Assembly (NCBI RefSeq): GCF_000152965.1
Contig: NZ_CH902583.1
Coordinates: forward strand, 3,663,694-3,727,693
Source of the DNA: Roseobacter sp. MED193
Lineage (GTDB): Bacteria; Pseudomonadota; Alphaproteobacteria; Rhodobacterales; Rhodobacteraceae
Reading direction: 5' to 3'
DNA: 64,000 nt
In this document: positions 1 to 64,000 of the stretch, piece after piece
Numbering within the stretch: the first letter of the stretch is position 1
How the letters are laid out: each line of letters begins with the position of its first letter
Made by a program: the position numbers and the translations under genes
The notes under the pieces: model-generated
The model's input: only the letters and a program-made list of their open reading frames with translations
Databases searched by the model: none
What the model was told of the DNA's origin: nothing

Positions 1-219
1 GAAGAGCTGCGCGGCTCCGGGTTGATGCTGGGACTGAAATGCAAGGCCTTGAACATGGATGTGGTGCAGTCAGGCTATGACAACGAGGTCATAACGGTGC
101 CTGCCGCCGATAATGTGATCCGCCTTCTGCCGCCTTTGACCCTCAGTGAAGAGGACATCGCGGAGGCCATTGCCCGCTTGGACAAGGCGGCCACCCAGAT
201 AGAGCAGACGTTGGGCTGA
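1..219 (+). CDS. argD: Acetylornithine aminotransferase, C-terminal fragment
   Basis: The window opens inside this gene; about 72 C-terminal codons are present and read in frame from base 1. The opening residues EELRGSGLMLGLKC match the small-domain strand typical of class III PLP aminotransferases of the ArgD type. The enzyme transaminates N-acetylglutamate semialdehyde to N-acetylornithine in arginine synthesis, using glutamate. The next gene on the same strand, 90 bases downstream, is argF, so an argD-argF operon is the natural reading. The PLP lysine and large domain lie outside the window, so the ArgD call rests on this short tail plus the neighbour. Confidence 0.85.
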   Translation, partial: EELRGSGLMLGLKCKALNMDVVQSGYDNEVITVPAADNVIRLLPPLTLSEEDIAEAIARLDKAATQIEQTLG

Positions 220-309
220 CATTCATCTTTCCCCATATACTCCCGGGGGTACGGGGGCAGGCAGTCCCCGTCTGTTGACCGCCCTCGCACATGCAAAAAG
301 CGACATGAT

Positions 310-1236
310 ATGAACCACTTTCTTGACATCCACACAACCGACACTACTGCACTGCACGGTATCATCGATCAGGCAAAACTGATGAAACAGGCCCGCCAGG
401 GGCGCCCCAAGGGCATGCCAGACGATGAGCAGCCCCTGGCAGGCCAGATGGTGGCGCTGATTTTTGAAAAACCCTCTACCCGGACCCGCATTTCCTTTGA
501 TGTCGGGGTGCGGCAGATGGGGGGTCAGAGCATGGTTTTATCGGGCAAAGATATGCAATTGGGTCATGGCGAGACAATCGCTGATACCGCCCGGGTAATG
601 TCGCGCTATGTGGATCTGATCATGATCCGTACCTTTGACGAGGCGGTCCTGCAGGAAATGGCGGAATATGCCGATGTGCCTGTGATCAATGGTCTGACGG
701 ATCGCACCCACCCCTGCCAGATCATGGCCGATATCCAGACCTATGAGGAGCACCGTGGTTCGATTAAGGGCAAAAAGGTGGTCTGGGCTGGCGACGGCAA
801 CAATGTTTGCGCCTCCTTTCTGCACGCGGCGGCCAAGTTTGGCTTTGACCTCACCTTTACCGGGCCGGCGCAGCTTGACCCGGAAGAAGAATTTGTCGGT
901 CTTGCCCGCAAGGCTGGCTCCAAAGTGGTAATTGAGCGCGACGCCTTCAAAGCGGTGGAGGGCGCAGATCTGGTGGTTGCCGATACCTGGGTCAGCATGC
1001 ATGACAGCCAGTCCTCCAAGGAGCGGCGCCACAACATGCTTCGCCCCTATCAGGTCAATGATGAGCTGATGTCCCACGCCAAGTCCGACGCGCTGTTCAT
1101 GCATTGCCTGCCCGCTCACCGTGAAGAAGAGGTGACATCGGCAGTGATGGATGGGCCGCAGTCGGTGATCTTTGATGAAGCCGAAAACCGCTTGCACGCT
1201 CAAAAAGCCATCATGCGCTGGTGCCTGGGTGTCTAA
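310..1236 (+). CDS. argF: Ornithine carbamoyltransferase
   Basis: The 308-residue protein is the usual length for the family. It condenses ornithine with carbamoyl phosphate to give citrulline in the cytoplasm. The carbamoyl-phosphate loop STRTR is at residues 56-60, HPCQ at 134-137, the ornithine-binding DTWVSM around 225-230, and the HCLP motif with the metal- or substrate-contacting Cys at 265-268. All key residues are intact. It follows argD and is closed by a strong terminator at 1297-1332, so argD-argF is probably the whole unit here. The ATG at 310 is the first start in frame and aligns with the family's N terminus. Confidence 0.97.
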
Positions 1237-1296
1237 CAAACCCTAATGGTCGCGCAATAGTCTGCCTTGGGACTGGTCATTTTGAAAAACTTCTGC

Positions 1297-1332
1297 AACC
1301 CTCGCGCTATCAGTTTAGCGCGAGGGTTTTCT
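1297..1332 (+). terminator. Intrinsic terminator after argF
   Basis: A perfect 13-bp stem (1297-1309 pairs with 1316-1328) with a 6-base loop ends in a T-rich run. It lies 60 bases after the argF stop and runs directly into the start region of the next gene, so that gene probably depends on readthrough or on a promoter inside this short interval. Confidence 0.9.
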
Positions 1333-1333
1333 T

Positions 1334-1927
1334 GTGAATGCGGATCGACCAAAGCAAATGGATCAGCACTGGGCACTTCTGGTTGTAGATATGCAGATGG
1401 AGATGGCGAATGCCACGGTGGCTGGGCGGCCGCGTGCGAACCCGGACGCCGAGGACAATGTGGCGCAACTTCTAGCAGCCTTTCGCGGAGCTGGTTTGCC
1501 GGTTCTGCACGTGATGCATGATGATCCGCGCCCAGAGAGCAAGTTTCGCCGCGATTTGCCCTCTGGCCAGCCGATGCCCTGCGCGAAGCCCGCTCCGGGA
1601 GAAACAGTGATCTGGAAAACGGGCTCCTCTGGCTTTGTTGACACCGGATTGGCGGAGCTGCTGCGCGCACGCAGTATAACAAATCTGGTGATTGTTGGTG
1701 GGGTTGCGGCCTTTTGCGTGAATTCAACGGCGCGCTCTGCGGCCAATCTCGGCTTTGAGATCGAAGTGGTCGAAGATGCGCTCATCGCTTTTGCCATGCC
1801 TGCGCGCAAGGGCGGTGATCTGGATGCAGAGGTGGTGCTGGAGGTGACCCTCTCCTCTTTGCAGGCAGGGTTTGGCTCCGTATTACCAACCCGTGAGGTT
1901 CTTGCGCGGCTCACCGTAGCAGCATGA
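1334..1927 (+). CDS. Cysteine hydrolase, isochorismatase-like
   Basis: This 197-residue protein belongs to the isochorismatase-like hydrolases, a Rossmann-like fold that cleaves amides or related bonds through a Cys nucleophile. The catalytic triad is visible: Asp19 in LLVVDMQ, Lys95 in IWKTGSSGF and Cys128 in AAFCVNSTAR. The substrate cannot be read from sequence; nicotinamidase and ureidoacrylate-type enzymes are the nearest relatives in this fold. Two starts are possible: GTG 1334, with GAGGG inside the upstream terminator as ribosome site, or ATG 1358 (residue 9), which has no clear ribosome site. The stop overlaps the panE start in an ATGA, so the two are co-translated. Confidence 0.85.
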   Translation: MNADRPKQMDQHWALLVVDMQMEMANATVAGRPRANPDAEDNVAQLLAAFRGAGLPVLHVMHDDPRPESKFRRDLPSGQPMPCAKPAPGETVIWKTGSSGFVDTGLAELLRARSITNLVIVGGVAAFCVNSTARSAANLGFEIEVVEDALIAFAMPARKGGDLDAEVVLEVTLSSLQAGFGSVLPTREVLARLTVAA

Positions 1928-2955
1928 GCGCACAGGGCGGGAAATCACTGCGTATTGTGATTGCCGGTGCTGGTTCTATTGGATGTTTTTGTGGTGGGCT
2001 TTGGGCTGCCGCTGGACATACTGTCATTCTGCTGGGGCGAGGGCCTGTCCTGGCACCAATCGCACAACGTGGTTTGCTGCTGACGGATTACGCCGGGCTG
2101 CATCAGCGAATTGAGGCGCGGCAGCTGCGATGTAGCGAAGACCCCGCGGTTCTGGCCGAGGCAGATCTGGTGGTTGTTGCGGTCAAGTCAAACGGCACCG
2201 CCGCGATGGGACATTTGATCGCGCAATTTGCGCCCCCGGATGCGCCGGTGCTCAGTTTTCAAAATGCGATGAGCAATGCGGCTTTGTTGCTTCAGATGTT
2301 GCCAGGGCGGGATGTGCGCGCTGCAATGGTGCCCTTTAACGTGGTGCCGATTGAAGCACCAGAATCTAAGGGGCCCGTGTCGGCTGGCTATCATCGGGCC
2401 TCCTCCGGCAAGATCCTGATCGCCGAAGGGGGAGGGCATTGGGGCAGGTTTCTTTCTGTGGCTGGCCTTCCAATAGGTGAAACCCCAGACATAGAGGGGG
2501 TGCAATGGGGCAAGCTGCTGATCAATCTTAACAATGCCCTGAACGCTCTGTCTGGTATTCCCCTGACGGCACAGTTGCAAAGCCGCCACTGGCGACGGTT
2601 GATGGCTGATCAGATGGCCGAGGCCCTGAGGGTGATGAAGGCTGCCGGTTTGAAACCTATCTCCACAACCCCGCTGCCTGTCTGGATGACGCCGCATATC
2701 CTGCGCCTGCCGGATTGGGCCTTTACCCGGATCGCCGCACAGATGCTGACGATCGACCCCACTGCGCGCAGTTCAATGGCGCAGGACCTGATGCTGGGCC
2801 GGATTACCGAAGTGGACGCCCTGCAGGGCGAGATCCAGCGACTGGGCCTTGCGCATGGCGTACAAACGCCGATCTGCGATTTGGTTATACAGTTGATCCG
2901 GCAGGCAGAAATGAAAAAGGCCGGACTGCCAAAAATGCAGCCCGGCCAATTCTAG
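1924..2955 (+). CDS. panE: 2-dehydropantoate 2-reductase family protein
   Basis: The 343-residue protein has the ketopantoate reductase layout: an N-terminal NADPH-binding Rossmann domain with GAGSIG at residues 15-20 and a C-terminal helical domain. The likely catalytic Lys197 sits in WGKLLINLNNALNALSG. The classic enzyme reduces ketopantoate to pantoate for pantothenate and CoA synthesis. The family also contains paralogues of unknown substrate, and no other pantothenate gene lies nearby, so the exact role is an inference. It overlaps the hydrolase upstream by four bases. Its last codons also encode the hairpin that terminates the convergent pit gene. Confidence 0.85.
   Translation: MSAQGGKSLRIVIAGAGSIGCFCGGLWAAAGHTVILLGRGPVLAPIAQRGLLLTDYAGLHQRIEARQLRCSEDPAVLAEADLVVVAVKSNGTAAMGHLIAQFAPPDAPVLSFQNAMSNAALLLQMLPGRDVRAAMVPFNVVPIEAPESKGPVSAGYHRASSGKILIAEGGGHWGRFLSVAGLPIGETPDIEGVQWGKLLINLNNALNALSGIPLTAQLQSRHWRRLMADQMAEALRVMKAAGLKPISTTPLPVWMTPHILRLPDWAFTRIAAQMLTIDPTARSSMAQDLMLGRITEVDALQGEIQRLGLAHGVQTPICDLVIQLIRQAEMKKAGLPKMQPGQF
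2914..2947 (-). terminator. Terminator of pit embedded in the panE coding end
   Basis: Read on the minus strand, an 11-bp stem with one mismatch (2937-2947 with 2919-2929) and a 7-base loop is followed by five T. It begins 33 bases past the pit stop. The whole structure lies inside the last codons of the convergent panE gene, so one sequence serves as both code and terminator. On the plus strand no T run follows. Confidence 0.75.
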
Positions 2956-2979
2956 TTACTGTCTTTTGTGAGCGGTAGA

Positions 2980-4464
2980 TCAATGTGTGAAGCTTGCCAG
3001 TAGCAGATAGATGCCGCCAGATAGCAGGGCAGCAGCGGGTACTGTGATGACCCAGGCAGCTGCAATTGTCATAAAGTGGCTGCGCCGCACCAGCTTGCGA
3101 CGGCGGCGCTCTTCTGGGGCGATGCGCTTTTCTTCGGGGCGCTCGACCGCAAACTTTCGGGTGCGGCGCTCATGGTGCCATTCGCGGAAGAATCCAACCC
3201 CAAAGACCGCACCAACCGCGATATGGGTTGAGGAGACAGGCAGGCCAAGCCAGCTTGCGACAATCACCGTGATCGCAGCCGAGAGTGACACGCAATAGGC
3301 CCGCATCGGGTTCAGTTTGGTGATCTGGCTGCCCACCATCCGGATCAGTTTTGGACCAAAGAGGAAGAGGCCAAAGGAAATCCCAAAGGCGCCAATCACC
3401 ATGACCCAGGATGGGATGGCCACCTTGGAGGCAAAATCGCCAAATTCACTGGCATGCACGATGGCGGCAAGCGGACCAACTGCATTTGCCACATCATTGG
3501 CGCCATGGGCAAAGGAGAGCAAAGCGGCCGAAATCACCAGGGGGATACGGAACAGAACCTTCAGTGATTTATTGCGGTTTTCCATACCCTCAGACTGGCG
3601 CTTGATCAGCGGCGCAGTAATCACATAGGCGAGGGCACCCATCATTGCCCCGATCAAAAGGGCGGTTTGCAGGTCGATCTTGATGATGCGTTTGAGGCCT
3701 TTAAGCGCCAGATAGGCGGAAAAGGCACCGGCCATAATGCCCACCAGCACCGGCACCCAGCGCCGCGCGGCGGCAATTTTGTCGTCCTGGTAGATGATCT
3801 TTGCTTTGATCAGCGCCAGGAACAGGGCCGCGATCACCCCGCCAAGTACAGGGGAGATCACCCAGCTGGCAGCAATTTTGCTCATGGTGGCCCAGTTCAC
3901 GGCGGCAAAACCGGCAGCGGCAATGCCCGCCCCCATGACACCGCCAACCACCGAGTGGGTGGTCGAGACCGGTGCACCAATCCAGGTGGCCAGGTTAACC
4001 CAAAGCGCCGAGGAAATCAGCGCTGCCATCATGGCCCAGATAAACACTTCCGATGTTGCAACCACAGTTGGGTCAATGATGCCCTTAGAAATGGTCGAGA
4101 CCACATCTCCGCCCGCCAAGAGCGCGCCTGCGCTTTCAAAAACGGCTGCTATGACGATGGCACCGCCCATTGTCAGCGCGTTAGCCCCAACCGAAGGGCC
4201 CATGTTGTTGGCTACATCATTGGCGCCGATATTGATCGCCATGTAGGCGCCAAAGACCGCAGCCGCCACCACAACAAGATTGGCTTGGCTGCCGCCAAAG
4301 AACATCGCAGCCCCAAGGCCGGCCAGAACCATGAAGACCAGGGCGATGCCTGGCGCGATCATGGGGCGGGCAACATATTGGGTCGCGGTTTCTAGGTGCG
4401 AAAATCGATGCAGGTCTCGATCAAGCGTATCGTGGTGGTTGGCGTCGTTTGGGGGGGTGCTCAC
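2980..4464 (-). CDS. pit: Inorganic phosphate transporter, PiT family
   Basis: The 494-residue inner-membrane protein carries both halves of the duplicated PiT signature: GANDVANN at residues 80-87 and HGANDVANAVGP in the C-terminal half. About ten to twelve hydrophobic segments are interrupted by a charged cytoplasmic stretch near residues 275-305. The first 30 residues are hydrophilic, an N-terminal extension. PiT proteins are low-affinity symporters of (metal-)phosphate driven by the proton or sodium gradient. Three phased PhoB half-sites sit about 70-95 bases upstream of the start, which suggests control by phosphate supply. A Nudix gene lies upstream on the same strand, but the 92-base gap with its own operator argues for a separate promoter. 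Confidence 0.93.
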   Translation of the reverse strand: MSTPPNDANHHDTLDRDLHRFSHLETATQYVARPMIAPGIALVFMVLAGLGAAMFFGGSQANLVVVAAAVFGAYMAINIGANDVANNMGPSVGANALTMGGAIVIAAVFESAGALLAGGDVVSTISKGIIDPTVVATSEVFIWAMMAALISSALWVNLATWIGAPVSTTHSVVGGVMGAGIAAAGFAAVNWATMSKIAASWVISPVLGGVIAALFLALIKAKIIYQDDKIAAARRWVPVLVGIMAGAFSAYLALKGLKRIIKIDLQTALLIGAMMGALAYVITAPLIKRQSEGMENRNKSLKVLFRIPLVISAALLSFAHGANDVANAVGPLAAIVHASEFGDFASKVAIPSWVMVIGAFGISFGLFLFGPKLIRMVGSQITKLNPMRAYCVSLSAAITVIVASWLGLPVSSTHIAVGAVFGVGFFREWHHERRTRKFAVERPEEKRIAPEERRRRKLVRRSHFMTIAAAWVITVPAAALLSGGIYLLLASFTH

Positions 4465-4531
4465 GGTGGTCGTCCCTTTGGCAGGCAGTTTGAGCAGCCA
4501 CTAAGTGAGCGCGCCTCATGTGGCAAGCGTG

Positions 4532-4560
4532 CTGTCATAAAACTGTTACGTGATTGTCAC
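4532..4560. promoter_or_regulatory. Pho box: three PhoB half-sites in 11-bp phase
   Basis: Plus-strand half-sites are CTGTCAT (4532-4538), CTGTTAC (4543-4549) and TTGTCAC (4554-4560), each separated by four bases, giving an exact 11-bp period. The first is a perfect match to the known PhoB half-site CTGTCAT and the others differ at one or two positions. The array lies 68 bases upstream of pit, with its third repeat covering the stop codon of the Nudix gene. The repeats point away from pit, unlike typical activated promoters; repression is therefore possible. Confidence 0.75.
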
Positions 4561-5015
4561 AATTGACGCAGCAGATCCTGCAACTCAGGTTCACGCACCA
4601 TATTAGCCGCCTCTTGGGCTGGAAACCACTTTCGCTGTCGCTGATGGGCCTCTGGGTAGCTGTCTGACAGTTCGATGTTGTCGATTGTATAGACGAAGGT
4701 CTGAACCGGGACCGGCAGGCCAGTTTTCAGCTCTTTTTCGTAGCAGAAGGCGCCAATGGGATCGCCTTCCACACGGCCGTTTTGCACTCCGGCCTCTTCC
4801 CAGGCTTCCTGCAGAGCGGATTCACCGCCATCCTTGCCCTTGATCGGCCAGCCCTTGGGAATGATCCAGCGGCCGGTGCCGCGGCTGGTAATCATCAGGA
4901 CTTCCTTTTTTCCGGTGGTGGTTCGGTGGCACAGGGCTGCAACCTGGACGCGTTTGGGGCGAAACAGAATGGGCTTGATCATTTCTTCCCAAGCCTGGGC
5001 GATAATGTTGCTCAT
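4557..5015 (-). CDS. Nudix hydrolase
   Basis: The protein is 152 residues from ATG 5015. It contains a Nudix box spread over GGESALQEAWEEAGV, with the REUXEE-type acidic residues that bind Mg or Mn (the Arg of the consensus is Gln-Glu-Ala here). The preceding GRWIIPKGWPIKG strand is typical of the diadenosine and diphosphoinositol polyphosphate hydrolase branch. It probably cleaves a nucleoside-diphosphate-type linkage; the substrate is not determinable. An in-frame GTG at 5051 would add 12 residues. The ATG at 5015 is preferred because AAGG lies nine bases before it. Its position upstream of pit, sharing the Pho box, hints at a phosphate-related role. Confidence 0.85.
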   Translation of the reverse strand: MSNIIAQAWEEMIKPILFRPKRVQVAALCHRTTTGKKEVLMITSRGTGRWIIPKGWPIKGKDGGESALQEAWEEAGVQNGRVEGDPIGAFCYEKELKTGLPVPVQTFVYTIDNIELSDSYPEAHQRQRKWFPAQEAANMVREPELQDLLRQL

Positions 5016-5324
5016 TGCGAACTGCCTTAACTGTATTTTTTTGGCAGCCACACATCAGAACTTGTGCAATCCGTCGCTGCATTTTTCTTATTGGCCTTTA
5101 AAATAGGGGCTTGTGGATAAAGTACAACCCTTCTGTGGGCCTTCTGTTGGTCAAAAGTACACTCAAATTGCATCTTATGGGGCCCGGTCGCGCTGTAAGT
5201 AGAACGCATTTGATTGCTTTTTGCTGGGGTATCAGGGGATTGAGACGGGGTTTTGAAGCACTGTGTTGACACCGCCTGGGCGCGAGGGCTCAGTGATTAA
5301 ACTTGATTATGGAATGGGCAAAAG
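5016..5324. other. Intergenic gap without clear features
   Basis: This 309-base interval separates the divergent Nudix and SDR genes and must hold both promoters. A TTGACA occurs at 5266-5271, but no convincing -10 element stands 16-18 bases after it. An open frame of about 80 codons on the minus strand lacks any recognisable domain or ribosome site and is not called. The sequence is somewhat richer in A and T near the Nudix start. Confidence 0.5.
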
Positions 5325-6074
5325 ATGAAAACAGCACTTATTACAGGCGCAGCGCGTGGAATTGGCCTGGCCACAGCACGAGGGCTGCAAGAGGCAGGTT
5401 GGCAGGTGGCGCTGATCGACCGGGACGGGGCCGAGCTGGAAAAGGCCGCAGGCCAGTTACCAGATTCTCTGGTGATTGAGGGGGATGTCTCGCAATCACA
5501 GGATGTGACTGCTGCGGTTGCGAAGGTCACGGAGCAATTTGGCCGCTTGGACGGTCTGGTTAACAATGCAGGTGTGGCGGATTTTGGTCCGATCCGGGAA
5601 ACGACATTTGATCGCTGGCGTCGGGTAATGGAGACCAATTTGGACGGCCCCTTTCTTATGACCCAGGCCTTTACCGAGTTGTTGGCGGCGCAAGGGGGCG
5701 GCGCGGTGGTGAATATCACCTCAATTTCCGGCCTGCGCGCCAGTACCCTGCGGGTGGCCTATGGAACATCTAAGGCCGCTCTTGCGCATCTAACCCTGCA
5801 GCAGGCGGTTGAACTGGGAGAGTTGGGCATTCGTGTCAACGGCGTGGCACCAGGACCCGTTGCGACTAAATTGGCGATGGCGGTCCATAGTCCAGAAATC
5901 ATCTCTGCCTACCACGACGCGCTGCCACTTAACCGTTATGGGACAGAGGATGAAATTGCGGCAGCAATCAATTTCCTTCTCTCGGATAAGGCGAGCTTTA
6001 TCACTGGCCAGATCCTAGCAGCAGACGGCGGCTTTGAGGCGACGGGAATTGGTCTTCCAGCTCTGCGATCCTGA
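5325..6074 (+). CDS. Short-chain dehydrogenase/reductase
   Basis: The 249-residue protein is a classical SDR. The cofactor motif TGAARGIG is at residues 7-14, NNAG at 80-83, the catalytic Ser in the ITSISG strand near 133-135, and YGTSK at 146-150. Asp32-Arg33 after the second strand favours NAD over NADP. The C-terminal ITGQILAADGG segment is standard. The family reduces or oxidises alcohols, ketones and sugars; the substrate cannot be inferred. It stands alone between a divergent Nudix gene and the convergent hrpB, so context gives no help. Confidence 0.88.
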   Translation: MKTALITGAARGIGLATARGLQEAGWQVALIDRDGAELEKAAGQLPDSLVIEGDVSQSQDVTAAVAKVTEQFGRLDGLVNNAGVADFGPIRETTFDRWRRVMETNLDGPFLMTQAFTELLAAQGGGAVVNITSISGLRASTLRVAYGTSKAALAHLTLQQAVELGELGIRVNGVAPGPVATKLAMAVHSPEIISAYHDALPLNRYGTEDEIAAAINFLLSDKASFITGQILAADGGFEATGIGLPALRS

Positions 6075-6113
6075 GGCGATACACCTTGTAACGGCTGAGC
6101 GCCCTCTTGGCGC

Positions 6114-6132
6114 GAGGGGGCAACGCCCCCTC
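6114..6132. terminator. GC-rich hairpin between convergent SDR and hrpB
   Basis: GAGGGGGC (6114-6121) pairs perfectly with GCCCCCTC (6125-6132) around a three-base loop. It sits in the 92-base gap between two convergent genes, the right place for a shared terminator, but neither strand has a T run after it. It may act with Rho or only as an mRNA end barrier. Confidence 0.45.
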
Positions 6133-6166
6133 AACTGGCAATGCATGTGCCAAAGCAGGGCGCGTG

Positions 6167-8656
6167 TTAGCGGCGTTTTTTTGCCCGCAGTGTTGGGTCT
6201 TCTTGTGTCGGATCCTCCGGCCAGGGATGCCGGGGATACTGTGCGCGCATATCTTTGCGCACGTCCGCGTAGGAGCCCGACCAGAACCCTGGCAGATCGC
6301 GGGTGATCTGGATGGGACGCTGTGCTGGTGACAAAAGGGTAATCTTGAGGGGCACGCCGCCAACACTCGGGTGACGAATGACACCAAAGAGCTCTTGCAG
6401 GCGGACCGAAATTTCGGGGGCTTCTGGACTATAAGTGATTGGAATTTTGCGTCCCAGCGGGGTTGTGAAACTGCCTGGTGCTTCCCGGTCGAGCAGCTGG
6501 GTTTGGTCCCAACTGAGCGCGCCGCGCAGGGCGGGCAACAGGCCAAACTGCTTCCAGCCAGAGGCCGATTTGACTCCACCAAGCATCGGCAAGAGCCAGT
6601 CTTCTAAACGTTCCTGCAAGCCTTGAGTTGAAAAATCGGGGAGGTCAAACCCATCTGCGCGCAGCAATTCTACCCGTGCCGCCAGCCGCGCCGCTGCCCC
6701 GTCAAGACGCAATCCGAGTTCGCGCACCCCGTCGAGCATGGCCTCGGCGATCTGGTCGTCAGGCGCGTCCTTCCAGATACGGTCCTCAAGGATAATGGCG
6801 CCCAGGCATTCTTGCTGACGGGCGATCACACGGCGCTCGCGCTTGGACCAATGGCATGTGTTCTGCCAGGTGATTTGATTGGCAAAGAGATCGCGTATTT
6901 CACCCTGGCTGATCTGGGTCGCCATGCGGATGCGGGCCTCCCGCGGGTTTCCATCCGTGTCCAGCGCAACAATGAAGGGGGCTGAGGCCAGCGGGTCACT
7001 TGCATCAAGCAGTACTCCTTTCCCCCCTGAGAGCACATAGCGCGGCTGATCCTCCTTGCGGCGTTGGCCGATACGGTCGGGGTAGGCCAATGCCGCCATT
7101 CCGGCGGCGGAGAGCTGGGCGGAGGGCGTCTGTGTGGTGCCTCCTTGTTTTCGCAATCGTTTTGTCTCACTTCGTATGCGATCCAACACAGGATAAGAAA
7201 GCTGATAGGGGCGCTTGCGCTGAAATCCTTTGGCGTCTTTCAGGGCCTCCAGGCGCAGGGTCAGATCTGTCGGCGCACCGCGCAGCGGATCGCGCTCTGC
7301 CAAGAGGGCTGCCAACTCGGCGGCTTTGGGTCCTGCCGAGAGAAGCATATGACCAAGACGCGGGTGCAGGGGCAATTTGGCCAGCGCTTTGCCATGTTTG
7401 GTCATCTGATCGCGCTTATCCAGAGCTCCTAGCATCTGAAGTAATTTGCCGGCCTCGGCCATGGTGCCACTGGGGGGTGGGGTGAGAAAGGCCAGATCCC
7501 TGGCCTCCCCTCCCCAGAGCGCCAGCTCCAGTGCCAGTCCGGTGAGGTCAGCGGAGGCGATCTCAGGCGGGGGGAAAGCTGCCAGCGCGCCTTCTTCGCC
7601 TTTGGTCCAAAGGCGGTAGGCAGTGCCGGGCGCTACACGTCCAGCGCGGCCCTGCCGCTGGATGGCCTCGGCGCGGGTGACTTTTTCGGTGACGAGCCGT
7701 GACATGCCAGATCCAGGATCAAATCGGGCGCGTCGGGCCTGTCCCATATCAACCACCACGCGGATATCTTGAATGGTGAGCGAGGTTTCTGCAATCGAGG
7801 TGGCCAGTACAATCTTGCGCCCCGTCGAGGCTGGGCGGATGGCGGCCTGCTGGTCTTTGAAGGGGAGGGCGCCAAACAGCGGCTGAATCAGGCAGTCCCC
7901 GGGCAGGCGTTTTTCCAGGTTTTGCGCGGCGCGGCGGATTTCGCCCTCACCGGGTAAAAACACCAAGATGCCGCCACCCATCTGCGCGCCCTGCGTCGTG
8001 TTTCGGCTGTCCCTCTCTGCCCTCACGACAAGATCGCAAAGCGCATCCAATCGGCGGGCCTGTGGTCCCAGGGGGCGTTCCAGCCACTGGGTTTCCACCG
8101 GGAAGCTGCGCCCCTCGGAGGTGACAAGCGGCGCCTGCATCAGGGCGGCCACAGGGGCCGCATCCAGCGTGGCGGACATGGCCACAAGGATCAGGTCGTC
8201 GCGCAAAGCTTCGGCCACTTCGAGGCAGAGCGCCAGGCCAAGATCTGCGTTGAGTGAGCGTTCGTGGAATTCGTCAAAAATCACGGCGCCGACGCCGGGC
8301 AGATCCGGGTCCGATTGCAGCATCCGGGTGAGGATGCCCTCGGTTACCACTTCGATTCGCGTTGATTTGCTGGTCTTTGCTTCGCCGCGAATGCGGTAGC
8401 CCACGGTTTGGCCCACCGGTTCGCCCAGAGTTTCCGCCATGCGTTCCGCCGCAGCACGCGCAGCCAGGCGGCGGGGTTCCAACATCACGATGCGCTGGGT
8501 GGTCAAGCTGGCTGTGAGCATGGCCAGCGGAACTTTGGTGGTCTTGCCGGCACCAGGAGGGGCCTGCAGAACAGCGCGGCCTTTGTCATGCAAGACAGCA
8601 ATCAGCTCCGGTAGGGCGTCATCAATCGGGAGGCGTGGCATGGCGGATTTTGTCAT
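6167..8656 (-). CDS. hrpB: ATP-dependent RNA helicase HrpB
   Basis: The protein is about 829 residues, the usual length of HrpB. It is a DEAH/RHA-type superfamily 2 helicase: Walker A APPGAGKTT near residues 32-40, Walker B DEFH at 128-131, motif III SAT near 161-163, and motif VI QRQGRAGRVAPG further on. The C-terminal HrpB-specific domain includes the conserved LSWDQTQLLDREAPGSF region. The start at ATG 8656 (MTKSAMPRLPIDD) matches family N termini; an upstream in-frame start would add 29 residues with no family similarity. HrpB's cellular role is poorly defined outside mRNA processing in some bacteria. It is divergent from meaB. Confidence 0.93.
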   Translation of the reverse strand: MTKSAMPRLPIDDALPELIAVLHDKGRAVLQAPPGAGKTTKVPLAMLTASLTTQRIVMLEPRRLAARAAAERMAETLGEPVGQTVGYRIRGEAKTSKSTRIEVVTEGILTRMLQSDPDLPGVGAVIFDEFHERSLNADLGLALCLEVAEALRDDLILVAMSATLDAAPVAALMQAPLVTSEGRSFPVETQWLERPLGPQARRLDALCDLVVRAERDSRNTTQGAQMGGGILVFLPGEGEIRRAAQNLEKRLPGDCLIQPLFGALPFKDQQAAIRPASTGRKIVLATSIAETSLTIQDIRVVVDMGQARRARFDPGSGMSRLVTEKVTRAEAIQRQGRAGRVAPGTAYRLWTKGEEGALAAFPPPEIASADLTGLALELALWGGEARDLAFLTPPPSGTMAEAGKLLQMLGALDKRDQMTKHGKALAKLPLHPRLGHMLLSAGPKAAELAALLAERDPLRGAPTDLTLRLEALKDAKGFQRKRPYQLSYPVLDRIRSETKRLRKQGGTTQTPSAQLSAAGMAALAYPDRIGQRRKEDQPRYVLSGGKGVLLDASDPLASAPFIVALDTDGNPREARIRMATQISQGEIRDLFANQITWQNTCHWSKRERRVIARQQECLGAIILEDRIWKDAPDDQIAEAMLDGVRELGLRLDGAAARLAARVELLRADGFDLPDFSTQGLQERLEDWLLPMLGGVKSASGWKQFGLLPALRGALSWDQTQLLDREAPGSFTTPLGRKIPITYSPEAPEISVRLQELFGVIRHPSVGGVPLKITLLSPAQRPIQITRDLPGFWSGSYADVRKDMRAQYPRHPWPEDPTQEDPTLRAKKRR

Positions 8657-8847
8657 GGATTGCTTATCGCCAAAGCGCGGGTCAGCGTCCAGTACCCTGC
8701 GGCCTCGCGAGAGTGCCGCCGTGCATGAGGCCGTGCCCTGCAAGAGGAACTAACGCGCCCTGCGGCAGCTTCGCACTGGACAAGCTGTTGCGGGCTGCGT
8801 CAATTAGGGCGGAAATTTTGCGAGCTGTTCAGAACTGGAGACCGGGC

Positions 8848-9828
8848 ATGAAGACCGCCGAGCTGAGTGAGAAAATCCTAAGTGGGGATCGCCGTGCTTT
8901 GGCGCGGGCTATCACTCTGGTCGAAAGTGGCCGCGAAGATCACCGCGCCCAAGCAACTGAACTGCTGGAACTGTTGGCTAAATCCGGGCGCCAGGCTCTG
9001 CGGATTGGCCTGTCAGGTACGCCGGGGGTGGGGAAATCAACCTTTATCGAGAGCTTTGGGATGATGCTGGTGGCACAGGGGCTGCGGGTTGCGGTTCTTG
9101 CGGTTGATCCGAGCTCAGCTCGCACGGGGGGATCCATTCTGGGGGACAAAACCCGGATGGAGCACCTGAGCCGCCAAAAGGGGGCCTTTATTCGCCCCTC
9201 CCCAAGTCAGACCAATCTGGGCGGTGTGGCCCGGCGGACCCGCGAGGCGGTGGCGCTTTGCGAGGCGGCCGGATTTGATGTGGTGCTGATTGAAACCGTA
9301 GGGGTTGGTCAGTCTGAAACCGTGGTGGCGCAGATGTCCGATCTGTTCCTGCTGCTCTTGGCGCCTGCGGGCGGCGATGAGCTGCAGGGTGTGAAACGTG
9401 GTATCATGGAAATGGCGGATATCATTCTGGTCAACAAGGCCGATGGCGATTTGAAATCCGCTGCCATGCGGACCTGTGCCGATTACTCCGGAGCGCTGCG
9501 ACTGCTGCGCAAACGCCCACAGGATCCGACCGGCTATCCCAGGGCCCAGACGGTTTCGGCGCTGGAGGAGGCGGGATTGGACAGTGCCTGGGAAGATATG
9601 AAAACCCTGGTGGAGTGGCGCCGGGAAAAGGGCCATTGGAGCGGCACCCGCGCAGAGCAGGCCCGCTATTGGTTTGGCGAGGACGTGCGCCAGGCCCTGC
9701 TGGCGCGGCTCAAGACCCCCTGGGCGCAGGACAGAATGGAGGCGCTGTCGGATCAGGTGGCCACTGGCGCCGTGTCGCCAACCGCTGCCGCGCAAGAGTT
9801 ACTCAAAGGATTGGGCGTGGCGGGGTAG
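8848..9828 (+). CDS. meaB: MeaB/ArgK-type G-protein chaperone
   Basis: The protein is 326 residues from ATG 8848. It is a SIMIBI-class P-loop GTPase: Walker A GTPGVGKST around residues 57-65, then VDPSSARTGGSILGDKTRM with the switch I and base-contacting residues, ETVGVGQSE, and NKAD for guanine specificity. MeaB protects and reloads the B12 enzyme methylmalonyl-CoA mutase. No mutase gene is in the window; the mutase presumably lies elsewhere. A longer in-frame reading to 8635 exists but overlaps hrpB and lacks family similarity. The B12 connection also fits cobQ at 25773, though the two are not linked here. Confidence 0.9.
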   Translation: MKTAELSEKILSGDRRALARAITLVESGREDHRAQATELLELLAKSGRQALRIGLSGTPGVGKSTFIESFGMMLVAQGLRVAVLAVDPSSARTGGSILGDKTRMEHLSRQKGAFIRPSPSQTNLGGVARRTREAVALCEAAGFDVVLIETVGVGQSETVVAQMSDLFLLLLAPAGGDELQGVKRGIMEMADIILVNKADGDLKSAAMRTCADYSGALRLLRKRPQDPTGYPRAQTVSALEEAGLDSAWEDMKTLVEWRREKGHWSGTRAEQARYWFGEDVRQALLARLKTPWAQDRMEALSDQVATGAVSPTAAAQELLKGLGVAG

Positions 9829-10142
9829 GGCGCGCCCGCAGCCCGTTGGTGCATTTGGACGCATTTGAGTCGCCGTCATAATCGTCTCAGCGCTGGCCTT
9901 GGACCTCGCAAAGGCCTATAGAACAGCTGAAAGGACCGGTTGGAGCGGGTCTTAGCTATTTCCCTGAGCCATTTACCTGGGGGGCTGCCATAAAACCCCC
10001 GCATTTGGCTTGACCCTTGGGGCGATTCCTCCTAAACGCATCCAACCAGTTTTCGGGCGTTGCCTCTTGGCCGCGCCCTTTGAGATTTGCAGACGATTCG
10101 GGGGGACCCTCGGGTGCTGCCCCAGATACGAAGGATAAACCT
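9829..10142 (+). other. Leader region of rpmB
   Basis: This gap of 314 bases between meaB and rpmB contains the candidate promoter at 10010-10038. It also holds a run with CCTGGGGGGCTGCC before AAAACCCCCG near 9978-10000, which could fold into a weak terminator for meaB. No reading frame with recognisable similarity was found in it. Confidence 0.45.
10010..10038 (+). promoter_or_regulatory. Candidate sigma-70 promoter of rpmB
   Basis: TTGACC at 10010-10015 and TAAACG at 10033-10038 are spaced by 17 bases, close to the alphaproteobacterial housekeeping consensus. This leaves a leader of roughly 95-100 bases before the rpmB ATG. The assignment is by pattern only. Confidence 0.45.
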
Positions 10143-10433
10143 ATGTCGCGCCGTTGCGAACTGACCGGAAAAGGCCCGATGACTGGCAACAATGTCAGCC
10201 ATGCTAAAAACAGAACTCGTCGTCGGTTTTTGCCAAACCTGAACGATGTTACCCTGCAGTCCGAGACTCTGGGTCGCGGCATCAAGCTGAAGATTTCGGC
10301 TGCTGCTCTGCGCACTGTTGATCACCGTGGTGGCCTGGACGCCTTCTTGGCAAAAGCCAAGGATGAAGAGCTGTCCACAGCTGCACTGAAAGTGAAAAAA
10401 GAGATCGCTAAGGCTCAGTCTGCCGCAGCCTGA
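10143..10433 (+). CDS. rpmB: Large ribosomal subunit protein bL28
   Basis: The 96-residue basic protein begins [21 protein letters not shown], the family's conserved N terminus with the CELTGK motif and NNVSHA, followed by RTRRRF and the [10 protein letters not shown] segment. It is a structural protein of the 50S subunit. The length is typical of alphaproteobacterial L28, which carries a longer C-terminal tail than the E. coli protein. GAAGGA precedes the ATG by six bases. A strong hairpin terminator follows at 10457-10489, so the gene is monocistronic. Confidence 0.97.
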
Positions 10434-10456
10434 TCTTTGATCACATGAGAATTCCG

Positions 10457-10489
10457 AACGCCGTGTATCCTGGGGATGCGCGGCGTTTT
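10457..10489 (+). terminator. Intrinsic terminator after rpmB
   Basis: AACGCCG (10457-10463) pairs with CGGCGTT (10481-10487), and the inner GTATCC/GGATGC segment can extend the stem with one wobble pair. The hairpin is followed by TTTTG. It starts 23 bases after the rpmB stop. Confidence 0.85.
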
Positions 10490-10552
10490 GCCATTCCGGT
10501 TCATTGCAATTACAGCTTGCAGCTCTGTAGCCGCAGAGGCATATCCTATGCC

Positions 10553-10903
10553 ATGGCGCGATTCCTGCGGATATCTCTGGCTTTAGTGCTGGCCTTGGTG
10601 GTGACCCTGACGGGGCATGCTTCCGCCAGTGCACAGGGCGCGCGCGATGCCACCGGACAGATAGTGATCTGTTCCGGGACTGGCCCTGTCACCCTCTACC
10701 TGGATGCGGATGGTCAGCCGACCCAACCGCCGCATTTCTGTCCCGACTGTGTCATGCATCTGCTAGATGCGGGCGCCATCCCAGATGATTTGGCACTGGC
10801 TGCCTATGGCGGGCAGGATTTTGACCGGTTTTGGAGTGCGATTCAGCTCAGACATGTGGCGCGGGTCTCGGCCTCTGCCCGAGCACCGCCTTTGGGCACC
10901 TGA
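10553..10903 (+). CDS. Exported DUF2946-like protein, probably copper-related
   Basis: The 116-residue protein has an N-terminal signal-like hydrophobic segment (about residues 5-20), then the pattern of DUF2946: IVICSGTG with Cys40, LDADG, and a CPDC pair at residues 63-66 followed by His69, ending in a short RAPP tail. Such proteins occur beside copper chaperones and TonB receptors and are thought to handle metal; the function is not established. The ATG at 10553 is chosen because it opens directly on the signal peptide; an upstream in-frame start at 10445 would fall before the rpmB terminator. The next gene is a PCuAC copper chaperone. Confidence 0.7.
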   Translation: MARFLRISLALVLALVVTLTGHASASAQGARDATGQIVICSGTGPVTLYLDADGQPTQPPHFCPDCVMHLLDAGAIPDDLALAAYGGQDFDRFWSAIQLRHVARVSASARAPPLGT

Positions 10904-11029
10904 TTTCCCTGTATGATCCGAAGTTTGCGCCCTTTGGCATCCACTGAGCGCTGACGGGTTTGGCAGCGGTCCAATCTATACCCAATTTCCAATCCCCAAG
11001 TTTCTAACCCTATGAGAAAGGAGACAGAA

Positions 11030-11512
11030 ATGTCCCTGAAATCTGTAATTATTGCAGCGGTTGCTGCTGTGTCATTCGCCGGTGCCGCCACTGCTGAGGG
11101 CGCCAAAATCATGGTGCATGACCAATATGCCCGTGTCTCTGCCAAAATGTCGTCAAGTGGTGCGGCTTTCATGGAGATCATGAATATGGGCGCAGAGGAT
11201 GACCAGCTGATCGAGGCGCGGTCTGATATTGCCAAGCGTGTAGAGCTGCACACCCATATGGAAACGGGCGATGGCGTGATGAAGATGGTGCATGTGGAAG
11301 AGGGTTTTGTAATCCCTGCCACCGGTAGCCACATGCTGCAGCGCGGTGGGGACCATGTGATGTTCATGGGGTTGAACCAGGAGTTGCAACATGGCGACGT
11401 GGTCCCGGTCACTCTGGTGTTTAAAAATGCCGGTGAGATCAGTATCGAAATCCCTGTCGACCTGGAGCGTAAGCCTGCCCATGGCGGCGGTCATATGAAA
11501 CACTCCAACTAA
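11030..11512 (+). CDS. Periplasmic copper chaperone, PCuAC family
   Basis: The 160-residue protein has a signal peptide ending near ATAEG (residues 20-24). The copper-binding set of the family is visible: VELHTHMETGDGVMKM (His74/His76 with Met84/Met86) and, later, GDHVMFMG (His109, Met111, Met113). The C terminus HGGGHMKHS adds further His and Met ligands. PCuAC binds Cu(I) and passes it on during CuA assembly of cytochrome oxidase. AAGGAG at 11018-11023 fixes the start at ATG 11030 rather than the in-frame ATG at 11012. It sits 126 bases after the DUF2946-like gene and probably works with it. Confidence 0.88.
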   Translation: MSLKSVIIAAVAAVSFAGAATAEGAKIMVHDQYARVSAKMSSSGAAFMEIMNMGAEDDQLIEARSDIAKRVELHTHMETGDGVMKMVHVEEGFVIPATGSHMLQRGGDHVMFMGLNQELQHGDVVPVTLVFKNAGEISIEIPVDLERKPAHGGGHMKHSN

Positions 11513-11531
11513 GTCTGTGTAGGGAAGGGGG

Positions 11532-11595
11532 GCGCAGCGTCAGGCTGCGCTGCAGCCCTCCTTCGCGCCCTGGGCACCGCCTTGCGAGGGCGGTG
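11532..11595. terminator. Two tandem hairpins between convergent genes
   Basis: GCGCAGC (11532-11538) pairs with GCTGCGC (11544-11550), and CACCGCC (11575-11581) pairs with GGCGGTG (11589-11595). They fill the gap between the PCuAC gene and the convergent sirtuin gene. Neither has a T run, so factor-dependent termination or mRNA-end stabilisation is the likely role. Confidence 0.45.
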
Positions 11596-11634
11596 GCAGC
11601 AGGGTACCTGAGGACTGGCGCGCGATGCCAGCAT

Positions 11635-12351
11635 TCAGTCCCTGTTTCGTTCATCCAGGAGTTCGGCCACCCAGGCAGGCACGATTGCGCTGGCGCGCCC
11701 AAAGCGGGCATCGTCAAAGCGGGAATGGGTCGCGGAGGGCTCTAGGTTCAGCTCGATGGTTTTGGCGCCGGCCGCAGTGGCTGCATCGACAAAACCTGCA
11801 GCTGGGTAGACCTGCCCAGAAGTGCCGATGGCGACAAAGAGGTCACAGGTTTCTAGGTCAGATAAGATCCTGTCCATATGATAGGGTATTTCGCCAAACC
11901 AAACCACATCGGGACGGGCAGCTGTGCTTTGACATTGTGGGCAGAGACTGTTGGATGACAATTCAGGTGGCGCTGGCCAGCGATGATTGCAAGATGCACA
12001 AAGGGCGCCAGCAAGTGTACCATGCATGTGTAAGACAGACATGCTGCCTGCGGCCTCGTGCAGCGCATCCACATTCTGTGTCACCAGGATGACCTCGCCG
12101 GGAAAGCTAGACTGGAGCTGAGCCAGAGCCAAATGGGCGGCGTTGGGTTGAGCCAGAGCAGCCTGGGCCCTGCGGGCATTATAAAAAGCCTGAACCAGAT
12201 CCGGGTTGCGGGCAAAACCTGCTGGAGTGGCGACATCTTCTATCCGGTGCTGGGCCCAAAGGCCCTGGGCATCGCGGAAGGTTCCCAGCCCGCTTTCGGC
12301 GGAAATGCCGGCGCCAGTCAAAATGACAACTTTATCGTACATCGCCTGCAT
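11635..12351 (-). CDS. cobB: NAD-dependent protein deacylase (sirtuin)
   Basis: The 238-residue protein is a sirtuin that removes acyl groups from lysine, consuming NAD. GAGISAESG is at residues 13-21, TQNVD at 91-95, catalytic His110 in MHGTL, and a zinc site of Cys118/Cys121 and Cys137/Cys140. The YNAR at residues 57-60 is the Tyr-x-x-Arg signature of class III sirtuins, which accept succinyl and other acidic acyl groups as well as acetyl. The ATG at 12351 has GAGG ten bases upstream; a second ATG lies three codons in. It is divergent from the phosphatase gene, with 44 bases between the start codons. Confidence 0.92.
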   Translation of the reverse strand: MQAMYDKVVILTGAGISAESGLGTFRDAQGLWAQHRIEDVATPAGFARNPDLVQAFYNARRAQAALAQPNAAHLALAQLQSSFPGEVILVTQNVDALHEAAGSMSVLHMHGTLAGALCASCNHRWPAPPELSSNSLCPQCQSTAARPDVVWFGEIPYHMDRILSDLETCDLFVAIGTSGQVYPAAGFVDAATAAGAKTIELNLEPSATHSRFDDARFGRASAIVPAWVAELLDERNRD

Positions 12352-12395
12352 TTGGCTGTAACCTCTACGCGGACCAATTCTTGGGAGCAGCCTAT

Positions 12396-12980
12396 ATGCC
12401 TAAGCCGTTGTCGACCAGACCTCAGAGCAGACCTCAGGCGGAGCGTGAGGCCAGCCGAGATTCCTATGTGGGCCCAGATGGAGTTCCGGTGCTCGCGGGC
12501 TTTGTCCCGGGGGATGGCAAGCCGATCAAACCGAGCCGAATTCTGTTTGTGTGCCTTGGTAATATCTGCCGCTCTGCGGCCGCAGAGGGCCTGTTTCGTG
12601 CCGGTTGCCCTGAGGTGAAATGCGATAGTGCAGGTACAGCGGGCTACCATGTGGGGGAGCCACCCTACGGGGCAATGCAAGAGAGCCTGATGCGGCGTGG
12701 GGTGGATGTGTCCGACCTGCGCGCCCGCCAATTCTCTGTTGCAGATTTTGACAAGTTCGACCTGATCTTGGCGATGGATCAGAGCAATCTTGACAGCCTT
12801 GAGGCGCTGCGGCCTGCTGGCAAGCATGTCCCTGTCTACCTTTTCACCCGCTTTGCGCCAACGGCGGGACTCGTTGATGTCCCGGATCCCTATTACACGC
12901 GGGATTTCGATGGCTGCCTCGATCTCCTCGAACAGGCGACAGATGGGCTGAGACGCGCATTGGCAGCAGCTCAGGCCTAA
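12396..12980 (+). CDS. Low-molecular-weight phosphotyrosine phosphatase
   Basis: The domain starts near residue 48 with RILFVCLGNICRS, which holds the catalytic P-loop Cys53 to Arg59. The general acid Asp163 lies in the DPYYTRDF segment, and the core is of normal length. Such enzymes dephosphorylate tyrosine residues, often on exopolysaccharide kinases, or arsenate-related substrates. As called from ATG 12396 the protein is 194 residues with a 47-residue hydrophilic extension that the family normally lacks. GTG 12489 would give a more typical N terminus, so the true start is uncertain. It is divergent from the sirtuin gene. Confidence 0.85.
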   Translation: MPKPLSTRPQSRPQAEREASRDSYVGPDGVPVLAGFVPGDGKPIKPSRILFVCLGNICRSAAAEGLFRAGCPEVKCDSAGTAGYHVGEPPYGAMQESLMRRGVDVSDLRARQFSVADFDKFDLILAMDQSNLDSLEALRPAGKHVPVYLFTRFAPTAGLVDVPDPYYTRDFDGCLDLLEQATDGLRRALAAAQA

Positions 12981-13042
12981 GCTGTCTGCGACCTGCCGCC
13001 TCAGATTGAGACCCAAAATCGAACGCCACGGATGGCATGAAG

Positions 13043-14014
13043 CTAGGCTGGATTGCCCAGTAATTTGAAATCCTTGGCCAACCAAGGCAGCCTTGCGATG
13101 GCGGGAGAAATCATTTGACGCTGGATCAACCCCTGCGTGGTCTGGGCCACAGTGCGGGGCAGCTGATCAGCCCAGTCCTTGCTGGCCAAGAGCGAAATGC
13201 GCCGGGCAACATTGCCAAAGGGGAGGGCGAAGGCTTCAATATCATCGTGAAAGCGTGCGGCTCTCATATAGCCCAGTGGCGTGGTCACGGCCCAACCGAT
13301 ATGACGCGCCACCATAGCCATGAGCGCCAGATGCGAGCCAACCTCGAAACGGTTCTCAAGATCAAGCTGCTCCTGCCGGATCTGGGTCTCGATCTGTTGC
13401 GAGATCAGCTGATCGGCGGCATAGCGTAGAAACGGCAGCTGCTGGAGCTGGCTGAGCGAGGCTTTGCCCGCAGGGATTAGGCCCTTGGGCGCCACCAGGA
13501 TGAAGGGATCCCGCACCAGGGGGAATTCGATCAGCCCGGGCTGTGGCTCGCCTGTGGTGGCGGTCACGGCGAGGTGGATTTCATCTGCCTCGATGGCGCT
13601 CAGAATGTCGTGGCTGGAGGCGGTGATCATCTTGAACCGACACTCGGTTAGGCTTTCGGCCAGTGCGGTTACCAGGCGCGGCGTCAGGTCATTGTCAAAA
13701 TCATCAATCAGCCCGATGGAGAGCGCGGGCAAGTGGCTCAGATCCATCATCGACAGCTCGCTCTGCGCCAGGCGCAGCTCGGACAATACCGCCTGGGTAC
13801 GGGTTAGAAAATTGCGCCCCGCAGAAGTCGGCACCATAGGGCGGCGGCTGTGATCGACCAGATCGGTTCCCAGCGCCTTTTCCAGGTTTCGCAATTGTTG
13901 GCTGACGGCCGGCTGGCTGAGCCCGGTTGCATCGGCGGTCTGTGCCACGGATCCGGTCTTGGCCAGAGTTTCAAAAACCTCCAGCCCCCGAAGGGTAACC
14001 CCCTTGATCAACAT
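13043..14014 (-). CDS. LysR-family transcriptional regulator
   Basis: The 323-residue protein has a winged helix-turn-helix at about residues 8-65 (VFETLAKTGSVAQTADATGLSQPAVSQQLRN region) and a LysR co-inducer domain from about residue 95 onwards. The target and effector are unknown. No gene is divergently transcribed immediately upstream: the neighbours are the convergent phosphatase gene and, upstream, a co-oriented small exported protein. A remote target is likely. A short palindrome 20 bases before the start (14034-14044) is a candidate self-regulatory site. Confidence 0.9.
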   Translation of the reverse strand: MLIKGVTLRGLEVFETLAKTGSVAQTADATGLSQPAVSQQLRNLEKALGTDLVDHSRRPMVPTSAGRNFLTRTQAVLSELRLAQSELSMMDLSHLPALSIGLIDDFDNDLTPRLVTALAESLTECRFKMITASSHDILSAIEADEIHLAVTATTGEPQPGLIEFPLVRDPFILVAPKGLIPAGKASLSQLQQLPFLRYAADQLISQQIETQIRQEQLDLENRFEVGSHLALMAMVARHIGWAVTTPLGYMRAARFHDDIEAFALPFGNVARRISLLASKDWADQLPRTVAQTTQGLIQRQMISPAIARLPWLAKDFKLLGNPA

Positions 14015-14033
14015 GCCGGTACTCCAGAAAAAA

Positions 14034-14044
14034 TGTATTATACA
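14034..14044. promoter_or_regulatory. Short palindrome upstream of the LysR gene
   Basis: TGTATTATACA is a perfect 11-base palindrome with a T at its centre. Its distance of 20 bases from the LysR start codon and its ATAC/GTAT halves resemble LysR-type operator cores of the T-N11-A class. No experiment or family motif supports it further. Confidence 0.3.
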
Positions 14045-14282
14045 GTCACAGTTTCCGCAGGCTATGCCGCTGGGTCAAGGGGGCTAATCCGCCTGCTGTT
14101 CCCCCTAAAGTGGCGCGGCAATAGGGACGCGCCAGCGCTGCGGGATAGGGCAGACGCGTCCCAGCCGGGGAGAGCTAGCGTTCTGGGCACAGGTCCCGGT
14201 TATTTGGTTTTGCAAAATCCACAACCGGCCACCACCACATAGGGCGCAGCCGGACAACCGTGAGGCTGAGGAGATACTGGCG

Positions 14283-14624
14283 TCAGCCGCAGGTCTTGGC
14301 GGCGGTATCACCAAAGAGTTTGTAGCGTTCCCACAGTTGCTCATCCCGGTGGTTGCTGGACTGGCGCACCACCTGGGCCTGATGCGGATCGCCAAACCAT
14401 TTGGACACGGTTTTGCGCTCAGAGGAGGTTAGCTGAACATTGGCCACCTTCTGGATGCAGCGGCACAGAGCAGGGGAAGCGGCAGAGCGATCCGAATTGC
14501 GGCAGGCGCGCTCAATTACCCCGGCCTGGGCTGGCTGCACCAGAATCATCTGCGCGGAGATGACCTGAGCCGTCAAAAGAGCACAAAGCCCGGCAGAGCG
14601 CAGGGAGGTGGGCAGCAATGTCAT
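14283..14624 (-). CDS. Small exported cysteine-containing protein, function unknown
   Basis: The product is 113 residues from ATG 14624. An N-terminal hydrophobic segment with a cleavage-like AQAG near residues 32-35 suggests export. The mature part has four Cys (41, 54, 56 and 112) in CRNSDRSAASPALCRCIQKVAN and the final KTCG, enough for two disulfides, plus a charged LTSSERKTVSKWFGDP segment. I recognise this as a Rhodobacterales conserved type but not as a named family. An in-frame upstream extension to 15005 overlaps the repeat-rich gap and the next gene and is rejected. Confidence 0.65.
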   Translation of the reverse strand: MTLLPTSLRSAGLCALLTAQVISAQMILVQPAQAGVIERACRNSDRSAASPALCRCIQKVANVQLTSSERKTVSKWFGDPHQAQVVRQSSNHRDEQLWERYKLFGDTAAKTCG

Positions 14625-14922
14625 CAGATGTCCCTCGTGTTTAGCCCCGGATCGCAGGTCCGGATTTGGGGGAATATGGCAAAGCTCAGGATGAGTTTCA
14701 ATCGTGGTTAAAATACATTCACAAATGCGCAGGTTTTTGCCGGGTTTGGAACTGAACATGTAGTTTGCGAGGGCTGTGTCTGACCGTGGGAGGCAGCGCC
14801 GCCGCGTCCCCCCCCAAGCAAGGGGGCTGAGGTTTTGACCGGTGGCACACCGGTCAGCGCCCGACCCTCCCCACGGGAGGGCGCTTCGCCCCCACCCAGG
14901 GTCAGGCGCTGACCTTTGAGTT
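14625..14922. other. Non-coding gap with GC-rich hairpins
   Basis: This 298-base interval lies downstream of the disrupted gene and upstream of the small exported protein gene, both on the minus strand. Its left half is AT-richer and should contain the promoter of the small gene; its right half is the hairpin block at 14836-14914. A run of eight C (about 14810-14817) faces a G run across CAAGCAAG, which gives a further short hairpin. No credible reading frame is present. Confidence 0.5.
14836..14914. repeat. REP-like block of alternative hairpins
   Basis: TGACCGGTG (14836-14844) pairs with CACCGGTCA (14848-14856). The overlapping 17-base arm 14852-14868 pairs with 14898-14914 with one mismatch, and inside it CCCTCCC (14865-14871) pairs with GGGAGGG (14875-14881). 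The outer and inner pairings exclude each other. The block starts eight bases after the stop of the disrupted gene. It has no T run, so it looks more like a REP/attenuator-type extragenic repeat than a simple terminator. Confidence 0.6.
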
Positions 14923-15896
14923 TCAGAGGACGCCCAGTATATTGAGGCCAACTTTGACGAGAGCGAATAGTATCCCTCCAATTCCGCCTGTGACAGAAAT
15001 GGCAAGCCCCGCGAGGCGGATCGATTTCACGACGTCGCTGTCAAAAGCCGCGGCGCCTTTTTGTGCTAGGTCTTTCCCATTCTGGATAAGCAAAGCCATC
15101 TTGGACACGCGGCTAAAGACCCGGGTTGTCACATCCGTGCCGGGCAGGGGTGGTGCCCCATCGGGGAGGGGCAGGAGGGCGTCATTGATCAGCTCGGGAA
15201 TATCCGCCTCAAAGTCATCCACCAGTTCCGGCTCACTGATTTCAGCCAAAACCGGCAGCGCCTGTTGCAGCAGTTCCTTGTCCTCGGGTGCGAGGGCGTG
15301 AATGGCCTGCTGCGCCAGTTGTTCGCGGTTGTTGGCCACCTCTGGGTGGTTGGCGCGAATACCGCGCACGCCTTCTTCGACTGCATTCAACAGGGCGAGG
15401 TTGTCCTCATTATCCGGCAATTCTCGCGTTTCATGTAGCTGACTGCGCAGGCTGCTTGCAACGCGGGTCAGGGTGAGTTCTGCGTTCTGCGGATCATCCT
15501 TGTATTTGGTCAGAACCCGGTTGAGTTTTTTCACATTGCCGGATCGTTCTGCCAACCCGTTGTGACCACCCAGGCAATCCTCCAGCGCGTCCTCGATCTG
15601 CGACAAAAGGGCAGAGAGGGTGGTGGGGTTTTCAACCGGGATCGCAATGGCGCGGAACTTGCCGGTGTCGGGATTGATCTCAATGCGCTCTGCCATCGGC
15701 AGCTTTTCAGCGAGCATCTCTGCCTGAATACGCTCGATTTCCTTTGCGACGGCTTCGGGGCCTGCGTCCCAGACGGCATCGTCAATTTTTACCACTCTCT
15801 GAAGTAGATCGCGGTCGCTTGAGTTGCCTTCCAGAATTTCCTGATACCAATTAAACCATGGACCTGTCGCGTTTTAGTGCCGCCCCAAGTGCTCGT

Positions 15897-16754
15897 TTAA
15901 GCCACCTTTCGTTCGAAGGCGACAGGGCTTTTCCAGCCCAGTGCTGAGTGACGGCGGCGTGGATTGTAGAACCCGTTTATGTATTCGAAGATCGCCATTT
16001 CAGCCTTCCGACGGGTCTCCCAAGGATGCCGCCAGATCAGTTCAGCTTTGATGGTCTTGAAGAACGTCTCGACGGCGGCGTTGTCGTAACAATTACCCTT
16101 ACCGCTCATCGATACTTTGAAGCCGTTCTGGCGCAGGATTTTCTGGTAGTCATGGGAACAATATTGCGACCCGCGATCCGTATGATGGATGCAGCCTTTG
16201 GGCGGCTGCCGGAACGCGATGGCCATATTCAACGCCCGGATCGCCAAGTCGCGTTTCATCCGATTGCTCACGGCCCAGCCGATAACACGCCTTGAATGCA
16301 GATCGAGGATCACGGCCAGATACAGCCAGCCTTCGCGGGTCCAGACATAGCTGATATCCCCCGCCCACTTTTGATTTGGCAGGTCAGCTGAGAAGTTTCG
16401 ATCCAGCAAGTTCGGCGCGATATTGAACTTGTGGTCACTGTCTGTCGTGACCTTGTGTTTGCGTGTTCTGACAACAGATATCCCGTTCTGGCGCATCAAC
16501 CTGCCAACACGACGGTGGCCCACGTTCAAACCGATCTCCTTCAACTCTTCGGTCATTCGTGGGCGGCCATAGCTCCCCAAACTAAGCCGCGACTGCTCTT
16601 TGATATGAGCCAGCGTGACCAGATCAGATCGCTGCCTACGACTGGCTGGGCGACTGCGGAATGCGCGTAACCCGCGTGCGCTGACACCGACGACCTCGCA
16701 CAACCGGGCGGCTGGAAAGCTGCCCCTGTGTTCTTCGACAAACCTAAATCTCAT
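15897..16754 (-). CDS. IS3-family transposase OrfB of the outer element
   Basis: The 285-residue protein from ATG 16754 has the HTH_21-like N terminus (MRFRFVEEHRGSFPAARLC) and an rve integrase core: first Asp in WAGDISYVW, second in HHTDRGSQY, and Glu in NAAVETFFKTIKAE, i.e. an intact DDE triad. In the undamaged element the start overlaps the orfA stop as ATGA, and the fusion transposase would be made by -1 frameshifting at A7G. The inner insertion separates it from orfA, so transposition of this copy should now fail. A longer in-frame reading upstream runs into the inner element and is an artefact. Confidence 0.92.
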   Translation of the reverse strand: MRFRFVEEHRGSFPAARLCEVVGVSARGLRAFRSRPASRRQRSDLVTLAHIKEQSRLSLGSYGRPRMTEELKEIGLNVGHRRVGRLMRQNGISVVRTRKHKVTTDSDHKFNIAPNLLDRNFSADLPNQKWAGDISYVWTREGWLYLAVILDLHSRRVIGWAVSNRMKRDLAIRALNMAIAFRQPPKGCIHHTDRGSQYCSHDYQKILRQNGFKVSMSGKGNCYDNAAVETFFKTIKAELIWRHPWETRRKAEMAIFEYINGFYNPRRRHSALGWKSPVAFERKVA

Positions 16755-16812
16755 TGCTTTAGGCCCGCAAAGAACTGGGTGGCTTTTGACCTGCCCCCCG
16801 AGGCTCCCGCGT

Positions 16813-17670
16813 TCATAACGAGAGTTTGCGGGTTCGGATTTCATATTCCTCGGTTTCGGTTTGGGCAAGCGCGTCGGGCGCGGAGCCTTCAAATTTCTCA
16901 AGCGCTCGACGCGCTTCTACGGGTGTTTGGTTCGCAAGAGATGAGTGCGGCCTGACGTTGTTGTAGTCGTAACGCCAGAGCGCCAGTTTTCGGCGGGCAT
17001 CCTCCAGGCTGTCGAACATCTCCTCGTTCAGCAGCTCGTCGCGCAAACTGCCATTGAAGCTTTCGATAAAGGCATTCTGCTGCGGCTTGCCCGGGTCGAT
17101 GTAATGCCAGTCCACGCCATTGTCGTTGGCCCATTTCAGGATCGCCCGACTGGTGAACTCCGTCCCATTGTCACTGACAATGCTGGCGGGTTTCCCATAG
17201 ATGCGGACAAGGGCATCTAACTCCCGGGCGACGCGCGCCCCTGAGATGCCGGTGTCGGCCATCAGGCACAGGTTCTCACGGCAGCAATCATCGTTCACAG
17301 CCAGAATGCGGAACCTGCGCGATGCCCCGAACGTGTCGGACAAGAAGTCCAGCGACCAGCGCTCACCAGGCTTGAGGGCCTCAGGCATCGGTGTTCGTGA
17401 CCCACGGGCCCGTTTGCGGCCCCGTCGTCGCCTGACGCCAAGCTTTTCCTCCGTATAGAGTCGATACAGCTTCTTGTGATTCATGATCATTCCCTTGCGT
17501 TCCAACATCACGCCGATCCGCCGGTAGCCAAATCGGCGGCGCGTGTTCGCAATAGCCTTCATCTCCTTGCGGATCTCGGGATTGTCCGGCGGACGGTCGC
17601 GCCTGACAGTTTTGGGATCGACACCAACAAGACGGCAGACCCGGCGCTGCGAGATGTCGTGTTCCCGCAT
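16813..17670 (-). CDS. IS3-family transposase OrfB of the inner element
   Basis: From the first in-frame ATG, 285 residues are read, and the frame stays open upstream into the end of orfA ([10 protein letters not shown]), consistent with production as an OrfAB fusion by -1 frameshifting. The catalytic core has Asp in [11 protein letters not shown], Asp in [10 protein letters not shown] and Glu in [14 protein letters not shown]. The helical region [20 protein letters not shown] before it is the HTH_21-type segment of the IS407 branch. No disabling mutation is visible. Confidence 0.92.
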
Positions 17671-17708
17671 TGCACGGAGCGCTGCCGCTCGTCGCTTGGT
17701 CGGCGTCG

Positions 17709-17972
17709 TCAGCTCTTTCCCAGCAAGTCCTTCAGCACAACGTTGTCCAGCATTGTATCAGCCAGCAGGCGCTTGAGCTTGGCATTCTCATCCTCCAGCG
17801 CCTTCAGCCTGGCCGCATCCGACACTTCCATACCGCCATACTTCGACTTGAACTTGTAGAACGTGCCCTGACTGAGCCCATGCTTGCGACACACCTCCGC
17901 CGTCGGCATTCCGGCTTCTTGTTCTTTGATCATCCCAATAATCTGGGCTTCCGTGAAACGGCTCTTTCGCAT
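17709..17972 (-). CDS. IS3-family transposase OrfA of the inner element
   Basis: The 87-residue protein starts [21 protein letters not shown], the standard HTH_Tnp_1 opening, and ends in a leucine-zipper-like helix ([20 protein letters not shown]) used for multimerisation. It reads into [11 protein letters not shown] at its stop, where a GGGAAAG stretch could mediate the shift into orfB. It binds the element's ends. Confidence 0.9.
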
Positions 17973-18041
17973 CTGTTTGCTCCTTCGAAAGGTTGAGCAA
18001 ACTCTACATCAGAACGCGGGAGGTTTCGGGGGGCAGGTCAC

Positions 18042-18284
18042 TTTTTTTAAGATCTCCCTCTCCTCCTTCAGGAGCCGGTTCTCCCGTCGAAGTCGATCAT
18101 TCTCTTGAGCCAGGCTCAAATCCTCTTTGGAAACCACGTCTGTGTCTCGGTGTGCAGTGATCCATTTGTTCAACGTCGACATGCCAACACCCAGATCGTC
18201 AGCCACCTGCTTACGCGTCAGCCCACTGGTTAATGCGATGCGCACCGCATCTTGTCGAAATTCGTCTGTCCGTTTCAGTCCCAT
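18042..18284 (-). pseudogene. Truncated OrfA of the outer element
   Basis: Eighty-one codons of a transposase OrfA (MGLKRTDEFRQDAVRIALTS, with helix-turn-helix and leucine zipper) are followed by inner-element sequence that adds ten unrelated residues before a stop at 18009. Joining across the inner element restores the family's usual ending, ILKKATQFFAGLKQ, and a stop overlapping orfB. The break is at the last base of the A7G slippery run that would drive frameshifting. Confidence 0.9.
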
Positions 18285-19007
18285 AGTTCATCTCCTTTGT
18301 TGCAGTAAATGCTATCAAAGGAGCGGCATCAAACCGTGACAGGTCCACCAGAACTTCCAGGCTATGGGAGAATCTGACATTGCTTTTCTAAAAAGATGCT
18401 TTGCGGCTTCTTCCAAGCGAGAGTTGTCTGGATTTAGGTTCGCCCAAAGCTGAGTTTGTGTGAGCAGCTTGCATCTTTTGTCCACGTGTCCTTTAGAACT
18501 GAGGTTCGTAGAGCGAGTAGCCTCCTTTATTTCTAGGAAAAGCGCAAACTCGGCAACGAAGAGAAGTTCTTCCCGAGAACTTGAAACGCTGGTGTGATGC
18601 CCCTTTGAATGTGGAAATTTGGTTTTTGAGGAGGCCGAGTTGCAATCGAGTACTACAATCTCTCGACCGCGTTTTCTCGCTAGTATAAATGTTTCTGGTC
18701 GCCCGGATGGAAAGTACGGAGCGGAGAACTTTCTTTGTGAGCCATCTAAGGAGAGTTGGCTTTCCAAAAGGGTGCGCAAAATTGGAAGTAGCTCGAGGTG
18801 CTGCTCGGGTAGGTTTGGCGAGAAATCTAGGGAAAGCCAACCTAAACATCGCAGAGCGTGTCGGCCTAACAAAACTGCTCTAGCTTGCGAAGAGATGTAT
18901 CCTAGCCGCCTGCAAACCGTAGGGAAAGCCTCACTATAAAATTCCTCTCTATTGACCTGCATCTAATGTCCTTGACCAATCGTCGAATCCAAATCATATC
19001 CCCATCC

Positions 19008-20807
19008 ATGACTGATCTGGCCAAAATCCGCAATTTCTCCATCGTCGCTCATATCGACCATGGCAAATCCACCCTCGCTGACCGGCTCATCCAAGAGACC
19101 GGCACGGTGGAGGACCGTGATATGAAGGCGCAGCTCCTGGACTCGATGGATATCGAGCGCGAGCGCGGCATCACCATCAAGGCCAACACGGTGCGCATTG
19201 ATTACAAGGCTGATGATGGCGAGGCCTATGTGCTCAACCTCATCGACACCCCCGGTCACGTTGACTTTGCCTATGAGGTCTCCCGCTCGATGCGCGCGGT
19301 TGAAGGCTCATTGCTGGTGGTCGACAGCACCCAGGGCGTTGAGGCGCAGACCTTGGCCAATGTCTATCACGCCATGGAAGCCGACCACGAGATCGTGCCG
19401 GTGCTGAACAAGATCGACCTACCTGCCTCGGATTGTGACCGGGTGGCGGAGCAGATCGAAGATGTGATCGGCATCGAGGCCACCGGCGCTATTCAGGTTT
19501 CGGCCAAGACCGGGCAGGGTATCCATGAAACACTGGAGGCCATCGTCAATGAGCTGCCCGCACCCAAGGGCACCCGCGATGCGCCGCTAAAGGCGATGCT
19601 GGTGGACAGCTGGTATGACGCCTATCTCGGCGTGATCGTTCTGGTGCGGATCATGGACGGGGTGCTGAAAAAGGGCGAGCGGATCAAGATGCTCTCCAAT
19701 GGTTCGACCCACCATGTGGACCGTATCGGCGTGTTCCGCCCCGAGATGGAAGTGATTGATGAACTGGGTCCTGGCGAAATCGGCTTCCTGACTGCTTCGA
19801 TCAAGCAGGTGCGTGACACCCGTGTGGGCGATACCATCACTCATGAGAAGAAGGGCACCGAAGAGGTGCTGCCGGGCTTTAAGCCTGCGCAGCCGGTGGT
19901 GTTCTGTGGGCTATTCCCGGTTGATAGTTCCGAGTTTGAAGACCTGCGCGATGCCATCGACAAGCTGGCGCTGAATGATGCGTCGTTTAGCTTTGAGATG
20001 GAAACCTCGGCGGCGCTGGGCTTTGGTTTCCGCTGTGGCTTCCTGGGCCTGTTGCACCTTGAGGTGATCCGCGACCGGGTGGAACGCGAATACAATATCG
20101 AGCTGATCACCACGGCGCCGAGCGTGGTGTATCATGTTTATATGCGCGATGAGACCATGATCGAGCTGCACAATCCGGCCGATATGCCCGATTTGACTCA
20201 TGTGGATCACCTGGAAGAGCCGCGCATCAAGGCAACCATTCTGGTGCCGGACGAATACCTGGGCGACGTGCTGAAACTGTGCCAGGACCGTCGGGGCATC
20301 CAGTTGGATCTGACCTATGCCGGCAGCCGCGCCATGGCGGTCTATGACCTGCCGCTCAATGAGGTGGTGTTTGATTTTTATGACCGGCTCAAGTCGGTGA
20401 CCAAGGGCTACGCCTCCTTTGACTACCAGATGACCGGCTATCAAACCGACAATCTGGTCAAGATGTCAGTGCTGGTCAACGACGAGCCCGTGGATGCGCT
20501 GTCGATGATGGTGCACCGCGATCGTGCCGAGGCACGTGGCCGTGCCATGGTGGAAAAGCTGAAAGATCTGATCCCGCGCCATATGTTCAAAATCCCGATT
20601 CAGGCGGCCATTGGCGGAAAGGTGATCGCCCGTGAGACGCTCTCGGCGATGCGCAAGGACGTGACCGCAAAATGTTACGGCGGCGACGCAACCCGGAAGA
20701 AGAAGCTGCTGGAAAAGCAGAAGAAGGGTAAGAAGAAGATGCGCCAGTTCGGCAAGGTCGACATCCCGCAGGAGGCGTTTATTTCGGCCCTCAAAATGGA
20801 CAGCTGA
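19008..20807 (+). CDS. lepA: Elongation factor 4 (LepA)
   Basis: From ATG 19008 the protein is 599 residues, the same length as E. coli LepA. It is a ribosome-associated translational GTPase: AHIDHGKST (G1) at residues 14-22, the [10 protein letters not shown] switch, DTPGH (G3), NKIDLP (G4), EF-G-like domains II, III and V, and the LepA-specific lysine-rich C-terminal domain ([19 protein letters not shown]). The in-frame ATG at 18966 would add 14 residues that are absent from the family. Because the disrupted gene starts at 18962 in the other direction, the lepA promoter must lie partly within that gene's 5' end. A perfect-palindrome terminator follows at 20896. Confidence 0.97.
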
Positions 20808-20895
20808 GTCTCTGCGAGCGGCTCTTTCGCTTGCTCCTTGTCGCTGCGAAGCGAGCGCTGCGCCATAATGGGTGCAAGCCACGCTACACGGATCG

Positions 20896-20923
20896 AAAAG
20901 ACGAGGCCATGGCCTCGTCTTTT
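20896..20923. terminator. Bidirectional terminator after lepA
   Basis: The 28 bases from 20896 to 20923 are a perfect palindrome built on AAAAGACGAGGCC and its complement, so the hairpin is preceded by A and followed by T on either strand. On the plus strand TTTTGGTTTTGG follows. It ends the lepA transcript. Confidence 0.85.
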
Positions 20924-21093
20924 GGTTTTGGGCTTCGCGCTTAGAATTCCCAAACCTCCCCATTGACCTGAATGGGGCACGCGTCTCGGCCTCACAGCGG
21001 CGCTAAATCGGCGAGCTGCCTGATCCCGCGCTGGGCGTTTCACCCAGGCTTCGCGATACCGTGCCGCCGACCTCCCCAGATCCTGCGAGTGTT

Positions 21094-21107
21094 TTGACTT
21101 TGGTCAA
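21094..21107. promoter_or_regulatory. FNR/NnrR-type palindrome upstream of the DksA-like gene
   Basis: TTGAC-N4-GTCAA is a perfect inverted repeat and fits the TTG-N8-CAA core of FNR, FnrL and NnrR/DNR sites. Its centre is about 66 bases before the start codon. With the possible -10 TAAGCT at 21129-21134, it would be centred near -41, the usual position for class II activation. Confidence 0.55.
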
Positions 21108-21166
21108 TGTCTTAGAATTGCCTTGGGGTAAGCTAGGTGAAAACTACTGATTTGGGAGGATTAGAT

Positions 21167-21481
21167 ATGGATTTTGCAGCACGAAAGCAGGCGCTTGAAG
21201 CACGACGGGTTGCATTGGCTGGGCATTTGCTGGAGGTCGAACATGCCCTGGATGCGCCAATGCCGAAGGACTGGGAGGATCGCTCTTCTGAGCGTCAGGG
21301 AGATGAGGTGCTTGAAACGCTGGGCCTCAACGAATTGGAAGAGGTGCGCCAAATTGATGCGGCCTTGGCACGATTGGTCGAAGGATCTTATGGCTATTGT
21401 CAGATTTGTGGTGATGAAATTGCCGCTAAACGTCTGGATCTGGTGCCGGCCACCCCGTTTTGCAGCGGGTGCGCTTCGTAA
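21167..21481 (+). CDS. DksA/TraR-type zinc-finger protein
   Basis: The 104-residue protein starts at ATG 21167, fixed by GGGAGGA six bases upstream. It has an N-terminal helical hairpin with acidic and hydrophobic residues (residues 1-75) and a C4 zinc finger: CQICGDE and, 17 residues on, CSGC. DksA-family proteins reach into the RNA polymerase secondary channel, usually with ppGpp. At this length it is one of the short TraR/DksA-like members rather than the full 150-residue DksA, so I leave the symbol blank. The FNR-type site suggests oxygen or nitric-oxide control. PhnA follows 97 bases downstream. Confidence 0.85.
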   Translation: MDFAARKQALEARRVALAGHLLEVEHALDAPMPKDWEDRSSERQGDEVLETLGLNELEEVRQIDAALARLVEGSYGYCQICGDEIAAKRLDLVPATPFCSGCAS

Positions 21482-21578
21482 GGCCCACAAAGGTCAATGT
21501 GTTGCAGCTTTGCATGGCTTTTCATCTTGAGACGAAGCCGATAAGGCGGGGGTATCTTATTCTCAGGAGGTCTTTCCC

Positions 21579-22088
21579 ATGTCATGTGCCTTGTGTTCTG
21601 CCGAGGGTGCGACCCGGTTTTTTGCGGTGACTGGCGGCCCCGAGGAGGCGGGCGTACAGATCTGTGCGACCTGTCAGACACAGATTGAGGGCTCTTTGGA
21701 ACCAGATCATTGGCGCTGCCTTGCCTCTTCCATGTGGTCACAGGAGCCCGCTGTCCAGGTTCTGGCAAAGCGCACCTTGGAACGTCTGGCTGATTTGGAC
21801 TGGGCACGGGATCTTGCAGATCAACTGTGGCTGGATGATGAGACACGCGCCTGGGCCGACAATCAGGTCCTGGGCAGCGGCCATGTAGACAGCAATGGCG
21901 CGCCTCTGTCGGCAGGCGACAATGTCGTGCTGATCAAGGATTTGCCGGTAAAGGGGGCCGGTTTCACGGCCAAGCGGGGCACTGCGGTGCGTGGAATTTC
22001 CCTGGTGCAGGACAACCCCGAACATATTGAGGGCCGCGTCGAGGGGCAGCGGATCGTTATTTTGACAAAGTTTGTGAAAAAGAAATAG
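21579..22088 (+). CDS. phnA: PhnA/YjdM family protein
   Basis: The 169-residue protein has an N-terminal zinc ribbon (Cys3, Cys6, Cys29, Cys32) and the C-terminal PhnA domain with the diagnostic GDNVVLIKDLPVKGAG segment and KRGTAVRGISLV. Although named after phosphonate operons, most family members have no known activity. This copy is slightly longer than the E. coli one through an inserted helical middle (about residues 45-90). AGGAGG lies nine bases upstream of the ATG. No phosphonate genes are nearby. Confidence 0.88.
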   Translation: MSCALCSAEGATRFFAVTGGPEEAGVQICATCQTQIEGSLEPDHWRCLASSMWSQEPAVQVLAKRTLERLADLDWARDLADQLWLDDETRAWADNQVLGSGHVDSNGAPLSAGDNVVLIKDLPVKGAGFTAKRGTAVRGISLVQDNPEHIEGRVEGQRIVILTKFVKKK

Positions 22089-22201
22089 GTGCTGCGGCAA
22101 CATGCGCTTCAATTTGCCCATAGGGTCGCTATGGGCCGTTGCCGTATATGGAGCGATATGGCACAACTCACTCAAACAGACTGAACAGAAGAGTTTAGCA
22201 T

Positions 22202-22855
22202 ATGACTGACTTTGCCGAACGTCGCCGCATGATGGTTGACACTCAGGTCCGCCCTTCGGATGTGACCAAATACCCGATCATCGAGGCCCTGCTGTCTGTT
22301 GCACGCGAGGATTTTGTCCCCGATGCGCAGCGTGAAGGTGCCTATGCGGACCGCAATATGGATCTTGGTGGCAATCGCACCCTGATTGAGGCGCGCACCC
22401 TGGCAAAAATGCTGGATGCGCTGGATATCCAGCGCGATGAGCTGGTGCTCGATGTTGGGTGCGGGCTGGGCTATTCCACCGCGGTTACAGCCCAGATGGC
22501 TGAGATGGTGATCGGCGTCGAAGAAGACGAGATCATGTCCGCAGATGCACAGGCACAGCTCTCGGAAGCGGGCGCGGACAATGCGATTGTCCATGTTGGG
22601 CCCTTGACCGAAGGCGCGGCGGAGCATGGCCCCTATGATGTCATCATAGTGCAGGGCGGTGTCGAAGTGTTGCCGTCGGCATTGCTCGATCAGCTGAAAG
22701 ATGGCGGCCGCATCGCGGCCATCTTCATGACTGGGTCATTGGGTGAGGTGAAGCTGGGGTATAAACAGGGTGATCAGATCTCCTGGCGTTTTGCGTTTAA
22801 TGCGGGCGCCGAGGTTATGCCTGGGTTTGAACGGGCCGCTGCTTTTTCTCTGTAA
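22202..22855 (+). CDS. Protein-L-isoaspartate methyltransferase-like protein
   Basis: The 217-residue SAM-dependent methyltransferase has motif I VLDVGCGLGYST at residues 82-93 and the N-terminal arrangement of the PCMT family (RRRMMVDTQVR, REDFVP). The substrate loop that reads like GQTIS in true repair enzymes is GGNRTLIEARTLAKML here. Repair of isoaspartyl residues is therefore uncertain even though automatic names would say pcm. The gene stands directly before tolC and the PopZ-like gene, an order I recall from other alphaproteobacteria. It may share a promoter with them or be independent; 129 bases separate it from tolC. Confidence 0.85.
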   Translation: MTDFAERRRMMVDTQVRPSDVTKYPIIEALLSVAREDFVPDAQREGAYADRNMDLGGNRTLIEARTLAKMLDALDIQRDELVLDVGCGLGYSTAVTAQMAEMVIGVEEDEIMSADAQAQLSEAGADNAIVHVGPLTEGAAEHGPYDVIIVQGGVEVLPSALLDQLKDGGRIAAIFMTGSLGEVKLGYKQGDQISWRFAFNAGAEVMPGFERAAAFSL

Positions 22856-22984
22856 TGTGAAGCCCGGTCCATAGGGTGGCGATCATAGGTAAAACAATAA
22901 GACTGACAGTCCACACAGTAGGTCTGGGCTGAACGATAACAAAATACCCGCGGCTGGCGGCGCGGCAAACGAATAGGGCGACCG

Positions 22985-24400
22985 ATGTTGAAGAAGAATT
23001 CGGAAAGTTTGTTGAAAACGTTTGTATTTGCAGGCTCTGTAGCGCTTGCATTTGCGCTGCCAAAACCCGCGCATGCGGATAACCTGTCAGACGCGCTGAT
23101 TGGCGCCTATAAATCCAGCGGTTTGCTGGAACAGAACCGGGCCTTGCTGCGGGTTCAGGATGAAAATGTTGCCCAGGCTGTCGCCGGGCTGCGACCCATC
23201 GTCAATTGGACCATCAGGGCAAGTACACAGAATACACATAACGTGAATGGTCAATCGCCCTCTTCGAGCGTGGACCAATTGACCACAAGCCTTGCCTTGG
23301 AGCTGCTGCTCTATGATGGTGGTGCCACCAAACTCAAGCAACTAGCTGCGCAGCAAACCGTTCTGGCGACACGCCAAAGCCTGCTAAATATTGAACAACA
23401 GGTGTTGTTCGGTGCGGTACAGGCCTACGTGAATGTCCTCTCACAGCAAGAGACGGTTCGACTGCAGGGCAATAACCTGCGCCTTTTGCAGGAAGAGCTA
23501 AAGGCCTCTCAGGATCGATTTGAAGTGGGTGAGGTGACCCGCACTGATGTTGCCCTGGCGCAGAGCCGTCTTGCGTCAGCTCGGGCCACCCTCATCCAAA
23601 GTCGTGGGGATCTGCTGACCGCGCAGGCTTCCTACGTGGAGGCTGTGGGCCACCCTATCGGCACAACTGCTGGCCAGCCGCCTTTGCCGAAACGGGTTGC
23701 GTCCTTGCAGGCCGCTGAATCCATTGCCGCACGTAATCATCCCAGTCTTCTGGGGCAGCAGCATAGTGTTAAGGCTGCGGATTTCGCCACGGATGCCGCG
23801 CGAAAAGGCCTGGGGCCTACTGTGAAACTTGGCGCTGAACTGAGTGCGACATCCAGCGTGAGCAATAGCTTCAGTTCCGACAGCACTGGCGGTAGCATCA
23901 CCTATACCCAGCCGCTTTATGCGGGGGGGAGGCTCGCATCATCGGTGCGGTCTGCGATTGCAAGTGCAGATGCCGCGCGCGGGCAATTGCTTTCGACCCA
24001 GCGCGAGGTGACACAGGCTGTAGCTGAGGCCTATGTTACCCTCGAGGCGGCAAGCGCGAGCCTTGTCTCCTCGAATGAGAGCGTACGGGCGGCACAGGTG
24101 GCCTTTGACAGTATCCGCGAAGAGGCCACATTGGGGGCCCGCACCACGCTGGATGTGTTGCAGGCGGAACAGGATCTGCTGAATGCACTGACGTCGCGGG
24201 TTCAGGCGCGGGCCAGCCAGGCCACGGCAGCCTATTCCCTGTTGCAGGCTCAGGGGCTGTTGACGGCGGAACATCTGGGCCTTGCGGTCGAGATCTATGA
24301 TCCGACTCTCTATTACAATCTGGTCAAAGACGCGCCAGCGCAGGTCAGCCGCCAGAGCCGGGATCTTGACCGGGTGCTGCGGGCCTTGGGCAAGAACTAA
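22985..24400 (+). CDS. tolC: TolC-type outer-membrane channel protein
   Basis: The 471-residue protein has a signal peptide (about residues 1-31, ending PAHA-D) and two repeats of the outer-membrane efflux domain: long coiled-coil helices rich in Ala, Gln and Ser (for example around VRLQGNNLRLLQEELKASQD) and two beta-barrel segments (YDGG, YAGG). Such trimers form the exit duct for type I secretion and RND or ABC efflux pumps. No inner-membrane partner is next to it, so it is probably a shared channel. The C-terminal PTLYYN segment matches the family. Confidence 0.92.
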   Translation: MLKKNSESLLKTFVFAGSVALAFALPKPAHADNLSDALIGAYKSSGLLEQNRALLRVQDENVAQAVAGLRPIVNWTIRASTQNTHNVNGQSPSSSVDQLTTSLALELLLYDGGATKLKQLAAQQTVLATRQSLLNIEQQVLFGAVQAYVNVLSQQETVRLQGNNLRLLQEELKASQDRFEVGEVTRTDVALAQSRLASARATLIQSRGDLLTAQASYVEAVGHPIGTTAGQPPLPKRVASLQAAESIAARNHPSLLGQQHSVKAADFATDAARKGLGPTVKLGAELSATSSVSNSFSSDSTGGSITYTQPLYAGGRLASSVRSAIASADAARGQLLSTQREVTQAVAEAYVTLEAASASLVSSNESVRAAQVAFDSIREEATLGARTTLDVLQAEQDLLNALTSRVQARASQATAAYSLLQAQGLLTAEHLGLAVEIYDPTLYYNLVKDAPAQVSRQSRDLDRVLRALGKN

Positions 24401-24540
24401 GCGGAACAGCCCAAACCACCAGAGCCTGTTAGGGTCCCGGTGGAAACAATGCCGGGAAAAAACTAAAAGTGTCTCTAAATGTTGTGCGATTGCGGCAGGG
24501 GAGCTACACTCGTCGCAAAGGCTAGAGTGGTTCAAATACA

Positions 24541-25674
24541 ATGTCCGATCCTGTAACGCAGGCCGAAATCGAAGATGTCCTGTCCTCAATCCGCCGATTG
24601 GTGAGCGAGGACGGGCGTTCTGCGCCGCGTCAGGTTGCGGCGCCCGCTGCGATGGGGGATGCCAAAGAGCAAAAACCGTCGGCTTCAGAATCGGATGTGC
24701 AGAAACCAGAGCAGCCAAAGCCTAACTCGCGTTTGGTTTTGACACCGGCGTTGCGGGTGGCGGATGATCTGTCAGAGACGACAGAGGTCGAGGCTGATCC
24801 GTCAAAGGACGCTGAACTGATGGAGAGCAGCGCTGATTTGGCTGTGACCGAGTCTGACCCAGATCCGCAGCTTGACGCGCCAATGGAGTCCGACGTTGAG
24901 CCCGAATTGGACCCTGCCGAGGTTGTGGCTCTGCATCCCCATGACACAGTTCACAGCACCGGTGCTGACGAAGGCCAGTCTCAGGATGACGGCTTTGACA
25001 CAGCGGATCCCCAGACTGACGATGATCAGGCTTCGGATACCCTGGAGCATGAGGAGGCCGCACCTTGGCGGGACCCTGAGGCGACGCTGTTTGGCACTGT
25101 AGAGACCGCATCGCCGCCCTCCGGGGAAGAGACCTCTGATCTTACGCCGCAGATGGGCGAGACGGTTGCCGGGCAAGAGCAGGATTTGGCGGCAGCAGCA
25201 GAGCAGGATGTTGAACTGGATGGCAGTCAACGGGTCTCGGCGGTGGTGCAGAAAATTGCCGAGCTGGAGGCCAAGGTTGCGCGCTCGAGTGGCCAGTGGG
25301 AACCCGATGGCGTGTCTCGCGATCCCTATGCTGGCACCAATATAGAAACCCTTGAGTGGCAGGACCACTATGACACAGGGGACGACGAGGCGGATGGTGA
25401 CGAGGCGCTTACGTCGCCTGATCAGGATGGATCAGAGGCTGATTTTGCTGCAGACACACTGGCCGAGGAAGCCGTCACCGAGGCGGCTTTGGATGCTCTG
25501 AACTCGGATAGCGGCGAGGAAAGCTATCTCGATGAAGAGAGCCTGCGCGAGCTGGTCGCCGATATCGTGCGCAGTGAATTGCAGGGCGCGCTGGGAGAGA
25601 GAATCACCCGCAATGTGCGCAAGCTGGTCCGGCGTGAAATCCAACGTGCTCTGGCGGCTCAGGACCTGATCTGA
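24541..25674 (+). CDS. PopZ-like (DUF2497-type) acidic protein
   Basis: The 377-residue protein has a short N-terminal helix with AEIEDVLSSIRRLVSED (residues 8-24), matching the MEEILASIRRIISED-like opening of PopZ/DUF2497. Then come about 300 residues very rich in Asp, Glu, Ala and Pro. The C-terminal helical region (about 326-377, with SLRELVADIVRSELQG and LVRREIQRAL) resembles the PopZ oligomerisation part. PopZ builds polar scaffolds in alphaproteobacteria. The position after tolC supports orthology. The acidic middle is much longer than in Caulobacter PopZ. The function is inferred, not shown. Confidence 0.65.
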   Translation: MSDPVTQAEIEDVLSSIRRLVSEDGRSAPRQVAAPAAMGDAKEQKPSASESDVQKPEQPKPNSRLVLTPALRVADDLSETTEVEADPSKDAELMESSADLAVTESDPDPQLDAPMESDVEPELDPAEVVALHPHDTVHSTGADEGQSQDDGFDTADPQTDDDQASDTLEHEEAAPWRDPEATLFGTVETASPPSGEETSDLTPQMGETVAGQEQDLAAAAEQDVELDGSQRVSAVVQKIAELEAKVARSSGQWEPDGVSRDPYAGTNIETLEWQDHYDTGDDEADGDEALTSPDQDGSEADFAADTLAEEAVTEAALDALNSDSGEESYLDEESLRELVADIVRSELQGALGERITRNVRKLVRREIQRALAAQDLI

Positions 25675-25772
25675 CTGGAGCAGCTATGAGCGACCCCGAT
25701 GGGCTGACAAAGCCAAGGGGCGCGGCTGTGGCCTGATCCCCGCAGAGTTTCAAGATTCTTCGTCTTTATTCC

Positions 25773-27233
25773 CTATGGGCTGGGGACCTGCGTTGCCAAT
25801 GACAGCAGATGGTCCAGGTCCATATGCTGCTCCAGATGATCTGCTAAGGCATCCAGCGTGTCATCGACGCTTTCTTCATACTCAGTAGAGCTGTCATAGC
25901 CGAGCCGGGCCAGATACGCTGCGCGAAAGCCATCCGCAGTGAAGAGCCCGTGCAGGTAGGATCCTAAGACCCGCCCATTAGGCGAGGCAGCACCTTCAAC
26001 CCGGTCACCAATTTTGAGCCAACCATGTTTGCAGCCGGGGCCAGTTGTGCGCCCCATGTGGATTTCGTAGCCTCGTACAGGCAGGCCTCCCTCAATACTC
26101 GTGGCTTCTGTGAGGGTGACGCGCTTGTCCTGTGACATCACTGTATCCACATCGAGCAGCCCCAGGCCGGGAACCTTGCCTGCGGCGCCCTCAACACCCA
26201 GGGGATCGTCAATGGTCTTGCCGAGCATCTGGTAGCCTCCGCAGAGCCCCAGCACATGGCCGCCGCGCCTGTGGTGAGCAAGGATATCGATATCCCAACC
26301 CTGGGCGCGTAGATAGGCGAGATCGCCAATTGTGGATTTGCTGCCTGGAATCAGGATCAGATCCGCATCTCCCGGCAGGGCCCGCCCTGGGGGAACGATT
26401 TCAACCGTCACCTCGGGTTCGGCAGCCAGTGGGTCTAGATCGTCAAAATTCGCCATGCGCTCCAATTGCGGCACAACCACCTTGCAGGCACCGCCCCGGC
26501 GCGAGGCGATATCCATCATGTCTTCGGCCGGCAGCTTCCAGGCCTCCCAGAACCAGGGAATCACCCCCAGCGAAGGCCAGCCCGTGCGTCGGGCAATATC
26601 ATCGCGCCCGGCATCAAACAGGCTGACATCACCCCGAAATCGGTTCACTGCAAAGCCGACAATCCGTTCCAGATCTTGCGAATCCAACACCGCCTGAGTG
26701 CCAACAAGCTGGGCGATGACGCCGCCACGGTGGATATCACCCACCAGCACCACAGGGGCCTGAACCGCGCAGGCAAAGCCCATATTGGCGATGTCGCCCT
26801 TGCGCAGGTTGGTCTCTGCCGGAGATCCTGCGCCTTCGATCAGGATCAGGTCCATGCCCTGCGCCAGCCGGTGATAGCTGTCCAGTGCGGCCTCCATCAA
26901 TCCGGTCTTGTCACGCATGAAGGATCCAGCGGCCTGGGTGCCGCGCCGCTTGCCCTGGACAATGACCTGGGCGCCAGTATCTGTTTCAGGTTTCAGCAGC
27001 ACCGGGTTCATATCCACATGGGGCGCCAAACCCGCCGCCCGGGCCTGCAGCGCCTGCGCTCGCCCGATTTCCCCGCCCTCCGGCGTAACCGCCGCATTGT
27101 TGGACATGTTTTGGGATTTAAAGGGGGCCACTTTCAATCCGCGACGTACAAAGGCCCGTGCCAGCCCAGCAACAAGCAGCGATTTCCCGACATTGCTGCC
27201 GGTGCCCTGGATCATCAGTGCGCGTGCCGTCAT
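25773..27233 (-). CDS. cobQ: Cobyric acid synthase
   Basis: The 486-residue glutamine amidotransferase performs four amidations of adenosylcobyrinic acid a,c-diamide in B12 synthesis. The N-terminal dethiobiotin-synthase-like ATPase has GTGSNVGKS at residues 10-18. The class I glutaminase domain has nucleophile Cys331 in [10 protein letters not shown] and His428 in SYLHGLF. Both domains are complete. No other B12 gene adjoins it, and I see no cobalamin riboswitch in the 244 bases upstream. It converges on the PopZ-like gene. Confidence 0.95.
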
Positions 27234-27398
27234 GGCTCTCTCCTAAGCTGGCCTCTTCTTTCCTGCTTGATTGCCGATTGGTTTGGCAAGGAAAAGAGCT
27301 TTCTTGATCAGGTTAGTGAAATGGGTGGGCAGATCGTAGGAAAAACCGCCCCTGGAACGGCCATGTGCGACCTCCATCCTCTCTCTAGGCGAGAGAAC

Positions 27399-27428
27399 GA
27401 AAAAACGCGCCCCCCAGGACGCGCTTTT
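27399..27428 (-). terminator. Terminator of the DUF6280-like gene
   Basis: On the minus strand AAAAGCGCG and CGCGTTTTTT flank a G-rich loop and give a hairpin ending in six T. It begins 50 bases past the stop at 27478 and separates that gene from cobQ. Confidence 0.65.
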
Positions 27429-27477
27429 CTATAGATCTGTGATGATCTTGTTTGCCCTTTGGGCCCTTGGGTCAGCT

Positions 27478-27795
27478 TCAGGCAGCTTCGGCCTGAGCTG
27501 CGTTGCGCCGTTCGCTTTCTTCGCGCGACAGAGCAACAGAGGTGCGGACACCCCGACCAACAAAATCCATCAATCCACCAACAACCCGCTCATTTGGGTC
27601 AATGCCAGCGCAGCTTAGCACTTCGCGACCATCGCGTGAGCGTGCCCAGCGGGCAATCTGTTCGGGGCCGTTGCCATATTTTTTATCATCGGCAATGGCA
27701 TCATCCAACGCGGCCAACACCACAGCAGCAAAGAGCTTGCGCGCCCGATTGCCCTGTTCATTGTTGTATGCGGTGCCGTCAACGAAATCTCGCAT
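27478..27795 (-). CDS. DUF6280-like conserved protein
   Basis: The 105-residue soluble, helical protein starts MRDFVDGTAYNNEQGNRARK and contains LFAAVVLAALDDAIAD and RWARSRDGREVLSCAG. I recognise the sequence as a highly conserved Rhodobacteraceae type (DUF6280 by memory), with no known function. Ser-rich and charged C-terminal residues follow. The gene is divergent from efp, with a 218-base shared promoter region. It has its own terminator at 27399-27428, so it is monocistronic. GAAACGGG precedes the ATG as a weak ribosome site. Confidence 0.75.
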   Translation of the reverse strand: MRDFVDGTAYNNEQGNRARKLFAAVVLAALDDAIADDKKYGNGPEQIARWARSRDGREVLSCAGIDPNERVVGGLMDFVGRGVRTSVALSREESERRNAAQAEAA

Positions 27796-28013
27796 CCCGT
27801 TTCCTTTATTGTTCTTGCTATTGCAATTCTCGGCGTGGCGTTCCTTATGACGGAACTGTGACGATTCGGATAGCCTGTATATGCATAGCTTTCATGCAAA
27901 TTTTGCATAGCTTTAGCGCTGCAGCTACGAGATATCGTTGTCTTGCCAGCCGGGACCACGACAGATATAGGGTCGCTTAATATATCATCAACCTTCCCAG
28001 ATGGATTTTTCAG

Positions 28014-28577
28014 ATGCCCAAGATCAATGGTAACGAGATCCGCCCCGGCAATGTTCTGGAGCACAACGACGGTCTGTGGGCCGCAGTCAAGGTCGATCAC
28101 GTAAAGCCCGGTAAAGGTGGAGCCTTTGCTCAGGTGGAAATGCGCAACCTGCGCAATGGCTCCAAACTGAACGAACGTTTCCGCAGCGCCGACAAGGTAG
28201 AGCGCGTGCGTCTGGAGCAAAAAGACCAGCAGTTTCTCTATGAGAGCGACGGCATGTTGGTCTTTATGGACACCGAAACCTACGAGCAGATCGAACTGCC
28301 TGCTGAGCTGCTGGGGGACCGCCGTCCTTTCCTGCAGGATGGCATGACCATCGTAGTGGAATTCTATGAAGAAGAAGCGCTGAACGCCACTGTGCCGCAG
28401 AAGGTGATCTGCAAGATCGTCGAGACAGAGCCGGTGGTGAAGGGGCAGACTGCTGCAAACTCCTTTAAGCCGGCAATTTTGGACAATGGGGTCAAGGTGA
28501 TGGTGCCGCCCTTTGTTGGTCAAGACGAGATGATCGTGGTTAACACCGACACTATGGATTACTCCGAACGCGCCTGA
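28014..28577 (+). CDS. efp: Elongation factor P
   Basis: The 187-residue protein has the three beta-barrel domains of EF-P, including the loop PGKGGAF at residues 32-38 with the modifiable Lys34, and the C-terminal signature [22 protein letters not shown] enters the E site and rescues ribosomes stalled at proline runs. Lys34 in this context is the type modified by EpmA (beta-lysine); no epmA or epmB is in the window. A clear intrinsic terminator follows at 28597. Confidence 0.97.
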
Positions 28578-28596
28578 TCCTGGGTCCGCCGAATTA

Positions 28597-28639
28597 AAAA
28601 CCCTCGCTTGCCCCTGGGGCGTGCGGGGGTTTCTTTTTT
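28597..28639 (+). terminator. Intrinsic terminator after efp
   Basis: An interrupted stem pairs AAACCC, CGC and GCCC (28598-28613) with GGGC, GCG and GGGTTT (28617-28632), and is followed by CTTTTTTC. It begins 20 bases after the efp stop. Confidence 0.85.
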
Positions 28640-28785
28640 CTCGCTGAGAGCCGGGGCTTGAAACGCGGGTGACGCTGTGACCCTTCAGCCGGACGCGACG
28701 CAGCGGTGACGCAGGAGGGCTGCTCTGCCTGCACTGCGCGCAGGGGGACTTCCATTGCCGATGATCATGCCTTCGCGGATTTGTT

Positions 28786-29373
28786 TTAGCTTGGGTCGGT
28801 GATTTCGATCTGAAAGCCACATTCATCCATCATCTTGCCATAGGCGGCAGTGAACCCCCTGAGCGAGGCCTGCATGATCGCCTGTCCTGGGCCGTAGGGT
28901 TGGACCGTGCGAATGTCGATGGTTTGACCGGCCTTCATCCAGCGCAGCATATTGGGCGTATCCTGCCAGCGCGGCGCTGCCTCGGCATGGGCAAAGCCAT
29001 CTGCGTCCAAGTAGCCATTTGCGATGCCATAAAAGGCTGCCTGTTGGTCAAAGACAAAGCCCACGGCCTGGCCGTTTTGGACCAGGGTTGAGTGCCCGCG
29101 GATTGCCGATTCGTATAGCGTTGGTGCCGGATAGTCAGAGGGTGGGCCTGCATCAAGATCATAGACCGACAGGCGCAGTGAGGGCTCGCCATCGCCACCG
29201 GTCAAGGCCGTGCAGGTCCGGCTGGTGTGTTCTGTTGTCTCTTGGACCTCGACAAAGACCCGCCAATCGCCAAATTCCCAATACTGGGCCGTGGCAGGTA
29301 GGGCAGGCAGGAAGGTCAGGGCGAGGGCAAGGCAGCTACGGTGTATATGAGCTCCGGAAATATGTGTGTGCAT
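28786..29373 (-). CDS. Exported protein, possibly IalB-like
   Basis: From ATG 29373 the product is 195 residues, with a signal peptide (hydrophobic LALALTFLPALPATAQ, about residues 14-29). The mature part begins WEFGDWRVFVEV, reminiscent of the FGDW opening of invasion-associated-locus-B proteins, and has Cys in SRTCTALTGG and DECGFQ that could form a disulfide. Further similarity to IalB is weak, so the family is uncertain. The in-frame start at 29448 adds a non-signal extension and is rejected. It converges on efp and lies downstream of ygfZ on the same strand. Confidence 0.6.
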   Translation of the reverse strand: MHTHISGAHIHRSCLALALTFLPALPATAQYWEFGDWRVFVEVQETTEHTSRTCTALTGGDGEPSLRLSVYDLDAGPPSDYPAPTLYESAIRGHSTLVQNGQAVGFVFDQQAAFYGIANGYLDADGFAHAEAAPRWQDTPNMLRWMKAGQTIDIRTVQPYGPGQAIMQASLRGFTAAYGKMMDECGFQIEITDPS

Positions 29374-29496
29374 GGGGTCCGTTCTGTCCTTTGGTTCGCA
29401 AGAAGAGACATTTAGTGTGGCACAGAGTTCCCTGCAAAGTTGCAACAAAATGATAACGCTGGCAAAAATTCGGCGCCGTCGCGGGGCTTTCGCCAG

Positions 29497-30231
29497 TTAT
29501 GGCTGCCAGTTCAACTTGGCGTCACCGGCCGTCATTTCACCCTTTGCGCGATCAAAGCGCAGGTAGGCAATTGCTTGCCCGTTGGATTGGGTGAAAACTG
29601 TGCCGACGGCCTTACCACCAGCGGTGATTTCGCTGCCCACCGGGGCGGAGCCGGTGATCTCGACCACGCGCAGGCCTTTGCGTAGCTCGGTTTTGTGTTT
29701 CATGCGGGCGGTCACCTCTTGGCCCACATAGCAGCCCTTGCGGAAATCCACCCCGTTGAGAGCCTCAAAGCCAGACTCAAGGATATAGCTGTCGGGTCCT
29801 AGTTCGATGCCACTGCGCGGGATGCAGTGGGCGACGTGCAGCGCGTCCCAATCGCTCTCATCTGCGCCGACTTCCGAGCCGATCAGCCGCCAACCCAGTT
29901 CCGCATGGCGAGGATCCGCCAGGGCACCAGCTGGGGCGGCGCCGGTGCCACGCTTTACCTTCAGGTCCGTCTCGGTGATCTCTACCTTGGCACGCAGGCG
30001 ATACATAGTCAGTCGTTTCATCAGGGCCTCAGCCTGGTCGGCATCCGCATCCAACAAAATGTCCTCACCATCCGCTGCCAGAAAGAAATCAGCGAGATAT
30101 TTGCCCTGGGGCGTTAGCAGGGCGGCATAGACCAGGCCCTGGTCGATCTTATTGACGTCACTGGTGATTAGCCCTTGCAGGAAATCGCGGGCGTCAGCCC
30201 CGGATAGGCGAAGGATCTTGCGCGGGCGCAT
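29497..30231 (-). CDS. ygfZ: YgfZ/GcvT-domain folate-binding protein
   Basis: The 244-residue protein shows the signature KGCYVGQEVTAR near the middle, in which the Cys is the conserved YgfZ cysteine, and an N-terminal GcvT-like domain (LRLSGADARDFLQGLITSDV). YgfZ proteins bind folate and help assemble or repair certain Fe-S enzymes such as MiaB. GGAG eight bases upstream selects ATG 30231 over the in-frame ATG at 30297. It is divergent from the glycosyltransferase gene. Confidence 0.9.
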   Translation of the reverse strand: MRPRKILRLSGADARDFLQGLITSDVNKIDQGLVYAALLTPQGKYLADFFLAADGEDILLDADADQAEALMKRLTMYRLRAKVEITETDLKVKRGTGAAPAGALADPRHAELGWRLIGSEVGADESDWDALHVAHCIPRSGIELGPDSYILESGFEALNGVDFRKGCYVGQEVTARMKHKTELRKGLRVVEITGSAPVGSEITAGGKAVGTVFTQSNGQAIAYLRFDRAKGEMTAGDAKLNWQP

Positions 30232-30368
30232 GGCGAATTCTCCAAAGGGGCCCGCGCGATCTAGGCTACGGGCAATGATATGATCTGGCGGGGTCACCCA
30301 ATGGGGGCGTGGCCAAGCCTGTCAGTAGTGATATAGGAACGAAATCCGAGTTGAACCAGGAAAACACC

Positions 30369-31049
30369 ATGCCCGCGCCAATTTCTGTTGTGATCCCAAC
30401 CCTGAATTCCGCGGCCGAGCTGTCGGGCAGTCTGGGCGCGCTGATGGAGGGGCTGGCTGAAGGGCTTATCCGTGAGGTGGTGATCAGCGATGGTGGTTCG
30501 ACGGATAAGACGCTGGAGCTGGCGGAGGAAGCTGGAGCTGAACTGGCGGCGGGCGCACCCTCGCGTGGTGGGCAGCTGCGGCGTGGCTGTGCTTTGGCGC
30601 GGGGAGAGTGGATCCTGGTGCTGCATGCGGACACGCAGCTGGCCCCTGGCTGGGCTTCAGTGGTTGCGGCGCATATTCAGGAGGAGGAGGCGACCCCCGC
30701 CTATTTCCAACTTCGATTTCGCGCCAAAGGGGTGGCACCGGCACTGGTTGCCGGATGGGCAAACCTGCGGGCGCGGCTCTTTGGGCTGCCCTATGGCGAT
30801 CAGGGGCTGTTGGTCCCATGCGCGGCCTATGTCGCGGCGGGAGGGTTTCCGGATCAGCCCTTGATGGAGGATGTGGCGCTGGTGCGTCGCCTGACATCTT
30901 TGACGCCACTGCCTGTGGCGGCCCTGACCAGTGCGGCGCGCTACCAGCGTGACGGCTGGTGGCGTTGTGGCACGCGCAATCTGCGGATCCTTTTGCGCTA
31001 TTTCCTTGGCGCAGATCCGCAGAAACTGGCGCGGGACTATCAAAAATAG
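30369..31049 (+). CDS. Family 2 glycosyltransferase
   Basis: The 226-residue GT-A enzyme starts MPAPISVVIPTLNSAAEL and has the donor-site ISDGGSTDKT, the DxD-like VLHADT, and MEDVALVRRL (an ED acceptor motif). Its short length and GDQGLLVP segment match the TIGR04283-type glycosyltransferases associated with arsenosugar-like or small-molecule glycosylation. No partner genes are adjacent, so the product is unknown. ATG 30369 is preferred over 30309 because it opens directly on the first beta strand. Confidence 0.85.
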   Translation: MPAPISVVIPTLNSAAELSGSLGALMEGLAEGLIREVVISDGGSTDKTLELAEEAGAELAAGAPSRGGQLRRGCALARGEWILVLHADTQLAPGWASVVAAHIQEEEATPAYFQLRFRAKGVAPALVAGWANLRARLFGLPYGDQGLLVPCAAYVAAGGFPDQPLMEDVALVRRLTSLTPLPVAALTSAARYQRDGWWRCGTRNLRILLRYFLGADPQKLARDYQK

Positions 31050-31111
31050 CGCAAGGCCAAGACAGGGCACCCGTACTAGGTATCGGGGGCACTTGTCTCA
31101 CAGTGGGGTTT

Positions 31112-32995
31112 TCAGCCTAAGAGCCGCGTGAACAGGCGCCGGAACCAGCCGTTGGGTGCGGATTGTTCCGAGGTTACTGTAGTGGGGATCTGTGCTGCAA
31201 TGCCTTTGGGATCCAACAAAGTTTTGCCATCTTGAAACTGCAACCGGTAGAGGTCGGCATAGATACCGCCGCGTTCCAGCAACTCGTCGTGGGTGCCCTG
31301 ATCGGCAACCTGGCCTCGTTCCATCACGATGATCTTGTCGGCGTTACGCACAGTGGAAAGACGGTGGGCGATGACCAGCGTGGTGCGCCCCCCGGCAAGG
31401 CTGTCCAGAGCCTGCTGCACCACCTTTTCAGACTGCGCATCCAGCGCTGAGGTGGCTTCATCCAGCAAGAGCACTGGCGTGTCGCGCAGCAGCGCACGCG
31501 CAATCACCACCCGCTGACGCTGTCCACCGGAAAGCGCCGAGCCACGCGGGCCTACCAGCGTGTCCAGACCATCGGGCAGCTTTTCCAGGAAGTCCGCCAC
31601 ATGGGAGGCCTTAAGCGCTTTTTGCAGGTCTTCGTCGCTGACGTTCTTGCGCCCCAAAACGATGTTCTCACGCAGGGTCTCGTCAAACAGCAGGCCTTCC
31701 TGGGTCACGACTGAGAATAGCCCACGCAGGTCCTCGGTGGCGAGATCGGCCACGCTGGTGTCATTGATCTGCACTGCGCCCGATTGTGGATCCACCATGC
31801 GAGTCAGCAAGTTGAATATAGTAGATTTCCCGGCACCGGAGGCCCCCACCAGGGCCGTGGTCTTGCCCGCTTCGGCGTCGAGCGTGAGGTTACGCAAGAT
31901 TTCCGCTTCGCCGTAATTCAGGTTGACATCTTTCAGGTGAATGCTTGGCAGGCCTTTCGGGGCGGGTTTGGGATTGTCAGGAGAGGTTAGCAAGATTGGC
32001 GCATCCATCAGCGCCTTGATCCGTTCAAGAGCAGCTGCGGCGGCTTGCCAGATGCCAGAGATATTGGCCAGGCGACGCATCGGCTCGAAGGAAAGGCCAA
32101 TGGAGGTGAAGAAACTCATGAATTGGCCAACGGATTTTTCGCCGGCAATGATTTCGGAGCCGCCATAAAGCAGAACTGCCATGAACCCGACGCCTGCCAT
32201 AATATCGGTCATGCCAGAAATCGCTGAGGTGCCAAAGGCGGATTTGACCTCGGCCCTGACAAACTGGTCCGTATGATTGGAGAACCGGCCCAGTTGGTAG
32301 TCTTCAAGCTTGTTCAGTTTGATTGGCACAATGCCATGAAAAATTTCATCCAGACGGGTGGCCAGTGTGGCGCCCAGGTCACGGGCTTGCGAGGCCTTGC
32401 GGCGCACATATTTTTGCAACAGCGAAATAGGCAGCAAGAGCCCTGGCACACCAATAAGCAGGATCAGGGTCCAGCGCCAGTCAATGCTGACGGCCACGCT
32501 CAACACGGCCACCAGCGCGACAATATCGCGGCCGGCGCCGGTGATCATCGCTTGCCATACAGCATTGATCGCGCCGACATCGCTTTGCACGCGTTGCAAC
32601 AAAAGGCCTGGCGCATGGGTCTGGTGAAAGGCTGGGTCCTGACGGATGAGACGGGCCAACATGTCCTTGCGCAGGCGCGCTGCCGAACTCTGCGAAACCT
32701 TGCTCAGGAGCACTTTCTGGGTGACGCTGGAGATACCGCGCATTGAAAAGATTCCCAGAAAGGCAAGGCTGACCCAGAACAAAGCATCTGTGTTGCCCGC
32801 TACAAATACCAGATCAAACATGGGCTGCATCATGTAGCCGAGCGCCCCCATGGTGGCACCCTCGATCAACATAAAGATCACGGCGATGCCCAAAAGTCCC
32901 ATGTATTGCCGAAGATAACCGCGCCAGAGCCAGCCGATCAGCTCGCGCGAGGAGGTGTATTCCTGCGCGCTGGACGGGGTGTGTTCATTGCTCAT
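31112..32995 (-). CDS. MsbA-like ABC exporter (half-transporter)
   Basis: The protein is about 627 residues from ATG 32995. The N-terminal exporter membrane domain has six predicted helices (about residues 30-320). The nucleotide-binding domain has Walker A GASGAGKS (384-391), signature LSGGQ (488-492), Walker B VLLLDE (508-513) and H-loop IAHRLS. The NBD and fold match lipid-A and peptide exporters such as MsbA. As a homodimer it would flip a hydrophobic substrate, but the substrate cannot be read. It converges on the glycosyltransferase gene, with about 60 bases between them. An alternative start at 33031 exists. Confidence 0.9.
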   Translation of the reverse strand: MSNEHTPSSAQEYTSSRELIGWLWRGYLRQYMGLLGIAVIFMLIEGATMGALGYMMQPMFDLVFVAGNTDALFWVSLAFLGIFSMRGISSVTQKVLLSKVSQSSAARLRKDMLARLIRQDPAFHQTHAPGLLLQRVQSDVGAINAVWQAMITGAGRDIVALVAVLSVAVSIDWRWTLILLIGVPGLLLPISLLQKYVRRKASQARDLGATLATRLDEIFHGIVPIKLNKLEDYQLGRFSNHTDQFVRAEVKSAFGTSAISGMTDIMAGVGFMAVLLYGGSEIIAGEKSVGQFMSFFTSIGLSFEPMRRLANISGIWQAAAAALERIKALMDAPILLTSPDNPKPAPKGLPSIHLKDVNLNYGEAEILRNLTLDAEAGKTTALVGASGAGKSTIFNLLTRMVDPQSGAVQINDTSVADLATEDLRGLFSVVTQEGLLFDETLRENIVLGRKNVSDEDLQKALKASHVADFLEKLPDGLDTLVGPRGSALSGGQRQRVVIARALLRDTPVLLLDEATSALDAQSEKVVQQALDSLAGGRTTLVIAHRLSTVRNADKIIVMERGQVADQGTHDELLERGGIYADLYRLQFQDGKTLLDPKGIAAQIPTTVTSEQSAPNGWFRRLFTRLLG

Positions 32996-33174
32996 GATGG
33001 GACTGCCCGGCTGGAGAGTGTCGAAACTCAAATGTCATCTGGCGCCTTCTCGTGTCTTGATCGGGCCATTTAAGCAGCTCATGGCCGGGGTGCAAGCGTT
33101 GTGCATCTCTTCTGCCCGACCGCTCCCCCGGCGTTGAGAGCTAACTTAGGGCTGCGAATAGAGGTTTTCCAAGA

Positions 33175-33202
33175 TTGACCTCAGCAAAGCACAGGCTAGG
33201 GT
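33175..33202 (+). promoter_or_regulatory. Candidate promoter of the class V aminotransferase
   Basis: TTGACC (33175-33180) and TAGGGT (33197-33202) are spaced by 16 bases, placing a start site about 55 bases before the ATG at 33268. The -10 element is a poor match, so this is a pattern call only. Confidence 0.3.
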
Positions 33203-33267
33203 TGCCGTGAATTCACCTGGTCGCGGCCCGCTAAGAGCAGGTCTCGATCCCATTTGGGACAGATAAG

Positions 33268-34500
33268 ATGCGTACAATCTCAAACCCATCGGGCGGGCGG
33301 CCCTATTTGGCAATTCCAGGACCATCGGTGATTCCGGATCCGGTACTGCAGGCGATGCATCGACCCTCCCCCAATATCTATGCGGGAGAGCTGTTGACCT
33401 TGACGGACAGTCTGGTCCCGGACCTCAAGGCCGTGGCAGGAACCGCTCATTTTGTGGCGATCTATATCTCCAATGGTCATGGGGCCTGGGAAGCGGCGCT
33501 GATGAATACGCTGCAACCGGGCGATAAGGTACTGGTCCCGGCCTCTGGGCGCTTTGCCATTGGCTGGTCAGAAATGGCCGCAGCTTTGGGGATTGAGGTC
33601 GAGCTGATTGATTTTGGCACGGCCGCAGCCTGGGACCTGAACAGGGTGGCTGAGCGCTTGGTGGCGGACAAGGCCCACGAGATCAAAGCGGTGCTGGGGG
33701 TGCATGTGGATACTTCCAGCTCAATTCGCAACGATTTCTCGGCCCTGCGCACTGTGATGGACGAGGCAGGCCACCCTGCTTTGTTGATGGCGGATTGCAT
33801 TGCCTCGCTGGGCTGTGACCGTTTTGAAATGGACGCCTGGGGCGTCGATGTCATGGTGGCTGCCTGCCAAAAGGGGCTGATGACGCCAGCGGGGGTGAGC
33901 TTTGTCTTTTTCAACGACAAGGCGGCAGAAGCGCGGGCCTGTTTGCCCCGGATCAGCCGGTATTGGGATTGGCACCCACGCGCCAACCCGCAAGAGTTTT
34001 ATCAGTACTTTGGCGGCACGGCACCGACGCACCACCTATTCGGATTGCGGGCGGCTCTGGATCTGATCCACGCCGAGGGGCTGCCACAGGTCTGGGCCAG
34101 GCATGCACAATTGGCGCAGGCGATCTGGGCAGCCTGTGAGACCTGGGGGCAGATTGATGATCCCGAACAGGGGCTGCGGATGAACGTGACAGATCCGACC
34201 TTGCGCTCGCATGCGGTGACTGCCCTCCACCTGCCCACGCCGCGCGCCAGCGAGCTGCGCCAATGGCTGGAGCAGAATCTCGGCTTGACGCTAGGGATTG
34301 GTCTGGGACTGGCCCCTCCGGACAGTCCAGAATGGCATGGTCATTTCCGGCTGGGCCACATGGGCCATGTGAATGGCCAGATGATCATGGGGCTGCTGGG
34401 CGGTGTTGAGGCGGGGCTTCAGGCGCTCAAGATCCCGCATGGGAGCGGTGCGTTGAGTGCTGCGGCGCAGATTTTGGCGAGACCTAAGCCGCGAAAGTAG
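33268..34500 (+). CDS. Class V aminotransferase (alanine/serine-glyoxylate type)
   Basis: The 410-residue PLP enzyme begins with PYLAIPGPSVIPDPVL, the start of the alanine- or serine-glyoxylate aminotransferase branch. PLP-contacting elements are SNGHGAWEAAL, Asp176 in MADCIASLG and the Schiff-base Lys202 in AACQKGLMTPAG. It probably transfers an amino group from serine or alanine to glyoxylate, or a similar exchange. The last 20 residues (with ILARPKPRK) are a basic tail. It is divergent from the ABC transporter and has no operon partner. Confidence 0.88.
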   Translation: MRTISNPSGGRPYLAIPGPSVIPDPVLQAMHRPSPNIYAGELLTLTDSLVPDLKAVAGTAHFVAIYISNGHGAWEAALMNTLQPGDKVLVPASGRFAIGWSEMAAALGIEVELIDFGTAAAWDLNRVAERLVADKAHEIKAVLGVHVDTSSSIRNDFSALRTVMDEAGHPALLMADCIASLGCDRFEMDAWGVDVMVAACQKGLMTPAGVSFVFFNDKAAEARACLPRISRYWDWHPRANPQEFYQYFGGTAPTHHLFGLRAALDLIHAEGLPQVWARHAQLAQAIWAACETWGQIDDPEQGLRMNVTDPTLRSHAVTALHLPTPRASELRQWLEQNLGLTLGIGLGLAPPDSPEWHGHFRLGHMGHVNGQMIMGLLGGVEAGLQALKIPHGSGALSAAAQILARPKPRK

Positions 34501-34613
34501 GGCCGCGAGGGCGAGATCCCGAAGGTGTCTCATTCGCTTGGCGCGCCAGTGCCAGGGCGCCTAAGTGTTCTGCGCAGGCTTGTAGGGTCAAGGGGCGGAG
34601 GGCCGCGCGCCTT

Positions 34614-34841
34614 TCAGGTCTCTGGGTGCTGAAGATGATCCTCGAGGCGGTCAATGAGATGGTTCAGAAACAAGGCAAAAATCAACACCGGCACCATGCC
34701 AAACAGCATCCAGCCGGCAAAGAAGACCCACATTAGATTGAGCCCTACAAAAGAGAGCGCGGCAGCGAAGAGATCAATCGGTTCTTGTTGCTGCTCAGAG
34801 TCGGTCTGCTGCGCATTTCTATTCTTGTCATCATAGTCCAT
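34614..34841 (-). CDS. Small membrane protein, function unknown
   Basis: The 75-residue protein has a hydrophilic N-terminal quarter (MDYDDKNRNAQQTDSE), then hydrophobic segments at about 25-45 (LFAAALSFVGLNLMWVFFAG) and 46-60, and a charged C terminus. I do not recognise a named family; a similar layout occurs in small Rhodobacterales membrane proteins. AGGAGG-like CAGGAGGCCTCGC lies before the ATG on the minus strand and supports translation. It lies downstream of the histidinol-phosphate-type aminotransferase on the same strand, 129 bases away. Confidence 0.65.
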   Translation of the reverse strand: MDYDDKNRNAQQTDSEQQQEPIDLFAAALSFVGLNLMWVFFAGWMLFGMVPVLIFALFLNHLIDRLEDHLQHPET

Positions 34842-34970
34842 AGCGAGGCCTCCTGGGTGTCTACCCTAAGAAGCTAGCGCGTGAGGGATGAAAGTCCGGT
34901 AAAACGCCCACGAATTCTGTGATGCGCCCAGGATTGGGGCGTTTGCAGGCCGTGCAGGCGTGGGGCCGCG

Positions 34971-36095
34971 TCAGGTGTCGGAGGCAGAAGCGCCTCTGGC
35001 GTCTTTCAGAGCAACAGGCAGGGCTGCTGCAAAAAGCGCGAGGTCTTCGTCGGGCCCGCAGCTGACCCGGATGCAGCGGTTTTGGGGCGCGGCAAAGGGC
35101 ATACGGACAAAAACGTCCTGTTCTAAGAGCGACTCCAATACGGATTTGGCAAAGGCACCATCCTGGCCGCAGTCGATGGCGACAAAATTAGTGGCGGACG
35201 GTAAGGCGGTTAAACCATTTTCCGCCGCAATCTCGGTAATATGGGTGCGAGCGGAGGCAATTTCCCCCCGCACATGGGTCAGCCAGCTCTCGTCCTGGAG
35301 GGCCGCCAATGCGCCAGCCTGGGCAGCGCGGTTCATGCCAAAATGGTTACGCACTTTGTTGAAGGCCTGGATCAGATCCGCTTGCGCCAGGGCATAGCCG
35401 ACCCGAGCGCCCGCCATGCCATAGGCCTTGGAGAAGGTCCGCATGCGAATGACACGGGGATCATTGATATCCACTGGTGCTGCAGTGCCCTCAGGCGCGC
35501 ATTCTACATAGGCCTCGTCCAGCAAGAGCAAAGCCCCCTCAGGCAGTTGTGCCAGGGCATCGACAATGTCTTGCCCGCGATGCCAGCTGCCCATTGGGTT
35601 GTCGGGGTTCGACAGGTAGACCAGCTTGGCGTTGACCTCTGCTGCTTTGGCAAAGAGCGCCTGTATGTCTTCGTGGTCGTCGGCGTAGGGCACCATATGC
35701 AGGCTGCCGCCAAACCCTGCCACATGGTAGTTGAAGGTGGGGTAGGCGCCTTGCGAGGTGACAACTGCGTCGCCAGGGCCAATCAGCAGCCGCACCAGAT
35801 AGCCCAGCAACCCATCGATGCCTTCGCCAACAATGATATTTTGCGCCGGGATGTCGTGATAAGCCGCCAACGCCTGGATGAGATCATGGCTTTGGGCATC
35901 GCCATACTTCCAGATTTCCTCTGCCGCCTGTTGCATCGCCTCGATCGCCAGTGGGGAGGGGCCAAAGATGTTTTCGTTGGCCCCAAGTCGGGCGGCAAAG
36001 GCTTTGCCACGGCTGCGCTCCTGAGTTTCTGGGCCGACGAAGGGCACTGTGGAGGGCAGGGACTGGGCAAGCGGGGTATAGCGAGGCGTTTTCAT
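34971..36095 (-). CDS. Class I/II aminotransferase, HisC-like
   Basis: The 374-residue PLP enzyme from ATG 36095 has GANENIFGPSP near the N terminus, NPDNPMG, DEAY, and the PLP lysine in TFSKAYGMAGARVG. These match the histidinol-phosphate aminotransferase branch, which also contains aromatic and other amino-acid transaminases. No other histidine gene is adjacent, so hisC is only a candidate. An in-frame ATG at 36170 would add 25 residues, rich in Cys and overlapping the promoter of the divergent gene; it is rejected. Confidence 0.85.
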   Translation of the reverse strand: MKTPRYTPLAQSLPSTVPFVGPETQERSRGKAFAARLGANENIFGPSPLAIEAMQQAAEEIWKYGDAQSHDLIQALAAYHDIPAQNIIVGEGIDGLLGYLVRLLIGPGDAVVTSQGAYPTFNYHVAGFGGSLHMVPYADDHEDIQALFAKAAEVNAKLVYLSNPDNPMGSWHRGQDIVDALAQLPEGALLLLDEAYVECAPEGTAAPVDINDPRVIRMRTFSKAYGMAGARVGYALAQADLIQAFNKVRNHFGMNRAAQAGALAALQDESWLTHVRGEIASARTHITEIAAENGLTALPSATNFVAIDCGQDGAFAKSVLESLLEQDVFVRMPFAAPQNRCIRVSCGPDEDLALFAAALPVALKDARGASASDT

Positions 36096-36189
36096 GCAGC
36101 GCAGATAGCGCGAATTGTCATGCTGCGGCAAGGCTTGCGTGCAGTCACAACTCAGAGCAGACTGGCGCAAATTTAACGGGAGATTTGGA

Positions 36190-37272
36190 ATGAAAAAGGC
36201 TTTTCTGGCGGTATTCGCCTTAGGGTTGGGGTATTTGACCCTTTGGCCGGTCCCCTTGACTCCAGAAGTCTATGAGCCGCTCAAGGCGCCGGCCTTTACC
36301 GGTGATTTTGAGAGCAATGATGCTATGGCAGCCCTGGAGTTGGTTCTACTGCCAGATGCGGCTGTGGGCCCCGAGGATTTGGCCGTTATGCCTGATGGCA
36401 CGGTCTATACCACTGACCTTGCGGGGAAGCTCTATCGGATTGACGGTGAGGTTCCGGAATTGATCGAGGATCTGGGAGGCCGCCCGCTTGGGCTCAAGGC
36501 TGGGCCTGACGGCGCGCTATACATAGCAGACAGCTATCGCGGTATTCTGCGCTGGACTGGGCCGGGGCGACTGGAAACCCTGGTGTCAGAAGTGGCGGGC
36601 GCGCCGCTTATCTATGCGAACCAACTCGACATTGCGCGTGACGGCACGATCTATTTCTCAAATTCAACGGACCGTTTTGACCCTGAACTCTTGGGCGGTA
36701 CCAAGCCGACCTCAGTCATGACTGTTTGGGAGCAATCCAACAGCGGCTATGTGGCACGCCGCCTGCCGGATGGCACGGTCGAAAAAATCGCCGATGGCTT
36801 TGTTTATACAAATGGGGTTGCTCTGTCGCAGGCTGAGGATTTTCTGCTGATCAATGAAACCGGGCGGGCGCGGGTGCACAAACTCTGGCTCACGGGGGAC
36901 AAGGCGGGGGAGCGGGAGTTGTTTCTCGGCAATCTGCCTGGCTATCCTGACAACCTGGAACGACAGGGAGACGGAACCTTTTGGCTGGCCTTTGCCAGCC
37001 CGCGCCTGCCCTCGGAAAAGCTGATGCCCTATCCGTTCCTTCGCAAGGTCACCTGGCGTCTGGGAGATCTGGTGCGCCCCGCTCCTGTGCATCGGGGCAT
37101 GGTGATACAATTTGATGAAAACGGAAATATCCTGCGCAACCTGCAAGATCCCTCGGGGCGGTTTGGCGTCACAACCAGTGCGCTGCAGGTGGGCGCGCAG
37201 TTCTATGTCATGTCGCTGGATGGGCGCGGTTTTGGCCGCGGCATGGCAGCAGATCTGCCGCCCCCACAGTGA
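36190..37272 (+). CDS. Membrane-anchored strictosidine-synthase-like beta-propeller
   Basis: The 360-residue protein has an uncleaved signal/anchor (KKAFLAVFALGLGYLTLW, residues 2-19). It then has a six-bladed propeller with SMP-30/gluconolactonase and strictosidine-synthase motifs: GPEDLAVMPDGTVYTTD, YANQLDIARDGTIYFSN, NGVALS and the diagnostic LPGYPDNLERQGDGTFWLAF. The plant enzyme makes alkaloids; bacterial relatives are generally lactonase- or esterase-like (APMAP type), with unknown substrates. ATG 36190 has GGGAGA upstream. It is divergent from the aminotransferase gene and followed by a crotonase. Confidence 0.85.
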   Translation: MKKAFLAVFALGLGYLTLWPVPLTPEVYEPLKAPAFTGDFESNDAMAALELVLLPDAAVGPEDLAVMPDGTVYTTDLAGKLYRIDGEVPELIEDLGGRPLGLKAGPDGALYIADSYRGILRWTGPGRLETLVSEVAGAPLIYANQLDIARDGTIYFSNSTDRFDPELLGGTKPTSVMTVWEQSNSGYVARRLPDGTVEKIADGFVYTNGVALSQAEDFLLINETGRARVHKLWLTGDKAGERELFLGNLPGYPDNLERQGDGTFWLAFASPRLPSEKLMPYPFLRKVTWRLGDLVRPAPVHRGMVIQFDENGNILRNLQDPSGRFGVTTSALQVGAQFYVMSLDGRGFGRGMAADLPPPQ

Positions 37273-37404
37273 GCCTGGCCCTGGATCCGGTTTGACGGCC
37301 CAGACGGGCACGGGACGCAGGGGCATTTTCCCCGGCGTTATGCTGGATCATACGGAGCATCCGGGGCAGTCTTTAGGCAAATGAAACAGGCAGGAGGTGC
37401 CACC

Positions 37405-38190
37405 ATGGCGCGGGTTTCCGTTGAGATCAAAGATCATATTGCGCATGTCACGCTTACGCGCGGAGACAAGATGAATGCTCTGGATGATGCCATGGTCAAG
37501 GGTATTTTGGAAGCTGGTGCGCAGGTTGCAGCCTCGAATGCGCGGGTGGTGGTGCTATCGGGAGAGGGAAAGAGCTTCTGTGCCGGGCTGGATCTGATGA
37601 GCTTCATGTCGATGGGCAAAACCGATCCAGAGGCCTGGTTGATGGAACGTAGCCATCACGATGCCAATGAGATGCAGGAGGTGTCAATGATCTGGCGCCG
37701 TTTGGAGATCCCGGTCATCGCAGCGCTGCAGGGGGCCACCTACGGGGGCGGGTTGCAATTGGCGCTGGGTGCGGACGTTCGGATTGCCGCCCCTGATACC
37801 AAACTGGCGGTGATGGAGATGAAATGGGGTATCATCCCCGATATGGGCGGGATGGTGCTACTGCCCAAACTGGTGCGCTCTGATGTTCTGCGCCAGCTCA
37901 CCTATACGGCAGCGCCGATCTCTGCGGAGCAGGCTGCGACCTGGGGGCTGGTGACCTCGATTTCTGACACCCCCCTGGCAGCGGCGCAGGAACTGGCTGC
38001 CGAGATCGCAGGCAAGGGACCCAATGCCATCAGAGCCGCCAAACGGATGATTGACTATGCTGAATCCGGTGCCTCGCAAGCCGAGGTTCTGCTGCGCGAG
38101 AGTGCTGAACAGGTGAAGCTGATCGGTAAGCCAGAGCAGATGGAAGTTATCGCCGCACAGATGCAAAAACGTGCTCCGGTCTTTAAATGA
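37405..38190 (+). CDS. Enoyl-CoA hydratase/isomerase family protein
   Basis: The 261-residue crotonase has the oxyanion-hole elements GEGKSFCAGLDL and GATYGGGLQLALGADVRIA, and an Asp at IIPDMGGM in place of the second Glu of enoyl-CoA hydratase, so the reaction may differ (isomerase or hydrolase). AGGAGG eight bases upstream sets ATG 37405 against the in-frame ATG 37381. The strictosidine-synthase-like gene lies upstream on the same strand and a terminator follows at 38283. No thioester-forming partner is next to it. Confidence 0.88.
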   Translation: MARVSVEIKDHIAHVTLTRGDKMNALDDAMVKGILEAGAQVAASNARVVVLSGEGKSFCAGLDLMSFMSMGKTDPEAWLMERSHHDANEMQEVSMIWRRLEIPVIAALQGATYGGGLQLALGADVRIAAPDTKLAVMEMKWGIIPDMGGMVLLPKLVRSDVLRQLTYTAAPISAEQAATWGLVTSISDTPLAAAQELAAEIAGKGPNAIRAAKRMIDYAESGASQAEVLLRESAEQVKLIGKPEQMEVIAAQMQKRAPVFK

Positions 38191-38282
38191 TGCAGGCCCG
38201 CCCTATATCGATTCTAACAGTCCTCCCTCCCAGACTGTTTTGACTTCTCTCCTTGCACTTTGTTGGGGATGACGAAGCAAAT

Positions 38283-38316
38283 GGCGGCGCCAGATCCCTG
38301 ACGCCGCCTTCACTTT
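38283..38316 (+). terminator. Intrinsic terminator after the crotonase gene
   Basis: GGCGGCG (38283-38289) pairs with CGCCGCC (38302-38308), and the inner CAG/CTG extends the stem past one mismatch. TTCACTTTTCC follows on the plus strand. It lies just before the stop of the convergent dehydrogenase gene and may serve both. Confidence 0.75.
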
Positions 38317-38318
38317 TC

Positions 38319-39275
38319 CTACCCCACCGCTTTGCCCTGAGGCACTACCTCGTAGCCGGGGGCCTCGGCTTCGTCATCGGTCATTTCCGGTGGAAAACCT
38401 GGGGCTAGGATTGACAGGCCGGTAGCGTCTTCGAGGCGGCGAATGATGTTGGGCGACAGTTCACGCTCGCCGTATTTGGCTATGCCATCCTCAAAAATCT
38501 GCACGATCATTGGGCTGATTTCCAAGGGCACACCGTTACGTTCAGCAATTTCCTGAAACAGGCCCACGTCCTTTTTCACTAAATCCATCGTGAAAGAGAT
38601 ATCGCGGCTGCCATTCAGAATAACCTGGCTTTCGGTGACGTGACTAAAGGAGTTGCCCGAGCTGATCTTGATCGCCTCGTAGGCAGTGTTGAGATCCATC
38701 CCAGCCGCCTTTGCGGTCACCAGCGCCTCTGCGTTGGCAACCAGATGCACGGTGGCCAGATAGTTGGTTAGTACCTTCAAGACCGAAGCCGAGCCCAGCT
38801 CGCCAGTGTGCAGGATGCGCCGCCCCATCGTGGTGAGGAACGGCAGGATCCGTTCAAATGTGGCGCGGTCACAGCCGGCAAAGATAGCGATATTGCCGGT
38901 ATCCGCGCGGTGGCAGCCGCCAGAAACCGGGCAATCCACAGCCGCGCCACCTGCGGCAATGACCAAACCTCCCAGGCGTTTGGCCTCGGCTTCGTCGGTG
39001 GTGGACATCTCCATCCAGATCTTGCCCTCTTTCACCTCGGGCAGCATTTCCTGCATCACCGCATCCGACGCAGCAGGCGATGGGAGGCAGGTAATCACAG
39101 CATCACAGTCGCGCATCAACTGCGCCGGGCTGGTCCCGGCCTTTGCGCCTTTGGCGACAAACTGCGCAACCAGATCGGAGTTCAGATCATGCACCGTGAG
39201 GTCAATGCCATTGCGCAACAGAGAGCCAGAGAGCTTGGCTCCGACATTGCCCAGACCGATAAATCCAACTTTCAT
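38319..39275 (-). CDS. Beta-hydroxyacid dehydrogenase (3-hydroxyisobutyrate dehydrogenase family)
   Basis: The 318-residue protein from ATG 39275 starts MKVGFIGLGNVG with the Rossmann motif GLGNVG. It contains the substrate-contacting DCPVSGG and the catalytic Lys in ASVLKVLTNYLA. The C-terminal helical domain is complete, with an added tail (VPQGKAVG). It oxidises a beta-hydroxy acid with NAD(P). The substrate is unknown: tartronate semialdehyde, 3-hydroxyisobutyrate and others are possible. It is divergent from a LysR regulator, which probably controls it. A longer in-frame reading to 39527 overlaps that regulator and is rejected. Confidence 0.88.
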   Translation of the reverse strand: MKVGFIGLGNVGAKLSGSLLRNGIDLTVHDLNSDLVAQFVAKGAKAGTSPAQLMRDCDAVITCLPSPAASDAVMQEMLPEVKEGKIWMEMSTTDEAEAKRLGGLVIAAGGAAVDCPVSGGCHRADTGNIAIFAGCDRATFERILPFLTTMGRRILHTGELGSASVLKVLTNYLATVHLVANAEALVTAKAAGMDLNTAYEAIKISSGNSFSHVTESQVILNGSRDISFTMDLVKKDVGLFQEIAERNGVPLEISPMIVQIFEDGIAKYGERELSPNIIRRLEDATGLSILAPGFPPEMTDDEAEAPGYEVVPQGKAVG

Positions 39276-39407
39276 TTTGTGCTCCCAGATCGCTATCGCG
39301 CCTACCCAAGCGGCGTGGCGCCAATTCGTTGACGCAAGAAAACCCGCGACGAGCGGGAAGTAAAATGATAAATCTTGGCAGAAATACCCAAATAATATTG
39401 GTGATAA

Positions 39408-40301
39408 ATGGATGACCGCCTCTCGAACCTGACTTGGCTGCGCACGTTTGAGGCAGCTGCACGTCTGCTGAATTTCACCGAAACTGGACAAGAACTGGGG
39501 CTGACCCAGACGGCCGTCAGCCTGCATATCCGCTCATTGGAGGCACGGCTGGGCAGCAAGTTGTTTTATCGTCAGGCACGGCGGTTGGAGTTAACCGAGA
39601 TGGGCCAGGCCTATGCGCTGACAGTGCGTCAGGCGCTGGGGGACATCTCGCTTTGTACGACGCGGTTGTTTGGGGCTGAAAGGGCGCGAACCTTGACGGT
39701 GCGGGTGCCGGTTTCCACCGCTGCACTATGGTTGGCGCATCTATTGCCGGAATTTGCGGCGCGCAACCCCGAGATAAACATTCGGCTGGTGTCGAATATC
39801 TGGACCGAGCCGGAGCCTCGCGACGACGTCGATGCTGATGTGGAAATTCGCCTGGGCCATGGCAATTGGGAGGACGGTACCGCGCTGCGGCTGTCGCAGG
39901 AATGCATTGTACCCGTCTGCGCCGCTGGGACTGCCCAGCCAAGTTCTGTGTCAGAACTGCTGCAGGGGCCATTGATTCATATTCTGGGCTACGAAGACCA
40001 CTGGGCCCGCTATTTTGCCGCACATGAGTTACCCTATGCCAGTGGACAGGCTCGGTTTTCCGTGGACACGTCTATCTCAGCCCTGCAATTGGTGGCGGGC
40101 GGTGGCGGTTATGCCACGGTGCTGGCGCGCTTTGCCAGGTTGTCGATCGCGCGGGGGTTGGGGATTGCTATTGCTGGGCCTGAGATGCCATTTCAACAAT
40201 CTCACTATCTGATCCGGCGCAACGCCCGTGGTCCGCTCAGACCCGAAGTGCAGTTGTTTGAGAACTGGCTGGTGGAGATCTTTGCCCGCTCTGAACGTTA
40301 G
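39408..40301 (+). CDS. LysR-family regulator, GcvA-like
   Basis: The 297-residue protein has a winged helix-turn-helix in residues 5-65 (LRTFEAAARLLNFTETGQELGLTQTAVS region) and a GcvA/AmpR-like effector domain. It is divergent from the dehydrogenase gene, with 132 bases between starts, the classical layout for regulation of the neighbour. The intergenic stretch is AT-rich, with AATAATATTGGTGATAA just before the start. The effector is unknown, probably a substrate of the dehydrogenase. It converges on the SnoaL gene six bases beyond its stop. Confidence 0.9.
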   Translation: MDDRLSNLTWLRTFEAAARLLNFTETGQELGLTQTAVSLHIRSLEARLGSKLFYRQARRLELTEMGQAYALTVRQALGDISLCTTRLFGAERARTLTVRVPVSTAALWLAHLLPEFAARNPEINIRLVSNIWTEPEPRDDVDADVEIRLGHGNWEDGTALRLSQECIVPVCAAGTAQPSSVSELLQGPLIHILGYEDHWARYFAAHELPYASGQARFSVDTSISALQLVAGGGGYATVLARFARLSIARGLGIAIAGPEMPFQQSHYLIRRNARGPLRPEVQLFENWLVEIFARSER

Positions 40302-40307
40302 CCGCGA

Positions 40308-41057
40308 TCAGAACTTGCCGTTGTCGTTCTTCCATTCTGCGCGCGGGGGCACGGTTTCTGTGGTGTTCCACTGCTCAACGATCGTCCCCTCAGACAGGCG
40401 GAACAGGTCATAAAAGCTGGAATGCACATCACCCTGCCAGCCTTCGCTCACGCAGAGCACAAAGTTCCCTTCTGCCAGCACCCGATGGACCTGACTGTAG
40501 CGCAGCGCCTGTCCGACATCCTGAAGGGCAGCGGAGAGCGCAGCGACGCCATCGCCGATCTTTGGGTGATGTTGCAGCAATTTCGGGTGAACATAGTCTG
40601 CGATCCTGTGAAACTGCCGTTCGATACAAACGGTTTGCACAAACCCGCGTGCCAGGGCTCTGTTTTCTTCGGTCTTCTCTAGATCGGTGATCTCGGTACT
40701 GCCATCCAACATGCCGCGCCCAGAGAGGTTTGGTGGCTGGTTCGGTTGGATATTATCCCAATGCTCTACAGCCTGGCCATTTTCAAAGCGAAAGACCTCA
40801 AAGGCCACGCGCAGACTGGCGAAGTCATATTCATTATGGGCAAAGGCAAAATCTCCGTCCTCAAAGACCCGGACAAATGTCACTTTGGGATCTGTCTTGG
40901 AGAGCCGCGCAAATAAGCTGGCAATGCCTTCGCTGCCCTCATGGGTTTGCGGGTTGTGCTGGATGTATTTTGCCTCGTTGACCACGGCTGCGGCCATAGC
41001 GTCGCCAGTTTCGATCCCCTTGAGAAAGGTTTGAAGCAGTTCTTTCTTGGATGGCAT
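40308..41057 (-). CDS. Double SnoaL/NTF2-like protein
   Basis: From ATG 41057 the protein is 249 residues and contains two successive NTF2-like cone domains. The first is around residues 5-115 (ending FRFENGQAVEHWDNIQP) and the second around 140-240 (ending LFRLSEGTIVEQWNTTE). Both repeat endings have the EHW/EQW strand of SnoaL-like proteins. Such proteins are small-molecule isomerases or cyclases, or just binders. No function can be assigned. The gene lies downstream of the aldolase but behind its terminator. Confidence 0.8.
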   Translation of the reverse strand: MPSKKELLQTFLKGIETGDAMAAAVVNEAKYIQHNPQTHEGSEGIASLFARLSKTDPKVTFVRVFEDGDFAFAHNEYDFASLRVAFEVFRFENGQAVEHWDNIQPNQPPNLSGRGMLDGSTEITDLEKTEENRALARGFVQTVCIERQFHRIADYVHPKLLQHHPKIGDGVAALSAALQDVGQALRYSQVHRVLAEGNFVLCVSEGWQGDVHSSFYDLFRLSEGTIVEQWNTTETVPPRAEWKNDNGKF

Positions 41058-41106
41058 CCGGTTTCCCCCGCTTGCTCGTTCGCGCAGCATAGGTCGAATT
41101 TGAGCG

Positions 41107-41137
41107 CAAAAAAAGACCGCCCCAAGGGGACGGTCTG
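41107..41137 (-). terminator. Intrinsic terminator after the aldolase gene
   Basis: On the minus strand AGACCG-CCCC-type arms (AGACCG at 41114-41119 and CGGTCT at 41131-41136) form a GC-rich stem followed by seven T. It lies 29 bases past the aldolase stop and before the SnoaL gene. Confidence 0.9.
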
Positions 41138-41164
41138 AAATCTGGTCTGATCAGCAGCCTTTGC

Positions 41165-42061
41165 CTAGAGCGAGGCCTGGTAGATCTTTTCGATGTTGGA
41201 GCCCAGAGCTCCGTTGTATTCATCATCGGACATTGAGACATTCAGGCCTTCGGTCAGCGCGCGGCTGAAAGAGGCGATCATCTTGCTGTTCTTGGACAGT
41301 TTCTCGCAGGCGTCATCGGTGCTGTAACCACCTGACAGGGCGACAACGCGGACCACGGCGGGGTGATCTGCCAGGGAGTCGTAAAGACCAGCCTCGTTGG
41401 GGATGGTCAGCTTGAGTGAGACCTTGGTGCCCTCGGGCAGCGCATCGAGTTGATCCTTGATTTCAGCCTTGAGGAAGATCTCAGCCTCACCCTTGGTTGG
41501 GGAGTTGATATCGACTTCAGGTTCGATGATTGGCACCAGGCCGGCAGCGGCGATCTGTTTACCGACCTCAAACTGCTGAGCCACCACGTTTTTGATACCC
41601 TGTGGGTTGGCTTCTTTGACAACCGAACGCATCTTGGTGCCAAATATGCCCTTTTCAACGGCGCGTGCCAGTAGCGCGTCGAGCTCTGGCATCGGTTTCA
41701 TCATCTGTACACCATCGGCCTCATCCGCCAGGCCCTTGTCGACCTTCAGGAAGGGGACCACACCGCATTTTTCCCACAGGTAGGTCGGAACAGGGGTGCC
41801 ATCGATGGCGTTATCCATAGTTTTTTCAAAGAGAATCGCCCCGAGGATCTTGCCAGAGCTGAAATCGGGGGCGCAGATGATACGGGCGCGCATCTTCTGG
41901 ATTTCGCCGAACATTTCTTCGTCGTTGGAATAGGCATCTTCGGTAACGCCGTATAGGCCAAGCGCCTTTGGGGTTGAGCCGCCGGATTGATCCAGTGCGG
42001 CAATAAAGCCGCCACCAGTTGCGATACGGTCAAACTGTTCCTGGTTAATCTCTTGCGCCAT
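41165..42061 (-). CDS. Class I fructose-bisphosphate aldolase
   Basis: The 298-residue protein starts [29 protein letters not shown], and has the Schiff-base-type [12 protein letters not shown] and [12 protein letters not shown] segments. It is a Schiff-base (metal-independent) class I aldolase of the kind used by several roseobacters in place of, or beside, the class II enzyme. It cleaves fructose 1,6-bisphosphate in glycolysis or runs in reverse in gluconeogenesis. It is monocistronic with its own terminator. Roseobacter genomes often carry both classes; a class II gene is not in this window. Confidence 0.9.
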
Positions 42062-42274
42062 GATCCGGTCTCTCCGCGAAAAACGTTTATTATCTGGCCC
42101 TGTCTATAGCGTGCTCGCCGCAAGAAACAAGTTGTGGCTGCAAGCGCTTGCGCTAACGGGCGCAGGAATCGTCTATCCCTGCCACAGCAGGCCCTAAATT
42201 TCCGCATCCACGGCCGCGCGTTGGTTATTTTTGCCCAAAGGCCAAGCCAGTTGTGACAGAAACCCCAGAGAAAT

Positions 42275-42547
42275 TCAGCCGTTCTCGCAGGCGTCGTCGG
42301 ATAGGATCAGCCCCAGGGGGCCGCCCATGTCGAGTTTGCCTTCTTTCCTCCAATCCCGAATAATGTCGCGGGTCTCTCCTCTGTCGAAGCCGTGCTTGGG
42401 TAGGATGTCGTCTGCTTCGACATCAGTCATCTTGCAACCGTTGTCGCGGATCAGCTGCATCAGCAGGTCGGATCGGGCAGGATCAACCTCTTCGGCAAGG
42501 GCCGCGGTGGTGAGGACAAGGAAAAGGGCAACGCAAATCTTGCGCAT
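42275..42547 (-). CDS. Small exported protein, function unknown
   Basis: The 90-residue protein from ATG 42547 has a signal peptide (CVALFLVLTTAALAEE, cleavage after about residue 18). The mature part is acidic (DNGCKMTDVEADDILPKHGF) with two Cys. No named family is recognised. AGGAG lies six bases before the ATG. A longer in-frame reading to 42691 runs over the pyrG terminator and is rejected. It is in the same direction as pyrG but behind that gene's terminator. Confidence 0.65.
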   Translation of the reverse strand: MRKICVALFLVLTTAALAEEVDPARSDLLMQLIRDNGCKMTDVEADDILPKHGFDRGETRDIIRDWRKEGKLDMGGPLGLILSDDACENG

Positions 42548-42648
42548 AGGGAACTCCTGAAAATCACAATATTCAATGGGCTGATTGGGCCATAGCAGCA
42601 GGCGTTCTACAAGTTTTAGGTGCGGGGAAATCCAGTGGGGGAAACGCA

Positions 42649-42677
42649 AAAACCGGTGGGTCACCCCCACCGGTTTT
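42649..42677 (-). terminator. Terminator after pyrG
   Basis: AAAACCGGTGGG (42649-42660) pairs perfectly with CCCACCGGTTTT (42666-42677) around a five-base loop. It starts 28 bases past the pyrG stop and ends in T on the minus strand. Confidence 0.9.
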
Positions 42678-42704
42678 AGATTTCGTTTCAAGCGTCAAGG
42701 CGAA

Positions 42705-44348
42705 TTAGACCAGCCGCGAGGCCTCCTTTGCGGCGCGCACAAAGCCGTCAAACAGCGGATGTGGGGCAAAGGGTTTGGATTTCAGTTCTGGATGGAACTG
42801 AACGCCGATGAACCAGGGATGATCGCTCCATTCAACGATCTCCGGCAGGCGGCCATCGGGGGACATCCCCGAGAACTGGAGCCCACAGGACTCCAGCTTT
42901 TCTTTGTATTTGGTGTCGACCTCATAGCGGTGGCGGTGACGCTCTTCGATATGGGTGCTGCCGTAGACTGCTGCGACATTGGAGCCCTCGGTCAGGGTGG
43001 CGTCATATGCGCCCAGACGCATGGTGCCCCCTTTGTCGTCATCTGCCTTGCGCTGGACCTTGTGATTGCCCTGCACCCATTCTTTCAGGTGATAGACAAC
43101 AGGCTCAAACCGCTTTTTGCCGGCTTCATGGTCGAACTCTTCGGAGCCAGCCTCGGAGATGCCTGCGACATTGCGCGCGGCCTCGATAACGGCCATTTGC
43201 ATGCCAAGACAGATGCCCAGATAGGGCACCTTATGCTCTCGGGCATATTGTGCCGCTTTGATCTTGCCCTCGGTACCGCGCTCACCAAAGCCGCCGGGGA
43301 CCAGGATGGCATGGAAACCTTGCAGATGCGGGGTGGCATCCTCGCGGTCAAAGAGTTCAGCGTCGACCCATTCAATCTTGACCTTGACCCTGTTGGACAT
43401 GCCGCCATGCGTCAGTGCCTCAGCGATAGACTTATAGGCGTCTTCCAGCTGGGTATACTTACCCACGATAGCCACCCGGACTTCGCCTTCGGGATTGTAG
43501 ATGCGGTCGGCCACATCTTCCCAGCGGGCAAGGTTCGGTTTTGGGGCCGGGGAGATGCCAAAGGCATCCAGAACTGCCTGGTCCATCCCTTCGCGGTGAT
43601 AGGCCAGGGGAGCCTCATAGATGGACTTCAAATCCTGCGCGGCGATCACGCTGTCAGGGCGAACGTTGCAGAACAGGGCCAGCTTTTCGCGTTCTTTCCG
43701 CGGGATTGGACCTTCGGATCGACAGACCAAGATGTCTGGCGCCAGACCGATGGAGCGCAGTTCCTTGACGGAGTGCTGTGTCGGCTTGGTCTTCAGCTCA
43801 CCGGAGGCCTTGATGTAGGGCAGCAGAGTGAGGTGCATGAACAGGCATTGGCCGCGTGGCTTGTCCTGGCTAAACTGGCGGATCGCTTCAAAGAAGGGCA
43901 GGCCTTCGATGTCGCCGACGGTGCCGCCGATCTCACAGAGCATGAAATCAACTTCGTCTTCGCCGATCGAGATGAAGTCTTTGATCTCGTTTGTCACATG
44001 CGGAATCACCTGGATGGTCTTTCCCAGGTAATCGCCGCGGCGTTCTTTCTCCAGAACATTGGTGTAGACACGCCCCGAAGAGATCGAGTCGGTTTTGCGG
44101 GCTGGCACACCTGTAAACCGCTCATAATGACCCAAATCCAGGTCGGTTTCTGCGCCATCGTCGGTCACAAAGACTTCGCCATGTTCAAACGGGCTCATGG
44201 TGCCGGGATCGACGTTTAGATAGGGGTCCAGTTTGCGCAGACGGACTGAGTAGCCACGCGCCTGCAAAAGAGCCCCAAGAGCGGCAGACGCCAGGCCCTT
44301 GCCAAGCGATGAAACCACACCACCAGTGATAAAGATGAAACGCGCCAT
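42705..44348 (-). CDS. pyrG: CTP synthase
   Basis: The 547-residue protein has the N-terminal synthetase domain ([11 protein letters not shown] at residues 9-19, [11 protein letters not shown] at 139-149) and a C-terminal class I glutaminase with Cys380 in GICLGMQM and a His around residue 516 in [10 protein letters not shown]. It amidates UTP to CTP with glutamine and ATP. All domains are intact. secG lies upstream in the same direction, with 179 bases between them that include a hairpin at 44456-44486. A strong terminator follows. Confidence 0.97.
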
Positions 44349-44455
44349 GAGTGTTCGGCTGCCCCCGTGAGAAGTCAGAAAATAGCTGCCCGACGGTTGT
44401 AAAAAACCGCTGCATCACGGGGCTACACATATATAGGATTCGCGCGGCATGCGCA

Positions 44456-44486
44456 AGAGAACCGCAAGATGCTGTTACGGTTCTCT
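44456..44486. terminator. Hairpin between secG and pyrG
   Basis: AGAGAACCG (44456-44464) pairs with CGGTTCTCT (44478-44486) around a 13-base loop. It lies 42 bases past the secG stop. No T run follows, so partial termination or processing is the most that can be said. Confidence 0.5.
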
Positions 44487-44527
44487 ACCAAAATTCTAGG
44501 TCTTGTAGGTCGTCGTCGGCTTAGGTC

Positions 44528-44902
44528 TTAGTCGGCGCTGGGAACCAGCGGCGCATTGTCGCCTTCGGCTGGAGGCAACAAATCGCTGCCCAAAGGCGCG
44601 ATTGGAGCTGCCGGAGCATTGCCACTCTCGGTGGTGCTAGGAAGGATGCCATCAGCAACCGATGATCCAGCGGATTTCTTTGCCGCCAGAACGGTCAGAG
44701 TAATCGAGGTGCAGATGAAGCAGATCGCCAGCACCCATGTCACCTTGCCCAGGGCTGTCGCAGCTGAACGGCCAGACATGGCCCCGCCACCACCGCCACC
44801 ACTGCCCATACCCAGGCCTCCACCTTCGGAGCGCTGCAGCAGCACGACGGCAATCAGGCCAAGAGCCAAGAGAAGATGGATGATGAGAACAACGTTTTCC
44901 AT
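44528..44902 (-). CDS. secG: Protein translocase subunit SecG
   Basis: The 124-residue inner-membrane protein has two helices (about residues 4-22 and 55-73) separated by LLQRSEGGGLG, the SecG signature, and a Gly-rich loop. It then has an alanine- and proline-rich C-terminal tail of about 45 residues, typical of alphaproteobacterial SecG. It assists SecYE during protein export. The gene is divergent from the nitrile hydratase operon and leads toward pyrG. Confidence 0.93.
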   Translation of the reverse strand: MENVVLIIHLLLALGLIAVVLLQRSEGGGLGMGSGGGGGGAMSGRSAATALGKVTWVLAICFICTSITLTVLAAKKSAGSSVADGILPSTTESGNAPAAPIAPLGSDLLPPAEGDNAPLVPSAD

Positions 44903-45086
44903 AGGTTCCTGCGGCTGTTGGCTAAACTATCGGGCGGTAAATAGGCAAGAATGCCGACAGGGGCAAGGGCTCAGTTTCGATTGTTGGCACAGACTTGGTA
45001 CAGAGCGGCCCTGGCCCGGTAAAACTGCGCAGAATCACGGGAAAAGTGACTGGACGTAGGTGTGGGCGTTGGGGCAGGCTGAAGAT

Positions 45087-45734
45087 ATGCCTCATGACCA
45101 TTCTGACCACCCGCATGCTTTGTTACCCTCTGACCCTGCTTTGCGGGTTAAGGCGCTAGAGACGATTCTCACCCGGAAAGGCCTGATCGACCCAGCCGCG
45201 TTGGATGAGATCATTGATACCTATCAAAACAAGATCGGCCCCCAAAACGGTGCCCGGGTTATTGCCCGCGCCTGGAGCGATCCGGCCTTTAAGAAAGCCA
45301 TATTAGCGGATGCTGACCCCGTCCTCGCTGAACTGGGGTATTATGGCCGACAGGGCGAACATATGGTTGTCGTTGAGAATACCCCCACACAGCATAACAT
45401 GGTCGTCTGTACCCTGTGCAGCTGTTACCCGTGGCCGCTGCTGGGTATTCCGCCGGGGTGGTACAAATCCGATGCTTACCGCGCCCGCGCGGTCAGGGAG
45501 CCCCGCAAGGTTCTGGCGGATTTTGGTGTGACCCTGCCAGCTGAGACGGCGGTGCGGGTCTGGGATTCGACAGCAGAAGTTCGCTATCTGGTGCTGCCTA
45601 TGCGCCCCGCAGGCAGTGAAGACCTCGACGAAGACGCGCTTGCGGCTTTGGTCTCTCGTGATTCGATGATCGGAACCGCGCTTGCCTCGGCACCCAGCGG
45701 CGGTTCTGGGAGCATCATCGGAGGTTCATCATGA
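45087..45734 (+). CDS. nthA: Nitrile hydratase, alpha subunit, cobalt type
   Basis: The 215-residue protein has the metal-binding claw VCTLCSC (Cys108, Cys111 and Cys113 with Ser112), whose Thr before LCSC is the mark of the Co(III) enzyme; iron enzymes have VCSLCSC. It hydrates nitriles to amides in the cytoplasm as an alpha-beta pair. The start at ATG 45087 gives the expected N terminus; GTG 45060 is also open. The stop overlaps the beta start in an ATGA. The last 20 residues (Gly/Ser-rich) are longer than usual. No amidase gene follows. Confidence 0.93.
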   Translation: MPHDHSDHPHALLPSDPALRVKALETILTRKGLIDPAALDEIIDTYQNKIGPQNGARVIARAWSDPAFKKAILADADPVLAELGYYGRQGEHMVVVENTPTQHNMVVCTLCSCYPWPLLGIPPGWYKSDAYRARAVREPRKVLADFGVTLPAETAVRVWDSTAEVRYLVLPMRPAGSEDLDEDALAALVSRDSMIGTALASAPSGGSGSIIGGSS

Positions 45735-46423
45735 GCCGCGTACACGACATGGGCGGGCGATTCGGTGACGGAGTCGTGATGCCAGATGCCCCGAATGCGC
45801 CGATCTTTGCCACAGACTGGCATGCTCGTGCCCTCGCGGTTACCCTGGCCTGCGGCGCCTTGGGTAAGTGGAATATCGATATTTCGCGCCATGCCCGTGA
45901 ACGGCTTTCACCAAAAGACTACTCTCGGTTTTCCTATTATGAGAAATGGATCTCGGCATTGGCGGATCTATTGGTTGAGACGGGGGTCTTGACCCGTGAA
46001 GACCTAAGAGGACAGGACGATGCGAGCGTGCATGCCTTGGCGTCCAAGGCGCTCAGGGCGGAGGCTGTAGCAGCCGTTCTAGCCAAGGGTGGCCCCGCCA
46101 ATCGCGACAGCCGTATTGCGGCCAGCTTTACCCCAGGCGATAGGGTCAAGACCCGCCATCCGGGCGGCAGCGCGTTGGTTGATGGGGGCCACACCCGACT
46201 GCCAGGCTACGCAACGGGGGCTTGCGGGGAAATCCTGCTGCAACATGGTGCTCATGTTTTGCCAGATAGCAACGCCCATGGGCTAGGGGAGGCGCCAGAG
46301 CCGCTTTATGCTGTTGTTTTTAAGGCCTCTGAACTCTGGACCCATCCGGAACACCCCAAGGACGAGGTGGTGCTGGATCTGTGGCAAAGCTACCTAGAGC
46401 CTGCTCCGGAGGGCGCGGAATGA
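45731..46423 (+). CDS. nthB: Nitrile hydratase, beta subunit
   Basis: The 230-residue protein matches the beta subunit: MSRVHDMGGRFGDG at the N terminus, a helical middle with YEKWISALADLL, and the C-terminal SH3-like domain with GDRVKTR. It covers the active site and holds the alpha cofactor in place. It overlaps nthA by four bases and the accessory gene by four bases, so all three are translated together. Confidence 0.93.
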   Translation: MSRVHDMGGRFGDGVVMPDAPNAPIFATDWHARALAVTLACGALGKWNIDISRHARERLSPKDYSRFSYYEKWISALADLLVETGVLTREDLRGQDDASVHALASKALRAEAVAAVLAKGGPANRDSRIAASFTPGDRVKTRHPGGSALVDGGHTRLPGYATGACGEILLQHGAHVLPDSNAHGLGEAPEPLYAVVFKASELWTHPEHPKDEVVLDLWQSYLEPAPEGAE

Positions 46424-46752
46424 GCGACTGTATCGGCCACAGCGCCCCTGAGCCGGTTTTCGAAGAACCCTGGCATGCACAGGTCTTTGCGCTCACCGTT
46501 GCCCTGAACGAGGCCGGTCGTTTCAGCTGGTCGGACTGGGTTGCACGCTTTTCTCAGACGCTGCGCCGAAACGGGCTTAGCCGTGAGCTGGATGGTGGGG
46601 CTGACTACTTTGATGCCTGGCTTGAAACGCTGGAGGCGATTCTCGCCGAGGCGGGAAACGCCAGCCCGCAGGAGGTGGCTTTGGTACGCCGCGACTGGGA
46701 AGAGGCCTATCTGAGCACCCCACATGGCGACCCGGTGCATTTGGCGGGCTGA
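46420..46752 (+). CDS. Nitrile hydratase accessory protein
   Basis: The 110-residue protein begins at ATG 46420, overlapping the nthB stop. It matches the small activator (P14K/NthE/NhlE type): PWHAQVFALTVALNEAGRFSWSDWV and YFDAWLETLEAI resemble the N-terminal half of beta subunits, as is usual for these. It helps insert or exchange cobalt and modify the claw cysteines. An in-frame start at 46381 would overlap nthB further and is less likely. The operon then ends before purA. Confidence 0.88.
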   Translation: MSDCIGHSAPEPVFEEPWHAQVFALTVALNEAGRFSWSDWVARFSQTLRRNGLSRELDGGADYFDAWLETLEAILAEAGNASPQEVALVRRDWEEAYLSTPHGDPVHLAG

Positions 46753-46893
46753 TAGGATCGCTTGTTCGGCAGGGGCTTTGGCGAATGTAACGCTTCTGCG
46801 TCGATTTAACGGTTTCCTCGCGCGCGTGGCATCGCTATACGGGGCTCTGGTTTCCACCAGCATACATTCTAACCAGCATACAAAGGACCTGAA

Positions 46894-48207
46894 ATGGCCA
46901 ATGTCGTGGTAGTCGGCGCCCAGTGGGGCGATGAAGGAAAAGGCAAGATCGTTGATTGGCTCAGCGAACGCGCCGATGTGATTGCGCGTTTTCAGGGCGG
47001 TCACAATGCCGGCCATACGCTGGTCATTGACAGCAAAGTCTACAAATTGCACGCGCTGCCCTCGGGCGTGGTGCGCGGTGGCAAGCTGAGCGTGATCGGC
47101 AATGGTGTGGTTCTGGACCCCTGGCATCTGCTGAAAGAGATCGAAACTGTGCAGGCGCAGGGTGTCGAGATCTCGCCCGAGACCCTGATGATCGCCGAAA
47201 ACACCCCGCTGATTCTGCCGCTTCACGGCGAGCTAGATCGCGCCCGCGAAGAGGCTGCCTCCAAGGGCACCAAGATCGGCACCACCGGTCGTGGTATCGG
47301 CCCCGCCTATGAAGACAAGGTAGGCCGCCGTGCCATCCGCGTTGCTGATTTGGCGGATGCGGCCACTTTGGAAGCCCGTGTGGATCGCGCGTTGCAGCAC
47401 CACGATCCCCTGCGCAAGGGCCTGGGCATCGAGGCCATCGACCGCGATGCGCTGGTGGCCCAGTTGAAAGAGATCGCGCCGAAGATCCTGCCCTATGCGG
47501 CGCCCGTCTGGAAAGTGCTGAATGAAAAGCGCAAAGCCGGCAAACGCATCTTGTTTGAGGGCGCACAGGGCGCCTTGCTGGACATCGACTTTGGCACTTA
47601 TCCCTTTGTCACCTCGTCTAATGTTATCGCAGGCCAGGCCTCTACCGGTGTTGGCATTGGTCCGGGTTCAATTGATTATGTGCTGGGGATCGTCAAAGCC
47701 TATACCACTCGCGTCGGAGAAGGCCCCTTCCCAACCGAGCTGTTGGATGCTGAGGGCAAGCCCGACGCCGATGGGGAACGGCTGGGCACCCGTGGTCATG
47801 AGTTTGGCACCACCACCGGCCGTCAGCGTCGCTGTGGCTGGTTTGACGCCTGCCTGGTGCGCCAGACCTGCGCCACTTCCGGCATCACCGGCATTTCTCT
47901 GACAAAGCTGGATGTGTTGGACGGCTTTGAAACGCTGAAAATATGTGTGGGCTATGATCTGGACGGCACCCGACTGGACTATCTGCCCACCGCCGCCGAT
48001 CAGCAGGCGCGCTGCACCCCGATCTACGAGGAAATGCCCGGTTGGTCTGAATCGACCGAAGGCGCGCGCAGCTGGAACGATCTGCCTGCAAATGCGATTA
48101 AATATGTGAAACGTGTGGAAGAGCTGATCGAATGCCCCGTTGCATTGCTTTCCACCAGCCCGGAGCGGGACGACACCATTTTGGTGACCGATCCCTTTGC
48201 TGACTGA
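46894..48207 (+). CDS. purA: Adenylosuccinate synthetase
   Basis: The 437-residue protein has the P-loop-like GDEGKGK at residues 12-18, catalytic Asp13 and His41 in GGHNAGHT, the [13 protein letters not shown] loop, and [14 protein letters not shown]. It converts IMP and aspartate to adenylosuccinate with GTP in AMP synthesis. It overlaps the next gene by one base. It is well conserved and the start at 46894 is unambiguous (ATGGCC after a purine-rich stretch). Confidence 0.97.
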
Positions 48208-48440
48208 TGTCGGATAAACCGGGTCTCAGCTACAAGGCGCGCCGCCGTTGGGCGCTGGTTGTCTTGTTGATCGGTATGCCGCTCTATATCATCGTGGCGG
48301 TTAACGTGGTGAGCCTGTTTGAGCGGCCGCCGATCCTTGTGGAGCTGCTCATCTATGCGGTTCTGGGGGTGCTTTGGGTGCTGCCGTTTAAATTTGTCTT
48401 TCGCGGTGTCGGCAAGGAAGACCCTGATGCCGAAGAATAG
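48207..48440 (+). CDS. DUF2842-like small membrane protein
   Basis: The 77-residue protein has two hydrophobic segments (about 15-35, LVVLLIGMPLYIIVAVNVV, and 45-65), with a basic N terminus KARRRWA that matches DUF2842. Function is unknown. Its start overlaps the purA stop by one base (TGATG), so it depends on purA translation. A terminator follows at 48471. Confidence 0.85.
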   Translation: MSDKPGLSYKARRRWALVVLLIGMPLYIIVAVNVVSLFERPPILVELLIYAVLGVLWVLPFKFVFRGVGKEDPDAEE

Positions 48441-48470
48441 GCGCTATGGCACCTAACTCAGACCATAAAT

Positions 48471-48508
48471 AAAGGCCCGATCGGAATTCAATCCGGTCGG
48501 GCCTTTTG
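48471..48508 (+). terminator. Terminator after the purA operon
   Basis: AAAGGCCCGA-CGGA pairs with TCCG-TCGGGCCTTT over about 14 bp with one mismatch, followed by TTGTTGT. It also lies upstream of the convergent acidic-protein gene's stop. Confidence 0.85.
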
Positions 48509-48548
48509 TTGTAAGACCGGTCGACGTAACCGGATCTTTTTTCAGGGC

Positions 48549-50846
48549 TTAGCCTGCTGCGCGCTTTTGCGGGCGGAACCCAATGACGTCGGTGGCTGAA
48601 AAATGGCCATTGTCAGAGCGCTCAATCTTCCCCTCGCGTAGCAATTGACCAATTGAACGCAGCCCGTTTTCGCGGTTGAAATCGCCATGTCCAACGCTGC
48701 GCACCTTGTTCATCAATTGAGGCCGTGAGAAATGATCGCGCCCCTCAACAAAGCTGAGGTAGGAGGCGGCAGCTTCTAGCAGTTCGTGCAGTTCAGCGGC
48801 CCCCTGGTCGCGCACAAAATCGGTAAAGCTGCCAAAGGCTTCTGCCTGAGCAGGAGAAGTTTCTTCGACAGGGCTGGAAATCCGGCGCGGGCGTATGGGC
48901 GCGGCTGCGGCCTGTGGCTGCGGATCAATACGTTGTTCTGCCACCAGTTTAAGCGGCGCAGGGCGGCTACCAGCGCTGCGCGGGCGCGGCGCCTTTGCAG
49001 CGCTAGCAGCATCAGGTCGGCGCGGCCGTACCACATTGGCGAGGTCCTCACGATAGGCTTCCGACTCATCCTTCTGGACGCTGTTATCACCGGCGGAGCG
49101 ATCCGCTTCGGCTGCCGCAACAGCCGCGCGCAAATGGCTGTAGGTCTCTCGCGAGGTCGCATTGTCGGGATCTTCCAACTTGCTCGCGGCGGCTTCCATA
49201 AGGCGGTTGACGTCACTATCTGGCGCGTCCTTGGGTTGTCCGCTTGAAGTCGGCTTTGCGCTGGAGGGGGCGGAGGTTGCAGCCTCATCCACATGCTCTG
49301 GCTGTGCGGTTTCTTCTGGCGTGGGCGGCGTGACCTCATCATCCTGATTGCTGGCAAGTAGCTCTGCTTCTACCTCGGCCAGTTCGCGCAACAGATCTGC
49401 TTCCTCATCGGCATCCAGAGAGCTTTCCACCTGAGGCACGGTGTCTTGCGCTTCTGCGGCATCATTCTCGGTCACTTCTTCGAGGTTGCCCGAAGTCATT
49501 GCCTGTTCAAGCTCAGCACGCTTCACTTTGACAATGCGCGCGCGCAATGGCTTGGCGGCATTGGGGGTGTTTTCCGCCGCAGAACTGTCCACTGGGGTGA
49601 CGTGGGCCGACTCGGCAAGAGAATCTTCCACCTGTGTTTCAAGCGTAGACTTGGCCTCGGGCTCTGGGGTGCTTTGGGCTGGGGCTTCGACTGTATTGCG
49701 GCGGGTCAGGCGAATTCCCCGCTTGGGGCGGGCAGGCGCCTCTTCTACATCTGCCGCTGTGTCACCATCTGGTCCGGACTGTGGCTCGGCCTCTGGCGTG
49801 GACGTCGGATCTTGTAGAACCGAAGCAATCAAAGAATCGCTGCTGGGGTCCAACTCAGAGCTTTCGGAGGCTGGGGCGTTCTGTTGTTCCGCCTCCTCTT
49901 CGACGGCGAATTCACCAGTGAGGTCAAGACGGTCAAGAACCCGGGAGATTTCATCGCTTTCAACTTCTGTGTCGTGCCCTTCCAGATCGTCGTCTTGAAC
50001 CTGAGCCAGTTCGGCGCGCGCTGTTTCAACAAAGGACTCGGCATGTTCGTCTTCTGAAAATTCCTCTTTGTCAGCGGTCTGAGAGACCACAGCACGAATG
50101 CGTTGCAACTTGGCTGCGATGCTTTCGGTGGCTGGCGCCTCTTGAGGGGAAGCGGCAACTGGTTCTGCGACGATCTCGTCGTCAAAGAACTCCACATCTT
50201 CTCCGTCGGACTCGTCTGATGCAGGGGCATCGGAACTTGGAGCTTCGGAAACCGCTGCGGAAATCGCCGCGATGGTTGCCAGATCAACTGTGGCGGCAGG
50301 GCCTTGGTTTGCCTCTTGTGCCTGTATCTCCTGCTCCTGTGGTTCTGCAGCAGGTGTCGCCTCAATCGCGGCGGATTCTGCGGCGGCGTCAGGGACCGCG
50401 TCCAGCTCTGGTAGATCGTCTTCAAACAGGTCAACTGTGCTGGGGTCTATCTCAGTGGTGTCCTGTGCCAGGGAGCGGGCCTGAGGCTGAACCTTGGCCG
50501 GGGAGTTTGCATCCGCTTCGGAGGCTGGAACGGGCTCATTGGTGGGAGCAGAGACGGCAGCAGGGGCTAACTGGGCGGGCGGATCGTTGGGCGCCGCAGT
50601 GCGCAGGTGGATGCCATCGCTGCTGGTGCGGGCCTCGACCTGGCGAGATACTTCGCGCTGTGCAATGCGGGCCAGCATTTCGGCATCGGGCTGGGGCGGT
50701 TCTGCACCAAAGTAGCGGTCATCCGAGGCCAGATCGCGGAAGTACTCAGCAATGGCCTTCATTGTCCCAAAGGAATCTTCAAATCCCTCAAGGGTGCAGG
50801 AGAAGGTTCCATATGAAACCGTCAGAACTTTGTTGTTATGTACCAT
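48549..50846 (-). CDS. Long acidic low-complexity protein with ordered ends
   Basis: The product is 765 residues from ATG 50846. The N-terminal 75 residues (MVHNNKVLTVSYGTFSCTLE, FEDSFGTMKAIAEYFRDL) and the C-terminal 100 (with YLSFVEGRDHFSRPQL and REGKIERSDNGHF) look folded; the 550-residue middle is Ala/Glu/Asp/Pro/Ser-rich with no domain. I recognise the ends as a type seen in Rhodobacterales but cannot name it. GAGGACG about ten bases upstream favours 50846 over 50867. A scaffold or regulatory role is possible but unproven. It lies divergent from the thiamin pyrophosphokinase gene. Confidence 0.75.
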   Translation of the reverse strand: MVHNNKVLTVSYGTFSCTLEGFEDSFGTMKAIAEYFRDLASDDRYFGAEPPQPDAEMLARIAQREVSRQVEARTSSDGIHLRTAAPNDPPAQLAPAAVSAPTNEPVPASEADANSPAKVQPQARSLAQDTTEIDPSTVDLFEDDLPELDAVPDAAAESAAIEATPAAEPQEQEIQAQEANQGPAATVDLATIAAISAAVSEAPSSDAPASDESDGEDVEFFDDEIVAEPVAASPQEAPATESIAAKLQRIRAVVSQTADKEEFSEDEHAESFVETARAELAQVQDDDLEGHDTEVESDEISRVLDRLDLTGEFAVEEEAEQQNAPASESSELDPSSDSLIASVLQDPTSTPEAEPQSGPDGDTAADVEEAPARPKRGIRLTRRNTVEAPAQSTPEPEAKSTLETQVEDSLAESAHVTPVDSSAAENTPNAAKPLRARIVKVKRAELEQAMTSGNLEEVTENDAAEAQDTVPQVESSLDADEEADLLRELAEVEAELLASNQDDEVTPPTPEETAQPEHVDEAATSAPSSAKPTSSGQPKDAPDSDVNRLMEAAASKLEDPDNATSRETYSHLRAAVAAAEADRSAGDNSVQKDESEAYREDLANVVRPRRPDAASAAKAPRPRSAGSRPAPLKLVAEQRIDPQPQAAAAPIRPRRISSPVEETSPAQAEAFGSFTDFVRDQGAAELHELLEAAASYLSFVEGRDHFSRPQLMNKVRSVGHGDFNRENGLRSIGQLLREGKIERSDNGHFSATDVIGFRPQKRAAG

Positions 50847-50985
50847 CGGTTTGCTCGTCCTCGCCAAAGTAATTGCAATTTACAATATGGGCTAGCTCGT
50901 CAAATTTTGCTCGAATCCGTGCAATTGATCGTATCATTTTGTGTTTAGATTGTGGCCGGTTTCTAGATCTGCGAATAATCTCGGC

Positions 50986-51642
50986 ATGAACAAGCTGATT
51001 GTAGACAAAACAGAGCCAGTTACGTTGGTGGGGGGCGGTGACCTTGGGGAAGGCGACCTGCATTGGGCGCTGTCCTTAACCAAATGTTTAGTGGCTGCTG
51101 ATGGCGGCGCGGCGCATGCCGTGGCGCAAAACCATCTGCCAAGCGCTGTGATTGGAGATTTTGATTCGATTCCTTCACATATTTTGGCACAGATCCCGCA
51201 AGACCGGCAGTTTCGCGTGGCAGAGCAGGAGAGCACGGATTTTGAGAAGGCCCTGCGGGCTATCCGCGCGCCACTCGTCGTTGCGGTCGGGTTTCTTGGG
51301 GGACGGGTTGATCACCAATTGGCGGTTCTTAACGCGCTGGTGCAAGACATCGGCCCGCCCTGTATTGTTCTGGGCGCACAGGAGGTGATTTTTCACCTGC
51401 CTGAGCAGATTTCGCTCCCGCTGCGCGCGGGGGAAACTGTGTCGCTGTTTCCTTTGCGCGAAGTGCGCGCAGGCTCCACCGGATTGCAATGGCCACTTGA
51501 AGGGCTGGTCATGCGACCAGGCGGACAGATTGGTACCTCAAATCGGGCGCTTGGCCCGGTGACACTCAGGGTTGACGGACCTGGTCTATTGGGGATGGTC
51601 CCCCGCGATCATCTGCCAGCGCTTATGCGGGCGCTTATGTAG
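50986..51642 (+). CDS. thiN: Thiamin pyrophosphokinase
   Basis: The 218-residue protein has the N-terminal catalytic domain with VAADGGAAHAV, GDFDSIP and TDFEKAL (substrate-binding Asp cluster) and GGRVDHQLAVLNAL, and the C-terminal thiamin-binding beta domain. It makes thiamin diphosphate from thiamin and ATP. The ATG at 50986 is favoured over 50941, whose added 15 residues are not conserved. Its stop overlaps the convergent DMT permease by eight bases. No thiamin riboswitch is seen upstream. Confidence 0.9.
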   Translation: MNKLIVDKTEPVTLVGGGDLGEGDLHWALSLTKCLVAADGGAAHAVAQNHLPSAVIGDFDSIPSHILAQIPQDRQFRVAEQESTDFEKALRAIRAPLVVAVGFLGGRVDHQLAVLNALVQDIGPPCIVLGAQEVIFHLPEQISLPLRAGETVSLFPLREVRAGSTGLQWPLEGLVMRPGGQIGTSNRALGPVTLRVDGPGLLGMVPRDHLPALMRALM

Positions 51643-52573
51643 CTGCGGGTTTTGGGGGGATCTGGGGCGCCTCCTTGGCGGCCCTGTGTTCGCGCAGGAT
51701 CGCATACAGGCCCGCTGCAACGGTCAGTCCAATTCCAAGGCTGGCCAAAGTGTTCGGCAGCTCATTAAAAATTACCCAGCCTACCAGGGTGGCGATGGGA
51801 ATCTCCAGATACTGCATCGAGGCCAGGGTGGAAGCCGGTGCATACCGCAGGCTCCAGGTCATCAACAGATGTGCGATGGTGCCAAGAGCCCCGGCCATGG
51901 CCAGAAGGTTCCAGCTGTCCTGTGCTGGCAGGGCAGGGCTGAGGAAGGTGATCTCTCCGATGCTCCCGATCCAGAACAGCGGCAGCATCAGCACAGATGC
52001 TATGAGGCCCGATATTGCCTGTAGAGGGATCGGAGAGGTGTCCTTGGCGATTTTGCGGGTGACCAGCATGAAGACAGCAAAGATCACCGCGACGGCCAGC
52101 GGCCACAGCGCATTGAGCCCAACCACGGCAAAGCTGGGCTGGATGACCAAGAGCGTTCCGGTAAAGCCCACAACACAGGCGGCGAGGCGGCGAAAACCCA
52201 CCTCTTCGCCAAGTACATACTTGCCCAAAAGCAGCATGATAAACGGCATCACAAAAGCGATTGCCACCGCGTCCGCCAAAGGCAGGTAACGCAGAGCGTT
52301 GAACATTGCGGTGATCCCGGCCATCTGTAACAGGGTCCGTAGCAACACAGGCGGCAACAAGCGCCGAGGCAGCCGCAGGCTTTGCCCCAAAGCGAGTGAG
52401 ACCGGCACCAAAATCAGCGCCTGTGCGGCAAAGCGAATAAAGACGATCTGTCCCACAGGCACCCTTTCAGCCAGCAGTTTGGCGATGGCATCGCCAAGCG
52501 GGATCAGAATGCAAAATCCAAGCATCAATGCGATGCCAAGCAGAGGGCGATCAAGAGTGGTGTTCTGTGTCAT
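51635..52573 (-). CDS. DMT-superfamily (EamA) permease
   Basis: The 312-residue protein has about ten hydrophobic segments in two EamA repeats, for example LGIALMLGFCILIPLGDAIA and LGTIAHLLMTWSLRYAP. Such permeases export amino acids, nucleosides or other metabolites, and the substrate cannot be inferred. The gene is convergent with thiN (eight bases overlap). It lies downstream of the serine deaminase gene in the same direction, with 70 bases between, so a joint transcript is possible. Confidence 0.9.
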   Translation of the reverse strand: MTQNTTLDRPLLGIALMLGFCILIPLGDAIAKLLAERVPVGQIVFIRFAAQALILVPVSLALGQSLRLPRRLLPPVLLRTLLQMAGITAMFNALRYLPLADAVAIAFVMPFIMLLLGKYVLGEEVGFRRLAACVVGFTGTLLVIQPSFAVVGLNALWPLAVAVIFAVFMLVTRKIAKDTSPIPLQAISGLIASVLMLPLFWIGSIGEITFLSPALPAQDSWNLLAMAGALGTIAHLLMTWSLRYAPASTLASMQYLEIPIATLVGWVIFNELPNTLASLGIGLTVAAGLYAILREHRAAKEAPQIPPKPAAT

Positions 52574-52643
52574 GGCGCCACGCTAGGCGCGTCGCCGAGA
52601 AGGTGCAAGCATTGGTTGCGCGCAGGAGAGAATGGCCCCTAGA

Positions 52644-54017
52644 TCAACAGTTTGGAACGTTGACAGCCAGTCCCCCAAGCGAGGTCTCTTTGTATTTTTC
52701 GTGCATGTCAGCGCCAGTCTGACGCATGGTTTCGATCACCGCATCCAGAGGTACCAGGTGCTGCCCATCGCCGCGCAGCGCCAGAGAGGCCGCTGAAACC
52801 GCCTTGATCGCTCCCAACCCATTGCGCTCGATGCAGGGTACCTGAACGAGGCCCTTAACAGGGTCGCAGGTCATGCCCAGGTGATGTTCCAACGCGATTT
52901 CAGCGGCGTTTTCAACCTGTTCTGGAGTGCCTCCCATAACCGCACAAAGGCCCGCTGCGGCCATTGCCGAGGCCGAGCCAACCTCTGCCTGGCAACCGGC
53001 TTCCGCGCCGGAAATTGAAGCGTTGAATTTGACCAACCCGCCAATGGCGGCAGCGGTCAGCAGGAAATCTTCTACATGGGAGGGCGCGGCGCCAGGTACG
53101 TGATCGAGGTAATAGCGCACGACCGCCGGCAGTACCCCGGCCGCGCCATTTGTGGGCGAGGTTACAACCTGCCCCCCAGCTGCGTTTTCCTCATTTACGG
53201 CCATGGCATAAACGCTCATCCAGTCGTTGATGGTATGGGGCGCGACCAGGTTCATGCCACGCTCCGCCATTAGGCTGTCGTAAATGCCCTTGGCCCGGCG
53301 GCGGACATTCAGCCCGCCTGGCAGAATGCCGTCACGCACCAAGCCGCGCTCAATGCAGTTGTTCATCACCTCCCAGATTCGGGCAGTTCCCTTGGCGAGG
53401 CTCTGCTCGCAACCACGCGAGATTTCGTTGGCGCGTTTCATCTGAGCAATGCTCTTACCGCTCTTCTTGGCCATCTCCAGCATCATAGCAGCTGACGTGA
53501 AGGGGTAGGGCACGGGCGCGCCTTCATCGACATCCTTGCCAGCGGCCAGCTCCTCTTCGGTGAGAACAAAGCCGCCCCCGATGGAATAGAAAACCTGCTG
53601 CAGGATCACATCGCCCTGGGCGTCTGTGGCCATCAGGATCATGCCATTGGCATGGCCGTCAAGCACGTGATCATAGTCAAACAGCATGTCAGTCTTTGGG
53701 TTGAACTGTAGTTCAGGCAGCCCCTCTGGCTGCATCACATGGGTCTTGGCCAGGTCCACCAAAAAGGCCTCTGCCTTTTCGTCATCATAGGTGTCGGGCA
53801 AAAAGCCAGCCAAGCCCAGTATCGTCGCGCGATCCGTGGCGTGGCCGACGCCTGTAAAGGCCAATGAGCCGTGCAAAGAGGCGCGCAACCCGTGGAATAC
53901 AAAGGGTGATGCGCGCATCATATCGAGGAAGCGAGCCGCAGCAACCATCGGACCCATGGTATGAGACGAAGACGGGCCAATGCCCACTTTGAACATGTCA
54001 AAAACGGAGAGGAACAT
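52644..54017 (-). CDS. sdaA: L-serine ammonia-lyase, iron-sulfur type
   Basis: The 457-residue single-chain enzyme has the small domain with [16 protein letters not shown] and the catalytic alpha domain with [14 protein letters not shown] and [20 protein letters not shown], whose cysteines hold the [4Fe-4S] cluster. It deaminates serine to pyruvate. Its start overlaps the glutathione transferase stop by one base (TGATG), so both are co-translated from the upstream gene. The length and all three cluster cysteines fit the family. Confidence 0.94.
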
Positions 54018-54724
54018 CAGGTAGCGGATCCTTCTGGAGGCGTGGCGAGTTGGGGCTGAGTAAATGGATGCGGTCCCAGGCCTTCGGCGGCTTGAGCGGC
54101 CACTACGGCGTGGCGAGATTGAAGGCGTTGCAACAGGGCAAACAGGTGGGGGTATTCGCGAAGATCGAACCAGCTGCGGTCATTCTTGGCCGGATAGAGC
54201 GCCATCCAGCGCATCATGCAGGCCAGATAGAAGTCCAGAACCGAGGGTTGTGATGCCCCGAGCCAAGCTGGGTTTGTGGCGGTTAGGTCGTTTAGGTGGC
54301 CAAGGTGCACTTTTAAGCGCTGTTTGATAACCTTGCTCAGGGCTGACTGATCAGCGTTGTCCAAACCGATGTATTTTTGAGGGTAGAAGCAGATCCTGAG
54401 ATCCGCATGCAGGGTATTGGAAGCGAAGAACAGCCATTTCAGGAAGGCCGCACGCTCGGGGCTGTCTGGGGAAGGGGCCAGCGCCCCATGCCGGTCCGCG
54501 AGCCAGAGCAGTATGGCTGCGGTTTCAAAAATCGCGCCATCCGGTGTTTCCAATACGGGAATCAGGCCATTTGGGTTGATCTCGCGATAAGCTTGGGTGT
54601 TTTGTGCCCCGGCTCTTCGGTCGACCAGGGCGGTCTCATATGAAAGGCCAAGCTCTTCCAGCGCCAAGCGGATCACCAGCGAGGCGTTGTCAGGGGCGTA
54701 ATGGAGGCGATAGGGCTCTGTCAT
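54017..54724 (-). CDS. Glutathione S-transferase-like protein
   Basis: The 235-residue protein has the thioredoxin-like N-terminal domain (LHYAPDNASLVIRLALEEL, then GLIPVLETPDG with cis-Pro, and ETAAILLWLADRHG) and the helical C-terminal domain. The residue activating glutathione would be Ser or Tyr near residues 7-15; the exact class is unclear. It is translationally coupled to sdaA downstream, an unusual pairing. It is divergent from rpiA. Confidence 0.88.
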   Translation of the reverse strand: MTEPYRLHYAPDNASLVIRLALEELGLSYETALVDRRAGAQNTQAYREINPNGLIPVLETPDGAIFETAAILLWLADRHGALAPSPDSPERAAFLKWLFFASNTLHADLRICFYPQKYIGLDNADQSALSKVIKQRLKVHLGHLNDLTATNPAWLGASQPSVLDFYLACMMRWMALYPAKNDRSWFDLREYPHLFALLQRLQSRHAVVAAQAAEGLGPHPFTQPQLATPPEGSAT

Positions 54725-54914
54725 GGCGCACTTTTAACTGGAGGTGAGGACTCATTAGCGCCTGATACCGGCGTTTCCAATAGGAAACACGCCGCGCAAC
54801 GGTCTGTTTTTGTGGCTGGCACTGGGGGATTGATTGGCTGGCCTTAATTGCTTCTCGCCCTTGGGCGGGGCATTGCTTATAAGGCAAACAAACATCAATC
54901 ACGGAGCCTATCCC

Positions 54915-55703
54915 ATGACCGGAGAACTGTCCCCCATCGACAAAGCCAAATTTGTCGCTGCCAAGCAGGCATCGGGATTGGTGGAGGATGGTATGCGGGT
55001 TGGATTGGGGACGGGCTCAACCGCTGCCTGGCTGGTGCGCTGTCTCGGAGAGATGGTGCGCGAGGAGGGGTTGAAGTTCACTGCTGTTCCTACCTCGACC
55101 CGGACCGCAGAACTGGCCCGCGAAGTGGGTATTCCCGTCACCTCGCTCGATGAGGCAAAATGGTTGGATCTGACCATTGACGGGGCCGATGAATTTGATC
55201 GCGACCTCAATCTGATCAAGGGCGGTGGCGGTGCTTTGTTACAAGAAAAAATCGTGGCGACGGCTTCTGATCAAATGGTAGTGATCGCTGATGCGGGCAA
55301 AGAGGTCGAAAACCTCGGCGCTTTTCCCTTGCCGGTAGAGATCATTCCCTTCGGCTGGCAGACCAGCCAGGCTCTGATCGAAGAAACCCTTGTTTCCATG
55401 GACGTATTGGGGCGGTCTGCCACCTTGCGGATGAACGGAGATCGGGCCTTTATGACCGATGAGGGGAACCATATTCTCGACCTGCATCTGAACCGGATTG
55501 GCAATGCACGTCAGCTGGCGCTGGTGATTAACCAGATCCCAGGTGTGGTTGAAAACGGCTTGTTCATAGATATCTGTGACACCGTCATCATCGGCTACGG
55601 GGATGGCAATGTAGAAGTGCGAGATATCAACGAAGGCACGGTAGAGCGCGAAAAACTGGATTTTGTCGAAAGTGACAATCTGTTTTCCGATCTCTCCGAC
55701 TAA
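54915..55703 (+). CDS. rpiA: Ribose-5-phosphate isomerase A
   Basis: The 262-residue protein from ATG 54915 shows GTGSTAAWLVR, PTSTRTAELA, the catalytic DGADEFD and KGGGGALLQEKIV. It interconverts ribose 5-phosphate and ribulose 5-phosphate. A longer in-frame reading begins at 54834 but lacks similarity. It is 14 bases before gor, an NADPH consumer, which suits an operon connecting the pentose-phosphate path with glutathione reduction. Confidence 0.95.
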   Translation: MTGELSPIDKAKFVAAKQASGLVEDGMRVGLGTGSTAAWLVRCLGEMVREEGLKFTAVPTSTRTAELAREVGIPVTSLDEAKWLDLTIDGADEFDRDLNLIKGGGGALLQEKIVATASDQMVVIADAGKEVENLGAFPLPVEIIPFGWQTSQALIEETLVSMDVLGRSATLRMNGDRAFMTDEGNHILDLHLNRIGNARQLALVINQIPGVVENGLFIDICDTVIIGYGDGNVEVRDINEGTVEREKLDFVESDNLFSDLSD

Positions 55704-55717
55704 GAGGCAGAAATAAG

Positions 55718-57073
55718 ATGAGCTTTGACTACGATCTTTTTGTTATTGGCGGCGGCTCTGGTGGCGTCCGTGCGGCCCGTGTGGCGGCAGCAGAAGGCGC
55801 CAAAGTGGCTTTGGCCGAAGAGGATCGCTACGGCGGCACCTGCGTCATCCGCGGCTGTGTGCCAAAGAAGCTGATGGTCTTTGCCTCTGAGTATTCAGCC
55901 ATGGTGGGGGATGCCCAGGCCTATGGCTGGGATATCTCGGGCGGTGTCTTTGACTGGGAGGCCTTCAAGGGCAAACTGCACGCAGAGTTGGACCGGCTGG
56001 AGGGGATCTACCGGAACTTGCTGAAAAACAGCGGCGTCACCAGCTATGATTCTCGTGCGACCTTGGTCGACGCGCATACTGTTGCGTTGGCGGACGGAAG
56101 TCATAAAACCGCAAAGCACATCTTGATTGCCACGGGCGGCTGGCCCACTGTGCCAGAATTCCCCGGTTCGGAGCTGGCGATCACCTCGAACGAGATGTTC
56201 CATCTGGAAAAACTGCCGGAATCGATCCTGATCGTGGGGGGCGGCTATATCGCCTCGGAATTTGCCGGCATCATGAATGGCCTGGGGGTCAAAACAACGC
56301 AGTTCTATCGCGGTACGCAGATCCTGCGCGGCTTTGACGAAGAGGCGCGCAATGTGGTGGCCGCAGGCATGATTGAAGCTGGCGTTGATCTGCAGCTTGA
56401 AACCAATGTGGTGTCCATGGTCAAGGATGGCGACCAGATTCGTGTTACTGACACCAAGGGCAATGAGACGCTGTTTGATCAGGTCATGTATGCCACTGGC
56501 CGTCACCCCAATGCAGATAATCTAGGGCTTGAGGCGCTGGGCGTTGCCCGTGGCAAAAAGGGCGAGATCCTGGTGGATGCCTATAGCCAGACTGGCGTTC
56601 CTTCGGTCTTTGCTATTGGCGATGTGACTGATCGTGCCAATCTGACGCCGGTTGCGATCCGCGAAGGCATGGCTTTTGTGGAGACAGTTTTCAAAGGCAA
56701 CCCCACCAGCCCCGATCACGAGCTGATCCCCACGGCGATCTTTACTCAGCCGGAGATGGGCACTGTGGGTCTATCTGAGGAAGAGGCTGCGGCCCAGGAA
56801 CCAATCGAGGTCTATTCCGCCAGCTTTAAACCCATGCAGCAGAGTTTTGCAGGCCGCGCCCAGAAAGTGCTGATGAAACTGATCGTCAGCAAGGCCAATC
56901 GCAAGGTGTTGGGCTGCCATATCGTGGCGCCGGGAGCTGGTGAAATGATCCAATTGGCCGGGATTGCCGTAAAGATGGGGGCAACTAAAGAAGATTTCGA
57001 CCGTACGGTTGCAGTTCACCCCACCATGTCGGAAGAACTGGTCACAATGAAACTACCAAGTCGAACGACTTGA
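55718..57073 (+). CDS. gor: Glutathione-disulfide reductase
   Basis: The 451-residue flavoprotein has FAD motif GGGSGGVRAARVAA at residues 11-24, the redox-active Cys42/Cys47 in GGTCVIRGCVPKK, the NADPH motif GGGYIASEFAG, and the C-terminal HPTMSEE dyad (His434-Glu439). It regenerates GSH with NADPH. It is of normal length and sits after rpiA with 14 bases between, so the two are likely co-transcribed. hflK begins 70 bases after its stop. Confidence 0.96.
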   Translation: MSFDYDLFVIGGGSGGVRAARVAAAEGAKVALAEEDRYGGTCVIRGCVPKKLMVFASEYSAMVGDAQAYGWDISGGVFDWEAFKGKLHAELDRLEGIYRNLLKNSGVTSYDSRATLVDAHTVALADGSHKTAKHILIATGGWPTVPEFPGSELAITSNEMFHLEKLPESILIVGGGYIASEFAGIMNGLGVKTTQFYRGTQILRGFDEEARNVVAAGMIEAGVDLQLETNVVSMVKDGDQIRVTDTKGNETLFDQVMYATGRHPNADNLGLEALGVARGKKGEILVDAYSQTGVPSVFAIGDVTDRANLTPVAIREGMAFVETVFKGNPTSPDHELIPTAIFTQPEMGTVGLSEEEAAAQEPIEVYSASFKPMQQSFAGRAQKVLMKLIVSKANRKVLGCHIVAPGAGEMIQLAGIAVKMGATKEDFDRTVAVHPTMSEELVTMKLPSRTT

Positions 57074-57143
57074 ATTCACAAGACTAAGACCACAAATGTG
57101 AAGATCATGCCGCATAAGGCGGCAGAAATGGGATAGGAGACAT

Positions 57144-58307
57144 ATGGCGGGCAATAGCGGTGGCCCCTGGGGGGGCGGAGGCTCTTCTGGCGGCGGAGGC
57201 AACCGGGGAAACAACGGTGGTGGTAATAACGGCGGAGGCGGCGGTGGTCGTCGTCCCGAAGACCCCCAGATCCCTGAAATTGATGAGCTGGTCAAAAAAG
57301 GCCAGGAGCAGCTGCGTGTCCTGATGGGCGGTCGCGGCGGCAATGGTCAGGGCGGCGGCACTGGTGGCGGCCAGGGCGGTGGCGGCTCGCCCTTGTTCAC
57401 CAAGGGCACTGTGGCAATAGCTGCGGTTGTTGGCGTTTTGTTTTGGGGCTCGCAAAGCTTTTATTCGGTCAAACCTGAAGAGCAGTCAGTTGAACTGTTC
57501 CTGGGGGAATATATGGATACCGGAAATCCGGGTCTGAACTTTGCTCCCTGGCCGCTGGTGACGAAGGAAATCCTACCAGTTACCCGCGAACAGACCGAAG
57601 ACATCGGTGTGGGTGGTGCTGGCTCTGATGCTGGGCTCATGCTGACGGGTGATGAAAACATCGTAGATATCGATTTCCAGGTGGTCTGGAACATCAACGA
57701 CCCTGCGAAATACCTGTTCAATCTGCGTGACGCGCGCGCCACCATTCGGGCTGTTTCAGAATCAGCCATGCGTGAAATCATCGCGCAATCTGAACTGGCA
57801 CCGATCCTGAACCGTGATCGTGGCTCCATTGCCTCGCGCTTGCAGGAGTTGATTCAGTCCACTTTGGATGACTACGACAGTGGTATCGACATCATCCGCG
57901 TCAACTTTGATAAGGCGGATCCACCTGCTTCGGTGATTGCGGCTTTCCTTGATGTTCAGGCAGCTGAGCAAGAGCGTGATCAGCGCCAAAACGAAGCTGA
58001 CGCCTATGCCAACAATGCTTTGGCGCAGGCGCGTGGTCAGGCGGCAGAGTTGCTGGAGCGTGCCGAAGGCTATCGCGCCCAGGTCGTCAATGAAGCCCAG
58101 GGTGAGGCCAGTCGCTTTAGTGCGGTTTTGACTGAATACCAAAAGGCACCAGAAGTGACCCGCAAGCGTCTCTATCTGGAAACCATGGAGCAGGTCTTGG
58201 GCAATGTGAACAAGGTGATCCTGGATCAATCGACCGGTGAAGGCGGTCAGGGCGTTGTGCCCTATCTGCCGCTGAACGAGCTGCGTCGTTCGGGAGGAAG
58301 CAACTGA
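57144..58307 (+). CDS. hflK: FtsH protease modulator HflK
   Basis: The 387-residue protein has a long Gly/Asn-rich cytoplasmic N terminus (about residues 1-90), one transmembrane helix near residues 92-110 (VAIAAVVGVLFWG) and a periplasmic SPFH/band-7 domain (DENIVDIDFQVVWNINDP, YANNALAQARGQAAELLERA). It forms, with HflC, a cage around the FtsH protease. It overlaps hflC by one base (TGATG). Its glycine-rich head is longer than in E. coli but of the usual kind. AGGAG lies just upstream of the ATG. Confidence 0.94.
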   Translation: MAGNSGGPWGGGGSSGGGGNRGNNGGGNNGGGGGGRRPEDPQIPEIDELVKKGQEQLRVLMGGRGGNGQGGGTGGGQGGGGSPLFTKGTVAIAAVVGVLFWGSQSFYSVKPEEQSVELFLGEYMDTGNPGLNFAPWPLVTKEILPVTREQTEDIGVGGAGSDAGLMLTGDENIVDIDFQVVWNINDPAKYLFNLRDARATIRAVSESAMREIIAQSELAPILNRDRGSIASRLQELIQSTLDDYDSGIDIIRVNFDKADPPASVIAAFLDVQAAEQERDQRQNEADAYANNALAQARGQAAELLERAEGYRAQVVNEAQGEASRFSAVLTEYQKAPEVTRKRLYLETMEQVLGNVNKVILDQSTGEGGQGVVPYLPLNELRRSGGSN

Positions 58308-59188
58308 TGAAAAAGACAACTTTCCTCTTGCCGGTACTGGTACTGGCACTCGTTGGTATCCTGTCGTCGGTCTTCATCGTGGATGAACGCGAAAAGGCAC
58401 TGGTTCTGCAATTCGGCCGGGTTGTCTCGGTCAAGGAAGATCCAGGTCTTGCGTTCAAAATTCCGGTTATTCAGGAAGTCGTGCGCTATGATGACCGAAT
58501 CCTAAGCCGTGATATTGATCCGCTTGAGATTACCCCCTCTGATGATCGTCGCTTGGTCGTTGATGCCTTTGCACGGTATCGTATCGTGGACGTTAACCGT
58601 TTCCGCCAGGCGGTGGGTGCTGGTGGTATCGCCACTGCAGAAAACCGCCTGGATTCGATCCTTCGGGCGCAGACACGAGAGATTCTTGGCTCGGTCAGCT
58701 CTAACGACATCCTGTCATCGGATCGGGCCGCTTTGATGTTGCGGATCCGTAACGGGGCAAGCAAGGATGCGGAGTCTCTTGGGATTGCGATCGTTGACGT
58801 GCGACTGAAGCGCACCGACCTACCAACAGAGAACCTGGAAGCGACCTTCCAGCGGATGCGGGCAGAACGTGTGCGGGAAGCAACGGATGAACGGGCGCGT
58901 GGTAACGAAGCCGCCCAGCGGATCCGTGCCCAGGCAGATCGGACCGTGGTTGAACTGGTTTCGGAAGCCGAGCGTGAAGCGGAAATCATCCGCGGTGAAG
59001 CCGACGCGGAACGCAACTCTATCTTTGCGGACGCCTATGGCCGCGACCCGGAGTTCTTTGAATTCTATCGCAGCCTGAATGCCTATGAAGGCGCGCTGAA
59101 GGGGAACAACTCCTCGCTGGTGCTGTCTCCGGACTCTGAGTTCTTTAACTATCTGAGATCTTCGCAGGGCACGGCTGCTGGACAGTAG
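58307..59188 (+). CDS. hflC: FtsH protease modulator HflC
   Basis: The 293-residue protein has an N-terminal membrane anchor (about residues 5-25, LLPVLVLALVGILSSVFIV) and a band-7 domain with VVDAFARYRIVDVNRFR and the coiled AEREAEIIRGEADAERN segment. It pairs with HflK to control FtsH. It is co-translated with hflK through the one-base overlap. A terminator follows at 59218, and a Do-type protease gene is next, so this is a membrane-protein quality-control cluster. Confidence 0.95.
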   Translation: MKKTTFLLPVLVLALVGILSSVFIVDEREKALVLQFGRVVSVKEDPGLAFKIPVIQEVVRYDDRILSRDIDPLEITPSDDRRLVVDAFARYRIVDVNRFRQAVGAGGIATAENRLDSILRAQTREILGSVSSNDILSSDRAALMLRIRNGASKDAESLGIAIVDVRLKRTDLPTENLEATFQRMRAERVREATDERARGNEAAQRIRAQADRTVVELVSEAEREAEIIRGEADAERNSIFADAYGRDPEFFEFYRSLNAYEGALKGNNSSLVLSPDSEFFNYLRSSQGTAAGQ

Positions 59189-59217
59189 GTCGACTGTTGT
59201 GAGGTCTGATGGATCAA

Positions 59218-59255
59218 AGGAAGGGGCTGACCTAGCGGTTGGCCCCTTCTTCAAT
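59218..59255 (+). terminator. Terminator after hflC
   Basis: AAGGGGC-CC arms (59221-59232 with 59237-59248) pair over about ten base pairs with two mismatches, and CTTCTTC follows. It starts about 30 bases past the hflC stop. Confidence 0.7.
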
Positions 59256-59304
59256 TGTCCAACATGGCGCGGTTTGCTTTGTTTTAAGCTCTTGTTATCA
59301 AGCG

Positions 59305-59446
59305 GTTATCCGCCTGAGCCGATTTTATCAGCTGTTCTCCGCCTGAACAGTGCTATTATCCTGGCAGCGAGCCGGGCACTTGGAAGGGCGGAAAATGACC
59401 CAAATTTTTCACAACCAATTGATTGGCCCTTACAGGTGTTGTGAAA
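59305..59446. promoter_or_regulatory. Repeats upstream of the Do protease: candidate operators
   Basis: GTTATCCGCCTGAGC (59305-59319) and GTTCTCCGCCTGAAC (59334-59348) agree at 13 of 15 positions, and their starts are 29 bases apart. TTTCACAAC (59407-59415) and GTTGTGAAA (59438-59446) are a perfect 9-bp inverted repeat with 22 bases between them. No regulator can be named. Confidence 0.45.
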
Positions 59447-59563
59447 GGAAATTCTCCCCCTACATTGAAAGCAAGCTACTGTGGGATAAATCCTGTGATT
59501 GGCGCAGGTCTGTATCTTGCAGCTCTTGACGGTCAGTTTTGGGGATGAGGGCAGAACAAGAAG

Positions 59564-61099
59564 ATGGCAAAGACAGGAATGGTGATGACAAGGAGTAGCT
59601 CCGTGCAGCCTCAGGCAATTGCAGTTTCAAAAGAACAAAACGGGCAGGCCACCATGTGGCGCGTGCTTTGGCTGGGGGTGCTCAGTCTGGTGATGCTTAT
59701 GGCCCAGATGCTATCGGCGCAGGCCCGTCCGGAAAGTCTGGCACCGCTGGCCGATGAGGTCAGCCCGGCGGTGGTGAATATCACCACGACCACAGTGATC
59801 GAGGGCCGCACTGGCCCTCAGGGTATCGTGCCAGAGGGGTCTCCCTTTGAAGATTTCTTCCGTGAATTCCAAGACCGCAACGGTGGAAACAACGGCAATC
59901 GCCCGCAGCGCTCTTCAGCGCTTGGATCGGGCTTTGTGATCTCGGAAGATGGCTATATCGTCACCAATAACCATGTGATTGCCGATGCGGATGAGATCGA
60001 GATCGAATTCTTCCCTGGCGATGGTCAACCTAAAGAGCTGTTGCCTGCAAAGGTGATCGGCACCGATCCCAATACGGATATCGCCCTGCTGAAGGTTGAG
60101 GCGCCTGCACCGCTGAAATTTGTTAGCTTCGGCGACAGTGACACCGCCCGTGTTGGCGATTGGGTTGTGGCCATGGGCAATCCGCTTGGGCAGGGTTTCT
60201 CGCTTTCTGCCGGGATTGTTTCTGCCCGAAATCGTGAACTTTCAGGATCCTATGACGACTACATCCAGACGGATGCCGCCATCAACCGGGGCAACTCCGG
60301 TGGTCCCTTGTTCAACATGGACGGCGATGTGGTCGGGGTGAATACCGCAATTCTCTCACCCAATGGTGGCTCGATCGGGATCGGCTTTTCCATGGCCTCC
60401 AACGTGGTGAGCAAGGTTGTGCTGCAGCTGAAAGAGTTTGGTGAGACCCGTCGTGGCTGGTTGGGGGTTCGCATCCAGGATGTCAGCGATGACGTGGCAG
60501 AGGCCATGGGGCTAGACGATGCCAAAGGTGCGCTTGTTACCGATGTGCCTGACGGTCCCTCCAAAGATGCAGGTCTGCAGGCGGGGGATGTGATTCTCAG
60601 CTTTGATGGCGAGGAGGTCGAAAACACGCGCAGCCTGGTGCGCACTGTCGGCAATACCGAAGTGGGCAAGACAGTTCGGGTGGTTGTCTACCGCGAGGGC
60701 AAAACTGAAACTCTGAAAGTAACCCTTGGCCGCCGTGAAGATGCGGAGCGGGAGGCGACTGGCTCTACCGAGGGTGAGACGGAAGATCCTAAAGTTACCG
60801 AGAAAGAATTGCTTGGACTGTCCATCGGTATCCTTACAGATAAGATTCGCGGCGAGCTGAACCTGCCGACGGGGACCGATGGTTTGGTTATTCTTTCTGT
60901 CAACGAAGTTTCAGAGGCCTGGGAAAAAGGCCTGCGGGCGGGCGACGTTATCACCGAGGCTGGTCAGCAGAAGGTGGCAACAATTGGCGAGTTGGAGACC
61001 CGGATTTCTGAGGCCAAAGAAGCGGGGCGCAAATCTCTCCTACTCTTGGTCCGCCGCAACGGTGAACCCCGGTTTGTTGCCTTGAACTTGGTAAAATAG
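59564..61099 (+). CDS. Do-type serine protease (DegP/DegQ/MucD-like)
   Basis: The protein has 511 residues from ATG 59564, with an uncleaved or signal hydrophobic segment at about 31-53 (VLWLGVLSLVMLMAQMLS). Its trypsin-like domain has His137 in NNHVI, Asp172 in TDIALLKV and Ser245 in GNSGGP, followed by two PDZ domains. It degrades or chaperones misfolded periplasmic protein. The N-terminal 30 residues are unusual; ATG 59654 (residue 31) would start directly on the signal. It follows hflKC, and its promoter region shows multiple repeats. Confidence 0.93.
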   Translation: MAKTGMVMTRSSSVQPQAIAVSKEQNGQATMWRVLWLGVLSLVMLMAQMLSAQARPESLAPLADEVSPAVVNITTTTVIEGRTGPQGIVPEGSPFEDFFREFQDRNGGNNGNRPQRSSALGSGFVISEDGYIVTNNHVIADADEIEIEFFPGDGQPKELLPAKVIGTDPNTDIALLKVEAPAPLKFVSFGDSDTARVGDWVVAMGNPLGQGFSLSAGIVSARNRELSGSYDDYIQTDAAINRGNSGGPLFNMDGDVVGVNTAILSPNGGSIGIGFSMASNVVSKVVLQLKEFGETRRGWLGVRIQDVSDDVAEAMGLDDAKGALVTDVPDGPSKDAGLQAGDVILSFDGEEVENTRSLVRTVGNTEVGKTVRVVVYREGKTETLKVTLGRREDAEREATGSTEGETEDPKVTEKELLGLSIGILTDKIRGELNLPTGTDGLVILSVNEVSEAWEKGLRAGDVITEAGQQKVATIGELETRISEAKEAGRKSLLLLVRRNGEPRFVALNLVK

Positions 61100-61125
61100 T
61101 CGGTTTCAACATCGAGAACCCAAAC

Positions 61126-61156
61126 AAAGGGCTGGGGTTTTCCCGGCCCTTTTGCT
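61126..61156 (+). terminator. Terminator after the Do protease
   Basis: AAAGGGC-GGG pairs with CCC-GCCCTTTT across one mismatch, around a GTTTT loop. TTTGCTG follows. The hairpin begins 27 bases after the stop. Confidence 0.85.
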
Positions 61157-61305
61157 GTCCAAACTTTGGGAAATGCCCCTCTGCGCAAAAAAGGGAAAGA
61201 GCCATACGCTGGCGGGCATATGGCTCTTTTATGGAACAGGCAGTCATCGGGATGGAATGATAATGTCTGCCGTGCGACCTATATGACAGCGTTTGACAGC
61301 TGGAT

Positions 61306-61323
61306 CTGTGAACCAGTTCACAG
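61306..61323. promoter_or_regulatory. Perfect 18-base palindrome, operator candidate
   Basis: CTGTGAAC-CA-GTTCACAG is a perfect inverted repeat. It ends eight bases before the start of the short frame at 61332, just touching its ribosome site. A TTGACA lies at 61293-61298. A repressor bound here could block transcription and translation start, but no regulator is known. Confidence 0.45.
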
Positions 61324-61331
61324 GAGAGAAA

Positions 61332-61388
61332 ATGAGTTATTATTTACCGATTTCTTATGTGTTTACGCGGATTATTTGGTTTTGCTGA
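61332..61388 (+). CDS. Possible leader peptide or small membrane peptide (18 aa)
   Basis: The frame encodes MSYYLPISYVFTRIIWFC, 18 residues rich in aromatic and aliphatic residues with no charge but one Arg. AGGAGAG lies five bases upstream of the ATG, an unusually good ribosome site for so short a frame, and the palindrome at 61306-61323 lies before it. It could be a leader peptide, a small membrane peptide or chance. No similarity is known to me. Confidence 0.4.
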   Translation: MSYYLPISYVFTRIIWFC

Positions 61389-61482
61389 GAAGAAAACCTC
61401 TGGAGTTAACAGATTATTGGCCTGTTTGATTGCAAAGTTGGCGCAGATGTTTCCTTAGATCCAAATCCAGAATGGCCACCCG

Positions 61483-62052
61483 ATGATGAAAAAACCAACC
61501 CTTGTCAGTGCTGTCTTTGCGTTTGCGGCCAGCACGGTTTTTGCCGCAGATTTGCCAAAAGGCGATTCCGCCTCGGCAAAGGTGTTTTTGGAGTTGCACA
61601 GTATCCAGCGTCTGGCTGGTGTGATGACGCCGCTGCTTACGGTGCCTGGTGGTGCGTTTCGCATTGTTGAGGGGGATTTCCTCGCATTGGGCAATCTGAG
61701 AATTCGCCTCATTGGTATTGATGCTCCCGAGATTGCCCAGCAATGCAACGCGGCCGAAGGGGGCTATTGGGAATGTGCCGCAGAAGCCGAGGATCGGGTC
61801 CGCGACATGCTGCGCAATGCCGAACGCGTCGAGTGCTTTAGCAATGAGCGCGACAGCTATGGGCACTATCTGGCCTCTTGCAAGGCGGATGGGCAGGACG
61901 TGGGAGCGCATTTGGTGGCAGAGGGGCTGGCATGGCCCGACGCGGATCAGGGCTACTACCATCTGGAAGCGATGCAGGCACAGGCTGCCCACCGCGGGAT
62001 CTGGCAGGCAGAGACGCCTTCGCCTGATGAATGGCGTAAAGATCACAACTAG
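61483..62052 (+). CDS. Staphylococcal-nuclease-fold protein, altered active site
   Basis: The 189-residue protein has a signal peptide (about 1-22, ending FAA). Its nuclease-like domain keeps IRLIGIDAPE (Arg75, Asp80, Glu83), corresponding to Arg35, Asp40 and Glu43 of the staphylococcal enzyme. The third catalytic Arg, in YGR of the family, is His128 in SYGHYL. The first Asp of the DGDT motif is Glu63. Hydrolysis may therefore be weak or lost. Two extra Cys pairs (QQC, YWEC, VEC, SC) suggest disulfides in an exported form. It converges on the Crp/Fnr gene. Confidence 0.82.
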   Translation: MMKKPTLVSAVFAFAASTVFAADLPKGDSASAKVFLELHSIQRLAGVMTPLLTVPGGAFRIVEGDFLALGNLRIRLIGIDAPEIAQQCNAAEGGYWECAAEAEDRVRDMLRNAERVECFSNERDSYGHYLASCKADGQDVGAHLVAEGLAWPDADQGYYHLEAMQAQAAHRGIWQAETPSPDEWRKDHN

Positions 62053-62109
62053 GGCGGCGGTTTTATGCCTGTAGGCAGAGGATGCCAGATTTTGTGACCA
62101 TTGCCTGCG

Positions 62110-62778
62110 TTAAATCGATTCCGGTTCCGCCAGCAGTCCCAGTGCACTGCGGTCCAGGATCTGTAGCCCACCCCGGCTGATTTCGATCAATTGGCTGCGT
62201 TTCCAATTTGACAGGGTCTTGGAGACGGCTTCGCGCGTGGCGCCCACATATTCTGCCAGTTCAGCCTGCGAAAGCGCAAGCCGCCCATTTCCACTGTCAG
62301 GTGCCAGATAGAGCAGCTTGCGGGCCAGGCGCACGGGCATGGGCAGGAAGACCTGTTCGTTCAGCTGCATATTCATCCAACGCATCCGTTGCCCCGCCAG
62401 GCGCAAGAGGTCTCCTGCCAATTCAGGATGCTCTCGGATCTGTGCAAGAATGTCCCGGTTCCGCAGGCGCAGCAAGCGGCTCGGCTCGGCGGCGGTCACG
62501 GTGGCGGTGCGCAGTCCCGGATCAAACAGTACGATTTCTCCAAAGACAGCGCCCGGTCGCATCAGGTCGAGCGAGAGCTTGCGACCGGCTGCAGAGAGAA
62601 TGGAAAATTCCAAGGACCCGGCGATGATCGCATAAAAGGCATCGCCAGTATCGCCCTGCTCGAACAGAATTTCTCCGTTAGACAGGCGCACTTCGCTGGC
62701 CTGACTTTCTAGCATTTCGCGCAAAGGCGCCGAGGCGGCGGACAAAAAACCGGTTTTTGGTAGGCGGTCATTTGGCAT
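62110..62778 (-). CDS. Crp/Fnr-family transcriptional regulator
   Basis: The 222-residue protein has a cyclic-nucleotide-binding-type beta roll (EILFEQGDTGDAFYAIIAGS, PGAVFGE) and a C-terminal winged helix-turn-helix with ELAEYVGATREAVSKTLSNW. The N terminus has no Cys cluster, so it does not sense oxygen through a 4Fe-4S centre as FNR does. It may be a Dnr- or Crp-like regulator. Its target sites are unknown. The FNR-type palindrome at 21094 could be recognised by such a protein, but no link is shown. Confidence 0.9.
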   Translation of the reverse strand: MPNDRLPKTGFLSAASAPLREMLESQASEVRLSNGEILFEQGDTGDAFYAIIAGSLEFSILSAAGRKLSLDLMRPGAVFGEIVLFDPGLRTATVTAAEPSRLLRLRNRDILAQIREHPELAGDLLRLAGQRMRWMNMQLNEQVFLPMPVRLARKLLYLAPDSGNGRLALSQAELAEYVGATREAVSKTLSNWKRSQLIEISRGGLQILDRSALGLLAEPESI

Positions 62779-63013
62779 GATGTCTCTGGTCTCCGTCTTT
62801 CCTGTGCCAGATCAGCGCAGGGAGCAGACCCAAAGGAGGATCTGCGTTGTCTAAGAGGTCTTAGCAGAGCTGGGCGGCTTGGGGAACTCTGGGAACAGCC
62901 CAGTGCCTGGGCATGATCCGCACTGCAAATCTTTTCCCACCAGATCTGCCTATTATTGCATCCTCACCGGAGGGGGCCTGGACAAACAAGCGGCGCAGAT
63001 CCGTTGATGAGCA

Positions 63014-63532
63014 TTACTGGGCAATGGCGACCAAGCCCAGCTGTCGTGCAGTGTCGAGTGAAAGGGTGCTACTGTCTAATCCAGCGTCCTTTTGATATCG
63101 GCGAATGGCGATCCGAGTGGCCCGGTCTATCTGGCCGCTTGCAGTCCCACGATAGAACCCGCGGGCGGCGAGGGCACGTTGTAACGAGGCGATGAATTCC
63201 GGTGTCATTTGTTCTGGACAGGGCGTTTCCAGCCAGGTCTCCTGCCGAGGCTGCACGATATCTTGACGCGTGACAGTACGAAACACCGCTGGCCGCAGGA
63301 TTTGACCTGCATCATCGCGCACAGCAGGGGTGACGAGAACCTGATCAGTGACGGTTTGAATAACGGCGGGGCTGGTATTTTTATGCCAACAGGTGCCTGG
63401 GGGGGCGCCGGGAGGTGCCTGTGGCGCCGGAGGCGCAAGTCCGGTTGCCGGATTTTGCGGCACGCAGGCACCCATGCCTAAGGCCACAATAAGCGACAGG
63501 CAGGCAAGAAGAGGGGCGGTTGCTTTGGTCAT
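63014..63532 (-). CDS. Lipoprotein with a peptidoglycan-binding domain
   Basis: The 172-residue protein has a lipobox LGMGAC (Cys23) after a hydrophobic signal, followed by a Pro-rich linker. The middle has TVTDQVLVTPAVRDDAG. The C-terminal domain (about 110-172, LQRALAARGFYRGTASGQIDRATRIAIRRYQ) is the PG_binding_1 repeat. It probably anchors to the outer membrane and contacts peptidoglycan. The function of the middle segment is unknown. It is divergent from the ferredoxin region downstream. Confidence 0.85.
   Translation of the reverse strand: MTKATAPLLACLSLIVALGMGACVPQNPATGLAPPAPQAPPGAPPGTCWHKNTSPAVIQTVTDQVLVTPAVRDDAGQILRPAVFRTVTRQDIVQPRQETWLETPCPEQMTPEFIASLQRALAARGFYRGTASGQIDRATRIAIRRYQKDAGLDSSTLSLDTARQLGLVAIAQ

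Positions 63533-64000
<468 letters not shown>

Follow-up and report, generated by a model that had tools for sequence, protein, structure and literature searches.

The pit gene of Roseobacter sp. MED193, which encodes a low-affinity inorganic phosphate transporter, is preceded by an array of three half-sites that is a PHO box by its sequence and that points away from the gene, beside a complete predicted promoter. We predict that PhoB binds this array, and that phosphorylated PhoB at the inverted box probably represses pit, either by covering its promoter or by crowding it. The array lies in a window of 64,000 nucleotides (the whole stretch of DNA that was analysed), and it was compared with the pst promoters of roseobacters, with pit promoters of other genera of the family and with pit systems described in the literature.

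Direct reading of positions 4532-4560 gives CTGTCAT-N4-CTGTTAC-N4-TTGTCAC, with all three half-sites on the plus strand and 11 bp from one start to the next, exactly the phase that the earlier note on this DNA had described (Table 1). The same note had the array pointing opposite to pit and its third half-site overlapping the stop codon of the upstream Nudix gene, and both observations hold: pit is on the minus strand, and the minus-strand stop lies inside TTGTCAC. If a PHO box is taken to need two or more half-sites of 7 bp that fit CTGTCAY and keep an 11-bp phase, the array is one, with three half-sites.

Table 1. Features of the pit locus in the window (position 1 is the first letter of the window)
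Feature	Position	Strand	Basis or remark
pit, low-affinity inorganic phosphate transporter, 494 aa, GTG start 4462-4464	2980..4464	-	Pfam PHO4, 374 bits, E 7e-112
Likely ribosome-binding site of pit, AAAGGGACG	4471..4479	-	Predicted from the sequence
Predicted -10 of pit, TAGTGG, 17-bp spacer	4498..4503	-	Same TTG-N20-TA pattern in class A genera
Predicted -35 of pit, TTGCCA, 5 bp off the array edge	4521..4526	-	TTG-N20-TA pattern, its distance from the array constant across class A genera
Half-site 1, CTGTCAT	4532..4538	+	Predicted PhoB half-site nearest the pit promoter; part of the 38.5-bit match to the pst-trained matrix
Half-site 2, CTGTTAC	4543..4549	+	Predicted PhoB half-site; by eye the most variable of the three among genus mates
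Half-site 3, TTGTCAC	4554..4560	+	Predicted PhoB half-site; holds the Nudix stop codon (4557-4559, minus strand)
Nudix hydrolase gene, tandem, upstream of pit	4557..5051	-	Longest frame; in-frame ATG at 5013-5015; Pfam NUDIX, 28.7 bits

The likeness to known boxes was measured with a 29-position matrix built solely from 39 arrays of pst operons, with no pit sequence included. These arrays were taken from upstream of pstS in 29 other roseobacter genomes and ten genomes of the genus, the organism's own among them; every one of the regions (39/39) gave a three-half-site array, and their consensus is TTGTCATAAAACTGTTACATACCTGTCAC. The pit array scores 38.5 bits, within the range of the pst arrays themselves (28.4-48.5 bits), and 39.2 bits with a matrix made only from the 29 arrays outside the genus, while the second- and third-best matches in the 64 kb, on both strands, reach 11.7 and -1.7 bits. 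The computed probability is about 4e-13 per position, which corresponds to 5e-8 expected matches per 64 kb on both strands. A chance repeat is ruled out by these figures and by control segments poor in high scores, and a pst-grade score so far above the rest of the window strongly backs the earlier note's reading of the array as a PhoB site. The genome encodes PhoB (TIGR02154, 345.3 bits against a cut-off of 296.2) in a pst-phoU-phoB cluster, the promoter of which carries TTGTCATATGCCTGTTACATAGCCGTCAC. A different member of the OmpR family might use the repeats in place of PhoB, given that 11-bp direct repeats are common to regulators of this family and that at least 39 places in the genome match the PhoB family model, those under the cut-off being other regulators of the class; the pst-grade score from a matrix of pst arrays alone makes this a very improbable reading.

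Genome-wide, a strict pair pattern has seven matches, against none for a reversed control pattern; two of them are the pit array, one is pst and one precedes an UshA/CpdB-like gene. The strict pairs other than those of pit and pst (L312, L314, L315, L316) stand before this UshA/CpdB-like gene and before HNH-type, lipA-like and hisS/hisZ-like genes (all these names are our reading of the proteins), and by our own estimate about two strict pairs are expected in the genome by chance. The second-best match to the pst matrix in the window, at 27889-27917, lies about 100 bp upstream of a gene that we read as efp-like and holds the palindrome ATGCAAATTTTGCAT.

Because TTGCCA (4526-4521) and TAGTGG (4503-4498) are separated by a 17-bp spacer, we infer that transcription of pit starts near 4491, and the array would then span about -41 to -69. 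A site in this interval can also serve an activator, and the distance of about 41 bp between the array edge and the predicted start is common for activators. Position is thus one of the points that favour the main rival of repression, in which PhoB, bound directly upstream of the -35, would activate pit by way of the alpha C-terminal domain or of sigma region 4 despite the reversed polarity; the evidence that bears on the choice comes from other genera and from the pst promoters.

One genome per genus was searched; 121 of the 248 gave a match to pit, and 102 orthologous promoters were kept (left out were seven partial or weak matches and 12 genomes with a divergent copy only, and divergent or second copies set aside came to 17 in all). 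With a pair matrix of averaged half-sites, a pair of at least 10 bits was found upstream of pit in 39 of the 102 genera, inverted in 27 and forward in 12, compared with 1.7 per 102 expected from shuffles (both polarities) and about 3.4 from real segments farther upstream (10/303). At 15 bits or more, 22 genera retain a pair (16 inverted, six forward), with 0.22 expected from shuffles; one of the 303 real control segments reaches 15 bits and none reaches 17. The triple matrix exceeds 0 bits in 28 genera with inverted and 11 with forward arrays, and in two of 404 control scans. The forward boxes upstream of pit reach at least 17 bits in six genera, which speaks for activation, and in three of these six (L018, L202 and L249) a TTG lies 8-9 bp before the array, so that the box fills the promoter spacer. 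The records with names, taken as the best 80 of 413 loci, gave 79 distinct promoters after one duplicate was removed; 48 of them are inverted at 10 bits and one reads better forward. By genus, inverted arrays number 11/11 in Leisingera, 9/18 in Ruegeria, 4/8 in Shimia and 0/3 in Sulfitobacter. In one named locus (L039) a stop in frame after the start of the match makes the pit start unsure. Two records titled Nocardioides marinus and Flavobacteriia (L101, L107) carry roseobacter-like pit loci, and their titles look wrong or their assemblies contaminated. A plasmid search with the pit promoter region gave no match.

The inverted arrays occupy two positions relative to promoter-like elements. 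Every TTG-N19/20/21-TA around each array was listed, and arrays were sought 3-8 bp before the TTG (class A) or 8-22 bp after the TA (class B), ranges that were fixed after a first look at the same promoters, so that the test was not a blind one. Among the 27 inverted arrays, 12 fall in class A only, 11 in class B only, one in both and three in neither. Thus 13/27 end 4-7 bp upstream of a TTG (null mean 0.15, largest 2, in 300 runs with shuffled flanks) and 12/27 start 8-19 bp past a -10 TA (null mean 0.42, largest 4, likewise in 300 runs with shuffled flanks); among the 12 forward arrays one fits A, one fits B and ten fit neither. The array of the window is in the class A position, and class B was found in other clades. 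On a tree of Pit proteins, made by a quick method and having many weak branches (L028 was left out as too short), class A lies within one set of 33 genera that includes the genus of the window (support 84); class B is divided between two others (support 92 and 94). When A and B alone are compared, a single change on the tree accounts for them; against all other states A needs nine changes and B nine, which implies many gains and losses. At the class A place, a score of 5 bits or more is reached in the inverted orientation by 17 of these 33 genera and in the forward orientation by three, compared with 1.5% at shifted places. In class B, the array would lie over the first bases of the transcript, where a blocker would be expected and an activator of that promoter would not.

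Upstream of pit and on its strand, a looser motif match detects a Nudix motif in 58 of the 102 genera and a stricter one in 22, both counts being motif matches and not domain searches; the pairing is conserved. The Nudix stop and the array are in the same register in seven of the 12 class A genera in which the motif was found. The stops in class A are seven TGA, four TAA and one TAG, and elsewhere 21 TAA, 19 TGA and six TAG, numbers too small to tell a bias. The Nudix enzyme could act on a phosphate-related nucleotide.

The pst promoters of the same organisms provide the reference for activation. Their arrays are forward, a TTG -35 is present in 0/39, and a TA lies at exactly 21 bp in 38/39 (the remaining one has no TA in the tested range), a layout that fits the rule reported for E. 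coli, according to which PhoB substitutes for the -35 wherever it activates a promoter (PMC3616915). The organism's own pstSCAB-phoUB promoter (TTGTCAT-N4-CTGTTAC-N4-CCGTCAC) resembles the pit array in its three half-sites and 11-bp phase, but its array points towards the gene, with no TTG -35 and a TA 21 bp away. The pit array thus differs from PhoB-activated promoters in all three of their features: it does not face the gene, does not replace the -35 and does not keep the fixed -10 distance. In its own direction, a TA at 10 or 21 bp follows none of the 27 inverted pit arrays, that of the window included, and the array is therefore unlikely to drive an antisense transcript. A forward PHO box directing transcription towards the Nudix gene, whether the product were an antisense RNA that silences it or a transcript with another role, would account for an array that points towards Nudix and scores like the pst arrays; we consider it highly doubtful, since the activating spacing seen in the pst promoters is missing and class B arrays point into the pit promoter.

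Activation of pit itself is a more serious alternative, for which Streptomyces coelicolor offers a parallel: pitH2 is reported to be activated by PhoP at low phosphate (PMC7866108) and, like the pit of the window, has an upstream array of 11-nt PHO repeats; it differs in the sign of its regulation. Against activation of the roseobacter gene stand the layout of the pst promoters, the inverted arrays downstream of the -10 in other clades, the fall of pit1 of Sinorhizobium meliloti at low phosphate (PMC8829014) and the absence of Pit from a table that highlights Pho proteins induced by phosphate stress in Phaeobacter MED193. The last point weakly counts against activation and says nothing for repression. 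On balance we regard activation as unlikely. Repression, which the earlier note had offered as a possible meaning of the inverted array, gains by the same comparisons: polarity and layout are the opposite of those at PhoB-activated pst promoters in the same organisms, and the inverted arrays found elsewhere just past the -10 would fit repression better than activation.

Within the genus, the array is largely retained. The earlier note had named its loss from close relatives with a conserved promoter as evidence against it; the best inverted array exceeds 0 bits in 11 of the 12 genomes, the exception being L008 (38.5, 37.0, 18.9, 18.9, 4.7, 7.9, 25.4, -9.6, 10.0, 11.9, 9.0 and 5.5 bits, the organism's own included). 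The threshold of 0 bits is the 99.9th percentile of shuffled 200-bp regions and is slightly lenient for the genus scan, which spanned 390 bp. By eye, the outer half-sites are best kept and the middle one drifts. The columns of the array are not more conserved than their flanks among 11 genomes of the genus (column identity 0.82 and 0.82-0.83), and genus-level conservation alone therefore proves nothing. This equality, together with the 63 of 102 genera that have no pair at 10 bits upstream of pit and the many inert PhoB sites reported for E. coli (PMC10294691), would agree with a site that PhoB binds with no effect on pit, as at most intragenic sites in E. coli. Such an inert site is improbable in view of the spacing to the core promoter, which is far above the null, and of the number of genera with a 15-bit box, which far exceeds both shuffles and real control segments.

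Control of pit by PhoB has already been described for S. meliloti; a reversed box of fixed register in roseobacters was not found in the literature searched, which lacks most subscription papers. The orfA-pit operon of S. meliloti (SMc02862-SMc02861) is reported to be repressed in phosphate starvation (PMC3131613, PMC8829014), pit1 is among the genes most repressed in phosphate stress (PMC8829014), and mediation by PhoB has been proposed (PMC3131613, PMC8829014, PMC3616915). The precedent that the earlier note drew from Sinorhizobium stands as far as repression at low phosphate is concerned; the role of PhoB in it is, in these sources, a proposal. The box of orfA-pit is also inverted, which by analogy supports repression in the window: the inverted pair scores 19.6 bits, against -3.8 for the forward one, in S. 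meliloti Ak57, and 21.7 against 3.3 in Rhizobium leguminosarum WSM1325. The locus of the window shares with S. meliloti a PHO4-family pit (374 bits) under an inverted box. It differs in that S. meliloti has an orfA (DUF47) partner and two half-sites near the start codon, whereas the window has three half-sites upstream of the -35, a tandem Nudix gene and no orfA; neither an orfA (DUF47/PhoU_div) before pit nor a PF01865 match at E 1e-15 in the organism's genome was found. The evidence on where the S. meliloti box lies relative to the start site is mixed: a TACAAT precedes it in the sequence, but a start-site paper lists it beside boxes farther upstream (PMC3616915).

Other orfA loci are mixed in orientation. 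The orfA promoter of Niveispirillum has an inverted pair (13.2 bits), that of Azospirillum ramasamyi reads better forward (19.0 against 13.8 bits inverted), and that of A. argentinense, whose orfA has no annotated pit next to it, has no box; a set of 30 orfA loci from other alphaproteobacteria includes three inverted and three forward pairs of at least 10 bits (the Niveispirillum record and L289, one of the 30, are the same promoter, present in both sets). Polarity is therefore not uniform outside the S. meliloti, R. leguminosarum and roseobacter lineages. A 3.7 Mb S. meliloti record labelled as plasmid pSymB (L307, CP090106.1) has recF and moeB beside orfA-pit and looks like the chromosome, and in R. 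leguminosarum pR132501 (L308) orfA-pit and the ugpB and ugpA genes diverge; a second and weaker pair there (9.7 bits) points towards ugpB.

Inhibition by the Pho regulon has been stated for E. coli pitB (PMC6469041), which to that extent is similar to the pit considered here, but no PHO box was found there with the pst matrix, and ChIP-seq and expression data led to the judgement that it is an unlikely PhoB target (PMC10294691); we therefore rejected it as a precedent. In a mesocosm study, bulk prokaryotic transcripts of low-affinity transporters were reported to be higher at low phosphate; SAR86 and Pseudomonadales supplied most of its pit reads (PMC12981677). For Rhodobacterales the same study gives a pst/pit ratio that falls as phosphate rises (negative correlation, r2 0.89), a trend for which pst alone could account.

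The mechanism that we favour, repression by PhoB at the inverted box, would work as follows. At low phosphate, phosphorylated PhoB would bind the three-half-site box head-to-tail, with its activating face away from pit, and would cover about -41 to -69 of a sigma70-type promoter, abutting the -35. This is the zone used by the C-terminal domains of the polymerase alpha subunits; by the contact rules of PhoB and polymerase, the bound protein would deny it to them and crowd sigma region 4. Transcription of pit would fall, and read-through from Nudix may be blocked as well. In class B genera the block would be direct. With ample phosphate, PhoB would be off and pit would run from its own promoter. 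The low-affinity importer would thus be shut while pst is switched on by the same box in forward orientation.

A tentative generalization, for which we would claim somewhat less than even chances, is a sign code in alphaproteobacteria set by the polarity and register of the array: forward, with no -35 and 21 bp from the -10, it would mean activation; a reversed array would mean repression where it adjoins an intact promoter, either some 5 bp ahead of the -35 or just past the start site, and pit would have been placed under the reverse copy in more than one lineage. Our confidence in both repression and the sign code is tempered because pairs are commoner in real control segments than in shuffles and because the placement ranges were not blind.

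The comparison suggests that the low-affinity importer bears the same phosphate-starvation control sequence as the high-affinity one, reversed and beside a complete predicted promoter, so that one regulator would switch the one off and the other on. If this is true, a single regulator acting on a single sequence has opposite effects, depending on the sequence's orientation and place, and roseobacters exchange Pit for Pst when phosphate is low, which S. meliloti reportedly does too. The sign of Pho regulation could then be read from sequence by a simple rule, and the finding would bear on many marine roseobacters.
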